Below, piece after piece: positions 1 through 54,682 of a stretch of DNA of 54,682 bases. The position numbers were made by a program, and so were the translations under genes. Under the pieces are notes generated by a model. That model made no database searches. It was not told the DNA's origin and saw only the letters and a program-made list of their open reading frames with translations. The first letter of the stretch is position 1. Each line of letters begins with the position of its first letter. This DNA comes from a bacterium (lineage in GTDB: Bacteria; Patescibacteriota; Saccharimonadia; Saccharimonadales; SZUA-47): the NCBI GenBank assembly GCA_030427125.1, contig JAUHXF010000005.1, positions 1 through 54,682 of the forward strand, given 5' to 3'.

Positions 1-2
1 CG

Positions 3-341
3 CCGGCATGGCAATTTGCGCTTGAGTCGCTAGTGCAGCTTATGGCGCCGTTCGCACCTCATGCTGCCGAAGAACTTTGGCGAGACCTGGGACATGACGA
101 CTCTGTCCATATCAGCCATTGGCCAGAGCTGGATAAACAGTATTTGGTTCAGGACACGATGACGCTCGCAGTGCAGGTAAATGGCAAAGTACGCGCAGAG
201 ATTGAAGTTGCTGCCGATGCTGAGGAAGAAGCAATAAAGCAAGAAGCGCTATCTCAAGAAAACGTACAAGCTCACCTCGATGGAAAAGAACCGAAAAAAA
301 TCATATACGTACAAAACCGGTTAGTAAGCGTTGTTGTTTAA
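3..341 (+). CDS. leuS: Leucine--tRNA ligase, C-terminal part
   Basis: This is the last ~112 residues of leucyl-tRNA synthetase, which charges tRNA-Leu in the cytoplasm. The frame is open to the window edge, so the N-terminal catalytic part lies outside. Visible pieces are the end of the anticodon-binding helical domain ('LMAPFAPHAAEELW') and the small C-terminal domain with 'AVQVNGKVRAEIEV' and the terminal 'NRLVSVVV', both typical of bacterial LeuRS. Its TAA overlaps by two bases the TAA of the convergent gene on the other strand, leaving no room for a separate terminator. Identification is firm; only the truncation by the window is notable. Confidence 0.95.
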   Translation, partial: PAWQFALESLVQLMAPFAPHAAEELWRDLGHDDSVHISHWPELDKQYLVQDTMTLAVQVNGKVRAEIEVAADAEEEAIKQEALSQENVQAHLDGKEPKKIIYVQNRLVSVVV

Positions 342-712
342 TCTGTTGATTGTGAAGATGGAGCGACGTCTACGCCTGTTAACTCGTGAATTTTTCTGAT
401 TTCTATGTCTCGAGTTGATGTGTCGTCAGGAATTTCAGCATTTGAGTAAAATCGAAAACATCTTGTTGAAGCAACAATAACGTCTTCTGGAGTTATTTCT
501 TCAGTTTTTGCCAACTGATTTGCATTGTAATCTATGCAGCTTTCAATCCTCCGAAGATTGTCGTGCCGGGCATTTCTTGCTTCAGCGGTAGCTGTGTAGG
601 CTCCTAACGCAGCCCAAAGTCCAAGACATGTCAGCCCGATGGTTGCTTTGAGCCTTGTTGGGCGACTTCTTTCAGCTACTGAGGGCATGCTGTCTAGGTA
701 TAATCTTCCCAT
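338..712 (-). CDS. Small membrane-anchored or secreted hypothetical protein
   Basis: The function is not recognised. The 124-residue product has a basic N-terminus, one hydrophobic segment (about residues 23-43, 'IGLTCLGLWAALGAY') and a polar domain containing two cysteines (in 'ESCIDY' and 'STRCFRF') that could form a disulfide if exported. The ATG at 710-712 is preferred because a perfect promoter (TTGACA, 17 bp, TATTAT) ends only 6 nt upstream, giving a leaderless mRNA; there is no Shine-Dalgarno site. The stop overlaps the leuS stop from the opposite side. The promoter makes a real gene likely. Confidence 0.65.
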   Translation of the reverse strand: MGRLYLDSMPSVAERSRPTRLKATIGLTCLGLWAALGAYTATAEARNARHDNLRRIESCIDYNANQLAKTEEITPEDVIVASTRCFRFYSNAEIPDDTSTRDIEIRKIHELTGVDVAPSSQSTD

Positions 713-718
713 TTTATC

Positions 719-747
719 ATAATAACATCGAAATACTAAATTGTCAA
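719..747 (-). promoter_or_regulatory. Promoter of the 338-712 gene, leaderless
   Basis: On the minus strand TTGACA (742-747) is followed by a 17-bp spacer and TATTAT (719-724). Only 6 nt separate the -10 box from the ATG at 712, so transcription should begin at or within a base or two of the start codon. Confidence 0.7.
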
Positions 748-757
748 TATTTACAGC

Positions 758-786
758 TTGAGCTTCTTGGTTCTTCAGGGTATAAT
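758..786 (+). promoter_or_regulatory. Promoter for rpmF-nusB operon
   Basis: TTGAGC (758-763), a 17-bp spacer and a consensus TATAAT (781-786). Transcription would start near 793, giving a ~36-nt leader with the Shine-Dalgarno sequence GGAAGGAG at 813-820 ahead of the rpmF ATG. Confidence 0.7.
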
Positions 787-828
787 GGACGTAATCAATC
801 TACAAATTAAAGGGAAGGAGAGCACGCT

Positions 829-993
829 ATGGGAAAACCAAAGAAGCGAACTAGTGCTCGCAAGACGGGACTTCGAAGAAGTCACATCGTTCTTGATCTA
901 GCTAAGAGAGTAAATGCAAAATCGCCTGTGAAAGCTCGTACAACAACGAAGCAATCAGGTAAAAAGCTCAGTAAGTCAGCTGCAGCTAAATAA
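829..993 (+). CDS. rpmF: Large ribosomal subunit protein bL32
   Basis: A 54-residue very basic protein whose start 'MGKPKKRTSARKTGLRRSH' matches the conserved N-terminus of bL32 (PKxxTSxxxxxxRRSH), a component of the 50S subunit near the exit tunnel. It has a strong Shine-Dalgarno (GGAAGGAG) and a consensus promoter. The C-terminal half carries no cysteines, so the zinc ribbon present in many bL32 proteins is absent and replaced by a Lys/Ala/Ser-rich tail. It lies 42 bp ahead of nusB with no terminator between, so the two are probably co-transcribed. The match rests on the N-terminal motif and genome context. Confidence 0.78.
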   Translation: MGKPKKRTSARKTGLRRSHIVLDLAKRVNAKSPVKARTTTKQSGKKLSKSAAAK

Positions 994-1035
994 GCTAATT
1001 TAACAATTTATCAACTTCAATAAGAGAAAGGTGCC

Positions 1036-1527
1036 ATGGCCTCAAATCGACATTTGGGAAGAATCGTCGCTCTACAGACGTTGTATGAGCTAGACTTTCG
1101 TATTGAAGTTGACGAGAAAAATGTTGATATTGAAGACGTCATCAACCGAAATATTTCTCGCTATAGTGAAATTGTAGATGATAAAGAATTTATCGAAGCA
1201 CTTATCCATGGCGTATTGAAAGACGGTGCGAAGCTTGATGAGTTTATTCAACCACTTGCTCCAGAGTGGCCTCTAGAACAGATTGCACGAATTGACCGTA
1301 CTATTCTCCGTATGGGTGTATGGGAGATGAAAAACACAGCAGATGAAGTGCCTATTAAGGTGATTATCAACGAAGCGGTTGAGTTGGCTAAAGGCTTTGG
1401 CGCTGATAACGCAAGTAAATTCGTAAATGGCGTGCTTGGAACAGCTGCCAAGAAACTGGGTCTAGTTGATGAGAAAACAGATAAGAAGTCTGAGGTGAAG
1501 CCTGTCAAGAAAGCAGATAAATCATGA
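1036..1527 (+). CDS. nusB: Transcription antitermination protein NusB
   Basis: A 163-residue all-helical RNA-binding protein that with NusE (S10) binds boxA RNA and supports antitermination of rRNA operons. The N-terminus 'SNRHLGRIVALQTLYELDF' and the 'RIDRTILRMGVWEM' and 'PIKVIINEAVELAKGFG' segments are diagnostic. After the conserved 'FVNGVLG' there is an added Lys-rich tail (about residues 147-163). The start is the ATG just after 'AGAAAGGTGCC', which supplies a Shine-Dalgarno site. Its stop overlaps the next gene's start (ATGA at 1524-1527), indicating translational coupling. Confidence 0.96.
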   Translation: MASNRHLGRIVALQTLYELDFRIEVDEKNVDIEDVINRNISRYSEIVDDKEFIEALIHGVLKDGAKLDEFIQPLAPEWPLEQIARIDRTILRMGVWEMKNTADEVPIKVIINEAVELAKGFGADNASKFVNGVLGTAAKKLGLVDEKTDKKSEVKPVKKADKS

Positions 1528-2018
1528 AAAGACCGAAGCCGCTAAAGGCGTTTAAGAAGATAGTGAACAAAAAGCCATCAATTAGTGAAGTGGTGCGCGA
1601 GCCTACTGCTGGAGGTGTTGTATGGCGCCGTAATAAAAAAGGCGGTATTGAAATCCTGCTCATTCAAGACGCCAAAGATCGCTGGACAATTCCCAAAGGG
1701 CACATTGAAGAGGGGGAGACGGCAAAGCAAACAGCTGAACGAGAGATAAATGAAGAAACCGGCCTTAAAAAGATGACCATGCAGCCTTGGTTAGGGAAGA
1801 TAAACTTCCGCTATCGCCGCCAACAAAGTCTCGTGCTTATGACGACTGATATATTTCTTGTTCGGGCTGAAGGTGATACAGATGATATAAAGCCTGAAGA
1901 GTGGATGAAGGGCATAAAGTGGATGCCAACTAATGAAGCTCTAGAAAAAATTGAATACGACGATATTGGTAAGTTGATTCTTCTTGGTCTAAAAAAGATA
2001 CGCCAGGGGAATCTGTGA
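1524..2018 (+). CDS. Nudix hydrolase
   Basis: A 164-residue NUDIX-fold pyrophosphohydrolase that would cleave a nucleoside diphosphate linked to another moiety. The Nudix box fits the GX5EX7REUXEEXGU signature exactly at about residues 59-81 (G59, E65, R73, E74, E77, E78, G80). The basic N-terminal 20 residues are an extension. The general form resembles Ap4A hydrolase/MutT-type enzymes, but the substrate cannot be read from sequence. It overlaps nusB by 4 bp, so expression follows the ribosomal/antitermination operon; the link may be housecleaning of nucleotides or RNA 5'-end processing, which is inference. Confidence 0.92.
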   Translation: MKRPKPLKAFKKIVNKKPSISEVVREPTAGGVVWRRNKKGGIEILLIQDAKDRWTIPKGHIEEGETAKQTAEREINEETGLKKMTMQPWLGKINFRYRRQQSLVLMTTDIFLVRAEGDTDDIKPEEWMKGIKWMPTNEALEKIEYDDIGKLILLGLKKIRQGNL

Positions 2019-2117
2019 TAAAATAGCACTACTAAATTATGAAAGGATTTAGTGTTTACTAGATAGAACTCAGTATAGAAATGCTGCTTGCTACCTACTA
2101 ATCACTTCGAAGAACTA

Positions 2118-2813
2118 ATGATACAAACAAAACCATATGCTGATTTTGCCGATGCTGTATTGCAGGTTAAATTCGACGATATAATGCTACTCGTTACGGC
2201 ATTTACACACAGAAGCTACGTAAACGAGCATAAAAAATCAACAAAAGAACATAATGAACGTCTTGAGTTCCTCGGCGATGCTGTGTTAGAGCTGGTTACA
2301 ACGAGGTTTCTTTTCGATAACCACGATGACCCAGAAGGTGTATTGACGAACTGGCGGAGCGCTCTTGTTCGAACAGAAAGTATCGGTGAAGCAGCAGCAA
2401 AACATGATTTTGAACCGTTATTGCGGCTGTCTCGTGGTGAGAAGAAGGCATCTTCAGAGCGGGCACGTCTGCAAATCCTCGCTAACGCTTACGAGGCGGT
2501 GATCGGAGCTCTCTATTTGGATCAGGGATATGATGCTGCAAAAGAGTTCATTGAACGAACACTACTCGTTACGTTTGAAGAGATCCTTGAAACTGGATCA
2601 TGGCAGGATCCGAAGTCGCAATATCAAGAACACGTGCAAAGCGAAGAAGGTTTTACGCCGCAGTATCGAGTCCTCGAAGAAGAAGGTCCTGACCACGATA
2701 AGGTGTTTACTGTTGGAGTATTTGTCGATGATGATTTGCGTGCGAAAGCTCAGGGGCCATCAAAGCAGTCGGCTCAAGTCGCCGCAGCTCAAAAAGCATT
2801 AAAACGCGATTAG
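2118..2813 (+). CDS. rnc: Ribonuclease III
   Basis: Double-stranded-RNA endonuclease that processes rRNA precursors and structured mRNAs. The catalytic domain has the RNase III signature 'ERLEFLGDAVLEL' (about residues 47-59, with the Mg2+-binding acidic residues) and the second acidic motif 'NAYEAVIGALYLDQGY'. A dsRNA-binding domain follows, ending 'SKQSAQVAAAQKAL'. The ATG at 2118 places the 'FTHRS' motif at the usual distance from the N-terminus. An in-frame TTG at 2088 lies 8 nt after a TATAGA -10-like box, so a leaderless start 10 codons earlier is possible. Neither start has a strong Shine-Dalgarno. Confidence 0.95.
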   Translation: MIQTKPYADFADAVLQVKFDDIMLLVTAFTHRSYVNEHKKSTKEHNERLEFLGDAVLELVTTRFLFDNHDDPEGVLTNWRSALVRTESIGEAAAKHDFEPLLRLSRGEKKASSERARLQILANAYEAVIGALYLDQGYDAAKEFIERTLLVTFEEILETGSWQDPKSQYQEHVQSEEGFTPQYRVLEEEGPDHDKVFTVGVFVDDDLRAKAQGPSKQSAQVAAAQKALKRD

Positions 2814-2815
2814 GA

Positions 2816-2844
2816 TTGACTTTTTTCACCTCTGTTAGTATACT
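2816..2844 (+). promoter_or_regulatory. Strong promoter for rpsP operon
   Basis: TTGACT (2816-2821), 17-bp spacer, TATACT (2839-2844), beginning 3 bp after the rnc stop. Transcription would start near 2851, leaving a ~70-nt leader before rpsP. Confidence 0.8.
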
Positions 2845-2922
2845 ATTCTTCAACATCAAATAATTTCAGAAACATCTGCTATTACCACACCTGCAGAACG
2901 TCTGAGGGAGAAAATTCGATAC

Positions 2923-3384
2923 ATGCTAGCTATTCGTATGCAGCGAACTGGTCGTAAAGGTCATCCTGAGTTCAGAATTATTGTTCAGGAATCAGCCTTA
3001 AGCCCGACAAGTGGACGCGTTGTTGCCCGCATTGGTCATCACAACCCACACACTAAAGAAACCGTTCTTGATACGGAGAAGGTTTCATTTTATCTAGAAA
3101 ATGGCGCACAGCCATCAGAGCGAGTCGTAAAGCTCCTCAAGGATCAAAAAGTCAAGCTTCCTAAATGGGTTGAAGAGCTCGACACGAAAAAAGAAGGTAA
3201 GATTCGCAATCCAGAAAAACTTCGACGCAATCAACCCGAAGAGCCTGCCGAAGAAGAGGCACCAGCTGAAGAGCCAACTGAAGCTACAGAAGAGAAGGTG
3301 GAAGAAACTCCTGCTGAAGAAAATACCGAAGAGACTGCAGCAGAGGATGCTCCAGCTGAGACTGAAGAAAAGCCTGCTGAATAG
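2923..3384 (+). CDS. rpsP: Small ribosomal subunit protein bS16 with acidic tail
   Basis: The first ~85 residues are bS16, an assembly protein of the 30S body: 'MLAIRMQRTGRKGHPEFRIIVQES', 'IGHHNPHTKETVLDTEKVSFYLENGAQPSERV' (shown in parts). After about residue 105 comes a long tail made almost only of Glu, Ala, Pro and Thr, bringing the protein to 153 residues against the usual 80-100. A GAGGGAG site lies upstream. It heads the rpsP-KH-(small RNA) unit under its own strong promoter. The tail is low-complexity and probably disordered; the neighbouring KH protein also carries one. Confidence 0.95.
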   Translation: MLAIRMQRTGRKGHPEFRIIVQESALSPTSGRVVARIGHHNPHTKETVLDTEKVSFYLENGAQPSERVVKLLKDQKVKLPKWVEELDTKKEGKIRNPEKLRRNQPEEPAEEEAPAEEPTEATEEKVEETPAEENTEETAAEDAPAETEEKPAE

Positions 3385-3431
3385 CAGCACTCACTGTAAT
3401 TAGACTTGAAAACCAAATAAGGAGAAATTCC

Positions 3432-3881
3432 ATGTCAGAAAATACTATTGATCAGCAATTTGTTGAATATGTTGTTAAATCACTCGTCGGCAACCCAGAC
3501 GATGTCATCGTAGAGCGTACGGTTGATGAAAAGGGAGTGCTACTGCTTCTTACGGTCAACCCAGAAGACCTGGGTCGTGTTATCGGTAAACGTGGTGCTA
3601 CTGCACAAAGCCTACGTACACTGCTACGAGCGCTAGGTACAAAGCAAGAGGCACGATTCAATCTGAAGATTGTTGATAACGGCGAGCCAAAGCCTGAGCG
3701 TGAAGACAAGAACGGCGACGCTGGGTCTGCGTGGGCATCATCACCTTCAAGCACATCTGATGCAGATGATGCATCAGATGAGTCAACAGAAGCAAAAGTT
3801 GATGCGACGGAAGAAACAGAAGAGTCAGCAGTAGAGCGAACACGACGTGAGCTTGAAGATTTAGACGATTTGGATGTTTAA
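3432..3881 (+). CDS. KH-domain RNA-binding protein (KhpA-like)
   Basis: A 149-residue protein whose first ~80 residues form a type II KH domain like KhpA/YlqC, which sits beside rpsP in many bacteria. The RNA-contact loop GxxG is GKRG at residues 52-55, in 'LGRVIGKRGATAQSLRTLL'. Residues ~88-149 are a Ser/Asp/Glu-rich acidic tail not found in short KhpA proteins. The AAGGAGAAATTCC sequence gives a good Shine-Dalgarno. KhpA partners with KhpB (Jag) to bind RNA and influence cell size in Gram-positive bacteria; that role here is by homology only. Confidence 0.9.
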   Translation: MSENTIDQQFVEYVVKSLVGNPDDVIVERTVDEKGVLLLLTVNPEDLGRVIGKRGATAQSLRTLLRALGTKQEARFNLKIVDNGEPKPEREDKNGDAGSAWASSPSSTSDADDASDESTEAKVDATEETEESAVERTRRELEDLDDLDV

Positions 3882-3889
3882 ATAAACAC

Positions 3890-3918
3890 TTGCGTGATAT
3901 ATATCACTCTGCTAAGAT
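3890..3918 (+). promoter_or_regulatory. Candidate small-RNA promoter with internal palindrome
   Basis: TTGCGT (3890-3895), 17-bp spacer, TAAGAT (3913-3918), just after the KH gene stop. The spacer overlaps a perfect 14-bp palindrome, GTGATATATATCAC (3894-3907), placed as an operator for a repressor would be. A very similar palindrome (GTGAGGTATATCAC) occurs at 45523-45536 ahead of the second small-RNA candidate. Confidence 0.5.
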
Positions 3919-3924
3919 AAGCGT

Positions 3925-4073
3925 AAGTCGAATAAAACAAAAACTATTACGACTGCGAGATTCCTCCAAGAATAAAAACTGGACAACTCTTTATAGGGCT
4001 CATGCGAGCTGACTACGAAAGTAGTTAGGAGCCTTATGTGTTTATGAAAGCGCTAGGAAACTAGCGCTTTTTT
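3925..4073 (+). ncRNA. Putative small structured RNA
   Basis: A ~150-nt stretch with no ORF lies between a promoter-like element (3890-3918) and an intrinsic terminator. Predicted structure by eye: a stem AGTCG/CGACT (3926-3930 with 3950-3954) closing an A-rich loop; a small hairpin ATTC/GAAT (3960-3973) exposing CTCCAA; a larger hairpin GGCTC/GAGCC (3997-4001 with 4029-4033) enclosing CTGACTAC-GAAA-GTAGTTAG with a GNRA tetraloop; and the terminator hairpin. The exposed CCUCC-like loop could pair with Shine-Dalgarno sequences, which is speculative. It does not match tmRNA, SRP RNA or RNase P as far as I can recognise. It could instead be an elaborate 3' UTR. Confidence 0.45.
4047..4073 (+). 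terminator. Intrinsic terminator
   Basis: Perfect 10-bp stem AAAGCGCTAG-GAAA-CTAGCGCTTT followed by TTT. It ends the KH/small-RNA transcript and overlaps the last codons of the convergent minus-strand gene. Confidence 0.85.
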
Positions 4074-4459
4074 GATGATAGTCTAATAACGTTTGGAGCT
4101 AATGTGACAGCTCTTCGTCTTCGTCTTGCTTGTTCACGAGCTATTTCGCGGTCAAGCTCTTCTATCTTAATGTCCGGATTGGGTTCTAGGCCTTGTGCCC
4201 TGCGAACTAATTCTTCTAGCTCTTGTTCATCTTCAGCTGAATACTGGATAGCTTTTTGTATCGTATCAATCGATTTATGGCTGAACGGTATCTCAAAAAC
4301 ATTACAAGAAGGATGTATGTCGTCATCAGCTTGATCAACTTTAGCTTCAAGCATAAACCCCCAATCAGCAGCCTCTTCATCCCCAGTTAATAAACCAAAA
4401 CGAGTGACGCTATACGCATCGCGAACAGAAATAAAAAGACGTTCACCTCGGAGTTCCAT
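4061..4459 (-). CDS. Hypothetical cytoplasmic protein
   Basis: I do not recognise this 132-residue soluble protein. It has no membrane segment. The N-terminal ~75 residues look like a small alpha/beta domain; after that come acidic helices ('SAEDEQELEELVRRAQGLE') and a strongly basic stretch ('REIAREQARRRRRAV'), so a coiled coil or nucleic-acid contact is possible. The start at 4459 is chosen over the longer frame because a CATTAT -10 box lies 6 nt upstream with TTGCGC 17 bp further, giving a leaderless mRNA. That -35 box sits in the palindrome ATTGCGCAAT (4486-4495). It is divergent from trmD. Confidence 0.6.
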   Translation of the reverse strand: MELRGERLFISVRDAYSVTRFGLLTGDEEAADWGFMLEAKVDQADDDIHPSCNVFEIPFSHKSIDTIQKAIQYSAEDEQELEELVRRAQGLEPNPDIKIEELDREIAREQARRRRRAVTLAPNVIRLSSKKR

Positions 4460-4591
4460 GATATAATAATGACATAAAAATGATAATTGCGCAATTTTAC
4501 GAAAGGAAAAGAGCAGCCGGCAGAGACGATTCATTCGACTCTCCCGCGCGATGAGAAAAATCGTAGGTTTGTCTCGTTAGCCGCAAGTTGT

Positions 4592-5236
4592 ATGAAGATA
4601 CAAGTAATCACATTGTTTCCGGAGATGTTTGAAGGCGTATTGAACACGTCTATGCTCTGGAAGGCCAAAGAGCGTTCAGGTGTCGAATATGAGCTAATCA
4701 ATCTGCGTGAATTCGGGATTGGTCCGCGCAAGCAAGTTGATGACCCTCCGTACGGAGGCGGAGATGGTATGTTGATGCGTCCTGAACCTTTAGTCGCTGC
4801 GATAGAGCATGCAAAAAAGCAAGATCCAGATGCAATTGTTCTGCTGCCTACTCCAAGAGGGAAGGTCTATAAGCAGTCTGACGCGAAAAGGTTGGCTGCA
4901 GGTGACAGCGGACTGATAATTGTATGTCCGCGCTATGAAGGGTACGACGAGCGTGTGACAAAGTGGATTGACGAGCAAGTCTGTATTGGCAACTACGTCT
5001 TAACCGGCGGTGAGTTGCCGGCGATGATTGTCATAGACAGTGTCGTGCGGCTGCTCCCAGGAGTTCTTGGCGGTGATAAGTCAGCTGAGATTGAAAGCTT
5101 TCAGGATGATGATGTGTCAATTGAGTTCCCACAGTATACTCGTCCGGAGGAATTTAAGGGGATGAAAGTGCCGGACGTATTGCTATCGGGGCATCATGCC
5201 AACATTGAAAAATGGCGTAAGGATAATCAAAAGTGA
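4592..5236 (+). CDS. trmD: tRNA (guanine-N1)-methyltransferase TrmD
   Basis: Makes m1G37 in tRNAs reading CNN/GGN codons, preventing +1 frameshifting; uses SAM bound in a trefoil knot. Diagnostic segments are the N-terminal 'MKIQVITLFPEMFEG', 'DDPPYGGGDGMLMRPEPL', and the knot 'NYVLTGGELPAMIVIDS', then 'LLSGHHANIEKWR'. The protein ends soon after this last motif at 214 residues, so the C-terminal helical part present in E. coli TrmD (255 residues) is mostly absent, probably a lineage feature. An upstream in-frame extension to 4487 is rejected as it is not TrmD-like. The next gene starts within its stop codon (GTGA). Confidence 0.95.
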   Translation: MKIQVITLFPEMFEGVLNTSMLWKAKERSGVEYELINLREFGIGPRKQVDDPPYGGGDGMLMRPEPLVAAIEHAKKQDPDAIVLLPTPRGKVYKQSDAKRLAAGDSGLIIVCPRYEGYDERVTKWIDEQVCIGNYVLTGGELPAMIVIDSVVRLLPGVLGGDKSAEIESFQDDDVSIEFPQYTRPEEFKGMKVPDVLLSGHHANIEKWRKDNQK

Positions 5237-5823
5237 GTAAAATAGTAGACATGACATCTCGACTGCCGGAGTTAGAGTTAACGCCAGATACGCTACACAA
5301 AGCTGTTAAGTCGAGAGAAACAGGCGACAGGGTTGAGAAATCAATACGGTGGTTGACTGGAATTGAGACATATCGAGTCCCTATGATGACTGCGGTAATT
5401 GGTTCTCCTCAGGAAGAGGCAAGTCAATTTGGCACTTGCGAACTAAAGACGATTTCTACCGGCTCAGGAAATAGGGTGACCTTCCTGACGGTTAGTCCGG
5501 AGTTTCCGATGTTTCTAGAGAGTCAGGGAATAGGACGGCAACAATCACTCGATACGGCTGCAATAGTAGCAAGAAGCCTTGAGGCATTACACCAGCTTGT
5601 TCTGAGGTCGCCAAGTGCATCAAATGCATTTTTGGATCTAGCAGAACAGTCTGGTATCCGAGAGCGGTATTGGAGTTCTGATGCCCGTCTTGCGCAAATC
5701 GGTATGTATCGAGCGTCAGCAGCCATAGGCTTACATGCGTGCGGAATAGACTTTGATACCACTGTCCAACCTCCTCATCCCGGGCATATTGCGGGGTTGA
5801 TGAATCCGCTTAAAACATCATAG
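5233..5823 (+). CDS. Hypothetical protein coupled to trmD
   Basis: A 196-residue soluble protein without recognised domain, signal peptide or membrane segment. The GTG start overlaps the trmD stop (GTGA at 5233-5236), implying translational coupling. The middle contains 'RSLEALHQLVLRSPSASNAFLDLAEQSGIRERYW', which looks helical, and the C-terminus has 'HPGHIAGLMNPL'. Base composition is like its neighbours, so nothing suggests recent transfer. No function is proposed. It lies 32 bp before sodN but a -10 box (TATACT, 5828-5833) suggests that sodN has its own promoter. Confidence 0.65.
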   Translation: MSKIVDMTSRLPELELTPDTLHKAVKSRETGDRVEKSIRWLTGIETYRVPMMTAVIGSPQEEASQFGTCELKTISTGSGNRVTFLTVSPEFPMFLESQGIGRQQSLDTAAIVARSLEALHQLVLRSPSASNAFLDLAEQSGIRERYWSSDARLAQIGMYRASAAIGLHACGIDFDTTVQPPHPGHIAGLMNPLKTS

Positions 5824-5855
5824 CTGTTATACTATTTCTGAAAGAGGTAAATAGT

Positions 5856-6260
5856 ATGTTGAAAAAATTTATAAAGCCAGTTTACGCACACTGCGACGTG
5901 CCGTGCGGGATTTACGAGACTGATTCTATGATGCATGCTGCTGCTACGTGCAAGCGTATGATTGAGAAGTATGAAGAGTTAAAAGATGATTTACATGATC
6001 ACGAGAATAAAAACCAATTTTTTCGGATTATTATGACTAAGGAAAAGCATGCACAGAAGTGTAAGGACGAACTCTATCTGCTTTGGAGCGATTATTTTAA
6101 GCCAGAACACCTAGAGAAATACCCAGATCTGCATGACAAATTCTGGATGGCAACGAAACAGTGCGGCAAAGTAAAACAGAGTCTATCATTGGAAGCATGT
6201 GACAAGCTTGTCGAGATGGTCCATGATATTGCTCATATGTTCGCTGACTCAAAAAAATAG
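5856..6260 (+). CDS. sodN: Nickel superoxide dismutase
   Basis: Converts superoxide to oxygen and hydrogen peroxide with a Ni ion held by the processed N-terminus. The nickel hook HCDVPCGIY begins at residue 12 (His12, Cys13, Cys17), preceded by an 11-residue leader 'MLKKFIKPVYA' that must be removed so His becomes residue 1. The mature part would be 123 residues, close to the ~117 of characterised NiSODs, and is a four-helix-bundle type sequence. The Shine-Dalgarno AAAGAGG is 9 nt upstream and TATACT (5828-5833) is a likely -10. The protease gene needed for maturation follows directly. Hook plus sodX makes this firm. Confidence 0.93.
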   Translation: MLKKFIKPVYAHCDVPCGIYETDSMMHAAATCKRMIEKYEELKDDLHDHENKNQFFRIIMTKEKHAQKCKDELYLLWSDYFKPEHLEKYPDLHDKFWMATKQCGKVKQSLSLEACDKLVEMVHDIAHMFADSKK

Positions 6261-6533
6261 ATGTGGTTTATTAGGCGAGTTGTCGGCAATAGCATGAGTC
6301 CAGCTCTCAAGGAGGGTCAGCTCGTTTTATTCTCGCATGCACGTGATTACAAACAGGGGCAAGTAGTGATAGCGTACTATCACGGTAGGGAGATTGTGAA
6401 GCGTATACACGACTATAAAGATGGGCTCGTCTACTTAGTCGGAGACAATGAGGATCAATCAACAGACAGTAGAGAGTATGGCTGGTTAGTTGATAGGCAT
6501 ATTCGCGGCAAACTTGTGTGGCCTCGAGTGTAA
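6261..6533 (+). CDS. sodX: Nickel SOD maturation protease (S26-type)
   Basis: A 90-residue signal-peptidase-like serine protease that would trim the SodN leader to free the nickel-binding histidine. The Ser/Lys dyad is visible: Ser11 in 'GNSMSPAL' and Lys47 in 'REIVKRI'; the C-terminal 'GDNEDQSTDSREYG' is the conserved S26 box. It lacks a transmembrane anchor, unlike secretory signal peptidases, which fits the SodX group. The ATG follows the sodN TAG without a gap, so the two are surely co-transcribed. Identification rests on motif plus position. Confidence 0.9.
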   Translation: MWFIRRVVGNSMSPALKEGQLVLFSHARDYKQGQVVIAYYHGREIVKRIHDYKDGLVYLVGDNEDQSTDSREYGWLVDRHIRGKLVWPRV

Positions 6534-6534
6534 T

Positions 6535-7500
6535 CTAGAGTAATTTTTTCTCGCGGAGATATAGGTATGCGAGTGTACCAGGCAACAAAGGCTGCCAATA
6601 CGTAGCAACACGGAACAGTACAGCTATAGATGCTGCTTCGGTGGCGGGTAGGCCGAGGACGATGAATGCAGCAGTAATACCCGCTTCAACACCGCCAACT
6701 CCACCAGGAGTCGGGAAGATACTTCCAATAACTACCCCGAAACTCATCGCAACGAGTGCGTCCGTAATGCTGATGTTTACACCAAGTGCAAAGGCGCTAA
6801 AATCAAGCATAAATGTGTGAAGTAGTGAGATTGTTAGTGCGATGATCGCGACGCCAACGACATGTTTAGGTCGCCCAATAAAATTCCGTAGTATTTTTCG
6901 CCACTGCCTAGATGTTTTCAGTAATTCTTTACGCGTACCACGGGCGTGAAATAACCATTGCGTCAGAACGACGAGCGCAAAAATAATAAACAGCACGATA
7001 AAGATCTGATCTGATGAGATACTATCTGTTAGAATTTGCGTTGTTTCGGGCCTGATAACAAGAACAATAAGTAGCAGTAATGCGTTTGAAGCCATGCCGA
7101 AAATGTTATTCGTAAGTACTACGCCGACAGATTGCTCGATAGTTAATCCAGTCTTTTTTAAATGTAGCGCACTTATACTTAGGTTCCCGACACCACCTGG
7201 AATAATTCGTCCAGGTCCTGACCCTGCGAGGTGAGCAAGCGTTGTTGTAACTATTTTTAGCCTCTTTGGCTTAGGTGAAATGAGTTTATAGCTAATAGCC
7301 GTAAGCGGTAGTATAAGCCAAAAAAGTCCCAACAGTGATGCAAACCATAACACTTCAACTTCTAATACCGTAAGAATTGATTCATTTAATATATCTCGCT
7401 GTGCAACTATATACGCCATTAAGATACCCAAGCCAAAGAACTCGAGTATAAATCTTTTCTTTAAATGCGGATGATGGTTTTTGTGTATGAGATGTTTCAA
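6535..7500 (-). CDS. Lysylphosphatidylglycerol synthase TM-domain / flippase-like membrane protein
   Basis: A 321-residue protein with about eight hydrophobic segments, like the integral-membrane half of MprF (UPF0104/LPG_synthase_TM family), without the cytosolic synthase domain. Family landmarks are 'GRIIPGGVGNLSISALHL' and 'PTPGGVGGVEAGITAAFI'. Such proteins act as lipid flippases or transporters; the substrate is unknown. The start is TTG at 7500, 9 nt after a TATACT box (7510-7515), so a leaderless transcript is likely; the nearby ATG at 7505 is out of frame. A second family member is at 15400-16404. It converges on sodX. Confidence 0.85.
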   Translation of the reverse strand: MKHLIHKNHHPHLKKRFILEFFGLGILMAYIVAQRDILNESILTVLEVEVLWFASLLGLFWLILPLTAISYKLISPKPKRLKIVTTTLAHLAGSGPGRIIPGGVGNLSISALHLKKTGLTIEQSVGVVLTNNIFGMASNALLLLIVLVIRPETTQILTDSISSDQIFIVLFIIFALVVLTQWLFHARGTRKELLKTSRQWRKILRNFIGRPKHVVGVAIIALTISLLHTFMLDFSAFALGVNISITDALVAMSFGVVIGSIFPTPGGVGGVEAGITAAFIVLGLPATEAASIAVLFRVATYWQPLLPGTLAYLYLREKKLL

Positions 7501-7530
7501 AACATAAGCAGTATAACAGATATGAAACCA

Positions 7531-7568
7531 AAAAACCGCCTCTTAAAGCTCTGGCTTTTGACGCGGTT
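7531..7568 (-). terminator. Intrinsic terminator of the arsR-grx-DUF427 operon
   Basis: On the minus strand AACCGC...GCGGTT encloses an inner AAAGC/GCTTT hairpin and is followed by TTTT, immediately downstream of the DUF427 stop. Confidence 0.75.
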
Positions 7569-7574
7569 ATTTGG

Positions 7575-7883
7575 TTAGGCTACAGTTACTTGCGGGTAAA
7601 AGGCGACAAAATTTGCAAATTTCTTGCCTACTTTTTCTTCCGAACCACTTTTTGGTTCTGCATAATACCAAGCGAGGTTGGCACCTCTAGTGTCACCATC
7701 AACAAGATTGTAGTAGTTGGCAGTACCTTTCCAGAAACACTCGGTTGTCAGGTCTGACGCTTCAAAAAACTCTTTTTTGATAGATGCGGGAGGGAAATAC
7801 CAATTTCCTTCAATGAACACCAACTCATCTTGGTCTGACTCGGCAATTACTTTTCCGTTCCAGGTTGCTGTTTTTGCGGCCAC
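7575..7883 (-). CDS. DUF427 domain protein
   Basis: A 102-residue single-domain protein of the DUF427 family: 'ATWNGKVIAES', 'EGNWYFPPASI', 'TECFWKGTANYYN', and 'NLAWYYAEP' are typical. The family is small, cytosolic and biochemically uncharacterised. The GTG start at 7883 shares one base with the stop of the upstream glutaredoxin gene (TAGTG), so the two are translationally coupled. The operon order regulator, glutaredoxin, DUF427 suggests a role in redox stress, which is inference from context. Confidence 0.9.
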   Translation of the reverse strand: MAAKTATWNGKVIAESDQDELVFIEGNWYFPPASIKKEFFEASDLTTECFWKGTANYYNLVDGDTRGANLAWYYAEPKSGSEEKVGKKFANFVAFYPQVTVA

Positions 7884-8140
7884 TACGATAGTCCTAGCAC
7901 AGAGTCAATTTTAGCTCGGTCGAAGCCGAGAATGCCTTCTTGTTTGCCGTCTTCTGTTTCAATGATAGTGAAAGGCACGCCTAGTTGACCGCTTTTTTCG
8001 TAGAGTTCGCGAGCAATAGCTTGATCTTCATCGGCTGCTTTATTATCAAAAGAAATATTTTTCTCTGTTAGGTAGCTTTTAAGCATTTTGCAGAAACCGC
8101 ATGTTGCGGTGCTATAGATTGTTATTTTAGGTTGACTCAT
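7883..8140 (-). CDS. Glutaredoxin-family protein
   Basis: An 85-residue thioredoxin-fold thiol-disulfide oxidoreductase with the active site CGFC (Cys14, Cys17) and the cis-proline 'LGVPFTII'. Residues after that ('GILGFDRAKI') match the glutaredoxin C-terminal helix. A strong Shine-Dalgarno (TAGGAGGAAAAC) contains the stop codon of the regulator gene before it, so expression follows arsR. A second glutaredoxin with CAYC lies at 52435. Electron donor is not clear; the TrxB-like reductase at 52822 is a candidate. Confidence 0.92.
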   Translation of the reverse strand: MSQPKITIYSTATCGFCKMLKSYLTEKNISFDNKAADEDQAIARELYEKSGQLGVPFTIIETEDGKQEGILGFDRAKIDSVLGLS

Positions 8141-8149
8141 GTTTTCCTC

Positions 8150-8449
8150 CTATTTTGCTATTGTGCTTAGTTTTTGGACTATTTCATCATCATTACGAAG
8201 TACGTAACAAATTTTTTGACCCATCCGCTCTTTGTCGACAAGTCCAATCATCTCGAAGTTTCTGAAGTGCTGTGATACAGCCGACACAGAAATGTTGAGT
8301 TCATTCGCTATTTCACTCACGCACATCTCACGTTCGCTCATCAGGAGCTTGAAGATTCTGTAGCGCGTTTTATCACCGAGAAGTTGCATGATATGAACGG
8401 CACGTTCTTCTTGGGTGGACAATTGTGATGGATTTATTGTTTGTTCCAT
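8150..8449 (-). CDS. ArsR/SmtB-family transcriptional regulator
   Basis: A 99-residue winged-helix repressor. The recognition helix is 'VSAVSQHFRNFEMIGLV', and the 'SEREMCVSEIANEL' helix corresponds to the family's ELCV motif. It has cysteines at 43 and 81, enough for a thiol switch or partial metal site, but not a full classical metal site. It is the first gene of a minus-strand operon with glutaredoxin and DUF427 and divergent from a thioredoxin-like/CcdA operon. An inverted repeat AAACACT/AGTGTTT (8464-8494) covers its own perfect promoter, so autoregulation and control of the opposite operon are likely. A redox signal is an inference from the neighbours. Confidence 0.9.
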   Translation of the reverse strand: MEQTINPSQLSTQEERAVHIMQLLGDKTRYRIFKLLMSEREMCVSEIANELNISVSAVSQHFRNFEMIGLVDKERMGQKICYVLRNDDEIVQKLSTIAK

Positions 8450-8455
8450 GTTAGT

Positions 8456-8494
8456 ATTTTAGCAAACACTTAAATATATGTCAAGGTAGTGTTT
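8456..8494. promoter_or_regulatory. Divergent promoter region with ArsR-type operator
   Basis: Minus strand: TTGACA (8479-8484), 17 bp, TAAAAT (8456-8461), which is nearly consensus. Plus strand: TATACT (8495-8500) is the likely -10 for the thioredoxin-like gene. The inverted repeat AAACACT (8464-8470)/AGTGTTT (8488-8494) spans both and is the best operator candidate. Confidence 0.65.
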
Positions 8495-8532
8495 TATACT
8501 GGAAGTATCCATAACTATAAGTAAGGAGCGGT

Positions 8533-9027
8533 ATGAATAAAAGCATATTGATAGCAGTACTCGTGGCAATAATGATTGCGACCGGTGCGTTTGTGTTTAT
8601 TAATAGAGATGAAGACATAACTGAACAGGCGTCACAGCAGTCAAGTCAAAGTACGCTAGAAGCAGAAAATAAATCCACAGAACAAACACCAACCACACAG
8701 TCAGAAAATTCTGGCTCATATGTAGCATATTCTGACGACGTAATCGCACAAGCTGCAGATACTGAACGCGTGTTGTTCTTTCATGCTGAGTGGTGCTCTG
8801 TATGTAATTTCTATGAGGGGCAAATTGAGAAGAATGGTGTACCTGAAGGAATTACCGTCATTAAGGCTGACTACGATACCGAAGATGCGCTCAAGGACCA
8901 GTATGGTGTAACGGTACAGTCTACATTTATATGGCTTGATGAGAATGGTGAGGCTCGACAAAGCTGGCCGTTTGCGAACGGTCTACAATCGGCAGATGAT
9001 TTATTCGCTATCGTTCAGGCTGGCTAG
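8533..9027 (+). CDS. Membrane-anchored thioredoxin-like protein
   Basis: A 164-residue protein with an N-terminal membrane anchor (residues 4-23), a Ser/Thr/Gln-rich linker (about 30-62) and a thioredoxin domain facing outside. The active site is WCSVC (W87, C88, C91). It would reduce or exchange disulfides in exported proteins using electrons passed by the CcdA protein encoded 2 bp downstream. The start has a good Shine-Dalgarno (TAAGGAGCGGT). A -10 box TATACT (8495-8500) overlaps the end of the ArsR-type operator. Confidence 0.88.
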   Translation: MNKSILIAVLVAIMIATGAFVFINRDEDITEQASQQSSQSTLEAENKSTEQTPTTQSENSGSYVAYSDDVIAQAADTERVLFFHAEWCSVCNFYEGQIEKNGVPEGITVIKADYDTEDALKDQYGVTVQSTFIWLDENGEARQSWPFANGLQSADDLFAIVQAG

Positions 9028-9029
9028 AC

Positions 9030-9758
9030 ATGGAACTGCAACTACTCTTTGTTTCATTCATCGCAGGCGCATTAACAATTCTTGCCCCATGCATATTTCC
9101 ACTCCTACCAATCCTAATCGGAACAAGCGCAGACGGTAAAGCTGATAGAAATCGAGCCTTTACCGTCATTGCGTCGCTACTCATTTCCATAACTGTTCTC
9201 ACACTTGCTATTCATGGTACGTCCAACTTCTTTAATCTCAATGAGGGTGTACTTCGCGGCGTCAGCGCAACGATTTTAGTGCTTGTTGGGCTTGTGATGG
9301 TGTTTCCAAAAGTATGGGATTCTATAAGCGCAAAATTCGGCATTAGTACTTCAAGCAATAAGCTCCTCGGAAAAGCAATGAGCAAGGGTGGTAGAGGTGG
9401 AGACATTTTGATTGGAGCTTCACTCGGTCCGGTATTTTCGAGCTGTAGTCCTACCTATGGAATAATCATTGCGACCATCCTGCCTACAAACTTCGCAGAA
9501 GGGGTGTTTTACCTGTTGTGGTACATACTTGGTCTCGGACTCATGTTCACCCTAATTGCTGTACTTGGAAATAAATTCATATCTAAGATTCAATGGGCTA
9601 CAGACCCCGATGGTTGGTTTAAGCGGGCAGTTGGCGGACTATTCTTGCTTATTGGTGTTGCTGTCCTGTTCGGTTGGGATAAAGATTTTGAGGCCTGGTT
9701 ACTGCAGTTTGATTTCTACGATAATCTAGTGCAATTTGAGCTTGATTTGAATGAGTAA
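9030..9758 (+). CDS. CcdA/DsbD-family thiol-electron transporter
   Basis: A 242-residue membrane protein with about six helices that carries reducing equivalents across the membrane. The two redox cysteines are in 'ILAPCIFPLLP' (Cys21) and 'GPVFSSCSPTYG' (Cys139), as in CcdA. Its partner is the thioredoxin-like protein just upstream. The C-terminal ~25 residues after the last helix ('WDKDFEAWLLQF') are polar and extra. It overlaps the following small gene by 8 bp. Because no cytochrome c biogenesis genes are visible, the likely role is extracytoplasmic disulfide reduction. Confidence 0.93.
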   Translation: MELQLLFVSFIAGALTILAPCIFPLLPILIGTSADGKADRNRAFTVIASLLISITVLTLAIHGTSNFFNLNEGVLRGVSATILVLVGLVMVFPKVWDSISAKFGISTSSNKLLGKAMSKGGRGGDILIGASLGPVFSSCSPTYGIIIATILPTNFAEGVFYLLWYILGLGLMFTLIAVLGNKFISKIQWATDPDGWFKRAVGGLFLLIGVAVLFGWDKDFEAWLLQFDFYDNLVQFELDLNE

Positions 9759-10065
9759 GAAAAGAAGCCTCGCCCTCGTAGTGGCTATTGTTGTACTGTG
9801 CGCGCTCCTCGTGTATGGGCTAGAAAGTACCCGAGATTCGAAGAGAGAGGTGTATGTCGTACCGCTTGGGGGGTTATCTTTGGCTGTGCCGCTTGATTAT
9901 GAAGCAGGTGAATATGCAGTGCCCGATTCGGATGTCCGAGTGGTTATTTCCAACGAATCGGTTTCGGCATTCTGGGGAGATATACAGCTACCCGGTTCAT
10001 ATGAGTCTTTGTCTGAATGGACAGACCAACATCAAGATTCTGGTTTCGTCTTACCGAGAAACTAG
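9751..10065 (+). CDS. Small membrane-anchored hypothetical protein
   Basis: A 104-residue protein with a single N-terminal transmembrane segment (residues 7-24, 'LALVVAIVVLCALLVYGL') and an extracytoplasmic domain of about 75 residues lacking cysteines. I do not recognise the domain. It overlaps ccdA by 8 bp and so belongs to the redox operon; a structural or substrate role in that system is possible but not shown. Confidence 0.65.
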   Translation: MSKKRSLALVVAIVVLCALLVYGLESTRDSKREVYVVPLGGLSLAVPLDYEAGEYAVPDSDVRVVISNESVSAFWGDIQLPGSYESLSEWTDQHQDSGFVLPRN

Positions 10066-10079
10066 ACTACGCATATAAT
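10051..10079 (+). promoter_or_regulatory. Promoter for the trehalose gene
   Basis: TTACCG (10051-10056), 17-bp spacer and consensus TATAAT (10074-10079), overlapping the end of the preceding gene. Predicted start ~10086, 18 nt before the ATG at 10104; no clear Shine-Dalgarno follows. Confidence 0.5.
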
Positions 10080-10103
10080 GTACGTATACTAGAAGCTAGA
10101 TAT

Positions 10104-12290
10104 ATGAGTAAGAAACTAATAATTGTTTCAACGCGTTTGCCAGTCACCATTAAAAGAGTTGATGGGAAATTGCAGTTCACGCAAAGCAGTGGAGGCCTAG
10201 CCACTGGTGTATCAACAGTGAGTAGAAATCGTGATAGTGTTTGGGTTGGATGGCCTGGTATCGCAAGCGACGATCTCACTAAGAAGGAAATGCAAGAGAT
10301 TACACGTAAACTAAAAGAGTTTAAGTGCCATCCAGTATTCCTGACACAGGATCAGGTTGATTTGTATTATTCAGGTTACTGTAATGCGACACTTTGGCCG
10401 CTGTTTCATTATTTTACTGAAAATAGTCAGTTTCATAGGCGATATTGGCGTTCGTATCAAGAGGTAAATGGACTATTCGCCGACGAGACACTTAGATTTG
10501 TAACAAACGATTCAGATGTATGGGTGCATGACTATCAATTAATGCTCTTGCCGAAGTTGCTGCGTAAAAACCGCCCAAATGCTCACATCGGCTACTTTTT
10601 ACATATACCATTTCCGTCATATGAAATTTTCCGTTTGCTGCCGGAGCGCAATCAGGTACTTGAAGGTTTGCTTGGAGCAGACCTCATCGGATTCCATACG
10701 TATGATTACGTGCGTCATTTTTTGCGTAGCACACAACGACATCTAGGTATTGATAATCAGCTAGGGACGATTTACTACGAGAATAGAAAAATACAAACAG
10801 ATGCATTTCCTATCGGTATTGAATATGATAAATTCGCTAAAAATCCAAAATCACGAAGAGTCAAAAAAATCACTAAAACACTCGATGTATTCCAAAAGAA
10901 TAAGAAGGTGATATTAGCTGTCGATAGAACAGATTACTCTAAAGGAATACCTGCAAGGCTAGACGCTTACGAATTATTCTTGGAGCAACACCCTGAGTAT
11001 CATAACGAAGTTGTATTGCTTTTGCTCGCCGTTCCTTCTAGGGGTGACGTTGAGGCGTACAAAGAATTACGTCAAACAATTGAACAGAAAGTGTCTCGGA
11101 TAAATGGACGTTTCTCGAGCGTAGATTGGTCTCCAATTAACTACCTACACCAGCATATGGATTTCGATGAACTAACGTCACTATATGCAAATGCCGATGT
11201 CATGTATGTAACACCACTACGTGATGGCATGAATCTTGTGGCGAAAGAGTATATTGCAACGCACCATAATAAAGACGGCGTGTTGGTGCTCAGTGAAATG
11301 GCTGGAGTAGCGAGTGAGTTGCCAGAAGCACTACAGGTTAACCCGAATAATAAGCAAGAGATCGCCAACCGTCTATTCGACGCTCTCGAAATGCATCCGA
11401 AAGAACAGAAGAAACGCATGAAAGCAATGCAGCAGCGCGTGTCTACCTATACAATCGAGCGTTGGGCGTCTGATTTTTTAGAACAGCTACATGCAACCGT
11501 TAACACTCCTGTGGATCACCAATTCATGAAGAAAGCAGAAACAAACGAGATAAGAGCGGACTATGTAAAAGCCGACTCAAGACTGCTGCTTCTTGATTAT
11601 GACGGAACGTTACGTTCGTTTGTAGATTCACCTGATGAGAAGAAGGCCAAGCCGTCTAAGCGCGTGAAAAAAATCCTTAAGGCATTACAGGAAAATAAAA
11701 AGAACGAAGTGGTTATTATTAGCGGCCGTCCAAAACGGGCACTTCGTACGTTTTTCCAGAATATTAAAATCGGGCTTATTGCTGAGCACGGTGCGTGGGT
11801 GTACAAAGCTGGATCGTGGGTCAAATCCTCCTTAACGTCATCTAAATGGAAAGAGCCATATCTAGATGTATTGAAGCGATATGCAGACAGAACGCCGGGT
11901 GCAATCATTGAAGAAAAGGATTACTCGCTTGTGTGGCATTTCCGAAATGTGACGCCTGATCTCGCATTTGTGCGCAAAGAAGAGTTGAAGATGGAACTTC
12001 AGAATATTGCCTTTGATGATATTGGTGTATTTGAGGGGCACAAAATGCTTGAGATAAAAGCACAGTCGCTGCACAAGGGTGCAATTGCAACTGAACTGAT
12101 TAGCGACAAGAAGTGGGATTTTATACTTTGTATTGGTGACGACTACACTGATGAGGATATGTTCCACGTGCTCCCCGAGCGTGCACACAGTATTCATGTT
12201 GGCCCTGAGGAGAGTGCGGCAAAACACAACATTAAAGACGTCGATGCCGTATTAGATCTTCTCGAGTTGCTCGAAAATTCAGGTAAATAA
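10104..12290 (+). CDS. otsA-otsB fusion: Bifunctional trehalose-6-phosphate synthase/phosphatase
   Basis: A 728-residue fusion that makes trehalose from UDP/ADP-glucose and glucose-6-phosphate in two steps. Residues 1-~470 are a GT20 synthase: 'SSGGLATGV' near the N-terminus, '[15 protein letters not shown]', '[16 protein letters not shown]', '[13 protein letters not shown]', '[13 protein letters not shown]'. From about residue 490 follows a HAD-type phosphatase with the nucleophile motif '[11 protein letters not shown]' (~495-505), 'IISGRP' and the acidic '[11 protein letters not shown]'. The true start is '[14 protein letters not shown]'; the longer upstream frame overlaps the previous gene. 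Trehalose would serve as osmo- or desiccation protectant. Confidence 0.95.
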
Positions 12291-12324
12291 AAAGTCGCCA
12301 TCTGTTATGGCGACTTTTGTTTTT
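12291..12324. terminator. Bidirectional intrinsic terminator
   Basis: Stem AAAGTCGCCA/TGGCGACTTT (12291-12300 with 12308-12317), 7-nt loop, flanked by T-rich tails on both strands, between the convergent trehalose gene and the membrane protein gene. Confidence 0.85.
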
Positions 12325-12337
12325 TGTATTGGTTATA

Positions 12338-12664
12338 TTAATCCTTGGCGTCTTCCATTCGGAATACAAGACCATCAGAATTTTCTGCAACAACGTTGAA
12401 GATGAATCCGTGGATGTAGCCAATCACCCAGCCAAAAGCGAAGTAGATGAGCGGAAGTACAATGATACTAACGATACCTGCAGTCGCGCCGAATGCAAGA
12501 CCTCTAAATACGCTATCAGTAGCCTCTGTGTATTCAACAGTTGTGCGTAGGCTGTACATGATTGCAATACCAAGTCCGATAATACTACCGAACACGCCTT
12601 CAAACAGGGCAAGCGTAGATGATTTGATACCTGTTATTCGTCTATTTCCATTATTTCTAGCCAT
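12338..12664 (-). CDS. Hypothetical two-helix membrane protein
   Basis: A 108-residue protein with two hydrophobic segments (about residues 17-40 and 58-92) and an amphipathic C-terminus. The pattern of a glycine-rich helix followed by 'GYIHGFIFNVVAENSDGLVF' is vaguely similar to DUF3566 membrane proteins of Actinobacteria, but I cannot assign it. The Shine-Dalgarno AGGAG lies 8 nt before the ATG. It follows the next minus-strand gene by 11 bp and shares its transcript. Confidence 0.6.
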   Translation of the reverse strand: MARNNGNRRITGIKSSTLALFEGVFGSIIGLGIAIMYSLRTTVEYTEATDSVFRGLAFGATAGIVSIIVLPLIYFAFGWVIGYIHGFIFNVVAENSDGLVFRMEDAKD

Positions 12665-12675
12665 CTCTATATCTC

Positions 12676-13335
12676 CTATTTTTTCTTACTTGATTTAGGT
12701 TCTATATACGCGAATGTGTTGTCAAACGCTTCCATCATAAGTGAGTTGATTTGCACTCGTGCCGCAATGAGGCCGCCACCAAACCAGGCGATAAACCATA
12801 AGAATGCATCGTCGACTACCGACAGAACAGAACGGATTATGCCATTTTCGTTTAGATCATCTACTGATACCTCGCCAACAAGCAGGAACACGCCAGCAAA
12901 AATGAAGCTGACACCAGCAAATGCTGTCACTGTCACGACCAGAGATGTTGAGAGTACTCCACCTGATGCAAGCAGGAATCCTCCGACACCACCTGCAAGT
13001 GCAAGTAGGAACATTAAAAAGCCATTATCTCCTAGTCCAAGAGCGATACCGAGATAGCTTAATGCCGCCGCTCCAACCATCGCGGCAATAATGTATACCG
13101 CAATCTCATAAAAGATAAATGACAAGATAGCCATAATGACTCCTACGATTAGGGCCATAACGATAGCTATCGCTAGGCTAATTGCGCCGGTACCGAATAC
13201 GCCTTGCACGCCTCCGAATCCGACCATTACTCCAGCTACCAAGCCGACTATCGGCAATAGTATCCGGAAAAGTTTCAGCCCTAATACTGCTGTCACCCCA
13301 CCAAGCAGAATTAGCGCCGCTGCTAGTATTAACAT
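12676..13335 (-). CDS. DUF4203/TMEM198-like multi-pass membrane protein
   Basis: About 219 residues with six or seven glycine-rich helices ('ILLGGVTAVLGLKLFRILLPIVGLV' region, shown in part) in the pattern of the DUF4203/TM7S3-TM198 family, function unknown. The start is the ATG at 13335: AGGAGG lies 5 nt upstream, while the alternative GTG at 13341 overlaps that Shine-Dalgarno and is unlikely. Minus-strand TTGACT (13380-13385) with TACTAT further down is a candidate promoter. It precedes the DUF3566-like gene in the same operon. Confidence 0.7.
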   Translation of the reverse strand: MLILAAALILLGGVTAVLGLKLFRILLPIVGLVAGVMVGFGGVQGVFGTGAISLAIAIVMALIVGVIMAILSFIFYEIAVYIIAAMVGAAALSYLGIALGLGDNGFLMFLLALAGGVGGFLLASGGVLSTSLVVTVTAFAGVSFIFAGVFLLVGEVSVDDLNENGIIRSVLSVVDDAFLWFIAWFGGGLIAARVQINSLMMEAFDNTFAYIEPKSSKKK

Positions 13336-13504
13336 GGGCACCTCCTAATTACGGCTTAATAGTAGCACTAAAAATGATAAGTCAAGCACTTTGTAATAAA
13401 AATCACACCGTCCTTAATCTGTTAAGTAACTACGATCTAAGACTTGACGGATGTACGTGTCAACACTTGCGAAAAGAGAGTACCTCTGGTTAAATACCTA
13501 CTAG

Positions 13505-13996
13505 ATGACAACAGCAAATAACAAGACAGGCTATTCAATAGTCAAAAGCCCACAGCAATTATTAATGACGGCTGTCTCGTTTGTCGTGTTTAGTGATTTG
13601 GTATTTTTGGCACTGTTGCTACTTATCATCGGCATACGTAATGGTATCGGTGTCGACTCTAGCCTAATTGGTCTAACATCAATATTATTCCTTGTTAAGT
13701 CAGCGCTTACAGCAATCGCACTATATCGGCTGCTCCATATATGGCTGGGCGTTTCATATTTTGTCGTGAATAATAAACTATATATAGAAAGCGAAGTACG
13801 ACAAGTTGATAGTTCAGTTATAGAATTAAAAGACGTGCACAGAGCCAACGCTTCTCGAACGTATCGGGGCTGGAACAAGACAGAATACGGTGATGTTGTT
13901 ATTGAGTTCAGAACGCGAGCCTCAGATAACAAAGTTACGTTAACTGGCGTTAAAAACCCTGAAGATGTGGCCGCGAAAATTGCTGAAACAGTATGA
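13505..13996 (+). CDS. PH-domain (YdbS-like) membrane protein
   Basis: A 163-residue protein with two transmembrane helices (about residues 20-43 and 53-73) followed by a small beta-rich bacterial PH domain ('YFVVNNKLYIESEVRQVDSS', 'YGDVVIEFRTR', 'LTGVKNPEDVAAKI'). Such proteins belong to the bPH_2 group; function is poorly known. No Shine-Dalgarno is visible; TTGCGA-17-TTAAAT (13467-13495) places the transcription start about 2 nt before the ATG, so it is likely leaderless. It overlaps the channel gene by 4 bp. Confidence 0.78.
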   Translation: MTTANNKTGYSIVKSPQQLLMTAVSFVVFSDLVFLALLLLIIGIRNGIGVDSSLIGLTSILFLVKSALTAIALYRLLHIWLGVSYFVVNNKLYIESEVRQVDSSVIELKDVHRANASRTYRGWNKTEYGDVVIEFRTRASDNKVTLTGVKNPEDVAAKIAETV

Positions 13997-14334
13997 AGAG
14001 AAAGTTCAATTCACTATCTGTTGAGGAAGCAAAAGTCATTAGAAATCGATTCATCGCAATATCGATTGCAACAGTCGTAACGTTGATTATCGGTGTTGTA
14101 ATGATGCGCTATCTCGAAGGATTACAGACCATAGACGCCTTATATTTTTCAGTTGTTTCATTAACGACAGTCGGCTATGGTGATTTCACGCCAGAAACTA
14201 CGGGAGGCAAAATATTTGTCATGGCTTACCTACTTGTAGGTATCGCAATTGTTGCTTCGTTGCTCAATAATATTTTGCAAAATGCCATGGCGAAAAGAGT
14301 TCTTAAAGAAGACGAAAAGGTCAAACATGATTAA
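13993..14334 (+). CDS. Two-TM potassium channel
   Basis: A 113-residue minimal ion channel: helix 1 (about 20-40), pore helix, selectivity filter TVGYGD (residues 59-64) and helix 2 (about 75-95). It has no RCK/TrkA-N regulatory domain, so it resembles a bare KcsA-like pore forming a tetramer. A short charged tail ends the protein. It overlaps the PH-domain gene and the AI-2E-family gene, so the three are one operon; a joint role in ion or osmotic balance is possible. Confidence 0.93.
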   Translation: MKRKFNSLSVEEAKVIRNRFIAISIATVVTLIIGVVMMRYLEGLQTIDALYFSVVSLTTVGYGDFTPETTGGKIFVMAYLLVGIAIVASLLNNILQNAMAKRVLKEDEKVKHD

Positions 14335-15397
14335 TATAAACCCTAGTCAAAAAAGAGCGCTACAGGTTGCGACAATAATTGCGAGCATCGTTGTACTCTA
14401 TATGTTTTGGCAGTTTTTTGCGGCAATAGTCGCGGCGTGTATTGCTGCAACCATATTCATTCCAGTACTGGAGTGGCTCAAGAAGAAAACTAATCGTAAA
14501 GGACTATCAATCTTTTTGACCACAACCTTTAGTGTATTTGCACTAATAATTCCTTTAATTCTTGTCATTTGGGTTAGTGTTGATCAAGTGCAGTCGATGA
14601 TAGATGATTTAAATGAAAGCACAACTATATCAAGTGTTACAACGTCTGAGATTGTAGATGCAATCAATAAACCACTTGGCAATCTGACTGATGGTAGAGT
14701 GCAGATATCCCTTGAACAAATTGAAGAATATGTCATATCAGCCGCAAAAGCTATAGGTGAAGCTATTCTTAGCTTTATCACAGCGACCGCTGGAAGCATA
14801 CCAGGTATCGTCACGGGTATTATCATTTATTTCTATGTATTCCTCGCGCTACTAGGTAATCATGAAAAACTCCTCGTTTTTCTTAAAAAGCTCAACCCTC
14901 TAGGAGATAAGGCATCACAGCTTTTTTTGAGTAGAGCAGGTGCCATGACGAACAGCATGGTCAAAGGGCAGTTTGTCGTCGCAATCGTGCAGGGTATTAT
15001 TGGTGCGCTGTCGCTACAATTAGCAGGACTTGGTTACTTTTCTTTCTTTGCGCTGCTTCTCTCGGTGCTATCCATCATTCCGCTTGGCGGGGGAATCCTG
15101 ACTATACCGATTGGTATTATTATGATGCTTTTTGGCAATGTTTCTGGAGGTATACTCGTGCTACTCGTTCATTTTGTAATTGTGACAAATATCGATAATG
15201 TCATACGTCCTAAGCTTGTACCAAACGAGTTGTCACTTGATCCTGCACTCACAATGATTTCTGTTTTTGCCGGTCTTGCAATGTTTGGATTCCTTGGTAT
15301 AGTCGTTGGTCCGGTATTATTCATATTAGCGCTAACGACACTTCAAGTGTATACAAAATTTAATGATCAATCTTCCATATCAGCTAAAACGAAATAA
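14327..15397 (+). CDS. AI-2E family (PerM/UPF0118) transporter
   Basis: A 356-residue integral membrane protein with about eight helices. The N-terminal helix pair, the central extramembrane region (about residues 85-150) and the C-terminal family motif around 'LSIIPLGGGILTIPIGIIM' and 'LVPNELSLDPALTMISVFAGL' identify the AI-2E transporter superfamily (PerM, TqsA), which includes Na+/H+ antiporters. The ATG at 14327 lies inside the end of the channel gene (8-bp overlap) and is chosen because the upstream extension is the shadow of that gene. Substrate unknown. Confidence 0.9.
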   Translation: MININPSQKRALQVATIIASIVVLYMFWQFFAAIVAACIAATIFIPVLEWLKKKTNRKGLSIFLTTTFSVFALIIPLILVIWVSVDQVQSMIDDLNESTTISSVTTSEIVDAINKPLGNLTDGRVQISLEQIEEYVISAAKAIGEAILSFITATAGSIPGIVTGIIIYFYVFLALLGNHEKLLVFLKKLNPLGDKASQLFLSRAGAMTNSMVKGQFVVAIVQGIIGALSLQLAGLGYFSFFALLLSVLSIIPLGGGILTIPIGIIMMLFGNVSGGILVLLVHFVIVTNIDNVIRPKLVPNELSLDPALTMISVFAGLAMFGFLGIVVGPVLFILALTTLQVYTKFNDQSSISAKTK

Positions 15398-15399
15398 GT

Positions 15400-16404
15400 T
15401 TAAGATTGTTGTTTTATGGTGCGTAGGCGCCAGTACAAGAAAGTTATTACCCCTATAAATAGTTGTGGAAAGTATGTGGTTGCTCGCCAGAGTAATGTTG
15501 CTGCGGCTGCTATTTCACTTGGAATTCCTGCTTGAACTAGTAAAGATATCAGTATAGCATCAACGGTACCAAGCCCTCCGGGAGTCAACGGAATAAATGA
15601 CCCTATTCGTGCAAAAGCAAAAGCTGTGAAGGTTAATGCAATTGAGACAAAATTCGTCTCCAAAAGGACAAGGATAATATATAGAACGCTAAATTGAGCT
15701 ATTTGCTGAGCTATATTGCTCACAATGAGCAAAGGCCAGCGAGCAGTGGTGGTTGTGTACGTTGCTTTTCTGAAATTCACCAAACTAGATGTAATAAGAA
15801 CTTCTGGGAGGAAACGAAACTTCTTTCGTAGTGTGCTATACGTCCGTTCAAGCCAGGTTGCGATTTTCATCGTGAGCGTATCGTTTTTCATGAGTAAGAT
15901 GAAGCCACCTATTGAAAGTACTGCGGCCAAAACTCCCAGCAAACCAATAATCGGATTGGACCCGGTTCGTTGACCGGTTAGCCAAACAAGCACAAGTGAA
16001 AGACCGGGCAAACTGATGGTGGCTAGTATATTCCAGATACTAGTAGCAACAATACCTGAGGTCGCAACGGCACCTTTGATGCCATAAGATGCCGCCATAG
16101 CATATTGAACGCCAATGCCAACAGCACCCCCTCCAGGAAAGCCGTTGGATAACAAAAACGAAGTCTGTCTTATTACGAAAGCCGGCCAAAAGCGCACGCC
16201 AAGTGTTGCTGCCATAAACGGCCAGGCATAGATAATGATATTGAAAAATGTGAATCCGAGAATGATTGCGACATCAGCGCCGGTAAGTGTTCGAATTGTA
16301 TCTACAATAGAATCATAGCTTGCAAATTGTGGAAAAATGACGAAACCAATAATGATGAGGACGAGCAAGGTTATTACTAGGGATATGGTATTTTTTCTAT
16401 TCAT
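15400..16404 (-). CDS. Flippase-like (LPG synthase TM-domain) membrane protein
   Basis: A 334-residue paralogue of the protein at 6535-7500, with eight or so helices. Shared family landmarks are 'LLSNGFPGGGAVGIGVQYAM' and 'FIPLTPGGLGTVDAILISLL'. There is no synthase domain. These proteins resemble the MprF flippase half and the glycan/lipid transporters of the same superfamily; the lipid carried is unknown. It converges on the AI-2E gene with 2 bp between stop codons. The upstream gap of 36 bp is shared with the divergent CPBP gene. Confidence 0.85.
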   Translation of the reverse strand: MNRKNTISLVITLLVLIIIGFVIFPQFASYDSIVDTIRTLTGADVAIILGFTFFNIIIYAWPFMAATLGVRFWPAFVIRQTSFLLSNGFPGGGAVGIGVQYAMAASYGIKGAVATSGIVATSIWNILATISLPGLSLVLVWLTGQRTGSNPIIGLLGVLAAVLSIGGFILLMKNDTLTMKIATWLERTYSTLRKKFRFLPEVLITSSLVNFRKATYTTTTARWPLLIVSNIAQQIAQFSVLYIILVLLETNFVSIALTFTAFAFARIGSFIPLTPGGLGTVDAILISLLVQAGIPSEIAAAATLLWRATTYFPQLFIGVITFLYWRLRTIKQQS

Positions 16405-16440
16405 GTATCGAAATTTTCTTCATAACTATAGAATACATGT

Positions 16441-17121
16441 ATGGATTCAAATCTATTAGCTGTTTTATTCGCTATTTGTGTAGCCTTCCTGTTTAGCGGC
16501 ATGTTATTCATGTTGCGACACGTCAGTATGAAGTTATCCGCACAACTATTGGCGATAATTGGGTTATATATATTTTCGTTTTTTATGTTGGATCTGTCAT
16601 TAGTGGATATAGGGTTCGGCAATGTGTCCGAGGGGTTATTGTGGGGTCTGGGAGTATCGCTGATTGCAATAGCCGCCTTGACATTAGTAAGTATTAATAT
16701 GCGTGTACGGTCATTCTTCTTAGATGGACGCACAAAGGGAGTATCAAAAAAGCACGTTGCATTCAGAGTATTAGTCGACATTCCAATCGGAACAGTGTTA
16801 TTTGAAGAGCTGTTGTTTCGTGGACTAATTTACGGGTTTTTCAGCTCGACGATTGGCGTTAGTGAAGCAATAGTGATTAGCTCTGCTTTGTTTGGACTGT
16901 GGCATGTGTTGCCGTCAATTACATTTTCTAAACAAAATCATAAGGCACCAGCAAAGATTCCTACTATTCTGGGGACAGTGTTCTTTACTGCTTTAAGTGG
17001 CGTTGTTTTTGCGCTATTAAGAGAAGTATCTGGTAGTATTATTGCCCCGATAGCTCTTCACTACACTATCAACACAGCTAGCTTTTTATTAAGCTGGAAG
17101 TATAGTAAAAAGAGCGTATAA
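16441..17121 (+). CDS. CPBP-family intramembrane metalloprotease
   Basis: A 226-residue polytopic protein of the CAAX-protease/bacteriocin-processing (Abi) family. The three metal/catalytic motifs are present: 'FEELLFRG' (Glu122, Glu123, Arg127), 'FGLWHVLPS' (His155) and 'LHYTIN' (His about 207). Roles in the family include prenyl-protein processing, peptide maturation and bacteriocin self-immunity; none is fixed here. No Shine-Dalgarno; TAGAAT (16429-16434) ends 6 nt before the ATG, so the mRNA is probably leaderless. Confidence 0.92.
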   Translation: MDSNLLAVLFAICVAFLFSGMLFMLRHVSMKLSAQLLAIIGLYIFSFFMLDLSLVDIGFGNVSEGLLWGLGVSLIAIAALTLVSINMRVRSFFLDGRTKGVSKKHVAFRVLVDIPIGTVLFEELLFRGLIYGFFSSTIGVSEAIVISSALFGLWHVLPSITFSKQNHKAPAKIPTILGTVFFTALSGVVFALLREVSGSIIAPIALHYTINTASFLLSWKYSKKSV

Positions 17122-17171
17122 TGCGTTCGCTCTAAATATATGGCATACTACATGCATAACTAGGAGTGTAT

Positions 17172-18824
17172 ATGACAAAAGAGAAAACAACGCTTAGTGT
17201 GTGGCGGTTACATTTTTCATATATCGGGGTGCTGATAGGATTATTTTTTTTCGCCATGTCGCTCACACCGTCTTTGTTGCCACGGGGAATATTCTTTCAA
17301 GGACTGGTATCGGGAATATCTTTGGCAATAGGGTATGGACTTGGTTTAAGCATCCAGCAGATTTGGTTGTACTTACAGCTTCCCAAACCAATTGAGCGAC
17401 AGCAACGCATCATTAACGTCTTCATACAATTAGTTGCTGGGTTTGTGCTTTTTATGTTTATGTGGAAATATGTTGGTTGGCAAAATGATGTACTGGAAGC
17501 GACCGGTTCAGATAAGACAATTTCCATAGTGACGCTGCTACCAATCGTTGCAGTGACCTCTATAGTTGGTTATTTATTGCTTGTTCTGTCGCGGAGTGTT
17601 TTGAAGTTTTTTAGAATGATTATGCGCTGGTTCAGAAAGGCGTTACCGCATAGAGTCGCAAATGTTATCGGTGTTACAGTCGCAGCATTTTTACTTGTGA
17701 ATATACTTAATGGTGTATTAATTGAGGGGTTCTTTGCTGTAGCGAATCAAACATTTTCAGTAACAGATGCCCGTTTAGAAGAAGGTATTGACCAGCCACT
17801 AGTTATTGAGAAGTCGGGTAGTCCTGAATCCCAATCACCGTGGGACGAGCTCGGAAGACAAGGGAGGAAATTTGTTTCCACCGGCCCAACAGCTGATCAA
17901 ATCGAAGATTTTAGTGGAGAGCCTGCGCTTGAACCCGTTCGTGTATATGTCGGACTAAACTCAGCAGATTCAATTCAGGGTAGAGCGGACTTAGCTTTGG
18001 AGGAGCTGAAACGGACAGGTGGATTCGACAGGGAGGTATTGGTCGTTGCTACTACGACCGGCACTGGCTGGCTAGATCCGAAGGCTGTTGACCCACTCGA
18101 ATATATGCATGGAGGAGATACCGCTATTGTTGGTGTGCAGTATTCATTCTTGCCTAGTTGGATATCGCTTTTTGCAGACCAGCAAATCGTAAAAGACACA
18201 TCAACGACAGTTTTCACTACAATCCATGACTATTGGCGGCAACTACCAGAGACACAGCGTCCAGAGATATATGTGTACGGTCTGAGCTTAGGCTCATTCG
18301 GAGCAGAAAATATTCTTAGTTCAATAAATATCGTCAACGAACCGCTTGATGGAGCGATTTACTCGGGTCCAACATTATTTAACCAAATCAGAAATGAGCT
18401 TATAGATACACGTGACGAAGGCTCTCCTGCTTGGCAACCAATAATTGATAGCGGTAGGACAGTCCGATTCACTGCAAAAGACAATGCCCTAGATGTACCA
18501 GCTGCTGGCTGGGAAGAAACGAGGGTTGTGTACACACAGCACGCCACGGACCCTGTTTCATTTTTCTCATTTGATCTAGCACTGCATGAACCAGATTGGT
18601 TGCTAGAAGGGCAGCGTGGCCCTGATATTACGGATAATATGCGTTGGATTCCGCTTGTAACTTTTTGGCAGGTTGCTGCTGATCTTCCGACTGCTGGCGC
18701 GGTAGAGAATGGCCATGGTCATAACTATTCGCAGTCTACGATGATAGATGCATGGGCTGGGGTAACTGAGCCTGACGACTGGAGCAAGGACAAGTCTGAT
18801 ACACTCAAGCAACTATTTCAATAA
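17172..18824 (+). CDS. Abhydrolase_9 family membrane hydrolase
   Basis: A 550-residue protein with an N-terminal membrane domain of five or six helices (about residues 12-190; it begins with the family motif 'MSLTPSLLPRG') and a C-terminal extracytoplasmic alpha/beta-hydrolase domain. The nucleophile elbow is 'YGLSLGSFGAE' (Ser about 372) and a late 'GHGHNYSQS' supplies the likely catalytic histidine. The family is common in Actinobacteria and of unknown substrate; esterase/lipase activity is plausible. The ATG at 17172 is 5 nt after GGAG, favouring it over the upstream GTG at 17166. Confidence 0.88.
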   Translation: MTKEKTTLSVWRLHFSYIGVLIGLFFFAMSLTPSLLPRGIFFQGLVSGISLAIGYGLGLSIQQIWLYLQLPKPIERQQRIINVFIQLVAGFVLFMFMWKYVGWQNDVLEATGSDKTISIVTLLPIVAVTSIVGYLLLVLSRSVLKFFRMIMRWFRKALPHRVANVIGVTVAAFLLVNILNGVLIEGFFAVANQTFSVTDARLEEGIDQPLVIEKSGSPESQSPWDELGRQGRKFVSTGPTADQIEDFSGEPALEPVRVYVGLNSADSIQGRADLALEELKRTGGFDREVLVVATTTGTGWLDPKAVDPLEYMHGGDTAIVGVQYSFLPSWISLFADQQIVKDTSTTVFTTIHDYWRQLPETQRPEIYVYGLSLGSFGAENILSSINIVNEPLDGAIYSGPTLFNQIRNELIDTRDEGSPAWQPIIDSGRTVRFTAKDNALDVPAAGWEETRVVYTQHATDPVSFFSFDLALHEPDWLLEGQRGPDITDNMRWIPLVTFWQVAADLPTAGAVENGHGHNYSQSTMIDAWAGVTEPDDWSKDKSDTLKQLFQ

Positions 18825-18828
18825 ATAA

Positions 18829-18855
18829 AAAAGACCTCGGGCGTCGAGGTCTTTT
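18829..18855. terminator. Bidirectional intrinsic terminator
   Basis: AAGACCTCG/CGAGGTCTT stem (18831-18839 with 18845-18853), 5-nt loop, A-rich before and T-rich after, between convergent genes. Confidence 0.85.
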
Positions 18856-18870
18856 CGGCTGAGTTATAGA

Positions 18871-19335
18871 TTATCGTTTTGCTGCAGGTTTTCTTGAGGT
18901 TGTTTTAGCAGCCGTAGATCGAGTCCTCTTTTGTGAGGCAAGTACTTGGCTCCACTCTTCACGTAAACGTGCCTCTTTTTGTTCTCGCTTGCTCGTATCA
19001 ATCTTATCTTGTACATACTCGATTAGTGACTTGAAGCCCCAAGCAACAAATAGGTAGATGATGATTGCAAAAATCGCTGATACGTCTAAGTAGCCAGTTT
19101 CGCCAACTTCGCGTAGTTCAAAAATTCCACGGAACGGTCGTAGGTAATCACCAGATACTTCCATGACAAAATTCGCAAAGCCGGTTGCTGTGTTTGCTGA
19201 GAAGGCAAGCAAGAAGACGCGCAAGCCAAGTGCGACGACACCAATCATAACCCAGATGTACATGAGCCATGATATTACTTTAGAAAACCTCAAGAATCCC
19301 GAGACTTCTATTTCATCTGTTTTTGCCTGTGCCAT
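18871..19335 (-). CDS. YggT-family membrane protein with basic tail
   Basis: A 154-residue protein with two membrane segments separated by 'YLRPFRGIFELREVG', the YggT (PF02325) signature, followed by a predicted coiled-coil/basic tail (about residues 118-154) rich in Arg, Lys, Ser and Thr. YggT proteins are usually ~90-100 residues; the tail is an extension. Family roles proposed elsewhere include cell division and osmotic tolerance. AAGGAG lies 7 nt before the ATG. Confidence 0.82.
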   Translation of the reverse strand: MAQAKTDEIEVSGFLRFSKVISWLMYIWVMIGVVALGLRVFLLAFSANTATGFANFVMEVSGDYLRPFRGIFELREVGETGYLDVSAIFAIIIYLFVAWGFKSLIEYVQDKIDTSKREQKEARLREEWSQVLASQKRTRSTAAKTTSRKPAAKR

Positions 19336-19443
19336 GTATTTCTCCTTGTTTATGTTTTGAATATATCATATTTTTACTTTTTCTATGATTATGTACGTAC
19401 AAGCAGGGTTTTGCTACACTACAGTAAAATAAGGAGAATAAGT

Positions 19444-19785
19444 ATGGGTCTTGGGTACATTTTAACGGTTGGATTAATCATCTGGCTTATTGGAGTATTG
19501 TCACTATGGCAAGTGTTTTATAAAGCAGGAGAAGATGGCTGGAAGTCTATAATTCCTATATATAATACGTATGTTCTAAGCAAAATAGCCGGGCAGCCTA
19601 TTTGGGTGTTCTTGATTTTATTTCTGCCATTCGTAGGATTCATCGGATCTTTGCTGATTGCCTTGGGCGTTGCAAGAGCTTTCGGGAAAGAAACGTGGTT
19701 CGGGTTTGTTTTGTTCTTTTTCGGATTCTTTGGATATATGTATCTCGGCTGGGGGCAGTCAGAGTACGTTGGGCTGAACGAATAA
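19444..19785 (+). CDS. DUF5684-family membrane protein
   Basis: A 113-residue protein with three or four helices. The core 'LWQVFYKAGEDGWKSIIPIYNTYVL' region (shown in part) with its conserved 'AGxxGWxSIIPIYN' motif marks DUF5684, a small membrane family seen near signal peptidases in Firmicutes. The ATG at 19444 has AAGGAG at 19431-19436; the longer frame to 19357 is rejected. A paralogue lies on the opposite strand at 19846-20268. Confidence 0.8.
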   Translation: MGLGYILTVGLIIWLIGVLSLWQVFYKAGEDGWKSIIPIYNTYVLSKIAGQPIWVFLILFLPFVGFIGSLLIALGVARAFGKETWFGFVLFFFGFFGYMYLGWGQSEYVGLNE

Positions 19786-19801
19786 TATTTGAAGCAAATA
19801 A

Positions 19802-19842
19802 AAAAACACGTGCCACTTAGTGTTGCGGGTACGTGTTTTTTA
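19802..19842. terminator. Bidirectional intrinsic terminator
   Basis: AAAAACACGT/ACGTGTTTTT (19802-19811 with 19831-19840) with further pairing of the loop flanks, between two convergent DUF5684 genes. Confidence 0.8.
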
Positions 19843-19845
19843 ATT

Positions 19846-20268
19846 TTACGCTACAGGTTGAGCTGTAGTAGCTTTATCGAGCTGATATTCTGCATCGCCG
19901 AATGCGAGCATGAGATATCCAACAAAACTAAAGAGCCACAAGCCAAAGAATCCAAATGCGCTACTCTTGCCAAACGCTTTGGCCATGTCCATTGCAAGTA
20001 TTAGGGACACTGCAATGTTAACGAATGGAATGAACATTAATAGTAGCCACCAACCTGGCCGCCCAGCTATCTGGAACATTACATACGTATTATATATAGG
20101 AATTATAGACTTCCATCCTTCTCGCCCTGCTTTTTCGAACACTTTCCATAGTGCGATGATGGCTACGGCAAGAACCGCGACCCATATCACAAAGAATATC
20201 GGTGAAATTGAAGCGTCACCCTCTACGCTTATTGTGACTACGTCACTTTGAGCTAGTATATCTAGCAT
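19846..20268 (-). CDS. DUF5684-family membrane protein (paralogue)
   Basis: A 140-residue protein sharing 'AGREGWKSIIPIYNTYVM' with the convergent neighbour, so the pair looks like an inverted duplication that has since diverged. It has an N-terminal extension and a short C-terminal 'DKATTAQPVA' tail. AGGAGG-like sequence precedes the ATG. Function unknown. Confidence 0.8.
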   Translation of the reverse strand: MLDILAQSDVVTISVEGDASISPIFFVIWVAVLAVAIIALWKVFEKAGREGWKSIIPIYNTYVMFQIAGRPGWWLLLMFIPFVNIAVSLILAMDMAKAFGKSSAFGFFGLWLFSFVGYLMLAFGDAEYQLDKATTAQPVA

Positions 20269-20327
20269 ACTTTTTCCTCCATTACGCTTTAACAGTACCA
20301 GAAACCGTACTTTAGCTGAAGCATAAT

Positions 20328-21542
20328 TTATTTCTTAACGAGGACGCGTGATTTCTCGGCTCGCACGAAAAGAATAAATGCAACAAGCAGCGCAAGACCT
20401 GTGAGTATGTAAAACGGTTTTGTATTACCCGATTCGAATAAGTAGCCATAAAAAACAACGACTAGCACATACGGGACTTGTATTAAGAATGAGAGTGTCG
20501 ATATGGCAGTTGCGCGGTCTTTAGACTGAACGTGCTTATTGAGAATTACTGAATTCCATAGTTCAGCTAACGAACCGCTTAGTGTGATTGCAAAGAAGAC
20601 GATGGCTCCAATTAACATGTCGCCAAGAAACAAACCGCTCAGTAGCCATGCCACAGCCGCCATAAGTACAAGCGATCCGTAGCCAATCAGGTCTCCCAGT
20701 AACTTTCGTATTCTCTTGAAAGTAAATGTTGCCAAGAAGCTCACGAGCAATGTTGCTGATACCAAATAGCTTAGTGAAGCGCCGTCGTAGTTAAATTCTG
20801 TACCCATTAAAACTCGTATTATTCCTTCTTCCCACATTAAAAACGTTCCGGCAAGAATTGCCATAGAAAACGTATATTTACGGAAGTCTGACTTAAAAAG
20901 ATAGTAAAAACCGCGCTTATTTTGCTTAATGAAATTTTCTAGTGTAAATATCTCAGAGTCTATTTCTGGCTCGGTGAATTTAACGCTAAACAGCAGAGCA
21001 ACAATAAAGCCCACTAAAGACAAAGACCAAGGCGCGTATACGCTGTATTGCCAGGCAAAACCACCTATAGCTGCTGCAACCACAATACTAAGCAGTGTTA
21101 GACTGAGGCCTTTACTGAGCACTTCATCATAGTATTTTTCTTTTTTCTTTTGGAGCAGTGAGTCGTACACCAGTGCTTCTAAAGAACCGCTTTGCAAAGC
21201 AAAAGACGATATTATAATGAGGTTTCCAATGAATAACATAGCTGCACCGAAATCTGCCAGTAAGAAGATTATCGAGCCACAAACTTGCATTGAGTACGCG
21301 AGGATAAGTGTCTTTCTCCTGCCGAGTAAATCAGCAATCGCACCGGACGGTATCTCTAATAATATCCCCGCACCAAAAGCAACAGCTTCGTACCATGCAA
21401 ACTCGCCCTCGCTTACAAACAAGACAACGAACAACAGCCAATTTGCAATCTGGAACCAGGTGTGTCCGAAAATAGAGACCATATAGAACAGGAATACGTT
21501 CTTTTCTCCATGGGTCGGAAAGTGCTTTTTGAGCCAGTTCAT
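20328..21542 (-). CDS. Major facilitator superfamily transporter
   Basis: A 404-residue, 12-helix transporter. The loop 2-3 motif is 'GAIADLLGRRKTLIL', matching MFS motif A (GxxxDRxGRRxxL variant). The long cytoplasmic centre ('EPEIDSEIFTLENFIKQNKRGF' region) separates the halves. No substrate can be assigned. The ATG at 21542 is 6 nt after TGCTATACT (extended -10, 21549-21554), so it appears leaderless; no Shine-Dalgarno is present. Confidence 0.9.
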   Translation of the reverse strand: MNWLKKHFPTHGEKNVFLFYMVSIFGHTWFQIANWLLFVVLFVSEGEFAWYEAVAFGAGILLEIPSGAIADLLGRRKTLILAYSMQVCGSIIFLLADFGAAMLFIGNLIIISSFALQSGSLEALVYDSLLQKKKEKYYDEVLSKGLSLTLLSIVVAAAIGGFAWQYSVYAPWSLSLVGFIVALLFSVKFTEPEIDSEIFTLENFIKQNKRGFYYLFKSDFRKYTFSMAILAGTFLMWEEGIIRVLMGTEFNYDGASLSYLVSATLLVSFLATFTFKRIRKLLGDLIGYGSLVLMAAVAWLLSGLFLGDMLIGAIVFFAITLSGSLAELWNSVILNKHVQSKDRATAISTLSFLIQVPYVLVVVFYGYLFESGNTKPFYILTGLALLVAFILFVRAEKSRVLVKK

Positions 21543-21615
21543 CGACTAAGTATAGCAACAGATTGAAAAAAGGCACTCTAGAGGTTAGAATAGACTGACC
21601 AGAGCACTAAGAACC

Positions 21616-21640
21616 AATTTCGAGAGGGATTCTCGAAATT
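21616..21640. repeat. Perfect hairpin upstream of tRNA-Gln
   Basis: AATTTCGAGA/TCTCGAAATT, 10-bp perfect arms with the 5-nt loop GGGAT. No T-run follows, so it is not an obvious terminator. It stands in the otherwise empty 184-bp gap between the MFS gene and tRNA-Gln. Confidence 0.6.
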
Positions 21641-21726
21641 AAGAGGAATGGGCTTTGTGAACTTTACGATACTATTGAGGAACTTCTTATTGATAATCAG
21701 TAAAGATCACAATCACACCATGACGA

Positions 21727-21800
21727 TGGGATGTAGCCAAGTGGTAAGGCAGTGGGTTCTGGTCCCATGATCGGGGGTTCGAATCCCTCCATCCCAGCCA
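21727..21800 (+). tRNA. tRNA-Gln (anticodon CUG)
   Basis: Full cloverleaf: acceptor stem TGGGATG/CATCCCA with a G discriminator and encoded CCA, D-arm 'AGCCAAGTGGTAAGGC', anticodon stem GTGGG/CCCAT around loop TTCTGGT (anticodon CTG), T-arm GGGGG-TTCGAAT-CCCTC. U1 and the overall sequence match bacterial tRNA-Gln. A terminator follows at once. Its last 22 bases are repeated at 21959-21980. Confidence 0.95.
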
Positions 21801-21801
21801 T

Positions 21802-21835
21802 ACAAAAAGACTGTCCTTTTGGATGGTCTTTTTGT
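21802..21835. terminator. Intrinsic terminator after tRNA-Gln
   Basis: ACAAAAAGAC..TCC-TTTT-GGA..GTCTTTTTGT, a long stem with a T-rich 3' arm, directly downstream of the tRNA CCA. Confidence 0.85.
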
Positions 21836-21874
21836 TTAAGGTAATGGGTTTGAGGTCTCGATCTGATCGGGTTT

Positions 21875-21960
21875 CGAAATGCCAGTGGCATTTCGCAAGA
21901 CAATCTTCACTTGAAAACTTGTTTTCAAAGTTGAAGTTGCGGGCTCGCTGAAAGCGAGTC
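21875..21960. repeat. Three successive hairpins between att-like copies
   Basis: Hairpin 1: CGAAATGCC-AGT-GGCATTTCG (21875-21895). Hairpin 2: TTGAAAAC-TT-GTTTTCAA (21911-21928) with an outer CTTCA/TGAAG (21905-21936). Hairpin 3: GGCTCGCT-GAA-AGCGAGTC with one wobble pair (21942-21960). All have 2-3-nt loops. They fill the 158 bp between the tRNA end and its partial copy; no ORF is present. Confidence 0.65.
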
Positions 21961-21980
21961 GAATCCCTCCATCCCAGTCA
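21959..21980 (+). repeat. Partial copy of tRNA-Gln 3' end (att-like)
   Basis: 21 of 22 bases equal the tRNA 3' end at 21779-21800, from the T-loop through the CCA position (TCA here). Tyrosine recombinases commonly use this part of a tRNA gene as attachment site, leaving such a fragment at the far end of an inserted element. No integrase gene is visible between the copies or in the window. Confidence 0.75.
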
Positions 21981-22061
21981 TTTATTTCATCAGTATAATC
22001 TTAACGAAAACAGTCAAAAACCTGAATTTTTTGGTTGAAGCAGTAATTGTAGAACGACTTT

Positions 22062-22415
22062 CTATAACTTATTGTATTTTGTCGATACGCCTTTAGATTT
22101 ATTGATAGGATATTTGACTGCATTTTTCTTTAATTTCTGTTCTGTAGCTGCTAGTAGGTCAATATCAAGTGAGTCAGATAGTAGGATTAAATAACTGAAT
22201 ACATCTGCGATTTCGTCTGTTAGCGCTTGTCTATTTTCGTCTTTTTCAAACCAGGTATTAAATACATCTGAGTCAGCCTTCCATTGGAAGCACTCTAGGA
22301 CTTCACTCACTTCAAGTTGAAGAGCGACAGCTAAGTTTATTGGGTCATGAAATTGTGCCCAGTCTCTGTCGTCCCGGAACTTAATTAGCTGTTTTCTTAG
22401 CTCTGAAATAGTGAT
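22062..22415 (-). CDS. MazG-like nucleotide pyrophosphohydrolase
   Basis: A ~117-residue all-helical MazG/RS21-C6-type enzyme that would hydrolyse (d)NTPs to (d)NMP and PPi. Family landmarks: 'RDWAQFHDPINLAVALQLE', the metal-binding 'LEVSEVLECFQW', and 'LTDEIADVFSYLILL' (EIADV). The only canonical start, GTG at 22310, would delete the first helix and one of the metal-binding Glu positions, although the upstream frame is open and clearly homologous back to about 22415. There is no ATG, GTG or TTG there; ATC (22415) or ATT (22409) must initiate, or the gene is translated by coupling. It overlaps the methyltransferase-like gene by ~19 bp and is the last gene of the cassette. Confidence 0.82.
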   Translation of the reverse strand: MTISELRKQLIKFRDDRDWAQFHDPINLAVALQLEVSEVLECFQWKADSDVFNTWFEKDENRQALTDEIADVFSYLILLSDSLDIDLLAATEQKLKKNAVKYPINKSKGVSTKYNKL

Positions 22416-23815
22416 GGCTCGATGTCTCTTTCTGGAGTTATTATTTTGCTAAACTGGACGGCTATGCTTGTAGCCTCTGACTCTGGTATGTTGAATCGAT
22501 TTACGACTGCTTTTATGAAATCTTCATCGATTTCTTTGGTTACTTGTGAGTTTAGTATATCAAACAATTGCTTTAGTTTTTTAGGGTCACTTACTATGTA
22601 GGCGATATGATCTGTCGTAATGAAGTTAACACCTTGTTCTCTACGTGTAGACCTGCTTGTCGTTTCATAAACGCCGTCACCAAACTGTAAAACGTGAAAA
22701 GGTGCTTGTTCTTCGTCCAAATCTTCAGCTTCCAACACATCCTGGGGTGCATAAATTCCACCAAAATATTCACCACCAACTTCAATATTCTCACAATGTG
22801 ACTGTACTACTTTCTCTATAGACTCCGGAGTGGAGCAGGTGTCCGAGCGTTCAGGTATGGCTTGTGTGACCACGAGTTGTCCATATTTGCCTCGACTGGT
22901 CACGTTAATGCCCTGTGCTGCAAACAGTCTTTGTTCGTACTCAGGGATTGTATATCCAAAAAATTCCGGTTTTATTTCGATTAGATCTAGGCCGCCTCTT
23001 ATAAGGTTGGCATACATTTCATTAAGTTCTTTAGAAGCTTCTTTTCTTGTTGCCGGTGCTGGTGTGGCTATATAGAGTCTTCCATACGGGCGCAATAGTT
23101 CATATGCTCTGTCGGCAAATAGGCTGTAATGTTCGTTGTGCCATGGGGGATCAATAACTACGGCATCAAACTTACGCCTAAAACTTGGTGGTATTTCGTG
23201 CAAGGCAGAATATTTCACGGCTCTAGGCCCGATTTCTCTATTGTTCAAATCTCTAACAATTGATTCGTTGATATCCATTAAATATGTCTCAACAAGACCT
23301 TCTGTCAACGCACCAGCATAGCAAACTGTAGGCACACCCAAAGCCATTACTTTAGGAGAAACATAAGAATTATTTATGATAATTCGATGTAGCAGATCAA
23401 CTACGCTGTCCCATGTGAATCGGAACTCCTCATTACCATATCTCTCAACAGGAAGATCGGGTGGATTCGTTTCTAGCTCTTCCTTTGTTGCTTTAAGGGT
23501 TGCCTCTACGTCTTGCGGTCTTTGTGAGCCTTGAAGAGCTAATTCCATTACACCAACGTCAGATACTGTATGCCTAGTTACGTCGCCATCGCCCTGCACA
23601 AGTACGTGGCCGTACTCTTGTAGCAATTGGAGCTCCTCGCTTGTTCTAGATGGGTATACTCCGCCGTTGCGCATCTGTATTATTTCAGCATCACTAAGCC
23701 CTTTACCCCCAGCTGATGCAATAATATTTAGGAGGTTAAGTGTTTCAAAGGCCGCCTGGTTGCGTGTTCTGTCCAGGAATGCACCTTCTTCGAATAGTTT
23801 TCTTTCCGCTGTCAT
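22397..23815 (-). CDS. Winged-helix plus SAM-methyltransferase-fold protein
   Basis: A 472-residue protein not assigned with certainty. Residues ~20-95 resemble a winged helix-turn-helix. Residues ~140-260 look like a Rossmann methyltransferase fold: a degenerate motif I ('VCYAGALTEGLVETYLMDIN', acidic D181) and 'VVIDPPWHNEHYSLF' with a DPPW motif at 222-225. This layout and motif recall N4-bis(aminopropyl)spermidine synthase (DUF43/BpsA) and also N6/N4 amino-methyltransferases, so the substrate could be a polyamine, nucleotide or nucleic acid. The C-terminal ~150 residues are unrecognised. It is the middle gene of a three-gene operon, 5 bp after the kinase gene. Confidence 0.6.
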   Translation of the reverse strand: MTAERKLFEEGAFLDRTRNQAAFETLNLLNIIASAGGKGLSDAEIIQMRNGGVYPSRTSEELQLLQEYGHVLVQGDGDVTRHTVSDVGVMELALQGSQRPQDVEATLKATKEELETNPPDLPVERYGNEEFRFTWDSVVDLLHRIIINNSYVSPKVMALGVPTVCYAGALTEGLVETYLMDINESIVRDLNNREIGPRAVKYSALHEIPPSFRRKFDAVVIDPPWHNEHYSLFADRAYELLRPYGRLYIATPAPATRKEASKELNEMYANLIRGGLDLIEIKPEFFGYTIPEYEQRLFAAQGINVTSRGKYGQLVVTQAIPERSDTCSTPESIEKVVQSHCENIEVGGEYFGGIYAPQDVLEAEDLDEEQAPFHVLQFGDGVYETTSRSTRREQGVNFITTDHIAYIVSDPKKLKQLFDILNSQVTKEIDEDFIKAVVNRFNIPESEATSIAVQFSKIITPERDIEPSLFQS

Positions 23816-23820
23816 ATGGC

Positions 23821-24384
23821 TTATTCTACCGCCACCCTCGTCGCTAATTGTCGTATGGTTTCTACGTTACTGTTAGTGTCCACTTCGGGTGCATTCACTA
23901 CAGTGAGTACGTCGCAGTTAAGCTCGTGTGCAACTTGCTGTACGATTGAAAGTTGATGTTGCTGAATATCATCTATTTCGTCAACGCTTTTCATCACGCT
24001 TTTTCTAGCACCCTGCATATTCCGTTTCTGTACTCTTTCTATGATAATTTCAGGCGGAGCAGTTATCACTACATACCAATCAGGTAGCATTAAGCCTTCA
24101 ACATCCAGTACCGATTGGAGGGTGTCCGAGCTTGAGCGTACCACGTGACTGGACAAGAATAGTGGAGTTAGTTCTTTCATTCTTAATGCTACGCTAGCTA
24201 CTGCTTGTCTTACATCTGGAGCACTATCAACTGAGGCTAACCCATCTTTATCGGTTTGTAGCTGTCGCCCTAGCTCATCACCAAAATTTCGTCTATTTAT
24301 TCGCTCTATTCCTGCAAGCGATTTATCTAATAGATAGTCTTTACCGACTCCAGTTACTCCGGTTACTGTAACTAATCTACTCAT
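23821..24384 (-). CDS. P-loop nucleotide kinase-like protein
   Basis: A 187-residue P-loop kinase. The Walker A is GVTGVGKD (residues 9-16), with Asp after the Lys as in many phage-type deoxynucleoside monophosphate kinases, rather than Ser/Thr. A 'VVITAPPEIIIERVQKRNMQGARKS' region (shown in part) resembles the LID/arginine helix of NMP kinases. It likely phosphorylates a (d)NMP or a related small molecule. It heads the cassette: minus-strand TTGACT-17-TATTGT ends 7 nt before the ATG, giving a leaderless mRNA. Neighbours suggest nucleotide metabolism. Confidence 0.7.
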   Translation of the reverse strand: MSRLVTVTGVTGVGKDYLLDKSLAGIERINRRNFGDELGRQLQTDKDGLASVDSAPDVRQAVASVALRMKELTPLFLSSHVVRSSSDTLQSVLDVEGLMLPDWYVVITAPPEIIIERVQKRNMQGARKSVMKSVDEIDDIQQHQLSIVQQVAHELNCDVLTVVNAPEVDTNSNVETIRQLATRVAVE

Positions 24385-24391
24385 TAATAAT

Positions 24392-24420
24392 ACAATAGTC
24401 CAATATTGCTAATTAGTCAA
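24392..24420 (-). promoter_or_regulatory. Promoter of the kinase-methyltransferase-MazG cassette
   Basis: TTGACT (24415-24420), 17-bp spacer, TATTGT (24392-24397), 7 nt before the ATG at 24384. No operator-like repeat is obvious. Confidence 0.65.
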
Positions 24421-24544
24421 AATAGATTAAGAATATTTACATTAGAAATGTTTATGCTATAGAGATACATTGTTGCTGGATAGTGCATTTTTAGGTTGGA
24501 TTCTGGTGTATTTCGCTGTAAGTTTCGTAGTGCCTGTATAACGG

Positions 24545-24594
24545 GCGGATAGTTTAGCGTATTTGCCTTTCTCCTTGCGAGTTCGAGCCTGTGA
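24545..24594 (+). other. Degenerate tRNA-like sequence
   Basis: The 50-bp stretch starts GCGGATAGTTTAGC, like a tRNA acceptor/D-arm, and ends with GCGAGTTCGAGCC, like a T-arm, but the T-stem and acceptor no longer pair and the anticodon arm is missing or collapsed. It may be the remnant of a tRNA (Gly-like) broken by insertion. The remainder of 24385-24674 is AT-rich and holds only the cassette promoter and the corA Shine-Dalgarno. Confidence 0.35.
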
Positions 24595-24674
24595 ATTTTT
24601 TGAATAGTAGTATGTAAAAACAGATGTTTTCTTCAGTCGTAAAAGCAGTTACAATACTGCTTAAGGATACAAAC

Positions 24675-25598
24675 ATGCAAACAACGTATTTTAGAAATAT
24701 TCGATCACAGATTCTTGAGGAAATTGATGCACCGAAGCGCGGAGCATGGTTGCGTGTTGTTGATCCAAGCAAAGAAGAGCTCGCAGAATTAGAGCAAAAG
24801 TACAGTTTAAACGCTGACCTCTTGGCCGACGGAATCGACCTATACGAAGTACCTCGTATTGAACATGACAATGGCAATTTATATGTGTATGTTCGTTATT
24901 GTCGCCCAGCAGGAGAAAGTACGAGCACACATCCATTACTAATTGTTGTGATGCCGGACATGCTCATGACAGTTTCTCGCATCAAATCTGATCCAGTCAC
25001 TGAACTCGTTGAGTCTGGAAAAGTCGTAACAACACAGAAGTTAAAGACAGTACTGCAGCTGCTAACTGAACTGAACCGTGGGTATCGTAAGCATTTGAAT
25101 CAGGTCACTAAAAACATCGTGTTTACCCGTAAACGACTGCAAAGCAAAATCGTCAGCAATGACGATATTTTAAATTTCATCGATGTTGAAGAAGATTTAA
25201 ATGAGTTCTTGGCGGCGCTGCAGCCGTACGGTATTGTGCTGCAAGCGTTATTGAATGGAAAATATATGAAATTACACGAGGAAGATAAAGATCTTATCGA
25301 AGATCTGTCTTTGTCTGCTTCTGAATTGATAGAACTAACCAGAAGCCGGCTCAAAACAATCTCAAATATCCGCGAAGCCTACAGTACGATTGCAACAAAT
25401 GAACTAAACAAAGTGTTTAAGCGGCTTACTAGTATTGCTATTTTCCTAGCTATACCGACTATTGTTGGTGGGCTCTATGGAATGAATGTCCTGTTGCCGC
25501 TAGAAAACAATCCGAACGCATTCTGGATCGTACTCGGCATCATAACAGTTATTATGATTTTGTTCATCAGTTATTTCCGCCGTAACAAATGGCTGTAG
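24675..25598 (+). CDS. corA: CorA-family divalent cation transporter
   Basis: A 307-residue channel for Mg2+ (or Co2+/Ni2+). The long N-terminal cytoplasmic domain with alpha-helical funnel is followed by two C-terminal helices; the selectivity motif GMN is in 'GLYGMNVLLPLENN' between them and the tail 'SYFRRNKWL' is basic as usual. The ATG at 24675 follows AAGGA and aligns with family starts; the longer frame to 24624 is rejected. It converges on the beta-propeller protein gene with a 2-bp gap. Confidence 0.95.
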   Translation: MQTTYFRNIRSQILEEIDAPKRGAWLRVVDPSKEELAELEQKYSLNADLLADGIDLYEVPRIEHDNGNLYVYVRYCRPAGESTSTHPLLIVVMPDMLMTVSRIKSDPVTELVESGKVVTTQKLKTVLQLLTELNRGYRKHLNQVTKNIVFTRKRLQSKIVSNDDILNFIDVEEDLNEFLAALQPYGIVLQALLNGKYMKLHEEDKDLIEDLSLSASELIELTRSRLKTISNIREAYSTIATNELNKVFKRLTSIAIFLAIPTIVGGLYGMNVLLPLENNPNAFWIVLGIITVIMILFISYFRRNKWL

Positions 25599-25600
25599 TA

Positions 25601-26896
25601 TCAATCTAGATATCGCCACTGCGCACTTGAGCCAAAGACCTCTTCAATGAGTTCACCGTTTGAGTGAAGAATTTTAATTGTACTGTTTTGAGGTTGCGAA
25701 TTCAGTGAGTAGTTGTCGTATATGACGGGCTTCGGTGATAGTTCAAGACTAATAAATTCATCATTCACGCTAATATTAATGTCGTGAATCCTCATATTCG
25801 GATCAGGACTGTAGAGGTCGCTCGCCTGTTGATCGACAATCTTTACCACATCAGTTTCTAGGTCTGTGCCAGTAAAATCAACTCGTACCGCATATGCAGT
25901 AAGATCCTTAGAAAGCGTAGACAGTGAAGTTGTTAAGCCCAGGTCGACATCAGTTACATTACCGCTAAAAGTTTCAATAACGTTTATAAGACCAGGGTTT
26001 CTTTCGGGGCGCTCTACAGCCACGCCGGAATTATCAGGGAAATATCTTACGATTTTGCTAATAACACCTAGCGGCAGAGCAGGTTTCGTGTCATATATAT
26101 TATCAACATAGAGCGTGAAGTCCGATTTATCTCTGTATAGGAGAGTCTGACCATCTTCAGCTACCGTTGCTTCGAGTATTTCAATAGGGTTGCCATCTTC
26201 CTGGAGGAGTTCGAATGTATTATTAGTGGCATCATATACATATGTTTCAGTTGATCTTGAATCCTCTTGTACATATGAAATTACGTAGAGGTCTCCGAAT
26301 AACGAGCCATAAAGCGAGCGTAAAGTGCCGACAGGTTCAGTGAGAATCTTTCTTCCTTTAGAGGCTTCAATTAGTCGTATGTCATCGTTTACTTTTTCTG
26401 CAACGAGCAATGTCTTTTTACCATGAACAAAGTCATAAATCGTTTCTGACTCATAAAGTAATTTTTTCTCACCAGAAACGATTTTCTCGTATATAGCGTC
26501 ATTGCGGTTTTCGTTTCGCTCTAGATATACATACGAATTAGTAGCTGTATGAAATGAATGTTCAGCTTCACTAATCTTGTCTCTCGTGTCTCGCATATTT
26601 TCTATCGATATTGTGTATTCGGTATCAGAGTTAAGTGTCTCATCGAAGCGAACACTAACAACACGACTGTTTATATTGAGCTCAAATGGAATGTGGGGTT
26701 CTATTGTAATTACTGGCTGAGATTCTTCATCAATACGGGTATTCATGGTCAGTGTTACGGCAGAAGGAAATGCAGTATTGTCATAGGAAACACTGCTTAT
26801 CTGTGGTCCACTGTTTTGTGCATGAATCCCAAGCAGAATAGATATAGCAAAGGACAGTACGATTACGAAAGCAAACCGGTTCTTATTAAAAGACAT
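25601..26896 (-). CDS. Membrane-anchored Ig-like/beta-propeller protein
   Basis: A 431-residue extracytoplasmic protein with an N-terminal anchor or signal (residues 7-26). Residues ~28-120 look like a SbsA-type Ig fold (Big_5; 'PQISSVSYDNTAFPSAVTLTMN' region ending 'DTEYTISIENMRDT'), followed by about 300 residues of repeating beta strands like a propeller. It is the last of four genes behind the Fur-type regulator and overlaps the preceding gene by 11 bp, so a surface role linked to metal uptake is an inference. Confidence 0.7.
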   Translation of the reverse strand: MSFNKNRFAFVIVLSFAISILLGIHAQNSGPQISSVSYDNTAFPSAVTLTMNTRIDEESQPVITIEPHIPFELNINSRVVSVRFDETLNSDTEYTISIENMRDTRDKISEAEHSFHTATNSYVYLERNENRNDAIYEKIVSGEKKLLYESETIYDFVHGKKTLLVAEKVNDDIRLIEASKGRKILTEPVGTLRSLYGSLFGDLYVISYVQEDSRSTETYVYDATNNTFELLQEDGNPIEILEATVAEDGQTLLYRDKSDFTLYVDNIYDTKPALPLGVISKIVRYFPDNSGVAVERPERNPGLINVIETFSGNVTDVDLGLTTSLSTLSKDLTAYAVRVDFTGTDLETDVVKIVDQQASDLYSPDPNMRIHDINISVNDEFISLELSPKPVIYDNYSLNSQPQNSTIKILHSNGELIEEVFGSSAQWRYLD

Positions 26897-27572
26897 ATGG
26901 GTTGTCAGGCTCCTCGATTGAAGTTATATCTTCAGGCACCAGAATGAAGTCTCCATCTACTTCGGTGAAAGATCCAGTTATTCGATACCAGTTATTGGCG
27001 GAGAGTTCGTTGCCGGCACTGTTACGAACTCGAATTGTTACGGGGGTCGCATCGACGGCACAGCAAGATATTCTAAAACGCGCGATGGAAACAGTGGTAT
27101 TGTCGTAGAGCGCGAAACCTTCGATAACCGCAGTCTTATCTTGTATTTGCTCTGCCGGGGGTTGCTTTGCCAGCAATGATGACCACCCTGATATTGTTAA
27201 ATTAGAGTAATCTTGAGAAAAATCGTCATATGATGATGCGCTAACCTCTTCTACAGAATAATTTGACTGCTCGCGGTTAAGCGCAGCACGGCTGCTTAGT
27301 GTTTGTACGGGGAGAAATAATATGACGGTACAGAATACAAAGGTGAGAGAAGCGGAAACACTTGTACTATTTTGTAGTTTTCTATTACTGAATAGATTGA
27401 TAGACAACAGCACACCGCTAGCGGTAATTAACGTCACAGTAAACAGTTCATAACGAGGATGAATATATCGCGTCAAATCATCATATGGCCACAAGCTAAT
27501 GATACTAATACATAAGAAAAGAGCAGACAGTGAAAGAGTGACTTCTCTGTTTAATAATTTCTTAAATAACAT
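26886..27572 (-). CDS. DUF1980/TIGR03943 permease-partner protein
   Basis: A 228-residue protein with three or four N-terminal helices and an extracytoplasmic C-terminal OB-like domain ('ISGWSSLLA', 'VIEGFALYD', 'ARFRISCCAVDATPVTIRV', 'WYRITGSFTEVDGDFILVPEDI', where shown). This is the YcgQ/TIGR03943 family, nearly always encoded beside a DUF318 permease as here. The 'CC' is conserved in the family and may bind metal. It overlaps the permease gene by 11 bp. Confidence 0.87.
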   Translation of the reverse strand: MLFKKLLNREVTLSLSALFLCISIISLWPYDDLTRYIHPRYELFTVTLITASGVLLSINLFSNRKLQNSTSVSASLTFVFCTVILFLPVQTLSSRAALNREQSNYSVEEVSASSYDDFSQDYSNLTISGWSSLLAKQPPAEQIQDKTAVIEGFALYDNTTVSIARFRISCCAVDATPVTIRVRNSAGNELSANNWYRITGSFTEVDGDFILVPEDITSIEEPDNPYVF

Positions 27573-28551
27573 AGTGCACCCCTAGTGAAATCGTAAGCAC
27601 GAGTACTGCAATCAGTGTACTTGCTCGCAACAGAAGCGAGTTAGTGAAAGTGGTGCGTAAAAGTGCAAGCATCTTAATGTCGACCATCGGTCCAAGAAGC
27701 AAGAATGCAAGAATAGCAGAGGTCGGGAATACACTCGCGAGTGCGAGTGCGAAAAATGCATCAACATTTGCACAAATTGATACGACAAATGCCAGCAGCA
27801 TCATAACAAGAATTGCAATAATTGGGTCGGCAGATAGTGTGAGTAAAACACTTCTTGGGACTGCAGTTTGAATAATGCCAGCTAGCACGCTGCCACCCAC
27901 AAGTGACGGCAGTAAAAGCTGCGCCTCGCCACTAAAACGCTCTGAGAACTCAAGTATATTTTTCTTCAGCCCGGCGTTAGGCTCGTGTTGGTGGGTTTTT
28001 TCGATATTGCAGTATTGGATGAAATCCTCATTGAGCACATCTGTCTTTTTGTATGATGAAAACACCCACCCGACTATATTCGCGATAATAAATGCACCGA
28101 TTAAACGCAACAAGACCATTTGCCCACCATCATTGAACGCCTGTGACGTCGTCAGTAATGTGATTGGATTGATAATTGGAGCGGCAAATAAAAACGTCAG
28201 GACTGATGCAGGGGCAACGCCTTTCATAACGAAGCCGCGTGCTGTTGGCACATTCCCACACTCACAGACAGGTAGGAAGCTCCCCGTCAGGCTTAAGACT
28301 ATACGCTGGAGCCAAGGTTGTTTCGGTAGCACAGAAAGAAGCCAGCGCTGCGAAACGTACATTTGAATTAAGACTGAGAAGAATACACCTAAAAATATAA
28401 AGGGAAGTGATTCATATAGAATACCGAGCGTGAATGTTATCCCATCACCAAGTAGGGCCGGTAAGGAGACCGTATCTACATTCGATCTAATGACAGTAGC
28501 GACGACTGCAAAGAGTAATAGACCACCAAAAAACAAACGCCTCTGCTTCAT
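27562..28551 (-). CDS. DUF318/ArsP-type permease (YcgR-like)
   Basis: A 329-residue membrane protein with eight or so helices. 'FLPVCECGNVPTARGFVMKGVAPA' (shown in part) contains the conserved CECG motif of the DUF318 permease family. In Bacillus the ycgR-ycgQ pair is controlled by the zinc regulator Zur, matching the Fur-type gene 14 bp upstream here. A role in zinc homeostasis under limitation is likely. A TATACT box 6 nt before the ATG suggests an extra internal leaderless promoter. Confidence 0.88.
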   Translation of the reverse strand: MKQRRLFFGGLLLFAVVATVIRSNVDTVSLPALLGDGITFTLGILYESLPFIFLGVFFSVLIQMYVSQRWLLSVLPKQPWLQRIVLSLTGSFLPVCECGNVPTARGFVMKGVAPASVLTFLFAAPIINPITLLTTSQAFNDGGQMVLLRLIGAFIIANIVGWVFSSYKKTDVLNEDFIQYCNIEKTHQHEPNAGLKKNILEFSERFSGEAQLLLPSLVGGSVLAGIIQTAVPRSVLLTLSADPIIAILVMMLLAFVVSICANVDAFFALALASVFPTSAILAFLLLGPMVDIKMLALLRTTFTNSLLLRASTLIAVLVLTISLGVHYVI

Positions 28552-28565
28552 ACCTTAAGTATAAT

Positions 28566-28991
28566 CTACGCGAAGCGATTGGAGTGACAAGAACTACAAG
28601 AGCCGCGGAGTTCGAGGCTGTGCGAAGAAGCGTTGAAGCCGTATTTTTGCTCAAGTTTTCTTAATTCTCGTTCAAACCCAACTGACTCCTCGAATGAAAT
28701 GACTGCTCCACACGAATCGCATGTCATATGGTGGTGGTGGCTACGGAACATATCGCTCAGCTCAACCTTGTATTTCCAGCCGGTATATATACGATGCGTG
28801 ACTCCAATTTCCTCAAAGAGCTCAAGATTTCTGTACACTGTCGCTTCATCCATGTTGTCTGCGAGATGAACGAGTCTCTGAATGGTGCAGGGTGTTTTCT
28901 GCTTTGTTAGAATCTCAAACAGTTCAAGCCGTTCTTTGGTCTTAAAATACCCATTCTTTTTAATATGGCGCTTGAACTTCTCTATGAGCAT
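28566..28991 (-). CDS. Fur-family regulator, probably Zur
   Basis: A 141-residue metal-dependent repressor. Winged helix ('TPCTIQRLVHLADNMDEATVYRNLELFEEIGV' region), then a His-rich hinge 'SHHHHMTCDSCGAV' and a second CxxC near the end ('CSSCHSN'), giving the structural Zn(Cys)4 site. Neighbours (YcgR/YcgQ-type permease pair and a divergent ZIP transporter) point to zinc. Its promoter, minus-strand TTGCAA-18-TATAAA, overlaps the palindrome at 29029-29047, so autorepression is likely. Confidence 0.9.
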   Translation of the reverse strand: MLIEKFKRHIKKNGYFKTKERLELFEILTKQKTPCTIQRLVHLADNMDEATVYRNLELFEEIGVTHRIYTGWKYKVELSDMFRSHHHHMTCDSCGAVISFEESVGFERELRKLEQKYGFNASSHSLELRGSCSSCHSNRFA

Positions 28992-29028
28992 GCAATTTTA
29001 CCTTGTTTATACGAATAGTATAGTTAAG

Positions 29029-29047
29029 ATTGCAAAAAATTTGCAAT
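29029..29047. promoter_or_regulatory. Putative Zur box shared by divergent promoters
   Basis: Perfect inverted repeat ATTGCAAA-AAA-TTTGCAAT. Its right arm contains the plus-strand -35 (TTGCAA 29041-29046, 17 bp, TAGGAT 29064-29069) and its left arm the minus-strand -35 TTGCAA. Binding by the Fur-type protein would shut off both the ZIP gene and the regulator/permease operon. Confidence 0.7.
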
Positions 29048-29151
29048 TTAAACTATAAAAATCTAGGATGAGATGTAGTCTTGGGTAGAGCTTTCGTAAC
29101 TATTTGAGCTTTCAAAATGTCCACATTAAATCAACACAGAAGGTAACGTAC

Positions 29152-30024
29152 ATGTTAAATGTTATATTTTTCTCATTAGTTGGCGGGTTGTTGTCACTCT
29201 CCGGAGCACTCATATTATTTAGAAACAATAAACAGGCAAAAAAAGTAGCAAAGTACGCAACACCGTTCGCGGCGGGTGTTTTGTTGGCTGCAGCATTCAC
29301 TGATTTACTCCCTGAAGCGATAGAGCTAAAAGATGTACGACCAGTACTTATCGCCGCACTAGGAGGTATCATTCTATTTTTCCTTCTAGAACGTTATGTG
29401 CGCGTCTTTCATCATCATCACGATGAAGATGTGGCGGGTAATCGATCTCAAAATTCACTCATTATTATTGGTGACACACTGCATAATATACTTGATGGTG
29501 TCGCGATTGGCGCAGCCTTTTTGATTGATGTTCCAACCGGTGTTGTGGCTGCTTTAGCTGTTGCTGCACACGAAATACCACAGGAGATTGGCGACTTTGG
29601 CCTACTTATAAAAAACGGTATGTCTCGAAAGCGAGTAGTTATCGTTAACGCATTGAGCGCTCTTGCTACAACGGTCGCCGCTGTCATCGTATACGCAGTT
29701 GGTGATAGTGAAAGCACATTTGTACCGTATCTATTGGCGCTTACGGCAGGCTTCTTTATCTATATCGCTGCGAGCGACATCATTCCCGAGATTCATGGAA
29801 AATCTGATAAACGGGACATCCGTCCATGGCTACTCGTATTTGGTGCTGCCTTTATTATGGTAGTGTCACCACTCGCGCATGACTATATCGATGCAGGTCA
29901 TTCCCATGATGAGAGCCACGAATCTCTCCATGAACATGATGAGCACGATGATGCAGATGAGCACGAAGATTATCACGATGAGCATGACGATCATGAAGAA
30001 GAACACGACGACGAAAAACAATAG
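29152..30024 (+). CDS. ZIP-family metal transporter
   Basis: A 290-residue importer of zinc or related divalent metals with eight helices. Metal-pathway motifs are 'HNILDGVAIGAA' and 'HEIPQEIGDFG' in helices IV and V. There is a short His cluster 'HHHHDED' in the central loop and a ~45-residue C-terminal tail made mostly of His, Asp and Glu, likely a metal-collecting tail. The ATG at 29152 follows AGAAGG. It is divergent from the Fur/Zur operon and shares its operator. Confidence 0.93.
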   Translation: MLNVIFFSLVGGLLSLSGALILFRNNKQAKKVAKYATPFAAGVLLAAAFTDLLPEAIELKDVRPVLIAALGGIILFFLLERYVRVFHHHHDEDVAGNRSQNSLIIIGDTLHNILDGVAIGAAFLIDVPTGVVAALAVAAHEIPQEIGDFGLLIKNGMSRKRVVIVNALSALATTVAAVIVYAVGDSESTFVPYLLALTAGFFIYIAASDIIPEIHGKSDKRDIRPWLLVFGAAFIMVVSPLAHDYIDAGHSHDESHESLHEHDEHDDADEHEDYHDEHDDHEEEHDDEKQ

Positions 30025-30036
30025 TACACTGTATGA

Positions 30037-30444
30037 ATGGTTGTAGATAATGCCCATATAGTGTTATATGGATTACTTACGATATTAGGTGCTTGGTCCA
30101 TATGCTGGCTCATTACAGGGTTATATAAATCACAAACCGACAAAGAGCACAGGTATTACTGGTTAACGCATGCTGTATGGGTGACGGTTAATCTGACCAT
30201 TTTTGGGTTTGGTTTGTTCGCTATCTCAAATGCGACGCTTGATACTGAATTTGTAACGCTGCAAAGAAACATAGTTGCCGTGAATGCGTTGCTTGATATC
30301 GGCTACATGGCAGTCGCAAAGTATCTGCAGAAGACTGAAAGGCCCAACAGGCAACAAATTGGGAAGGCTATTTTCATACAGGGATTATTCCTGCTCATAC
30401 TGGACAGTATCTTTGCGGTTATTTTTACGTTACTGCTGCTTTGA
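30037..30444 (+). CDS. Hypothetical four-helix membrane protein
   Basis: A 135-residue protein with four hydrophobic segments (about 6-28, 43-65, 78-98, 110-133) and short polar loops; arrangement similar to small DUF6992-like membrane proteins, but I cannot assign it. The start ATG is 6 nt after TACACT (30025-30030), so a leaderless message separate from the ZIP gene is likely. Confidence 0.6.
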   Translation: MVVDNAHIVLYGLLTILGAWSICWLITGLYKSQTDKEHRYYWLTHAVWVTVNLTIFGFGLFAISNATLDTEFVTLQRNIVAVNALLDIGYMAVAKYLQKTERPNRQQIGKAIFIQGLFLLILDSIFAVIFTLLLL

Positions 30445-30467
30445 TGCTCTAAGGTACAATAGTGCTT

Positions 30468-31529
30468 ATGGAATGGGTAATTATTAGCTTACTTGTCATG
30501 AATGCAGCATTTTTGATTGTGTTGTTTGCACGCTCACGGCAAAAGCAACCGGAATCAGGCGAATCAAAATTACTGCAACAAAATCTCAACCATTTGTCTG
30601 ACAACGTCACAAAACTACAAGAGAAGTTACAGCAACAAATTGATTACAAGCTTGATAAAAATGCTCAAAGCATGGCTAAGCAACTTGCGAGTAGCGAAAA
30701 GATTGTGAAAGACGTGACTGAGCGCCTCACAAAGCTTGATGACACAAATAAACGAGTCGTTGATGTGGCAGATGAGCTTAAGCAATTGCAGAATGTTCTG
30801 CAGAACCCGAAGCAGCGAGGCGTGCTCGGCGAGTTTTATTTAGAACAAATTCTCCAGAACCTCTTACCGCCGAGTGCGTATTCACTGCAGTATAAAATTT
30901 CTGATGGTAATGTCGTTGACGCAGCAATTCATCTAGATGATAAAGTGTTGCCAATAGACAGCAAGTTTAGTCTAGAAAATTATAATCGTCTCCTAGATGC
31001 AAAAGACGGTGAACGTGCAGTGTATGAAAAAGCATTTAAAGAAGATTTGAAAAAACGCATTGATGAGACCGCCAAATACATTCAGCCAAAGAAAGGTACC
31101 CTCGAGCAAGCATTAATGTTTATTCCGTCAGAAGCGATATATTATGATCTGCTAGCTAACAAAGTTGGAACAAGTGGCGTGTCAGGCCGAGATCTGATGC
31201 AATACGCAGCTGCTGAAAAGCGAGTTGTTATTGTCGGTCCAAGCACGCTCAGCGCGATGCTACAAGTTATCGTACAGGGATTAAAAAGTCTCGAGATTCA
31301 GAAAGATACAGATAAAATCCGCAAGAATATTGAACAACTACAGAAGCATCTTATTGCATATGATGGGTATTTTAAGAAAATTGGAAATAGCCTTGGAGCA
31401 ACGGTTGGTCACTACAACAATGCCTCAAAAGAACTCGGAAAAATCGATAAAGATATTGTGAAAATTGGTGGCGGAGATAACGTCATCGAGAGTGATGCTG
31501 TTGAGCGACCTGCTCAACAAGATGATTAG
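30468..31529 (+). CDS. rmuC: DNA recombination protein RmuC
   Basis: A 353-residue protein with an N-terminal membrane anchor (residues 2-19), a coiled coil (about 30-105) and the RmuC nuclease-like domain: 'QRGVLGEFYLEQILQNLLP', 'VDAAIHLDDKVLPIDSKFSLENY' (parts), 'LMFIPSEAIYYDLL', 'VIVGPSTLSAMLQVI'. RmuC limits inversions at short inverted repeats and has been linked to phage defence roles in some genomes. The ATG at 30468 lies 7 nt after TACAAT (30455-30460), so leaderless; the GTG two codons earlier is not needed. Confidence 0.93.
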   Translation: MEWVIISLLVMNAAFLIVLFARSRQKQPESGESKLLQQNLNHLSDNVTKLQEKLQQQIDYKLDKNAQSMAKQLASSEKIVKDVTERLTKLDDTNKRVVDVADELKQLQNVLQNPKQRGVLGEFYLEQILQNLLPPSAYSLQYKISDGNVVDAAIHLDDKVLPIDSKFSLENYNRLLDAKDGERAVYEKAFKEDLKKRIDETAKYIQPKKGTLEQALMFIPSEAIYYDLLANKVGTSGVSGRDLMQYAAAEKRVVIVGPSTLSAMLQVIVQGLKSLEIQKDTDKIRKNIEQLQKHLIAYDGYFKKIGNSLGATVGHYNNASKELGKIDKDIVKIGGGDNVIESDAVERPAQQDD

Positions 31530-32888
31530 TTAGTTATTATTGTTAGTTTTTTCGAGAGCTGCATGCATGTGTAGAGCTAGCGCAGCGGTCCACGAAAAGT
31601 TTTTTGCGCCTGCAGGTTGCCCAGATTTAGCAGAGAAATATTCATATGGTCCGTGTTTTTGAATGAGCTTTAGACTTTTTTCTCGTAGATCTCGGGCTTC
31701 ATTTGTATACCCATAGCGCTCTAGTCCATCAGCTATCAACCAATTTGTGTTGATCCACGATGGACCCTGCCAGTAGCCGAGCTCTTTGTACCAGTTGCTT
31801 GAAAGTGGCACACTCGGCACCGGGTACTTACTCCCGAATTGATTTGGTGATTTGAGCAGTTTTACGAGCTCTTCGGCACGTTCTTTCGATATTGAGCCTG
31901 CATAGAGGGGTAGTAGTGCAGCAAGCGACGGTTCTTTGACGAGTTTTTGCGATATAAATACGCGTGAATAGTACTGCTTGTAAAAATCATCCCACAGCGA
32001 TTCAAGTGCTTGCTCTGTTTTTTCCATGGATGAGAGTAATGAGTCAGAAAGTTGATGCCCAATGAACGACGCTATATCTCTGAGATGTTGGTTAGCGCGA
32101 ATAAAGATCGCATTATATGCAAGGTCTTGCATCGTGAAATGAGAGCGAGCGAGAATCGCTTCTGTATCCCAGTTTTTACGCTTCATTCGCTGCAAGATAG
32201 AGAAATATAGCAACGAATCTATAGCATCGAGTCGTTGACCGGGCGGTACGTGTTTCGTATCTCGCCGAAACAGCAAGAACACCTTATCCAAGTTGAGTTT
32301 ATCGACGGCTGATACCCACCACGGCCGGGCATGAAGATGGAGCTGATCAATCCAGGGTGGTGAGTTATCCAGACCCGACTCCCACGGATGCACTAGCATA
32401 ACGAGCCCTTCGTTATGAGGGTCACGTTCTTTATAGAGCCAGGTATGATATTGTACGAGTGCTGGGAATATATCTTGATACCAGCCACGGCGCTCGACTT
32501 TTGACAGTTTTTCTCCTATACGAACGACTGCCTCTGCGAGCATCGGTGGCTGTGTCATTCCTGATGTTGAAACTGCCTCTGGTGCGTATGGATTGCGCCA
32601 CGATTGCCAGATGTTTCTGTCCCGTTTCTGTGAATCGTCATCGCCAAAAATCATATGTGGCAGCATTCCGTTGAGCCACTGACCACGCAGGAGGCTTTTT
32701 ATTTCGTTTTGCGCTCGAGTGACGTCGAATTCTGCAAGACCGATTGCGATAAAGCAGCTATCCCAAAGCCATTGATGAGGATATAGCCCCTCAGCAGGTA
32801 TCGTAAATTCACCGCGCTGGTTTTTCTCCAGTACATCACGACAAAGCTGCGTTAGTGATTGCTTGTCTTTTTCTTCACTCGCCTGCAT
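31530..32888 (-). CDS. MGH1-type alpha/alpha-barrel glycoside hydrolase
   Basis: A 452-residue protein of the GH63-like/mannosylglycerate-hydrolase (MGH1) class. Conserved features are 'PHQWLWDSCFIAIGL', 'GMLPHMIF', 'HPWESGLDNSPPW', 'GYWQGPSWINTNWLI' and 'YEYFSAKSGQPAGAKNFSWTAAL' (parts). It has no signal peptide, so it acts on an intracellular sugar such as a compatible solute or glycan; the trehalose gene at 10104 makes trehalose or glucosyl compounds one possibility. Start: the second of two ATGs, 7 nt after TATACT; the first ATG abuts the -10 box. Confidence 0.85.
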   Translation of the reverse strand: MQASEEKDKQSLTQLCRDVLEKNQRGEFTIPAEGLYPHQWLWDSCFIAIGLAEFDVTRAQNEIKSLLRGQWLNGMLPHMIFGDDDSQKRDRNIWQSWRNPYAPEAVSTSGMTQPPMLAEAVVRIGEKLSKVERRGWYQDIFPALVQYHTWLYKERDPHNEGLVMLVHPWESGLDNSPPWIDQLHLHARPWWVSAVDKLNLDKVFLLFRRDTKHVPPGQRLDAIDSLLYFSILQRMKRKNWDTEAILARSHFTMQDLAYNAIFIRANQHLRDIASFIGHQLSDSLLSSMEKTEQALESLWDDFYKQYYSRVFISQKLVKEPSLAALLPLYAGSISKERAEELVKLLKSPNQFGSKYPVPSVPLSSNWYKELGYWQGPSWINTNWLIADGLERYGYTNEARDLREKSLKLIQKHGPYEYFSAKSGQPAGAKNFSWTAALALHMHAALEKTNNNN

Positions 32889-32914
32889 AAGCATAAGTAT
32901 AGTGGAATTTGAAA

Positions 32915-33409
32915 TTATCTGAAATTTGTAAACGTTACAGGAAAGGCGAAATCCGCTTCATTTATAGACTGCATAGCTTTCTGTAGCTCATCCTTCTTTG
33001 GGCTCATGACTCGAATGGAGTCGCCTTGAATTTGTGTCTTGATTTTCGGAAGTTTTTCTTTCAAGTGTTTCGTGATCTTTTTGGCATCATCTTGTTTTAA
33101 GCCATTCTTAAACGGCACGACCCATATCTTGCGGAGATTGGTTGTCTCTGGCTCCTGACTGACGTCAAACGTTTTTTGTGACACGCCACGAGTTGCAGCT
33201 TTCTTGCGTAGCATATCTATTATCGCATCGAGGTGATACTGTGTATCGCCATAAATTTTGACGCCTTTTTTATCCTCCAGCCACACAAGTTCTGCGTGGG
33301 TACCCTTGAGGTCATAACGATTACCAAGTTCTTTTTGTACTTGGTCATAGACGTTGTTCATCTCCCCTGTGTCGTAAGTGGACTCTATGTCAAATGAAAA
33401 TACTGCCAT
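32915..33409 (-). CDS. YajQ-family nucleotide/RNA-binding protein
   Basis: A 164-residue UPF0234/YajQ protein: 'FSFDIESTYDTGEMNNVYDQVQKEL' region, 'NRYDLKGTHAEL', 'VAFKNGLKQDDAKKITK'-like segment and 'KLPKIKTQIQGDSIRVMSPKKDELQ' (parts). Two RNP-like folds; members bind cyclic di-GMP in Xanthomonas and nucleotides or tRNA elsewhere. The ATG at 33409 is 6 nt after TATACT on the minus strand, which points to leaderless translation and rejects the longer frame to 33472. Confidence 0.92.
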   Translation of the reverse strand: MAVFSFDIESTYDTGEMNNVYDQVQKELGNRYDLKGTHAELVWLEDKKGVKIYGDTQYHLDAIIDMLRKKAATRGVSQKTFDVSQEPETTNLRKIWVVPFKNGLKQDDAKKITKHLKEKLPKIKTQIQGDSIRVMSPKKDELQKAMQSINEADFAFPVTFTNFR

Positions 33410-33474
33410 ATAACTAGTATATACAATTAGTTTACGTATGTGCGATACACTAGGATGTAGAACAAGGAGCAAAT

Positions 33475-34062
33475 ATGAACGTAGTAATTATAAGTGGTAG
33501 TATGCGAGGCCAGTCGCAAAGTCTTAAAGTCAGTACGTGGTTCATGGAGCATGCTGAGTCACTTGGGTATACTCCTACCCTGATAGATTTACATCAAGCA
33601 CAACTGCCAATGTATGATGACGGTGAAACCGAAGTACCACAATTAAGTGATTTGAAGAAGACCCTCGAAGACGCAGACGCCGTTGTATTCGTGAGCCCTG
33701 AGTGGAACGGCATGATGAGTCATGGCATTGTGAATTTTATGCATTATATCGATAAAGAGCTTGCTAATAAGCCAGCGATGCTTGTCGGAGTTACTTCAGG
33801 TAGAAATGGTCACTATCCACTCATGCAGATGCGCGTCATGGGGTATAAAAACAATCAGTTTATTATTAGCCCAGAGAACGTACTGGTACAGGGTGTTAAA
33901 GATATTATGAATAGCCATAGTCCAGAACCGGATAGCCCTGATGAATCTGTGCAGAAAAGAGCGGATTATGCGCTACGTGTACTGTCTGAATACGCTAAAG
34001 CTTTACAGCAGGTCCGTGCATCTGGTGTGATTGATTTCGCTCAGTTCAAGAACGGTGTCTAA
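33475..34062 (+). CDS. NADPH-dependent FMN reductase family protein
   Basis: A 195-residue flavodoxin-fold oxidoreductase. The FMN phosphate loop is 'ISGSMRGQSQSLKV' near the N-terminus, and the second loop 'VSPEWNGMMSHGIVNFMHY' contacts the flavin (PEYN-like PEWN). It would reduce quinones, flavins or azo compounds with NAD(P)H in the cytosol. AAGGAG 7 nt upstream gives a normal Shine-Dalgarno start. Its substrate is not predictable. Confidence 0.9.
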   Translation: MNVVIISGSMRGQSQSLKVSTWFMEHAESLGYTPTLIDLHQAQLPMYDDGETEVPQLSDLKKTLEDADAVVFVSPEWNGMMSHGIVNFMHYIDKELANKPAMLVGVTSGRNGHYPLMQMRVMGYKNNQFIISPENVLVQGVKDIMNSHSPEPDSPDESVQKRADYALRVLSEYAKALQQVRASGVIDFAQFKNGV

Positions 34063-34086
34063 CCTACTCTGTGATACCATAAGCGT

Positions 34087-35058
34087 ATGGTGATACCGAC
34101 TGTTTTAGGGTCGTCTCATTTAGAGTTTGGTGGCTATGAAGTGCCTATTTTCTTGTATGTTGGCATACTTTTTCTAACGAGTTTTGTATTTTTACCCATG
34201 TTTTTGTTTCGAAAATGGTACTCCTACCGACGTCGATTAAAAGCAAACCTTATTACGAGCGAGTATGAACCACCATCAGACTTAACACCCGCCGAGATGC
34301 AGTACTTATTTGGAGGCATTAATGATGAGCGCATTACTGCTGCGACTATTATTCATATGGTACAACGGGGGTATCTGCACATGAGAAAAGAAAATGGCAT
34401 AAAAAAGGTGTTTGCTGGACCAAAAGCAGCTGATTCTTCGTTGAAAATGTGGGAACAGATGATTCTTACTCAAATTGAGTCTAGTTCTACCGGTGCAAAA
34501 GCTGACGCAATTATGGCGCATCCAATTGCATTCGTAGATAAAGATATGAATCATCGTCACTCAGACGCCTCGACGTTATCCGACTACATAGCTGAGTCAT
34601 TACAGAAGAGGAAATTAATCAAAGGGAAGGGTGTGAATTCATTTTTTCTTGAGGCGTTTTCAGTTGCACTATTCCTTATCGCAACATTGATATTGTGGCC
34701 GATACTGCTGTATTGGTTTTTGAGCCTCATTGAGTCGTCAACGAGCGACTTGGCTAGTACGCAGGATTTTGCAATAACTGCTGCGATTGCGAGTATAGCT
34801 GCGTTTATACCGATGTATGCATTTTCTGTCTTCTTCGTGAAGTGGCGGGCGCAGCTGTTTGGGCGTCGTTGGATGGCAAGTGATAGGCTGAATCGACAGT
34901 GGCCACAGATGATGGGATTCCGCCATTTTGTAAAGCTTACTGAAAAGAATCGTTTACGATTCGACTCCGAAGAGCTGCAGAAATCAAGCTCAAAAGACAT
35001 CTTGCCGTATGCTGTAGCGCTTGGGTTTGTCGAGAATTGGCGCAATATTGTCGTATAA
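34087..35058 (+). CDS. DUF2207 C-terminal-like membrane protein
   Basis: A 323-residue membrane protein with a first helix (about 19-38), a cytosolic winged-helix-like domain ('DLTPAEMQYLFGGINDERITAATIIHMVQRGYLHM', shown in part), two more helices (about 200-255) and a C-terminal domain ending 'DILPYAVALGFVENWRNIVV'. It corresponds to the membrane/cytosolic half of DUF2207 proteins but lacks the exported N-terminal domain found in the relative at 41539-43275. No Shine-Dalgarno; extended -10 TGATACCAT ends 6 nt before the ATG. Confidence 0.8.
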   Translation: MVIPTVLGSSHLEFGGYEVPIFLYVGILFLTSFVFLPMFLFRKWYSYRRRLKANLITSEYEPPSDLTPAEMQYLFGGINDERITAATIIHMVQRGYLHMRKENGIKKVFAGPKAADSSLKMWEQMILTQIESSSTGAKADAIMAHPIAFVDKDMNHRHSDASTLSDYIAESLQKRKLIKGKGVNSFFLEAFSVALFLIATLILWPILLYWFLSLIESSTSDLASTQDFAITAAIASIAAFIPMYAFSVFFVKWRAQLFGRRWMASDRLNRQWPQMMGFRHFVKLTEKNRLRFDSEELQKSSSKDILPYAVALGFVENWRNIVV

Positions 35059-35064
35059 AAGAGT

Positions 35065-35093
35065 TTGTGCTCCAGTTCTTGTACAGATACAAT
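35065..35093 (+). promoter_or_regulatory. Leaderless promoter of the pheS operon
   Basis: TTGTGC (35065-35070), 17-bp spacer, TACAAT (35088-35093), 7 nt before the pheS ATG. No ribosome-binding site and no room for a T-box or attenuator. Confidence 0.65.
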
Positions 35094-35100
35094 AGAGTGA

Positions 35101-36111
35101 ATGAAAGAAATCGAGTCAGCGCGAAAAGCTCTGCGTGAACAATTCGAGGGTCTAGAAGATAAAAAAGCAATTCTTCGCGCCACAGAATTAAAAGCGCTAT
35201 TTGACGGTATTCGTGAGGTTGCCCCGGAAAAACGGGGTGCATATGGAAAAGCCGTCAATGAGCTGAAGCTGGAAGTGCAAGGTTGGGTTGAAGAAGCAAT
35301 GGAAATTGATGAGGAAGTGCTACCGCTTGACATTACCGCGCCAACAGACGTTAATGCACCACTACCAACATTTATTGACGGAAATAGCGGAACGCAACAC
35401 CCGTTAACGACTGAGATAGACACACTATGTGACATCTTCCAACGTATGGGCTTTGTTATCGAAGAATCACGAGAGATAGATGATGACTACCATATGTTTA
35501 GTAGCTTGAATTTCCCTGAGGATCATCCGGCGCGTGATGATTACGACACATTTATGACTGACGAGGGTCTTGTTGCGCCCGCACATACTAGTACGATGCA
35601 GAATCGTGTCATGCAAAAGTATCGGGATAATTTACAGAAAGGTGAGCCAATCGCGGTTGTTGTCCCTGATAGGGTTTTTCGGAATGAGGATCTTGATGCA
35701 ACCCATGAGCATACGTTCTATCAGTACGAGGGTATTTATGTAGGGAGAAAAGTGACTGTCGGTAATCTCATCGCGACGCTTTCGGCATTTATGAATGAGT
35801 ACTTTGGTCAAGAATTAGAAACGAAGCTTCAGCCGTTTTACTTCCCGTTTACTGAGCCATCATTTGAATTTGCTATTGAGCGACCAGAAATTTTGCGCAA
35901 GGATGATTCTGAGGAGCAGAAGTGGCTCGAACTGCTTGGTTGTGGCATGATTCATCCGAATGTCCTCAAGGCAGCTGGCATCGATTCAACTGAATTTACC
36001 GGTTTTGCTTGGGGTGGTGGGGTCGAGCGGCTTGTCATGATGAAGAACGGTATCGAAGACGTTCGACACTTCGAGTCCGCAAACCTGAAATTCTTGAGGC
36101 AGTTTAAGTGA
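35101..36111 (+). CDS. pheS: Phenylalanine--tRNA ligase alpha subunit
   Basis: A 336-residue class II synthetase subunit; with PheT forms the (alpha-beta)2 enzyme. N-terminal coiled coil (about 1-85), then 'HPLTTEIDTLCDIFQRMGFVI' (motif 1 region), 'HPARDDYDTFMTD', 'VFRNEDLDATHEHTFYQYEGIYV' (motif 2; parts) and the motif 3 'GFAWGGGVERLVMMKNGIEDVRHFE'. All catalytic motifs are intact. It starts a long operon, but pheT is 2.9 kb downstream rather than adjacent. The next gene overlaps by 4 bp (GTGA). Confidence 0.97.
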   Translation: MKEIESARKALREQFEGLEDKKAILRATELKALFDGIREVAPEKRGAYGKAVNELKLEVQGWVEEAMEIDEEVLPLDITAPTDVNAPLPTFIDGNSGTQHPLTTEIDTLCDIFQRMGFVIEESREIDDDYHMFSSLNFPEDHPARDDYDTFMTDEGLVAPAHTSTMQNRVMQKYRDNLQKGEPIAVVVPDRVFRNEDLDATHEHTFYQYEGIYVGRKVTVGNLIATLSAFMNEYFGQELETKLQPFYFPFTEPSFEFAIERPEILRKDDSEEQKWLELLGCGMIHPNVLKAAGIDSTEFTGFAWGGGVERLVMMKNGIEDVRHFESANLKFLRQFK

Positions 36112-36821
36112 ATAAAACTGAGCTAAAAATTGACTGCATAACTCATGAAGTGGCTGCAGACTGGTATGAAGGTGATACAAATCAAGTGATCTTAGTATTA
36201 CCAGGTTTTACGTCGACTCGCGAGCGATATTCAGCATTAGCTTCCTATCTTCAAGCAAAAACTCAGCACTCTGTCTTAGTGCTCGAATACAGCGGACATG
36301 GCGAAAGTACTATTAAGTTAGAAAAAATCACAGGCTCTCAAAATTTTTCCGAAGTTGTTCGCGCCTTTGACTGGATCAGAGATAACCACCCAGAAAAGGA
36401 GATTACCGTATTAGGTACGAGCTATGGTGGATTGCACGCAACGCTTCTTACGAAATATAGAGACTATGAGAACATCATTCTCCGTGTGCCTGCTGCGTAT
36501 GATGAGAGAAGCATCTATACACCGATTGGCAGACTCGAAGATTTACATGACCCAAAATATCGTTTGAACCCTGACAATTTTAGCGAAATTGAAGAAAACT
36601 GGATGTTTAGCCATACCAATGCAGTTAAAGGGCGAAGTTTTGTCATTATTCATGAGAACGACACTGTGTGTCCAGAACCATCTACGCGGGCATTTGCCAA
36701 AGCTTTTGACGCTGACGTGTGGGTCGCGCCAGGGTTGCAGCACGGATTTAAAGAAAGTAATCTGTCCGAAGAGGATGAACTGGCGTACTATCAGAAGATA
36801 GTAGATTGGATCCTAGAATGA
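36108..36821 (+). CDS. Alpha/beta hydrolase
   Basis: A 237-residue serine hydrolase fold. The nucleophile elbow is 'GTSYGGLH'; an acid in 'HENDTVCPEP' and the late 'GLQHGFKES' supply the rest of the triad; 'LPGFTSTRERY' is the oxyanion region. Its GTG start overlaps the pheS stop by 4 bp and its TGA overlaps the next start. Possible roles include esterase or lipase; no substrate is suggested. Location between pheS and pheT is unusual. Confidence 0.88.
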   Translation: MNKTELKIDCITHEVAADWYEGDTNQVILVLPGFTSTRERYSALASYLQAKTQHSVLVLEYSGHGESTIKLEKITGSQNFSEVVRAFDWIRDNHPEKEITVLGTSYGGLHATLLTKYRDYENIILRVPAAYDERSIYTPIGRLEDLHDPKYRLNPDNFSEIEENWMFSHTNAVKGRSFVIIHENDTVCPEPSTRAFAKAFDADVWVAPGLQHGFKESNLSEEDELAYYQKIVDWILE

Positions 36822-37399
36822 AGAATGCAATCTTAATCCATGGACTTCAGGATCGTGGCGAATACTACGATGCAAGCATGCCTCCACCGGGAGTAGATCA
36901 TTGGTTTTCATGGTTAAAAAAGCAGCTTCTTGTAAAAGATATCTATGCCGAAAATCCAACGATCTATAGAACATTTCAAGCGACATATGAACAATTCAAG
37001 GATACTGTTGAGCGTTCGTTAAAAATAGATGAGGAAACAATACTTGTCGGCCATAGTTTCGGTGGCGGCTTTCTGGTTCGTTGGCTTAGCGAAAACAAGG
37101 ATAAAAAAGTTGGCAAGGTGGTTTTGGTTGCTCCATGGTTGAACCCAGACAATAATCCTATGCTGGAGACGAGAGATTTCTTTGATTTTGAGATTGATCC
37201 GAAGATTGCTGAAAGGACCTCAGGTCTTGTTGTTTTTAATTCAAATGACGATGTTAAGTCCATCCATAAATCTGTAGAGATGATTAGAGAAGCTGTAGAT
37301 GGTATTGTAGTAAAAGAGTTTAAAGGCTTTGGGCATTTCTGCTACGAAAATATGAAAACACATGAGTTCCCAGAACTATTAGACGAGGTGCTATCATGA
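36818..37399 (+). CDS. RBBP9/YdeN-type alpha/beta hydrolase
   Basis: A 193-residue small serine hydrolase: start 'KNAILIHGLQDRGEYYDAS', nucleophile 'VGHSFGGGFLVRWL', acid in 'NSNDDVKSIHKS' and histidine in 'FKGFGHFCYEN', the arrangement of RBBP9/YdeN proteins. The ATG at 36818 overlaps the previous stop (ATGA), a better start than four codons earlier. It overlaps the SDR gene by 4 bp. Substrate unknown. Confidence 0.88.
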   Translation: MKNAILIHGLQDRGEYYDASMPPPGVDHWFSWLKKQLLVKDIYAENPTIYRTFQATYEQFKDTVERSLKIDEETILVGHSFGGGFLVRWLSENKDKKVGKVVLVAPWLNPDNNPMLETRDFFDFEIDPKIAERTSGLVVFNSNDDVKSIHKSVEMIREAVDGIVVKEFKGFGHFCYENMKTHEFPELLDEVLS

Positions 37400-38058
37400 T
37401 AGTTATTACTGGGGCGAGTGATGGACTAGGGTTGCAGCTAGCTAAGCTGTATAGCGAAGCAGGTAAAAAAGTCGTTAATATATCTCGTCGGCCGTCTAAA
37501 TATGCCGAAATAAACATTGAGATGAGTTTGCGAGAAGGTCCGGACATCGAAGAAGCCGCAGCTATGGTAAATGAGTTAGAAGAAGGGCTGGAAGCTATTA
37601 TCCATAATGCTGGAGTTATGTCTCTACAGCCGCTCGGCAGTATTACGGAAGAAGAAGTGAAAAGATTGATGTCGACAAATGTGAAGTCTCAAATATTGTT
37701 AACATCGTTTTTGGCTGATCGCATAAAGAAGGACAAGACAGATATAGTATGCGTGGCGTCGACGGTCGGCACCAAAGCCTACAAAGATCAAGCTGTCTAT
37801 GGGGCAAGTAAGTGGGCAGTGCGAGGTTTTGCTAAAAATCTGCAAGAAGAGTTTAAAGATGCGCCGAATAGAGTCATTAGTTTCTGTCCTGGCGGGTTTA
37901 AGTCTGACATCGCCAAGAAAGCTACTGGTCAAGCCGCTGAGCTCAAGGGTGGAAGTATGGAGCCTGCAGACCTGGCGCTATTCATGAAGCAGATTTTAGA
38001 TCTTCCGAAAAATATGGAAGTAAGTGAGGTTATAATAAATCGAAAGGCATTTAAGTAG
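37396..38058 (+). CDS. Short-chain dehydrogenase/reductase
   Basis: A 220-residue Rossmann-fold oxidoreductase. 'TGASDGLG' (residues 5-12) binds NAD(P); 'NAG' occurs in 'IHNAGVMSLQ'; the catalytic Ser is in 'CVASTVG' and 'YGASKWAVRGF' gives Tyr and Lys. Length is slightly short for the family (~250). Coupled to the upstream hydrolase by a 4-bp overlap. The substrate is not predictable. Confidence 0.92.
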   Translation: MIVITGASDGLGLQLAKLYSEAGKKVVNISRRPSKYAEINIEMSLREGPDIEEAAAMVNELEEGLEAIIHNAGVMSLQPLGSITEEEVKRLMSTNVKSQILLTSFLADRIKKDKTDIVCVASTVGTKAYKDQAVYGASKWAVRGFAKNLQEEFKDAPNRVISFCPGGFKSDIAKKATGQAAELKGGSMEPADLALFMKQILDLPKNMEVSEVIINRKAFK

Positions 38059-38066
38059 GGGTTTAT

Positions 38067-38558
38067 ATGAAAATAAAACTTTTTATCACAGGTGGATCAA
38101 TCGACAAGCGCTATAACGAGATTTCTGAGCGTATGGTGCTCGACAAGACGCACATTCCGAAGATGCTTGAAATAAGTAGAACTACATTAAACATCTCAAC
38201 AGAAGAATTAATGCTCGTAGATAGTCTGGACATCAAAGAGCCGCAGCGCCGAAAGATTCTTGAGGCGTGTCAAAATGAGAAATCAAAGCACATTGTTATA
38301 ACTCATGGTACGAGTACGATCGTAGAGACAGCTCAATTATTGGGCAAAAACATAGAGGACAAAACGATAGTCTTGCTTGGTGCAATGATTCCTTATTCAC
38401 TGCTTGATACATCAGACGCAATGTTTAACTTGGGATGCGCAGTTAACGCAGTACAGACGCTAGACAGAGGCGTCTATATAACAATGAACGGTCGAATCTT
38501 CTCGTGGAAGAACGTCATGAAAGACACAAAACTCGGAGAATTCAAAGAAGTAGACTAG
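38067..38558 (+). CDS. Short asparaginase-like protein
   Basis: A 163-residue protein with the N-terminal asparaginase/glutaminase domain only. The first catalytic loop is 'TGGSID' (residues 8-13), where canonical enzymes have TGGTI, and the second is 'THGTSTIVETA' (80-84), where HGTDT is usual, so both the threonine nucleophile (Ser) and the Asp are replaced. The C-terminal domain (~150 residues) is absent. Such stand-alone domains may have another activity or none. TAGGGG precedes the ATG. It belongs to the pheS-pheT operon. Confidence 0.8.
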   Translation: MKIKLFITGGSIDKRYNEISERMVLDKTHIPKMLEISRTTLNISTEELMLVDSLDIKEPQRRKILEACQNEKSKHIVITHGTSTIVETAQLLGKNIEDKTIVLLGAMIPYSLLDTSDAMFNLGCAVNAVQTLDRGVYITMNGRIFSWKNVMKDTKLGEFKEVD

Positions 38559-38562
38559 AACA

Positions 38563-39009
38563 ATGAGTACGATATTTGACAAAATAGTGGGCGGTGAAGT
38601 GAAGTCCTGGACTATCTGGGAAGATGATGAGTATATGGCTTTCTTGACCCCGTTTCCGAATACACCAGGCCATACTGTTGTAATTGTCAAAGAAAACCCC
38701 GGTGATTATGTGTTTACAGCTGACGAAGCAAAAGTGGATGGTCTCATGAAGGCTGCAAGACAAGTTGCCAGAAAACTCGAGAAAGCTTTCGACACTGATC
38801 GCGTTGGGTTATTGTTCCATGGTCTCGGAGTACCTCACTTACATGCTCAGTTGGTGCCATTTCATGCAAACCTTGATCAGGATCCTGTAGTAGCTGCAGC
38901 TTTTAGAAAAGATAATCCGCAATACGCGCAAGAATTAACAGCCCTCGATGGACCAAAGATGGATGATGCAGAGCTCGATAAATATCAAAAAATGATTCAG
39001 GAAGCGTAA
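38563..39009 (+). CDS. HIT-family nucleotide phosphohydrolase/transferase
   Basis: A 148-residue histidine-triad protein: 'FDKIVGGEVKSWTIWEDDEYMAFL' (parts) at the start and 'VPHLHAQLVPF' at the active site. The motif is His92-x-His94-x-Gln96, not the His-x-His-x-His of Hint/Fhit; Gln at the third place is typical of the GalT/Ap4A-phosphorylase branch, suggesting nucleotidyl transfer rather than plain hydrolysis. It sits 4 bp after the asparaginase-like gene and 2 bp before pheT. Confidence 0.9.
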   Translation: MSTIFDKIVGGEVKSWTIWEDDEYMAFLTPFPNTPGHTVVIVKENPGDYVFTADEAKVDGLMKAARQVARKLEKAFDTDRVGLLFHGLGVPHLHAQLVPFHANLDQDPVVAAAFRKDNPQYAQELTALDGPKMDDAELDKYQKMIQEA

Positions 39010-39011
39010 AA

Positions 39012-41555
39012 ATGAAGGTTAGCTTAAATATTGCGTCGTACTACAACTCGATTCACAACTCAGGAAAAAATCTATATGAATATGGCGTGGATGAGATTGT
39101 TCGACGTATTGGCTCCCAGCTTGGTGCTGTTGAAGACGTTATTGACACTCGTCAAAAATACGAGAATGTCATCGTCGTCAAAGTTGTTGAGTGTGATAAG
39201 CATCCTGATGCCGATAAGTTGAGTCTATGTCTTATCGATGATAGTGGTGTGGTGAGTGATGTGCATCGAAACGAGCAAGGTCTCGTGCAAGTTGTATGCG
39301 GCGCACCAAATGTTCGAGCTGGTATGTTTGCGCTATGGTTGCCGCCTGGCTCGACAGTACCCTCTACTTTCGCAAGTGACCCATTCGTGCTTGAAGCTCG
39401 AGAACTTCGCGGCAAGGTAAGCAACGGTATGCTCGCCAGCCCGAAAGAATTAGATATCTCAGAAGAGCATGAAGGCATTCTAGAGGTTAATCCGAGCGAG
39501 TTCGATCACGAGATCAAACCTGGTGAAGACGGAGGTGCTCTATATAACCTCGGTGATGTCATTATTGATTGCGAAAACAAGATGTTCACGCATCGGCCTG
39601 ATTGTTTCGGTGTAATCGGAGTTGCTCGTGAGATTGCTGGAATTTTTGGTGATGCATATACATCACCCGATTGGTACGTATCCGCTCTAAACCATGCAGT
39701 AGATGCCAGTTTGCCGTTCACTACAAAGAATGATGTACAGGAGAAAGTACCGCGCTTCATGGTGCAATCGTTGAGTGATGTTACGGTTAAAAGCTCTCCG
39801 GTGTGGCTGCAAGCGTATTTAAAGCGGATCGATTCAAACAGCATTAATAATATCGTTGATTACACGAATTACTTCATGCAGCTGACAGGACAGCCAATAC
39901 ATGCTTACGATTATGACAAGGTGCAGCAACTGTCGAGCGATGGTGCACAGATTTATCCACGCATGGCAGAGGAAGGTGAGACCATTGAGCTGCTGAACGG
40001 AAAAACCGTGACGTTAACGACTGATGATATCGTAATTGCGACAGATAAAAAGGCCATTGGTCTAGCTGGCGTTATGGGTGGCTCGGAGACAGAAGTCGAT
40101 GATTCTACAAAGAACGTTATCATCGAGTGTGCAAATTTCGACATGTACACTATTCGGCGAACAAGTATGCGTCATGGGTTATTCACTGACGCAGTTACCC
40201 GCTTCAATAAAGGACAGAGTCCTTTGCAGAACGACAGAGTCTTAGCTAAAATCGTGCAGGAAATTGTGCTGTATGCTGACGGGAAAGTTGCGAGTAAAGT
40301 GCACGATGTGCATGGCTTTGATCTCAATAAAGACAACTTGAATCATGTCTCTGTTGCGGTTAATTTTATTAACGAGCGACTTGGTACAGCGCTTACCGCA
40401 AGTGAAATAAAGCGGTATTTAGAGAACGTTGAGTTTACTGTAGATATTACTGACAACGAACTACACATTACCGCACCATTTTGGCGAATGGATATCGCGA
40501 TTGCTGAAGATATTGTAGAAGAAGTTGGGCGAATGCATGGTTATCAGAATGTGCCAGTAGCCTTGCCACCACGAAGTTCAAAAGCGGCTCCTCTAAATCA
40601 GGTACGAGCATTCCGAAAGACTATTCGTGATGCACTCGTCAAAAATGGTGCAAACGAAGTGCTAACCTATAGTTTTGTGCATAGTGATTTGCTACAAAAG
40701 TCCTACATTGATCCTGAAAAATGGGCTATTCACATACGTAATGCACTCAGTCCTGACTTGCAGTATTATCGGCCTAGTTTATTACCAAGTTTGCTCGCAA
40801 AGTTGTCTGCTAATCTAAAGGCCGATGCCGGTAAAGATAATAATGAGTTTGCATTGTTTGAATTCGGTAAAGCTCATGTCAAGGACCATATGGAAGCCGC
40901 ACCCGAAGACAACATTCCGAAACAAATGCGTCGTATTTCCTTTGTATTTACCGCTGACGCAAAGAGTGCTAAAAGAAGAGGTGGTTCCGCATATTATGTC
41001 GCCAAGAAATACCTTGATCTTATTACGAATGGTCAAGCAGTGTATAAACCACTCGAAACGAACGAGTACCCATTAACTGCGCCGTATCAGAAAGAGCGCA
41101 GTGCCGTTGTCATGCTTAACGACACAGCTGTCGGGGTCGTAGGCGAATTTCGCTCGAAAACGAAGCGTGGCTTCAAGCTGCCAGACTACTGTGCTGGATT
41201 CGAGGTAGACACCGATTTATTGTCTGCTGAAATCACGCCGTATACGTATGAACCACTCAGTGAATTCCCAAGTTCTTCTCAAGACATAACGTACGAAGTG
41301 AAAGATGAAACAACGTGGGGTCAGTTATACGACTTATTACACGCAGAACTCGCCGTAGCTAAAGCCGAGAGTGGCTACGAATATACTGTGACGCCAAGAG
41401 AAATTTTCAAGCAAGACGAATCGGATAAGAAACGTATTACGTTCCACATAGAGTTACGTCATCATCAGAAGACTCTCAAGACTGACGAAATAAATACACT
41501 CCTAGCTCAAATCAGCGATGCAATCGGTAGCAAGCTTCATGCGGCGCGCATATAA
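39012..41555 (+). CDS. pheT: Phenylalanine--tRNA ligase beta subunit
   Basis: An 847-residue beta subunit with the EMAP/tRNA-binding domain (about 40-160, 'VVKVVECDKHPDADKLSLC', 'QVVCGAPNVRAGM'), the B3/B4 editing domain, B5 ('RLGTALTASEIKRYLENVEF'), the catalytic-like core and a C-terminal ferredoxin-fold anticodon-binding domain ('LSEFPSSSQDITYEV'). Full length. It is separated from pheS by five genes but in the same orientation with no terminator, so the subunits are probably made from one long mRNA. It overlaps the next gene by 17 bp. Confidence 0.97.
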   Translation: MKVSLNIASYYNSIHNSGKNLYEYGVDEIVRRIGSQLGAVEDVIDTRQKYENVIVVKVVECDKHPDADKLSLCLIDDSGVVSDVHRNEQGLVQVVCGAPNVRAGMFALWLPPGSTVPSTFASDPFVLEARELRGKVSNGMLASPKELDISEEHEGILEVNPSEFDHEIKPGEDGGALYNLGDVIIDCENKMFTHRPDCFGVIGVAREIAGIFGDAYTSPDWYVSALNHAVDASLPFTTKNDVQEKVPRFMVQSLSDVTVKSSPVWLQAYLKRIDSNSINNIVDYTNYFMQLTGQPIHAYDYDKVQQLSSDGAQIYPRMAEEGETIELLNGKTVTLTTDDIVIATDKKAIGLAGVMGGSETEVDDSTKNVIIECANFDMYTIRRTSMRHGLFTDAVTRFNKGQSPLQNDRVLAKIVQEIVLYADGKVASKVHDVHGFDLNKDNLNHVSVAVNFINERLGTALTASEIKRYLENVEFTVDITDNELHITAPFWRMDIAIAEDIVEEVGRMHGYQNVPVALPPRSSKAAPLNQVRAFRKTIRDALVKNGANEVLTYSFVHSDLLQKSYIDPEKWAIHIRNALSPDLQYYRPSLLPSLLAKLSANLKADAGKDNNEFALFEFGKAHVKDHMEAAPEDNIPKQMRRISFVFTADAKSAKRRGGSAYYVAKKYLDLITNGQAVYKPLETNEYPLTAPYQKERSAVVMLNDTAVGVVGEFRSKTKRGFKLPDYCAGFEVDTDLLSAEITPYTYEPLSEFPSSSQDITYEVKDETTWGQLYDLLHAELAVAKAESGYEYTVTPREIFKQDESDKKRITFHIELRHHQKTLKTDEINTLLAQISDAIGSKLHAARI

Positions 41556-43275
41556 ATTCAGCGTTGCAATACTATTGTTTGCGTTGGTAACGTTGATTTC
41601 TGTGCCAGTAGGCGCGCAAGGTGTACAGGACTTTGTGATTGAAAGCTTTGATGCAAAATACACGCTGACGAACGAAGATCCACAAGGCTTACTGACGATT
41701 ACCGAACAGATTGAACTGAACTATAGCGCGAAAAACCAAGGAATCTTGCGAGCAATCCCGAATACCTATAAAGGTGAAGATGTACAGCTACGAGTCGTGG
41801 CAGTCGATAGAGATGGGGCCCTCGAGCCATATATAACATATGACGAGAACGATAATACCGTGCTACGCATCGGTGAACCAGGTGTCTATATCACAGGAGA
41901 ACACACATATACAATTACATATGAGCTAGAGAACGTCATTACGTTCTACGATGAGTATGATGAATTTTACTGGGACATTAACGGTGATCAATGGTTGCAG
42001 CCTTTCGAAAGCGTTGCAGTCGACTTAGAGATTCGTGCGAGTAGATATGGTGAGTTATCTTCACAATGCTTCACTGGAAATGCACAAAAAAGTACTCAAG
42101 ACTGTGAAGTTTCAGAGCCTTCCATAGGGCTTAAGGCAAGTACGAACAGGACTCTTCAGCCGGGAGAGACATTGACGATAGTTCAGGCGTATGAAAAAGG
42201 CTATTTCACACCTTTGCCCTGGGCAGAGCAGAATAAAGAACTACTATTTGCAGCTCCTATTCTGCTTGTATTATTTCTAGCTGTGCGTTCTGCTGCAAAA
42301 ACATGGCGCCGTTTCGGTAAGGATTACAAACAACGTGCTGTTGCGCCGTTCTATAGTCGCCCGAAGGATCTGAGTGTTATGCAAGCATCATACGTTTCAA
42401 AAAATAGTCTCAGCACAAAAGATATTAGCGCAGCGCTTATTGATTTGGCAATTCGTGGGTATCTGAAGATTATCGAATCAAAAGACGGAAGAAAGACAAA
42501 ACACACCCTTGAGTTATTAAAGACAGTAGACCCACAGCTTACTGCCGACGAGAAGATGCTTATTAATGCGGTCTTTAAGAGCAGAACGGTAGGTGAGCAG
42601 TTTGTCATTGAAGACCAAAAACATAAGCTATCAAGTGCGCTTATGAAATTATCGAAAAATGTTGAATCTACTGCAAATAGAAAAGGGATGTACGAAATTG
42701 CGCCAAGCGCGGGGTCAAAGTATGTACTGAAACAGTTACTGATAATTATCGCGATAACAGTCGTGTCGTTCTTCTTGATTGAGGTTGTAACACCAATTCC
42801 GTTTGTATTCGGCATAGCTTCCTCTATTGCCGTCATTGTGTATATGTCGCTTATGACGAAGCGAAGTAAGGCTGGAGTAGAGGTAAAAGAACATATTGAG
42901 GGGCTGAAGCTCTATGTTTCAAAAGCTGAGAAAGACCGTTTAGCAATGCATGATGCGGTTGCCGCTCCACTGTCAACTCGAGGGAATCCACCGGTATATG
43001 ACCGAAAGTTCTTCGAGAAATTATTGCCGTTTGCAGTCGCTATGGGTGTTGAGAAGTCATGGGCCAAAGCTTTTGCAGACATCTACACTGAGCCGCCTGA
43101 CTGGTATCAGGGCACCAGTCGTATAATCACTGCACACGCTTTGGCAAATTCAGTTGGTTCGACGGTCAAGGCGACGTCACAAACGTTCACAAGCCCATCA
43201 AGCTCCGGAGGATCTGGATTCTCTGGTGGCTCCGCAGGTGGCGGCGGTGGTGGCGGCGGTGGTGGCGGCTGGTAA
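41539..43275 (+). CDS. DUF2207 membrane protein with Gly-rich tail
   Basis: A 578-residue protein: signal peptide ('AILLFALVTLISVPVGAQ', about residues 8-25), extracytoplasmic DUF2207 domain of about 200 residues, membrane helix (about 238-257), cytosolic winged-helix-like region, two further helices (about 405-440), a C-terminal domain ('FFEKLLPFAVAMGVEKSWAKAF') and a final SGGSG/GGGG-rich stretch ending in Trp. All are features of this family of unknown function. The ATG at 41539 begins the signal peptide and lies inside pheT. Confidence 0.9.
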   Translation: MRRAYKFSVAILLFALVTLISVPVGAQGVQDFVIESFDAKYTLTNEDPQGLLTITEQIELNYSAKNQGILRAIPNTYKGEDVQLRVVAVDRDGALEPYITYDENDNTVLRIGEPGVYITGEHTYTITYELENVITFYDEYDEFYWDINGDQWLQPFESVAVDLEIRASRYGELSSQCFTGNAQKSTQDCEVSEPSIGLKASTNRTLQPGETLTIVQAYEKGYFTPLPWAEQNKELLFAAPILLVLFLAVRSAAKTWRRFGKDYKQRAVAPFYSRPKDLSVMQASYVSKNSLSTKDISAALIDLAIRGYLKIIESKDGRKTKHTLELLKTVDPQLTADEKMLINAVFKSRTVGEQFVIEDQKHKLSSALMKLSKNVESTANRKGMYEIAPSAGSKYVLKQLLIIIAITVVSFFLIEVVTPIPFVFGIASSIAVIVYMSLMTKRSKAGVEVKEHIEGLKLYVSKAEKDRLAMHDAVAAPLSTRGNPPVYDRKFFEKLLPFAVAMGVEKSWAKAFADIYTEPPDWYQGTSRIITAHALANSVGSTVKATSQTFTSPSSSGGSGFSGGSAGGGGGGGGGGGW

Positions 43276-44135
43276 TGATTTGGGTCTCACTATTAACACT
43301 TCACTTGATTGGGCTCGTTGGGTATACGTTACTATTACGTAAAAGTGCGTTAAGTAGCATCAATAAATACTTTTTGGCTGCTGCAATGCAAACAGCAATT
43401 TTTATCCCATCGATAGTCTTTCTTGTTCTTGGTGAAGTGGATTTCGATTTAGAGCTTGTCCAGTGGGTACGTATTGTAATTTCTGCTTTTTTGATCGTAG
43501 GACTTCACTTGACTGCGATTAAAGCATTGTCACTGCTAGATGCCTCACTGTTTTCAATTATTTATAACTTGCGGTTGTTTTTTGTCACAATTCTTGGATA
43601 TCTGTTTTTGGGGGAGCTTCCGCCTGCTGCACAAATAATTGGGGGCATTATTATTTTTAGCTCAATACTATTGTTGAATCTGCACAAAGACAACACCTAT
43701 AAATCAAGCCCAATTCTATGGGGACTGCTTGCAACAATATGGCTGAGCGTGCATGCAACGCTTGAGAAATACAATATTCTGGATATAGGCTTTGAGACGT
43801 ATATGTTTATCACGATGCTATTAGGAAGTGTTTTCTTGTGGTTGCTCGTTGCGCAGAAAAAGGTCAATCTGCAAAAGAATAAAGGATACATTAATCGTCA
43901 ATTTGCTTTATTACTGGTCTTGAGGCCGCTGTCCGCCTGGTCTATAACGTATGCGTTACTATATGGATCTTTAGCAGTTGCGAGTTATGTATCTGGGATG
44001 AGTGTTGTTTTTATTGTCATTGCCGGAATAATTTTCCTTCATGAGCGAGAGCATATGCGGCAAAAAATTCTGGCAACTGCAGTTGGCGTAATTGGACTTA
44101 CGGTTATTTTGGTGAGTAAGCTTGGCCTGCTATAA
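43275..44135 (+). CDS. EamA/DMT-family transporter
   Basis: A 286-residue, ten-helix drug/metabolite transporter with two EamA repeats (about 1-138 and 148-286); 'LSLLDASLFSIIYNLRLFFVTILGYLFLGE' (parts) is typical. The ATG overlaps the previous TAA (TAATG), so translation is coupled to the DUF2207 gene. Substrate unknown; amino acids, metabolites or sugars are usual. Confidence 0.88.
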   Translation: MIWVSLLTLHLIGLVGYTLLLRKSALSSINKYFLAAAMQTAIFIPSIVFLVLGEVDFDLELVQWVRIVISAFLIVGLHLTAIKALSLLDASLFSIIYNLRLFFVTILGYLFLGELPPAAQIIGGIIIFSSILLLNLHKDNTYKSSPILWGLLATIWLSVHATLEKYNILDIGFETYMFITMLLGSVFLWLLVAQKKVNLQKNKGYINRQFALLLVLRPLSAWSITYALLYGSLAVASYVSGMSVVFIVIAGIIFLHEREHMRQKILATAVGVIGLTVILVSKLGLL

Positions 44136-44136
44136 T
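44109..44136 (+). promoter_or_regulatory. metK promoter
   Basis: TTGGTG (44109-44114), 16-bp spacer, consensus TATAAT (44131-44136), overlapping the end of the EamA gene. It would give a ~160-nt metK leader. Confidence 0.6.
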
Positions 44137-44158
44137 TGACCTCATTAACAACTAAACA

Positions 44159-44300
44159 ATATACAGAGAGTCGGGAGAGAACTAGCTCGCCATAACCGAC
44201 CAGCAACTTGCGCAATGCGTGGAGTGCTACATCTAGCTCGTTATACACGGGGAAGATATTGTGAACTCACGTCTCTTTTCAGGTATACGAAAGGAGATTT
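44159..44300 (+). promoter_or_regulatory. SAM-riboswitch-like leader of metK
   Basis: The 160-nt leader carries S-box-clan features: outer pairing TATA..GAG (44160-44170) with CTC..TATA; P2-like GTCGG/CCGAC (44170-44174 with 44196-44200); then CAGCAAC (44201-44207), a small CGC-AAT-GCG hairpin and GGAGTGCTAC (44221-44230), resembling the GCAAC...GGTGCTAA core of SAM-I/SAM-IV. The expression platform is visible: GTCTCTTTTC (44271-44280) can pair with GAAAGGAGAT (44289-44298) and hide the metK Shine-Dalgarno. So SAM binding would block translation. The class is uncertain; the core deviates from consensus. Confidence 0.55.
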
Positions 44301-44303
44301 TTT

Positions 44304-45410
44304 ATGTCATACCAATTATTCACTTCAGAGAGTGTTGCATCTGGCCATCCAGACAAAATTGCGGATGCAGTTAGCGATGCACTGCTCGATGCTATGATTG
44401 CAGAGGACCCAACGGTTAGAGCAGGAATTGAAACTATTGTCGGTGCTAACAAGATTGGCCTATACGGTGAAGTTAAGACGACTGCGAAAGTCGATGTTGA
44501 GAAGATTGTTCGAAAGACTGTTTCACGACTTGGTTATACTAACCCGGAGTGGAACTTCTCTGATCAATCACCGATTGACAATAACCTTCATCAGCAATCA
44601 CCGGAAATAGCGATGGGAGTTGATCTCGATGGCGCGGGCGACCAAGGAATGATGTTTGGTTTTGCGTGCGATGAGACTCCTGAGCTCATGCCATTACCGA
44701 TTACATTGGCGCACACGCTGACGAAGACACTTGACCGAGCTCGTGAGTCTGGTTCACTGGCGTGGTTGCGACCTGACGGCAAAAGCCAGGTCACCGTAAA
44801 GTACGAAGCCGGCGAACCTGTTTCAGTAGAAAAGGTTGTTATGGCGGTTGCTCACGATGAGGAAACAACCCCAGAAAAAGTCCGCAAAGACGTGTTGAGC
44901 GCAATAATCAATCCGACGCTCGAAAAGTACGGTTACTCAGTGGACCCAGAAAATGTCGTTATTAACGGTACGGGGCTGTGGCATATTCCAGGGCCAGACA
45001 CCGATGCTGGGCTTACTGGGCGTAAGATCGTTGTTGATGGGTATGGCGGATATGCACGCGTCGGTGGCGGGGCATTTAGCGGTAAAGATCCGAGCAAGGT
45101 TGACCGATCAGCAGCCTATGCGGCACGTTACATCGCCAAGAATATCGTCGCTGCAGGATTGGCGAAAAAGTGCGAAGTGGCGCTCGCATACGTTATAGGA
45201 AAACCAGAGCCACAGATGAAATCATTTGATTGCTTTGGCACAGAAACGAAGTCATACGAAGAGATTCAAAAGTTCGTAGATGAGCTGCTCGATACTACTG
45301 TGAAGGGAATTGTTGAGGGGCTCAATCTGCGACAGTCAATTTATAGTCAGACAACAGCATACGGCCACTTCGGTAAGCCTGATCTTCCATGGGAGCAGAT
45401 AGTATCCTAG
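44304..45410 (+). CDS. metK: S-adenosylmethionine synthetase
   Basis: A 368-residue enzyme making SAM from ATP and methionine. Diagnostic motifs: 'FTSESVASGHPDKIADAVSDALLDA' (parts), 'GAGDQGMMFGFACDETPE' (MAT signature 1; parts) and 'GGGAFSGKDPSKVDRSAAYAARY' (signature 2; parts). Slightly short for bacteria (~380-400). Strong Shine-Dalgarno GAAAGGAG, which the leader hairpin can sequester. SAM is needed by TrmD and the putative methyltransferase in this window. Confidence 0.97.
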   Translation: MSYQLFTSESVASGHPDKIADAVSDALLDAMIAEDPTVRAGIETIVGANKIGLYGEVKTTAKVDVEKIVRKTVSRLGYTNPEWNFSDQSPIDNNLHQQSPEIAMGVDLDGAGDQGMMFGFACDETPELMPLPITLAHTLTKTLDRARESGSLAWLRPDGKSQVTVKYEAGEPVSVEKVVMAVAHDEETTPEKVRKDVLSAIINPTLEKYGYSVDPENVVINGTGLWHIPGPDTDAGLTGRKIVVDGYGGYARVGGGAFSGKDPSKVDRSAAYAARYIAKNIVAAGLAKKCEVALAYVIGKPEPQMKSFDCFGTETKSYEEIQKFVDELLDTTVKGIVEGLNLRQSIYSQTTAYGHFGKPDLPWEQIVS

Positions 45411-45447
45411 CTTCTCCGTAAGAGGAAGTTGTATAACAGAGAAATAG

Positions 45448-45482
45448 AAATCGGATTTAAATCCGAGAAAAATCCGATTTTG
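45448..45482 (+). terminator. Intrinsic terminator-like hairpin after metK
   Basis: AAATCGGATTT/AAATCCGATTT, 11-bp perfect arms with an 11-nt loop that itself extends the palindrome TCGGATTTAAATCCGA (45451-45466), giving two alternative foldings. The T-tail is short. Confidence 0.6.
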
Positions 45483-45521
45483 AACTTCATCACAGATAAT
45501 ATCAACAAAATTTATGAAAAT

Positions 45522-45537
45522 TGTGAGGTATATCACA
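45522..45537. promoter_or_regulatory. CRP/FNR-like palindrome
   Basis: TGTGA-GGTATA-TCACA, identical in half-sites and spacing to the CRP consensus and 12/14 identical to GTGATATATATCAC at 3894-3907. No CRP-type regulator gene is seen in the window. Confidence 0.45.
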
Positions 45538-45583
45538 TGTTCTGCGGGTTCAAAAAACCGTAACGCTCATGTATATTGGTAGG

Positions 45584-45650
45584 TGGAAGTGTGAGTGTGG
45601 AGACACAGTACGCATCTTCCCTAAACCGGGCCAAAAAAGCCCGGTTTTTT
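45584..45650 (+). ncRNA. Putative short structured RNA
   Basis: A 67-nt segment without ORF folds as a long hairpin GGAAG..TGTG/CGCA..CTTCC with inner GTGT-GGAG-ACAC (about 45585-45620) followed by a strong terminator. TATATT at 45572-45577 is a possible -10 without a good -35. It may be an independent small RNA or the 3' end of the metK transcript. 45483-45583 holds only the CRP-like palindrome. Confidence 0.4.
45623..45650. terminator. Strong intrinsic terminator
   Basis: AAACCGGGC/GCCCGGTTT stem with 7-nt loop and T-run; A-rich loop start also supports use from the minus strand for the HD-domain gene. Confidence 0.9.
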
Positions 45651-46461
45651 AATCACTAGAAATTCGCTGGCGTATTTCTTGTACGATCCGCTCGACTGCG
45701 CGTGCGTTTACTTCCAAGCCTCTTTCAACGGTGTTCCAATAGAGTTCTGCATACGAAGTCTTGAATGAGTGTGCTCGGAGTGTGCGGACCTCCATCTCCA
45801 AGAACTCAAGGTATGCTTTGCTGACTCGATTTAGCACGCTCACACCCCTGTCTTCTAAGAAATAAGACTCGAACTGGGCAATTGCTTGCGACCAAACCAT
45901 GGCTAGGTTGCATACATCAGCATCGGTGACCAGTTGTGCCAGTATGTAGTCTGATGAGCGCTGTAATATTTCGCCCGTTTCAGGATCCATGCCTTCAAAG
46001 ACGGTGGCATCAATGCATTTTTCGACGGTATCATAGTCAGACGCTTCGAACACTTCGTGTTGCTCCATAACCGCAAATAGTAAGCTGGTGCTTCTTTTTT
46101 CGTTCTTTTCCGGTGTGGTTTTGTCAGTTTTTTCGTAGTCGAGATCATGAGCACTACAGGCAATCAGTCCAAGCATAAATTCTCGAGAAGTTATTTTTTC
46201 GTCGCGTAGCGCAGCTATGCCAATTTCGCTAAAAGCTTGGACGACATCAATGGTATGACCTCTATCATGATATGGATGTTCTTCATCGACAACTGGAATT
46301 TTATTGACACAGGCTTGGATGACAAAATACGCGGCGTTGTAGAATCTGTCGTCTTGTTCGTTGGTGAAGTCGCCGTACACCTCTCGTATTGACGGAATGT
46401 ACAACTCTGGTTCAGACGGAATTAATTCGATTTGTGCTGTCTCAAATTCTGGGAGCTTCAT
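45649..46461 (-). CDS. HD-domain phosphohydrolase
   Basis: A 270-residue cytosolic metal-dependent phosphohydrolase. Visible metal ligands: His in 'YHDRGHTIDVVQ', the HD pair in 'ACSAHDLDYE', and Asp in 'TDADVCNLAMVW', plus a helical C-terminal part. The overall spacing recalls cyclic-nucleotide phosphodiesterase or nucleotide phosphohydrolase HD proteins; the exact substrate is unknown. A TATAAT box 8 nt before the ATG suggests leaderless start. It converges on the metK/small-RNA unit and ends in its terminator. Confidence 0.85.
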   Translation of the reverse strand: MKLPEFETAQIELIPSEPELYIPSIREVYGDFTNEQDDRFYNAAYFVIQACVNKIPVVDEEHPYHDRGHTIDVVQAFSEIGIAALRDEKITSREFMLGLIACSAHDLDYEKTDKTTPEKNEKRSTSLLFAVMEQHEVFEASDYDTVEKCIDATVFEGMDPETGEILQRSSDYILAQLVTDADVCNLAMVWSQAIAQFESYFLEDRGVSVLNRVSKAYLEFLEMEVRTLRAHSFKTSYAELYWNTVERGLEVNARAVERIVQEIRQRISSD

Positions 46462-46535
46462 ATTATATAATTATAAAACATAAATAAGAAAAGTAAATAC
46501 TAATGCTCAGCCTATCTGCGTGCTACAGTAGAAAT

Positions 46536-48305
46536 GTGAAAGACTTGCTAAATATTCTACGCGTGGGTAAAGAGTTACGACCAAGCTATGCCTGGGTGAG
46601 CTTCTTTACTGTTCTGTTGAGTTTGCTTACTATCTTACAGCCGTTATTATCAGGTTGGGCTATCGATGAAATAGGCAAAGGTACTGATGCGGATGTTGTG
46701 TACGCTGGCATGCTTGCACTCGCAATATTTGGGCTCGACCTGGCGCAGACGTTTTTCAGTAATATTAGTGGCTACATTGGCGATCAAATACAGGTAAAGC
46801 TACAAAAGCTGTTGAGTGAAAATTACTACCGTCACCTCATGACACTGCCGCAGCAATATTATGATGAGCAGCAATCTGGTAAGATTATCGCTCGACTGAA
46901 CCGTTCGATAGAGCAGATAGTTCGTTTCATCCACATGATGACGAATAACTTCTTGCAATTTATATTCACGACGATATTCAGCCTAATTGTTGTGACGATT
47001 ATAAGTTGGCAAGTAGGATTGTTGCTCGCTTCGCTGTATCCGATTTTCATATGGATGACCGTGAAAACGAGCGGCACATGGCTTAAGTATCAGGAGAAAA
47101 AGAATAATCACGTAGATACTGCGAGTGGACGATTTGCAGAAGCTATCGGACAGATGAAAGTCGTTAAGAGTTACGGACAGGAAGACCGGGAGCTGTCATT
47201 CTTTCAGAAAAATCTCTCAAGAGTAATCCACTACAACAAGCCGCAGTCAAAGTACTGGCATGTTCGTGATGTGCAACGTCGTTTAATATTAAACATTATT
47301 TTTCTCATGGTATATGCGTTTATTTTCGTGCGGGGTGCGCAAGGCGCATTCACAGCTGGTGAAGTTGTCGCGTTGATCTTGTATGCAATGAACATTCGTA
47401 TTCCGATATTTACAATAAGTTTCCTCGTCGAAAACACGCAACGTGCAGTTGCCGACAGTAAAGACTATTTCGAAATTATGGATGAACTCCCAGAATCTGA
47501 AGACGAAGGCGCTGAGCTGCAATTACGTAAAGCAGCAATATCTTTTGACGGTGTGACATTCGGCTATGATGTGATGAAACCAGTAGTAAAAGATATTAGT
47601 TTCGACATACAACCAGGGAAAAAGATTGCACTCGTCGGCGAGAGCGGTGAAGGAAAAACAACATTAACAAATCTATTGCTACGGCTATACGATCCGAACC
47701 AGGGTCAGATAGCAATAGATGGACAACCAACATCGTCGGTCACTCGGGCTAGCCTGCGAACACACATAGGTGTCGTGTTCCAAGAACCAAACTTGTTTAG
47801 TGGCACTATTCGAGAAAACATTAGCTATGCGAATAGCGACGCATCCCAAAGTGCTATCGAGAAAGCAGCACGGGCGGCAAATGCACACGAGTTTATAGCA
47901 GAATTAGAAAATGGCTATGACACCGAGATAGGTGAGCGAGGGCTAAAACTCTCAGGCGGACAGAAACAACGTATTGCGATAGCGCGAGCAATACTTAAAG
48001 ACGCGCCAATTCTCGTGCTTGATGAAGCAACAAGCAGCCTAGACAGCAAGAGCGAGTTGCTAGTACAGGAGGCCCTAGAGCGACTTATGAAAGGCCGAAC
48101 TACCATAATCATTGCGCATAGATTAAGTACAATTCAGAATGTCGACACGATTGTTGCGCTTAAAAAGGGCAAGGTAGCTGAGATAGGATCCCCACGAGAA
48201 CTAGCAAAAACTGACGGGATTTATGCACAGTTACTGCGAGTGCAAACAGCTCGTTCTGCAGAAGAGCGCCAAGAAGCGCTCGCGAAGTTCGGTATCGTCG
48301 GGTAG
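46536..48305 (+). CDS. ABC exporter (fused permease-ATPase)
   Basis: A 589-residue half-transporter of the MsbA/multidrug type working as a dimer. Six N-terminal helices (about 20-310) precede the nucleotide-binding domain: Walker A 'GESGEGKTT' (about 367-375), signature 'LSGGQKQR' (about 471), Walker B 'ILVLDEATS' (about 493), H-loop 'IIAHRLST'. The GTG at 46536 is chosen because extended -10 TGCTACAGT ends 6 nt before it; the ATG at 46503 would add 11 unconvincing residues. Substrate unknown. Confidence 0.93.
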   Translation: MKDLLNILRVGKELRPSYAWVSFFTVLLSLLTILQPLLSGWAIDEIGKGTDADVVYAGMLALAIFGLDLAQTFFSNISGYIGDQIQVKLQKLLSENYYRHLMTLPQQYYDEQQSGKIIARLNRSIEQIVRFIHMMTNNFLQFIFTTIFSLIVVTIISWQVGLLLASLYPIFIWMTVKTSGTWLKYQEKKNNHVDTASGRFAEAIGQMKVVKSYGQEDRELSFFQKNLSRVIHYNKPQSKYWHVRDVQRRLILNIIFLMVYAFIFVRGAQGAFTAGEVVALILYAMNIRIPIFTISFLVENTQRAVADSKDYFEIMDELPESEDEGAELQLRKAAISFDGVTFGYDVMKPVVKDISFDIQPGKKIALVGESGEGKTTLTNLLLRLYDPNQGQIAIDGQPTSSVTRASLRTHIGVVFQEPNLFSGTIRENISYANSDASQSAIEKAARAANAHEFIAELENGYDTEIGERGLKLSGGQKQRIAIARAILKDAPILVLDEATSSLDSKSELLVQEALERLMKGRTTIIIAHRLSTIQNVDTIVALKKGKVAEIGSPRELAKTDGIYAQLLRVQTARSAEERQEALAKFGIVG

Positions 48306-48335
48306 AATAGAAGCAAATAGTTAGAGGGAGACAAC

Positions 48336-51191
48336 ATGTCTAAGAAGAAAAGCACAAATCGTGCTGAAGAGGGGTTTGGTGTATTTGCATCACTCGCAGG
48401 ATTTTTTTATAGTAAATGGCGTTTTAGCTTACTGTTCTTTGCTGCGCTCATCGCATTAGGGGCAATTACATACACGTCAGTTATTAAACGAGAAGGATTC
48501 CCGCCAATCCAGTTTCCGCTCAGCTTGGTGAACGGTACGTATTTCGTCGATGATAAATCTCAGGTAGACGAAGTCATCACGCAGCCATTATCAGAGAGTT
48601 TGAGTGTTGTTGAAGGTGTATCAGAGGTACGCACGACAGCGAATGACAATTTTTTCACAGCCTTCGTATTCTTTGACTCAGATGTTGATACACAGCTTGG
48701 CGCTGAGAGGATTCAAGAGGCGATTGATCAATCTGATTCTATACCCGCAGAAGTGCGCGAAGGAACCTCAGTGTTGCCAATTGACCCGGCAGCATATTTG
48801 AACGAATTCGATCTGCTTTTGAGCGTTTATAGTATCGAGGATAACTCACCGGAATCAATCGAAGAAGCGGCGGACTACGTCCTAGCTGAATTTCTCGCTG
48901 ATCCGTCTATCGCAGCAGGTGAAGTCCAGTCTCTTTTTGCGGAATCTATCAATCCTCGCACGGGAGAATTAGAGACTCGTCAGGTTTCATTTAACCAAAT
49001 AGGCTTGAAGCAAGAATCAGGTGAGGTGGCTTTCTACGGATCAGTCACGATTGGGTTGGATCGCGACGACGAAGCTATTGATATTATTGAGCTATCGGAG
49101 CTGGTGAACGACAAGATTGCTAGCCTAGATTTATCTCAATTTGGTGATGAGTATGTCGTTACAATTGGCGCCGACTTCGCTGAATCGATAAACACACAAA
49201 TTTCATCATTACAGTCAAATCTTTTGACCGGATTTGTTGCTGTTGCAGCGGTTTCGTTCCTGCTTATAACATGGCGTGCATCAATCATCACCGGTTTATT
49301 CATGTTGTCTGTCATGGCTGTATCAGTGCTGATGTTGTACGTGTTTGGCTATACGTTGAATACGATTACATTGTTTGGACTCGTCTTAGCACTCGGTTTG
49401 TTCGTCGATGATGCCACTATTGTTGTTGAGTCCATCTACGCGCATAGAAACAAGAGCAAAGACAAACTGAAAGTCGTTCGGCAAGCTGCTGGAAAAATTG
49501 GTGCAGCTAGTTTTGCCGGCACGTTTACGACGGTACTTGTGTTCCTGCCGCTTGCTTTTATTAGTGGAATTCTTGGTGAGTTTATCCGCTTGCTCCCGGT
49601 CACTGTCATAATTGCACTTGTCACATCGCTTTTCCTTTCATTAACACTTATTCCAGTTCTGTCGCGCTTTGTTTTATTGCGAACTACCTCGCCGAGCTGG
49701 ATCACTCGACACAACCCAATTATTAGACTTGAGGCAACGCTTGCACGTTGGTTTAGCGGGCTACCAAGAATGCTTAAGACAGCGCCGCGCAAAGGCCGGG
49801 TAGTCGCAACGGTCGGGTTCTTGATTAGTATTGTTTTCTTGATGGTTGCGGGGCAGTTCTACCAACGGCTTGAGTTCAATATCTTCCCGCCGACGAAAGA
49901 CAGTGATCAACTCAACTATCAGCTTGAATTCCCAGCTGGCTATACGCTGGAGCAGGCTGAAGCTTCTGCGAATATTGTCAACGGTGTCATTAACGATGTT
50001 GCAGCTGTTGAGACGGTACGCGTGTTGTACGGTGGATTTGAGCAGCCAAGCGCGCGAGGAGCCGACGCCGTTATAGAGCTCGTTTCATTTACAGAACGAG
50101 ATAAAAAATCTCCTGAGATACTAGAAGATATTACAGCCGCCGCGACAGCTGCACTACCGTCAGACGTATCTTTTAGAATCATACAAATCGACGGTGGGCC
50201 ACCAGCAGAAGAATTCCCGCTAAAAATTCAAGTATTTGATGAGGATGAAGCTCACGCAATTGCGCTCGCAACTGAAGTTGGTGCATTCATTGAAGGCGCA
50301 GAGGTGACGAGACCAAATGGTACAACGGCAACAGTTACAGAAGTCGAATTGCCATCAGGCAGAACAATTACACGCATTGATGGAAAAGCATACGTGGAGT
50401 TGAGTGCTAAGTTTGATGCCAGCGACACGTCTGCACTCCTGATTGCGGCAGAAGAACTTGTACAAGAGCAGTTTAGTGAAGAATATTTAGTAGAGAATGG
50501 ATATGAAGCTGACACACTTGGCTTTGATTTTGGGCAAGAAAGCGAGAACGCCGAATCGTTTGCTAATCTCGCGATTGTATTCCCGCTGGCGCTCGTGTCT
50601 ATGTATATTTTACTAGCATTGCAGTTTAGGTCACTGCTGCAGCCAATCCTTATATTCGTGGCAATTCCATTCACATTCCTTGGTGTTTTTGCAGGTCTCT
50701 ACTTCACGGACAACGCACTTAGTTTTTTTGTGCAGGTTGGTTTAATTGGCCTGATCGGAATTGCGGTGAACAACACGATTCTACTCGTGACATACGCCAA
50801 TCAAGAGAAGCTTGCAGGTGAAGGCACGATTGATGCTATTAGTAATGCGGTACAAAAACGATTTAGGCCGCTTGTTGCGACAACGATTACTACTGTTGCC
50901 GCGCTGCTGCCGTTAGCGCTCAGTGATCCATTCTGGGAGGCGTTAGCGATGACCATCATATTCGGCCTTATTTCGAGTACGGTACTTGTCATCATTTCTT
51001 TCCCTTACTACTATCTAGCTGCAGAGTGGCTACGAATGCGCGTTAGCAAAGGGACACGTCAGGCGCGGAAGGAGCAACGGAAGTCAAAGCGAAGTGAAAA
51101 GCCTGTAAAATCTGCACCTGCCGCTAAGAAAACAGTTAAGAAGAAGCCCGCAAAAACTGCCAAAAAAACAACTACTAAAAAGAAAAAATAA
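48336..51191 (+). CDS. RND-family efflux permease
   Basis: A 951-residue AcrB/MMPL-type proton-driven exporter with 12 helices and two large extracytoplasmic loops. The proton-relay Asp pair is in 'LALGLFVDDATIVVESIY' (about residues 350-365), as in AcrB. The C-terminal ~45 residues are a Lys/Ala/Thr-rich cytosolic tail, absent from AcrB. AGAGGGAG gives a good Shine-Dalgarno; TAGAAT (48303-48309 region) may be a -10. No membrane-fusion protein or TolC gene is near, so it likely works without an outer-membrane channel. Confidence 0.93.
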   Translation: MSKKKSTNRAEEGFGVFASLAGFFYSKWRFSLLFFAALIALGAITYTSVIKREGFPPIQFPLSLVNGTYFVDDKSQVDEVITQPLSESLSVVEGVSEVRTTANDNFFTAFVFFDSDVDTQLGAERIQEAIDQSDSIPAEVREGTSVLPIDPAAYLNEFDLLLSVYSIEDNSPESIEEAADYVLAEFLADPSIAAGEVQSLFAESINPRTGELETRQVSFNQIGLKQESGEVAFYGSVTIGLDRDDEAIDIIELSELVNDKIASLDLSQFGDEYVVTIGADFAESINTQISSLQSNLLTGFVAVAAVSFLLITWRASIITGLFMLSVMAVSVLMLYVFGYTLNTITLFGLVLALGLFVDDATIVVESIYAHRNKSKDKLKVVRQAAGKIGAASFAGTFTTVLVFLPLAFISGILGEFIRLLPVTVIIALVTSLFLSLTLIPVLSRFVLLRTTSPSWITRHNPIIRLEATLARWFSGLPRMLKTAPRKGRVVATVGFLISIVFLMVAGQFYQRLEFNIFPPTKDSDQLNYQLEFPAGYTLEQAEASANIVNGVINDVAAVETVRVLYGGFEQPSARGADAVIELVSFTERDKKSPEILEDITAAATAALPSDVSFRIIQIDGGPPAEEFPLKIQVFDEDEAHAIALATEVGAFIEGAEVTRPNGTTATVTEVELPSGRTITRIDGKAYVELSAKFDASDTSALLIAAEELVQEQFSEEYLVENGYEADTLGFDFGQESENAESFANLAIVFPLALVSMYILLALQFRSLLQPILIFVAIPFTFLGVFAGLYFTDNALSFFVQVGLIGLIGIAVNNTILLVTYANQEKLAGEGTIDAISNAVQKRFRPLVATTITTVAALLPLALSDPFWEALAMTIIFGLISSTVLVIISFPYYYLAAEWLRMRVSKGTRQARKEQRKSKRSEKPVKSAPAAKKTVKKKPAKTAKKTTTKKKK

Positions 51192-51201
51192 GCGATAAAG
51201 A

Positions 51202-51233
51202 AAAGCCGGCATGTATGTAGATGCCGGCTTTTT
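51202..51233 (+). terminator. Intrinsic terminator after RND gene
   Basis: AAGCCGGCAT/ATGCCGGCTT stem with 8-nt loop and TTT tail. Confidence 0.85.
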
Positions 51234-51262
51234 GATTTGAGAAAAATACAACGCCAACAGGC

Positions 51263-51291
51263 TTGGTTACACGCTTCAGCAACGCTATACT
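51263..51291 (+). promoter_or_regulatory. Promoter of the FKBP pair
   Basis: TTGGTT (51263-51268), 17-bp spacer, TATACT (51286-51291). Predicted start ~51298; a Shine-Dalgarno GGAGAGGG lies further down before the ATG at 51343. Confidence 0.65.
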
Positions 51292-51342
51292 AGATGTAAC
51301 ACGCGAAAATAAAAACGCGTAGGAGAGGGTAACAACAAAACT

Positions 51343-51942
51343 ATGGCAGCATCAAACGGCCAGCGAGTGGCTGCGTTTCTTTTAGCGCTAACGTTTCTTT
51401 TATCAACTATTGGATTTACGGCATATGTCGTACTTTCATTAAACTCTGAAGAAAGTGGTCTTGTTGATGACACAACGAGTTCAGACCTACAAGAGCAGCC
51501 GCCAGCTGACACACCAGTCGAATTGTCACAGCTATCTGGTGCTTGTGGATCGCAGACAATCGTTGCACAAGGTGCGCGTGACGTTCCTGAAACTACGACA
51601 GCAGACGTACCTGTTGAGGAGCTTCGAACAGTCGATGTACAAGAGGGTAGTGGCGACGAAGTGCAGCCCGGAGATTGTGTCGCAGCGCTTTACTACGGTA
51701 CGCTTGCTAGCGACGGATCAACATTCGACGGTAATTATGACACTGGGACGCCAATCGAATTCTCGTTGACAGGTGTTATACCTGGCTGGACGGAAGGTAT
51801 CCCAGGAATGAAGGTTGGTGGTATTAGAAGACTCGAAATACCTGCAGCGCAAGCATACGGTGAAACAGAGCGCCCTGGCATTCCAGCTAACTCAGACCTC
51901 GTATTTGAAGTTGAAATTCTATCGACAAGGCAGGCACAATAA
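51343..51942 (+). CDS. Exported FKBP-type peptidyl-prolyl isomerase
   Basis: A 199-residue foldase acting outside the membrane. N-terminal anchor (about residues 9-32), a Ser/Pro/Thr linker (about 36-90) and a FKBP domain with 'VIPGWTEGIPGMKVGGIRRLEIPAAQAYGE' (shown in part), the conserved active-site strand. Two cysteines outside the core ('GACGSQ', 'GDCVAAL') could form a disulfide. Followed at once by a cytosolic FKBP (TAATG overlap), so the pair is a tandem duplication with split localisation. Confidence 0.93.
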   Translation: MAASNGQRVAAFLLALTFLLSTIGFTAYVVLSLNSEESGLVDDTTSSDLQEQPPADTPVELSQLSGACGSQTIVAQGARDVPETTTADVPVEELRTVDVQEGSGDEVQPGDCVAALYYGTLASDGSTFDGNYDTGTPIEFSLTGVIPGWTEGIPGMKVGGIRRLEIPAAQAYGETERPGIPANSDLVFEVEILSTRQAQ

Positions 51943-52319
51943 TGGCAACACTTGCAGATTTCACTGGACCGATTACTGTCGACGAACTCCGTTGGGATGA
52001 TGTCGTTGAAGGTACGGGCGCAGCAGTGAATCCTGGTGCACAAGTGACCATTCATTATACGGGAGGGCTCGCATCAGACGGGACGATTTTTGATTCTTCA
52101 CAGCGAACTGATGACGCCAAGCCAGTCACCTTTCCGCTTGATATGCTAATCGAAGGCTGGCAAAAGGGCATACCGGGTATGAAGGTGGGTGGCAAAAGAC
52201 GACTGTATATCCCGTACGCGCAAGGCTATGGTGATGCAGGGGCTGGTTCGATACCACCAAAGGCTGATTTAGTGTTTGATATAGAGTTATTCGCAACTGA
52301 AGGGGGTACGCCTTCATAA
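51942..52319 (+). CDS. Cytosolic FKBP-type peptidyl-prolyl isomerase
   Basis: A 125-residue single FKBP domain: 'VTIHYTGGLASDGTIFDSS' and 'IEGWQKGIPGMKVGGKRRLYIPYAQGYG' (parts). It has no signal or anchor. The ATG shares a base with the upstream stop. It accelerates proline isomerisation during folding in the cytoplasm; similarity to its neighbour suggests local duplication. Confidence 0.95.
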   Translation: MATLADFTGPITVDELRWDDVVEGTGAAVNPGAQVTIHYTGGLASDGTIFDSSQRTDDAKPVTFPLDMLIEGWQKGIPGMKVGGKRRLYIPYAQGYGDAGAGSIPPKADLVFDIELFATEGGTPS

Positions 52320-52344
52320 CGTCAAAATCACAATATATAGCGTG

Positions 52345-52373
52345 TTGATTTAAGCTTAAACACCAGCTATAGT
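52345..52373 (+). promoter_or_regulatory. Promoter of the second glutaredoxin gene
   Basis: TTGATT (52345-52350), 17-bp spacer, TATAGT (52368-52373); Shine-Dalgarno GAAAGG is before the ATG at 52435. Confidence 0.6.
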
Positions 52374-52434
52374 GATAGAGCATAAGCTTAATAACACTGA
52401 ATAAAAACCAAAAGACTAACGAAAGGTCTCGCAT

Positions 52435-52683
52435 ATGTCAAAGAAAATAACAGTATTCACAACCAATACCTGCGCATACTGCGCCATGGTAAAAAAGTGG
52501 CTAGACGGTAAGGGGATTGCCTACGATACCGTTAATCTCGACGAGAAGCCAGAAATGCAGAAAGAAATTTATGCAAAAAGCGGTGCACTCACTGTACCTG
52601 TAACGCTTATCGAGAAAGAAGACGGCCAAGAAGACGTGGTTATTGGATTTAACCTTCCACGACTTGCGTCAGCTGTTGCTTAG
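52435..52683 (+). CDS. Glutaredoxin-family protein
   Basis: An 82-residue thiol oxidoreductase with active site CAYC (in 'TNTCAYCAMVKKWL') and cis-Pro 'LTVPVTLI', close in form to NrdH/Grx proteins. It lies just before a TrxB-like reductase but has its own terminator, so the two are neighbouring units, probably functionally paired. A similar protein with CGFC is at 7883-8140. Confidence 0.93.
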   Translation: MSKKITVFTTNTCAYCAMVKKWLDGKGIAYDTVNLDEKPEMQKEIYAKSGALTVPVTLIEKEDGQEDVVIGFNLPRLASAVA

Positions 52684-52701
52684 ATAATGGTAGTGAATAA
52701 G

Positions 52702-52724
52702 AGCTTGCGAACGCAGGCTTTTTT
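52702..52724 (+). terminator. Intrinsic terminator
   Basis: AGCTTGCG/CGCAGGCT stem with a very tight loop followed by TTTTT, after the glutaredoxin gene. Confidence 0.75.
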
Positions 52725-52821
52725 CATATATAATGTTTAAGTAATCACTAAAACACTTAAACAAACGATAGAATTCGGAACAGTGGTACACTAGAAGCAA
52801 GCGAAAATGGAGAACAAAAAC

Positions 52822-53769
52822 ATGCACGATGTAATAATGATTGGCGCGGGCCCAACAAGCATGGCTGCGGCTGTATATACAGCACGAGAAGATATCGATA
52901 CAGTCTTACTTGAAAAAGGTGTAATCGGCGGTCTAGCAGCGATTACTGATAAGGTTGATAATTATCCAGGTTTCCCGGAAGGCATAGAGGGTGCAGAGCT
53001 AGCTGACAAGCTACAAAAACAGGCAGAGCGATTTGGGGCAAAGATTGAACTAGACGAAGTGCAGTCTGTTGAGAAGATTGATGGTGGCTTTAAACTCAAG
53101 ACAGCGATTGGTGAGCACGAAGCTAAAGCTATTTTGGTTGGGACAGGATCTGAGTGGAAGAAACTTGGTATCCCTGGAGAAAAAGAATTTTACGGCCGTG
53201 GCGTGCACAACTGTGCGACATGTGACGGGGCGTTTTATCGAGATAAAAAACTTGTGGTCGTTGGCGGTGGAAACTCGAGCGCACAAGAAGCCTTGTTTCT
53301 CACGAAGTTTGCAAGTCATATTGATATTTTAATTCGTGGTGATAAGTGGAAGGCGTCGGAAGTCCTTGTGGAAGAAGTGTCTAAAAACGACAAAATCGCT
53401 GTTCACTTTAACACGACAACAGACGAGATAATTGGTGGAGAAGAAGACGGTTTGCCAAAAGTAGTAAATGTTAAAGCAACTAAAGAGGGCAAAGCGACAG
53501 ATTTTGAAACTGATGGCGTATTTGTTTTTATTGGTTTGAAGCCCGTGACATATTTCTTGGACGGTTCAGGTGTAGAACTCGATGACTATGGGTTCGTTAA
53601 GACAGACGATAAGCTTATGACAAATGTGCCCGGTATTTTTTGTGCGGGCGATGTACGGAGCGGGGCAACCATGCAGATTGCTTCAGCTGTAGGAGAAGGT
53701 GCTTCGGCTGCATTATCGATTCGTGAGTATCTCGAGAATTACGACAGGGAAATGAAATCCGAGGTTTGA
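52822..53769 (+). CDS. trxB: Thioredoxin reductase-like FAD/NAD(P) oxidoreductase
   Basis: A 315-residue flavoprotein that would reduce thioredoxin/glutaredoxin-like partners with NAD(P)H. FAD-binding 'IGAGPTSMAAAVYTARE', redox site CATC in 'HNCATCDGAFYRDK', NAD(P) loop 'VVGGGNSSAQEALFL', and C-terminal 'FCAGDVRSGATMQIASAVGEG' (parts). The ATG at 52822 has GGAGAA 8 nt upstream; the earlier ATG at 52807 has none. Extended -10 TGGTACACT at 52784-52792 is the promoter element. Confidence 0.93.
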   Translation: MHDVIMIGAGPTSMAAAVYTAREDIDTVLLEKGVIGGLAAITDKVDNYPGFPEGIEGAELADKLQKQAERFGAKIELDEVQSVEKIDGGFKLKTAIGEHEAKAILVGTGSEWKKLGIPGEKEFYGRGVHNCATCDGAFYRDKKLVVVGGGNSSAQEALFLTKFASHIDILIRGDKWKASEVLVEEVSKNDKIAVHFNTTTDEIIGGEEDGLPKVVNVKATKEGKATDFETDGVFVFIGLKPVTYFLDGSGVELDDYGFVKTDDKLMTNVPGIFCAGDVRSGATMQIASAVGEGASAALSIREYLENYDREMKSEV

Positions 53770-53803
53770 AAAATACTATATAATATGCTATAATATTACT
53801 ATT

Positions 53804-54367
53804 ATGGCATTGTTTACTTGCGTCGGTGCAAAACATAAAAAACACCCAACGTTCTTAGTAGATTCGTTAGAGACTGCTAGCGGTGAAATAATTGAATTTC
53901 GTCGACCGTCCCGTAAGAAAGCAGTACAAATTGATGTGCCGCTTAACCCCGAAAGAGAAGCAGCTCTGTATAAGGCTACTCACACAGTTTTGCGGTCAAT
54001 GATACATAGGGTGCCGCATAATTGTGCATCATATGCCTACGCTCTAGCAGGTGTGCCTATAGGTGACATTGCTGATGATCCTCCGTCAAAAGAGTGGAGT
54101 TTTGATGGTCCTGTTGCTGTTCATAAATTAGCAGACTTTGACACAGGATTATTTATGTACCGTGGCCTAGACCCGTCACTGCAGCCGAATGGTTTAGGAC
54201 ATTAGCATACAATATTATCAAGAGTAGACGGACTAAGTTTGCACGTGGATGGTGGCGGTCAGCCCATAAGGCTTAGCCCGACAAGATCTCTAATAGCTAC
54301 ATACCCTGAGGAACAATTTGACCATTACTGTGCGTCGCCCGCTGCACGTATGGCTAGTTCTAGTTAG
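53804..54367 (+). pseudogene. Uncharacterised gene interrupted by an in-frame TAG
   Basis: The first 133 codons end in TAG at 54203-54205, but the same frame continues without another stop for 53 codons to TAG at 54365-54367, encoding protein-like sequence ('SRVDGLSLHVDGGGQPIRLS', 'IATYPEEQFDHYCASPAA'). So an intact ~187-residue protein probably existed, or the amber codon is read through, or the base is a sequencing error. No domain is recognised; the N-terminal part has 'RVPHNCASYAYALAGVPIGD'. An extended -10 TGCTATAAT lies 9 nt before the ATG, so the transcript is leaderless. The end overlaps the convergent gene by 8 bp. Confidence 0.6.
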
Positions 54368-54682
54368 TAGCTATTTCGCCGATTTTCAGCTGTTCTAGCT
54401 GTGCATTGGCATTAGAGCTGTGAGGAGTACCAGAGCCGACTGTTTCTCCTTCTTGCGTTTCACGTTGTGTGAAAAGTGTCGTGCCATCTGTGCCACAGGC
54501 TTCAAGAATGACATTGCCGCCAGGGTGACGAGACAGATAGGATGTAATGTCATAAACCGAGCCGTTAATAATCGTCCAGCAACTAGACTCTGAACTGTTT
54601 GCCGCTACTTCTTCTAGTGTAAACACTGTTACATCATCGGTTTGCGGTTGTGGTTGCTGTGGAGCAGCGGCATTAAGCTCTG
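54360..54682 (-). CDS. Cytochrome b5-like heme-binding domain protein, partial
   Basis: The C-terminal part of a protein whose N-terminus lies beyond the window. Visible are a Pro/Gln-rich linker ('APQQPQPQTDD'), then a cytochrome b5-type domain with 'SCWTIINGSVYDITSYLSRHPGG' (parts) holding the first heme His in HPGG, and the second likely heme His in 'TPHSSNANAQLEQLKIGEIA'. The GTG at 54626 is only a codon inside the frame, since the frame stays open to 54682. The linker suggests an anchored, extracytoplasmic domain; electron-transfer partners are unknown. Confidence 0.82.
   Translation of the reverse strand, partial: ELNAAAPQQPQPQTDDVTVFTLEEVAANSSESSCWTIINGSVYDITSYLSRHPGGNVILEACGTDGTTLFTQRETQEGETVGSGTPHSSNANAQLEQLKIGEIATN

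What the first reader, a model, noticed from the sequence alone, without database searches (positions are those of the whole stretch)
22062..24384. Kinase / methyltransferase-like / MazG cassette: candidate undescribed nucleotide system
A compact three-gene operon under one leaderless promoter combines a P-loop kinase with a phage-dNMP-kinase-like GKD Walker A, a 472-aa winged-helix + Rossmann methyltransferase-like protein with DPPW, and a MazG-type NTP pyrophosphohydrolase. It lies next to a tRNA with an att-like duplication, the usual site of accessory and defence cargo. A kinase making, a MazG enzyme destroying, and a methyltransferase or aminopropyl-transferase modifying a nucleotide would fit nucleotide modification or nucleotide-depletion defence. 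The gene content and order are seen; the system-level role is inference.
Basis: partly seen in the sequence, partly recalled or inferred. Interest (0 to 1): 0.75.

Follow-up and report, generated by a model that had tools for sequence, protein, structure and literature searches.

The report
Kinase, transferase and MazG nucleotide-enzyme operon
A small bacterial genome carries a three-gene operon that seems built to break down, alter and re-charge a nucleotide; its middle protein belongs to a rare, mobile family found beside antiviral defence genes in unrelated bacteria, but what it does has not been tested.

Summary
The three genes are real and co-directional, but MazG is longer than stated: about 115 aa, probably starting at an unusual ATT (22409) inside the end of the middle gene. 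It is a DCTPP1-like (dCTP pyrophosphatase) protein. The kinase is an orphan P-loop NMP-kinase-like protein. The 472-aa protein is not housekeeping: no other full-length member was found in 380 phylum and 393 order genomes. It belongs to a rare family with the fold of the polyamine synthase BpsA, in which the BpsA motif GDDD is replaced by G[T/V/S/A]P and DPPW is invariant.

Distant relatives recur beside nucleotide enzymes on mobile or defence DNA: a radical-SAM/ASCH/kinase cassette (14 loci), dGTPase fusions (2, one beside CBASS), PUA-phosphoesterase partners (2, one beside Gabija). The exact trio is seen once.

Best reading: a precursor-level nucleotide-modification module working like phage T4 gp56 + gp42 + gp1 (hydrolase, modifier, dNMP kinase). 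A Clover-like nucleotide-depletion defence is the main rival. The tRNA-Gln is an integration site in relatives, but the operon lies outside the repeat pair. I found no description of the family in the papers searched; function is inferred.

The parts
23821..24384 (-). Kinase gene, 187 aa, P-loop NMP-kinase-like, Walker A GVTGVGKD
   Evidence: AAA_18 5.6e-5 (below cut-off), PRK04040 adenylate kinase 5.6e-8 (below cut-off), phrog_761 thymidylate kinase 3.7e-7; no relatives in 380 phylum genomes, phages or plasmids
22397..23815 (-). 472-aa BpsA-fold protein with G-V-P in place of GDDD, and DPPW
   Evidence: Family alignments A1/A2; model pLDDT 71, pTM 0.67; best PDB matches are BpsA and a P. furiosus relative
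22062..22409 (-). MazG-like (DCTPP1-like) NTP pyrophosphohydrolase, about 115 aa, probable ATT start at 22409, overlapping the end of the 472-aa gene
   Evidence: PF12643 3.6e-19; human dCTP pyrophosphatase 1 3.1e-20; start position by homologue alignment
24392..24420 (-). Promoter-like TTGACT-17-TATTGT, 7 nt before the kinase ATG
   Evidence: 9 of 12 matches; not above chance in the region; sequence
21727..21800 (+). tRNA-Gln(CTG), integration site in relatives
   Evidence: recombinase at the tRNA-Gln near CorA in G001 and G009
21959..21981 (+). 23-nt att-like copy of the tRNA 3' end (1 mismatch)
   Evidence: the operon is outside the repeat pair

Best explanation
A nucleotide-precursor modification module. 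The DCTPP1-like MazG protein hydrolyses a canonical (d)NTP, perhaps dCTP, to the monophosphate and pyrophosphate. The BpsA-fold DPPW protein transfers a group from SAM (or a SAM derivative) to an amino group of that nucleotide. The NMP-kinase-like protein starts re-phosphorylating the product so that it can be used. Shown: the three genes, their family assignments, the BpsA-like fold with a changed donor-site motif, and the recurrence of nucleotide enzymes beside the middle protein's distant relatives. Inferred: substrates, the group transferred, the order of steps, and that the purpose is accessory or defensive.
For: MazG is closest to dCTP pyrophosphatase 1 and keeps its acidic motifs. The kinase has an NMP-kinase-like P-loop. 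The 472-aa family has invariant DPPW and a SAM-type Rossmann fold. A kinase is next to the DPPW gene in 14 cassette loci, and a kinase fused to adenylosuccinate synthetase lies near it in Agrobacterium. T-even phages combine a dCTPase, a dCMP-modifying enzyme and a dNMP kinase to make a modified nucleotide pool (PMC2993671). A MazG-like gene occurs over cut-off in 11 of 41 relatives, so one landing directly beside this gene by chance is roughly 6 in 10,000 for about 950 genes (my estimate).
Against: The trio is seen once. The window kinase and the cassette kinases are not specifically homologous, and no MazG occurs in the other loci. A dGTPase, which releases the nucleoside, fits a hydrolase-modifier-kinase relay less well than depletion. 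DPPW and the fold do not name a substrate. MazG-like genes are common mobile cargo.
Confidence: 0.4

Rival explanations
1. Nucleotide-depletion defence, working like Clover: the hydrolase (MazG here, dGTPase in the fusions) is the effector that empties a nucleotide pool during phage infection, and the DPPW protein and kinase sense infection or restrain the effector.
For: dGTPase fusions over the TIGR01353 cut-off (183 and 175 bits vs 152), one beside CBASS; dNTPase effectors controlled by a partner enzyme are a proven defence (Clover, PMC12265719); one PUA-phosphoesterase form sits beside Gabija.
Against: The window operon is not in a defence cluster; DCTPP1-like enzymes usually clean nucleotide pools (general knowledge); a kinase has no obvious part in simple depletion.
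Confidence: 0.27
2. The DPPW protein is an amino-methyltransferase of DNA, RNA or protein, and MazG and kinase are loosely associated pool-cleaning or salvage genes.
For: DPPW is typical of amino-methyltransferases; weak Pfam N6-adenineMlase match (above cut-off in the fusion relatives); ASCH or PUA-like domains, which can read modified bases, lie beside relatives (PMC7641849).
Against: Repeated nucleotide-enzyme partners in four gene settings; no nuclease partner beside the window gene.
Confidence: 0.2
3. Unrelated cargo left by integrations at the tRNA-Gln hotspot, transcribed together but without a joint function.
For: Sporadic distribution, hotspot with recombinases in relatives, mobile MazG-like genes, an ATT start for MazG.
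Against: Gaps of 5 bp and an overlap, all reading frames intact, one promoter-like site at the front, and parallel nucleotide partners in relatives.
Confidence: 0.1
4. A branched-chain polyamine (aminopropyl) synthase of the BpsA type with passenger genes.
For: Best structural match is BpsA; weak BpsA_C match, 0.0012.
Against: GDDD, indispensable in BpsA (PMC12979288), is absent in the whole family, while ten patescibacterial BpsA-like proteins keep GDDD or GEDD with DPPY; the tree separates the groups.
Confidence: 0.03

Closest known systems
T-even phage modified-nucleotide module (gp56 dCTPase-dUTPase, gp42 dCMP hydroxymethylase, gp1 dNMP kinase)
   Same: The same three kinds of activity are predicted: a pyrophosphohydrolase, a nucleotide modifier and an NMP kinase
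   Different: The modifier has an unrelated fold, the kinase does not match the phage dNMP kinase families as such, and the genes lie in a bacterial chromosome
BpsA, branched-chain polyamine synthase (DUF43)
   Same: Overall fold of N-terminal domain plus Rossmann domain and an aligned DPP motif
   Different: GDDD replaced by G[T/V/S/A]P and DPPY by DPPW; extra C-terminal region with an invariant Ser
Clover (CloA dGTPase + CloB nucleotidyltransferase)
   Same: A dNTP hydrolase paired with a partner enzyme, in the dGTPase-fusion relatives
   Different: The partner is not a nucleotidyltransferase; the window has MazG instead of a dGTPase
MADS defence system (mad2)
   Same: Residues 175-285 match the mad2 profile at 1.6e-8
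   Different: Only a partial match; no other mad protein among the two partners and ten neighbours scanned
DCTPP1 / RS21-C6 dCTP pyrophosphatase
   Same: The MazG protein matches it over its length (3.1e-20)
   Different: Bacterial, ATT start, operon context

Membership tests
BpsA | GDDD motif, indispensable for catalysis | tested here: not met
   LGVP in the window protein; none of 16 family members has GDDD (requirement from PMC12979288)
BpsA | BpsA fold | tested here: met
   Top PDB matches, target-normalised TM about 0.6 over about 320 columns
MazG-like / DCTPP1-like pyrophosphohydrolase | Profile match over cut-off and conserved acidic motifs | tested here: met
   69.2 bits vs cut-off 27; EVSE and EIAD kept
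MazG-like / DCTPP1-like pyrophosphohydrolase | dCTP hydrolysis | not testable with these tools
   Needs an enzyme assay
NMP kinase | P-loop and profile match over a curated cut-off | tested here: inconclusive
   P-loop GVTGVGKD present; all profile matches below the curated cut-offs; structure model failed
T4-type modified-nucleotide module | Pyrophosphohydrolase, dNMP modifier and dNMP kinase in one set | tested here: inconclusive
   Kinds of enzyme fit; substrates unknown
Clover | dGTPase plus nucleotidyltransferase | tested here: not met
   Neither is in the window operon
MADS | Multi-gene mad operon | tested here: not met
   Only a partial mad2 match
The DPPW family described here | G-x-P motif, DPPW, Y..P.[FY]E, invariant S387, full-length alignment | tested here: met
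   separate from BpsA in the tree with full support
Integrative element at tRNA-Gln | Operon bracketed by att repeats with a recombinase | tested here: not met
   Outside the repeat pair, no recombinase beside it

The most novel reading that the evidence does not exclude
A new class of nucleotide-modifying enzymes with a BpsA fold, spread on mobile elements, that partners with kinases, dGTPases, MazG or phosphoesterases to tag or deplete nucleotides against invading DNA; the window operon is a minimal patescibacterial form.
Probability: 0.3. Interest if true: 0.8.

Novelty: new variant of a known kind. Interest (0 to 1): 0.55.

Why it matters
If true, bacteria as well as phages use a hydrolase-modifier-kinase relay on nucleotide precursors, and the BpsA fold, known from polyamine chemistry, has been reused for it. 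The family motif gives a handle for finding such systems, and the dGTPase fusions give a single-protein form that is easy to test. The radical-SAM/ASCH/kinase cassette found on the way is a recurrent mobile unit for which I found no description.

Tried and rejected
Patescibacterial relatives: the phylum hits looked promising (many about 430-470 aa), but most are BpsA-like enzymes with GDDD and often SpeD-like domains or neighbours, and one (L037) is a restriction-type methyltransferase. Scans with the single window protein found nothing in genomes or viral contigs; the alignment scan found 11 genomes and one weak viral hit of 145 aa that was not used. Specific homology of the window kinase to the cassette kinases: rejected. 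The one viral-contig hit for the kinase did not hold up, no kinase-like ORF was recovered there. The kinase has no phage or plasmid relative and its structure prediction failed (pLDDT 36). Programmed frameshift joining the 472-aa and MazG frames: MazG is in the -1 frame, but I saw no classical slippery heptamer near the overlap (inspection), so ATT initiation is preferred. Membership in MADS, Clover and BpsA: not met.

Full report
Observation. Three genes run on the minus strand: a 187-aa kinase (24384-23821), a 472-aa protein (23815-22397) and a MazG-like protein ending at 22062. The open frame continues upstream to an ATT at 22409 that aligns with the initiator Met of homologues from related genomes, so the protein is about 115 aa and overlaps the end of the 472-aa gene. 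A promoter-like TTGACT-17-TATTGT ends 7 nt before the kinase ATG, which makes a leaderless mRNA plausible, but such sites are not above chance in the region. tRNA-Gln and a 23-nt near-copy of its 3' end are present; the operon lies outside the interval they bound.

What the proteins are. MazG: PF12643 at 3.6e-19 and dCTP pyrophosphatase 1 at 3.1e-20, with the EVSE and EIAD acidic motifs kept. Kinase: Walker A GVTGVGKD, weak matches to adenylate and thymidylate kinase profiles, below curated cut-offs where these exist, and no relative in phages, plasmids or 380 phylum genomes. The 472-aa protein: only weak Pfam matches (BpsA_C, N6-adenineMlase) and a partial PADLOC mad2 match (1.6e-8). An AlphaFold model from 12 sequences (pLDDT 71, pTM 0.67) matches BpsA, the branched-chain polyamine synthase, and a P. 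furiosus predicted methyltransferase best in the PDB.

Relatives of the 472-aa protein. Tblastn on plasmids found distant homologues; a profile built from them found 11 genomes. Sixteen members align over their length with invariant DPPW, Y288, P291, E294 and S387. The BpsA motif GDDD is replaced by G[T/V/S/A]P, or GAT in one member. In BpsA, GDDD is indispensable (PMC12979288). Ten patescibacterial BpsA-like proteins keep GDDD or GEDD with DPPY, and a profile comparison aligns the two motif regions (97% probability, 9e-12). A tree separates the groups with full support; the window protein is an early, long branch, so its exact place is unsure. No other full-length member was found in 380 phylum genomes or 393 order genomes; one order genome gave a weak partial hit (2e-8, 96 positions) that was not pursued.

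Neighbours of the relatives. (1) Fourteen loci in cyanobacteria, alpha- and gammaproteobacteria and a Phycisphaerales genome share one cassette: DUF6932 - HTH/M78 - DUF4186 - radical SAM - DPPW protein - ASCH - P-loop kinase (a few genes are cut off or not recovered at some loci). Five of these loci are on plasmids, four of them typed as conjugative. (2) In Psychromonas and Thalassotalea the protein is fused to a dGTPase that passes the TIGR01353 cut-off (183 and 175 bits, cut-off 152). The Psychromonas copy lies beside a CBASS set with a SAVED-HNH effector, the Thalassotalea one beside an Mrr-type nuclease. (3) In a faecal phage-like contig and on an Agrobacterium plasmid the next gene is a PUA-like metallophosphoesterase. 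The Agrobacterium copy follows complete Gabija genes and precedes a kinase fused to adenylosuccinate synthetase. (4) The window: kinase and MazG. Counting each architecture once, nucleotide or phosphoester enzymes accompany the family in four settings. The kinases of (1) and (4) are not specifically homologous, so the kinase link is an analogy, not shared descent.

Setting of the window operon. In relatives G001 and G009 a serine recombinase lies at the tRNA-Gln near CorA, so this is an integration hotspot in the family. The window has CorA and tRNA-Gln but no recombinase next to them, no third repeat copy, no GC deviation and no known defence gene among ten neighbours apart from a weak CorA match. 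MazG-like genes are mobile: 11 of 41 genomes searched have one over the cut-off, in other contexts such as next to ExoA-like nucleases or a Schlafen-group-3 helicase, and they occur in phages.

Mechanism. The three predicted activities match those by which T-even phages build a modified nucleotide pool: gp56 dCTPase, gp42 dCMP hydroxymethylase, gp1 dNMP kinase (PMC2993671). I therefore prefer a precursor-level modification module (0.40): MazG converts a (d)NTP to the monophosphate, the DPPW protein alters it, the kinase re-charges it. The main rival is nucleotide depletion with MazG or dGTPase as effector, like Clover (PMC12265719; 0.27). A nucleic-acid or protein amino-methyltransferase with loosely associated neighbours is next (0.20), then unrelated cargo (0.10); a polyamine synthase is unlikely (0.03). 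All of this is inference from family, fold and context. Nothing here shows an activity or phage protection.

Novelty and verdict. MazG and nucleotide-kinase domains are already predicted as defence domains without validation (PMC13092281), and ASCH with AAA_17 ATPases is known from (PIN)-GNAT-EVE operons (PMC7641849). I found no description of the DPPW BpsA-fold family or of the radical-SAM cassette in the papers searched, a library that lacks most subscription journals. The finding is a real and interesting accessory operon centred on a little-known family with recurrent nucleotide partners, but the trio is a single case.

Noticed in passing
L021-L025, L049-L057: A conserved mobile cassette DUF6932 - HTH/M78 peptidase - DUF4186 - radical SAM - DPPW protein - ASCH - kinase, in 14 loci across several phyla, five of them on plasmids; I found no description of it.
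   Followed up: partly
L047:320-2824 and L048:7857-10484: The DPPW protein fused to a dGTPase in Psychromonas (beside CBASS) and Thalassotalea (beside an Mrr-type nuclease).
   Followed up: partly
L103:2909-12491: Agrobacterium plasmid: Gabija, DPPW protein, PUA-metallophosphoesterase, then an AAA_18 kinase fused to adenylosuccinate synthetase and a DUF7002 gene.
   Followed up: partly
L085:4436-6826 and L089:3176-5138: In two related genomes a MazG-like gene is directly beside a large Schlafen-group-3-type helicase gene (with GIY-YIG and S24 peptidase domains in L085), a possible two-gene module.
   Followed up: no
L027-L036, L042-L046: Patescibacteria carry BpsA-like aminopropyltransferases (GDDD) fused to or next to SpeD-like sequences, in some cases with queuosine-pathway-like genes.
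   Followed up: no
L094:582-2840 (G001): At the equivalent tRNA-Gln/CorA locus of the sister species a serine recombinase ends on the tRNA, followed by a nucleoside 2-deoxyribosyltransferase-like gene.
   Followed up: no
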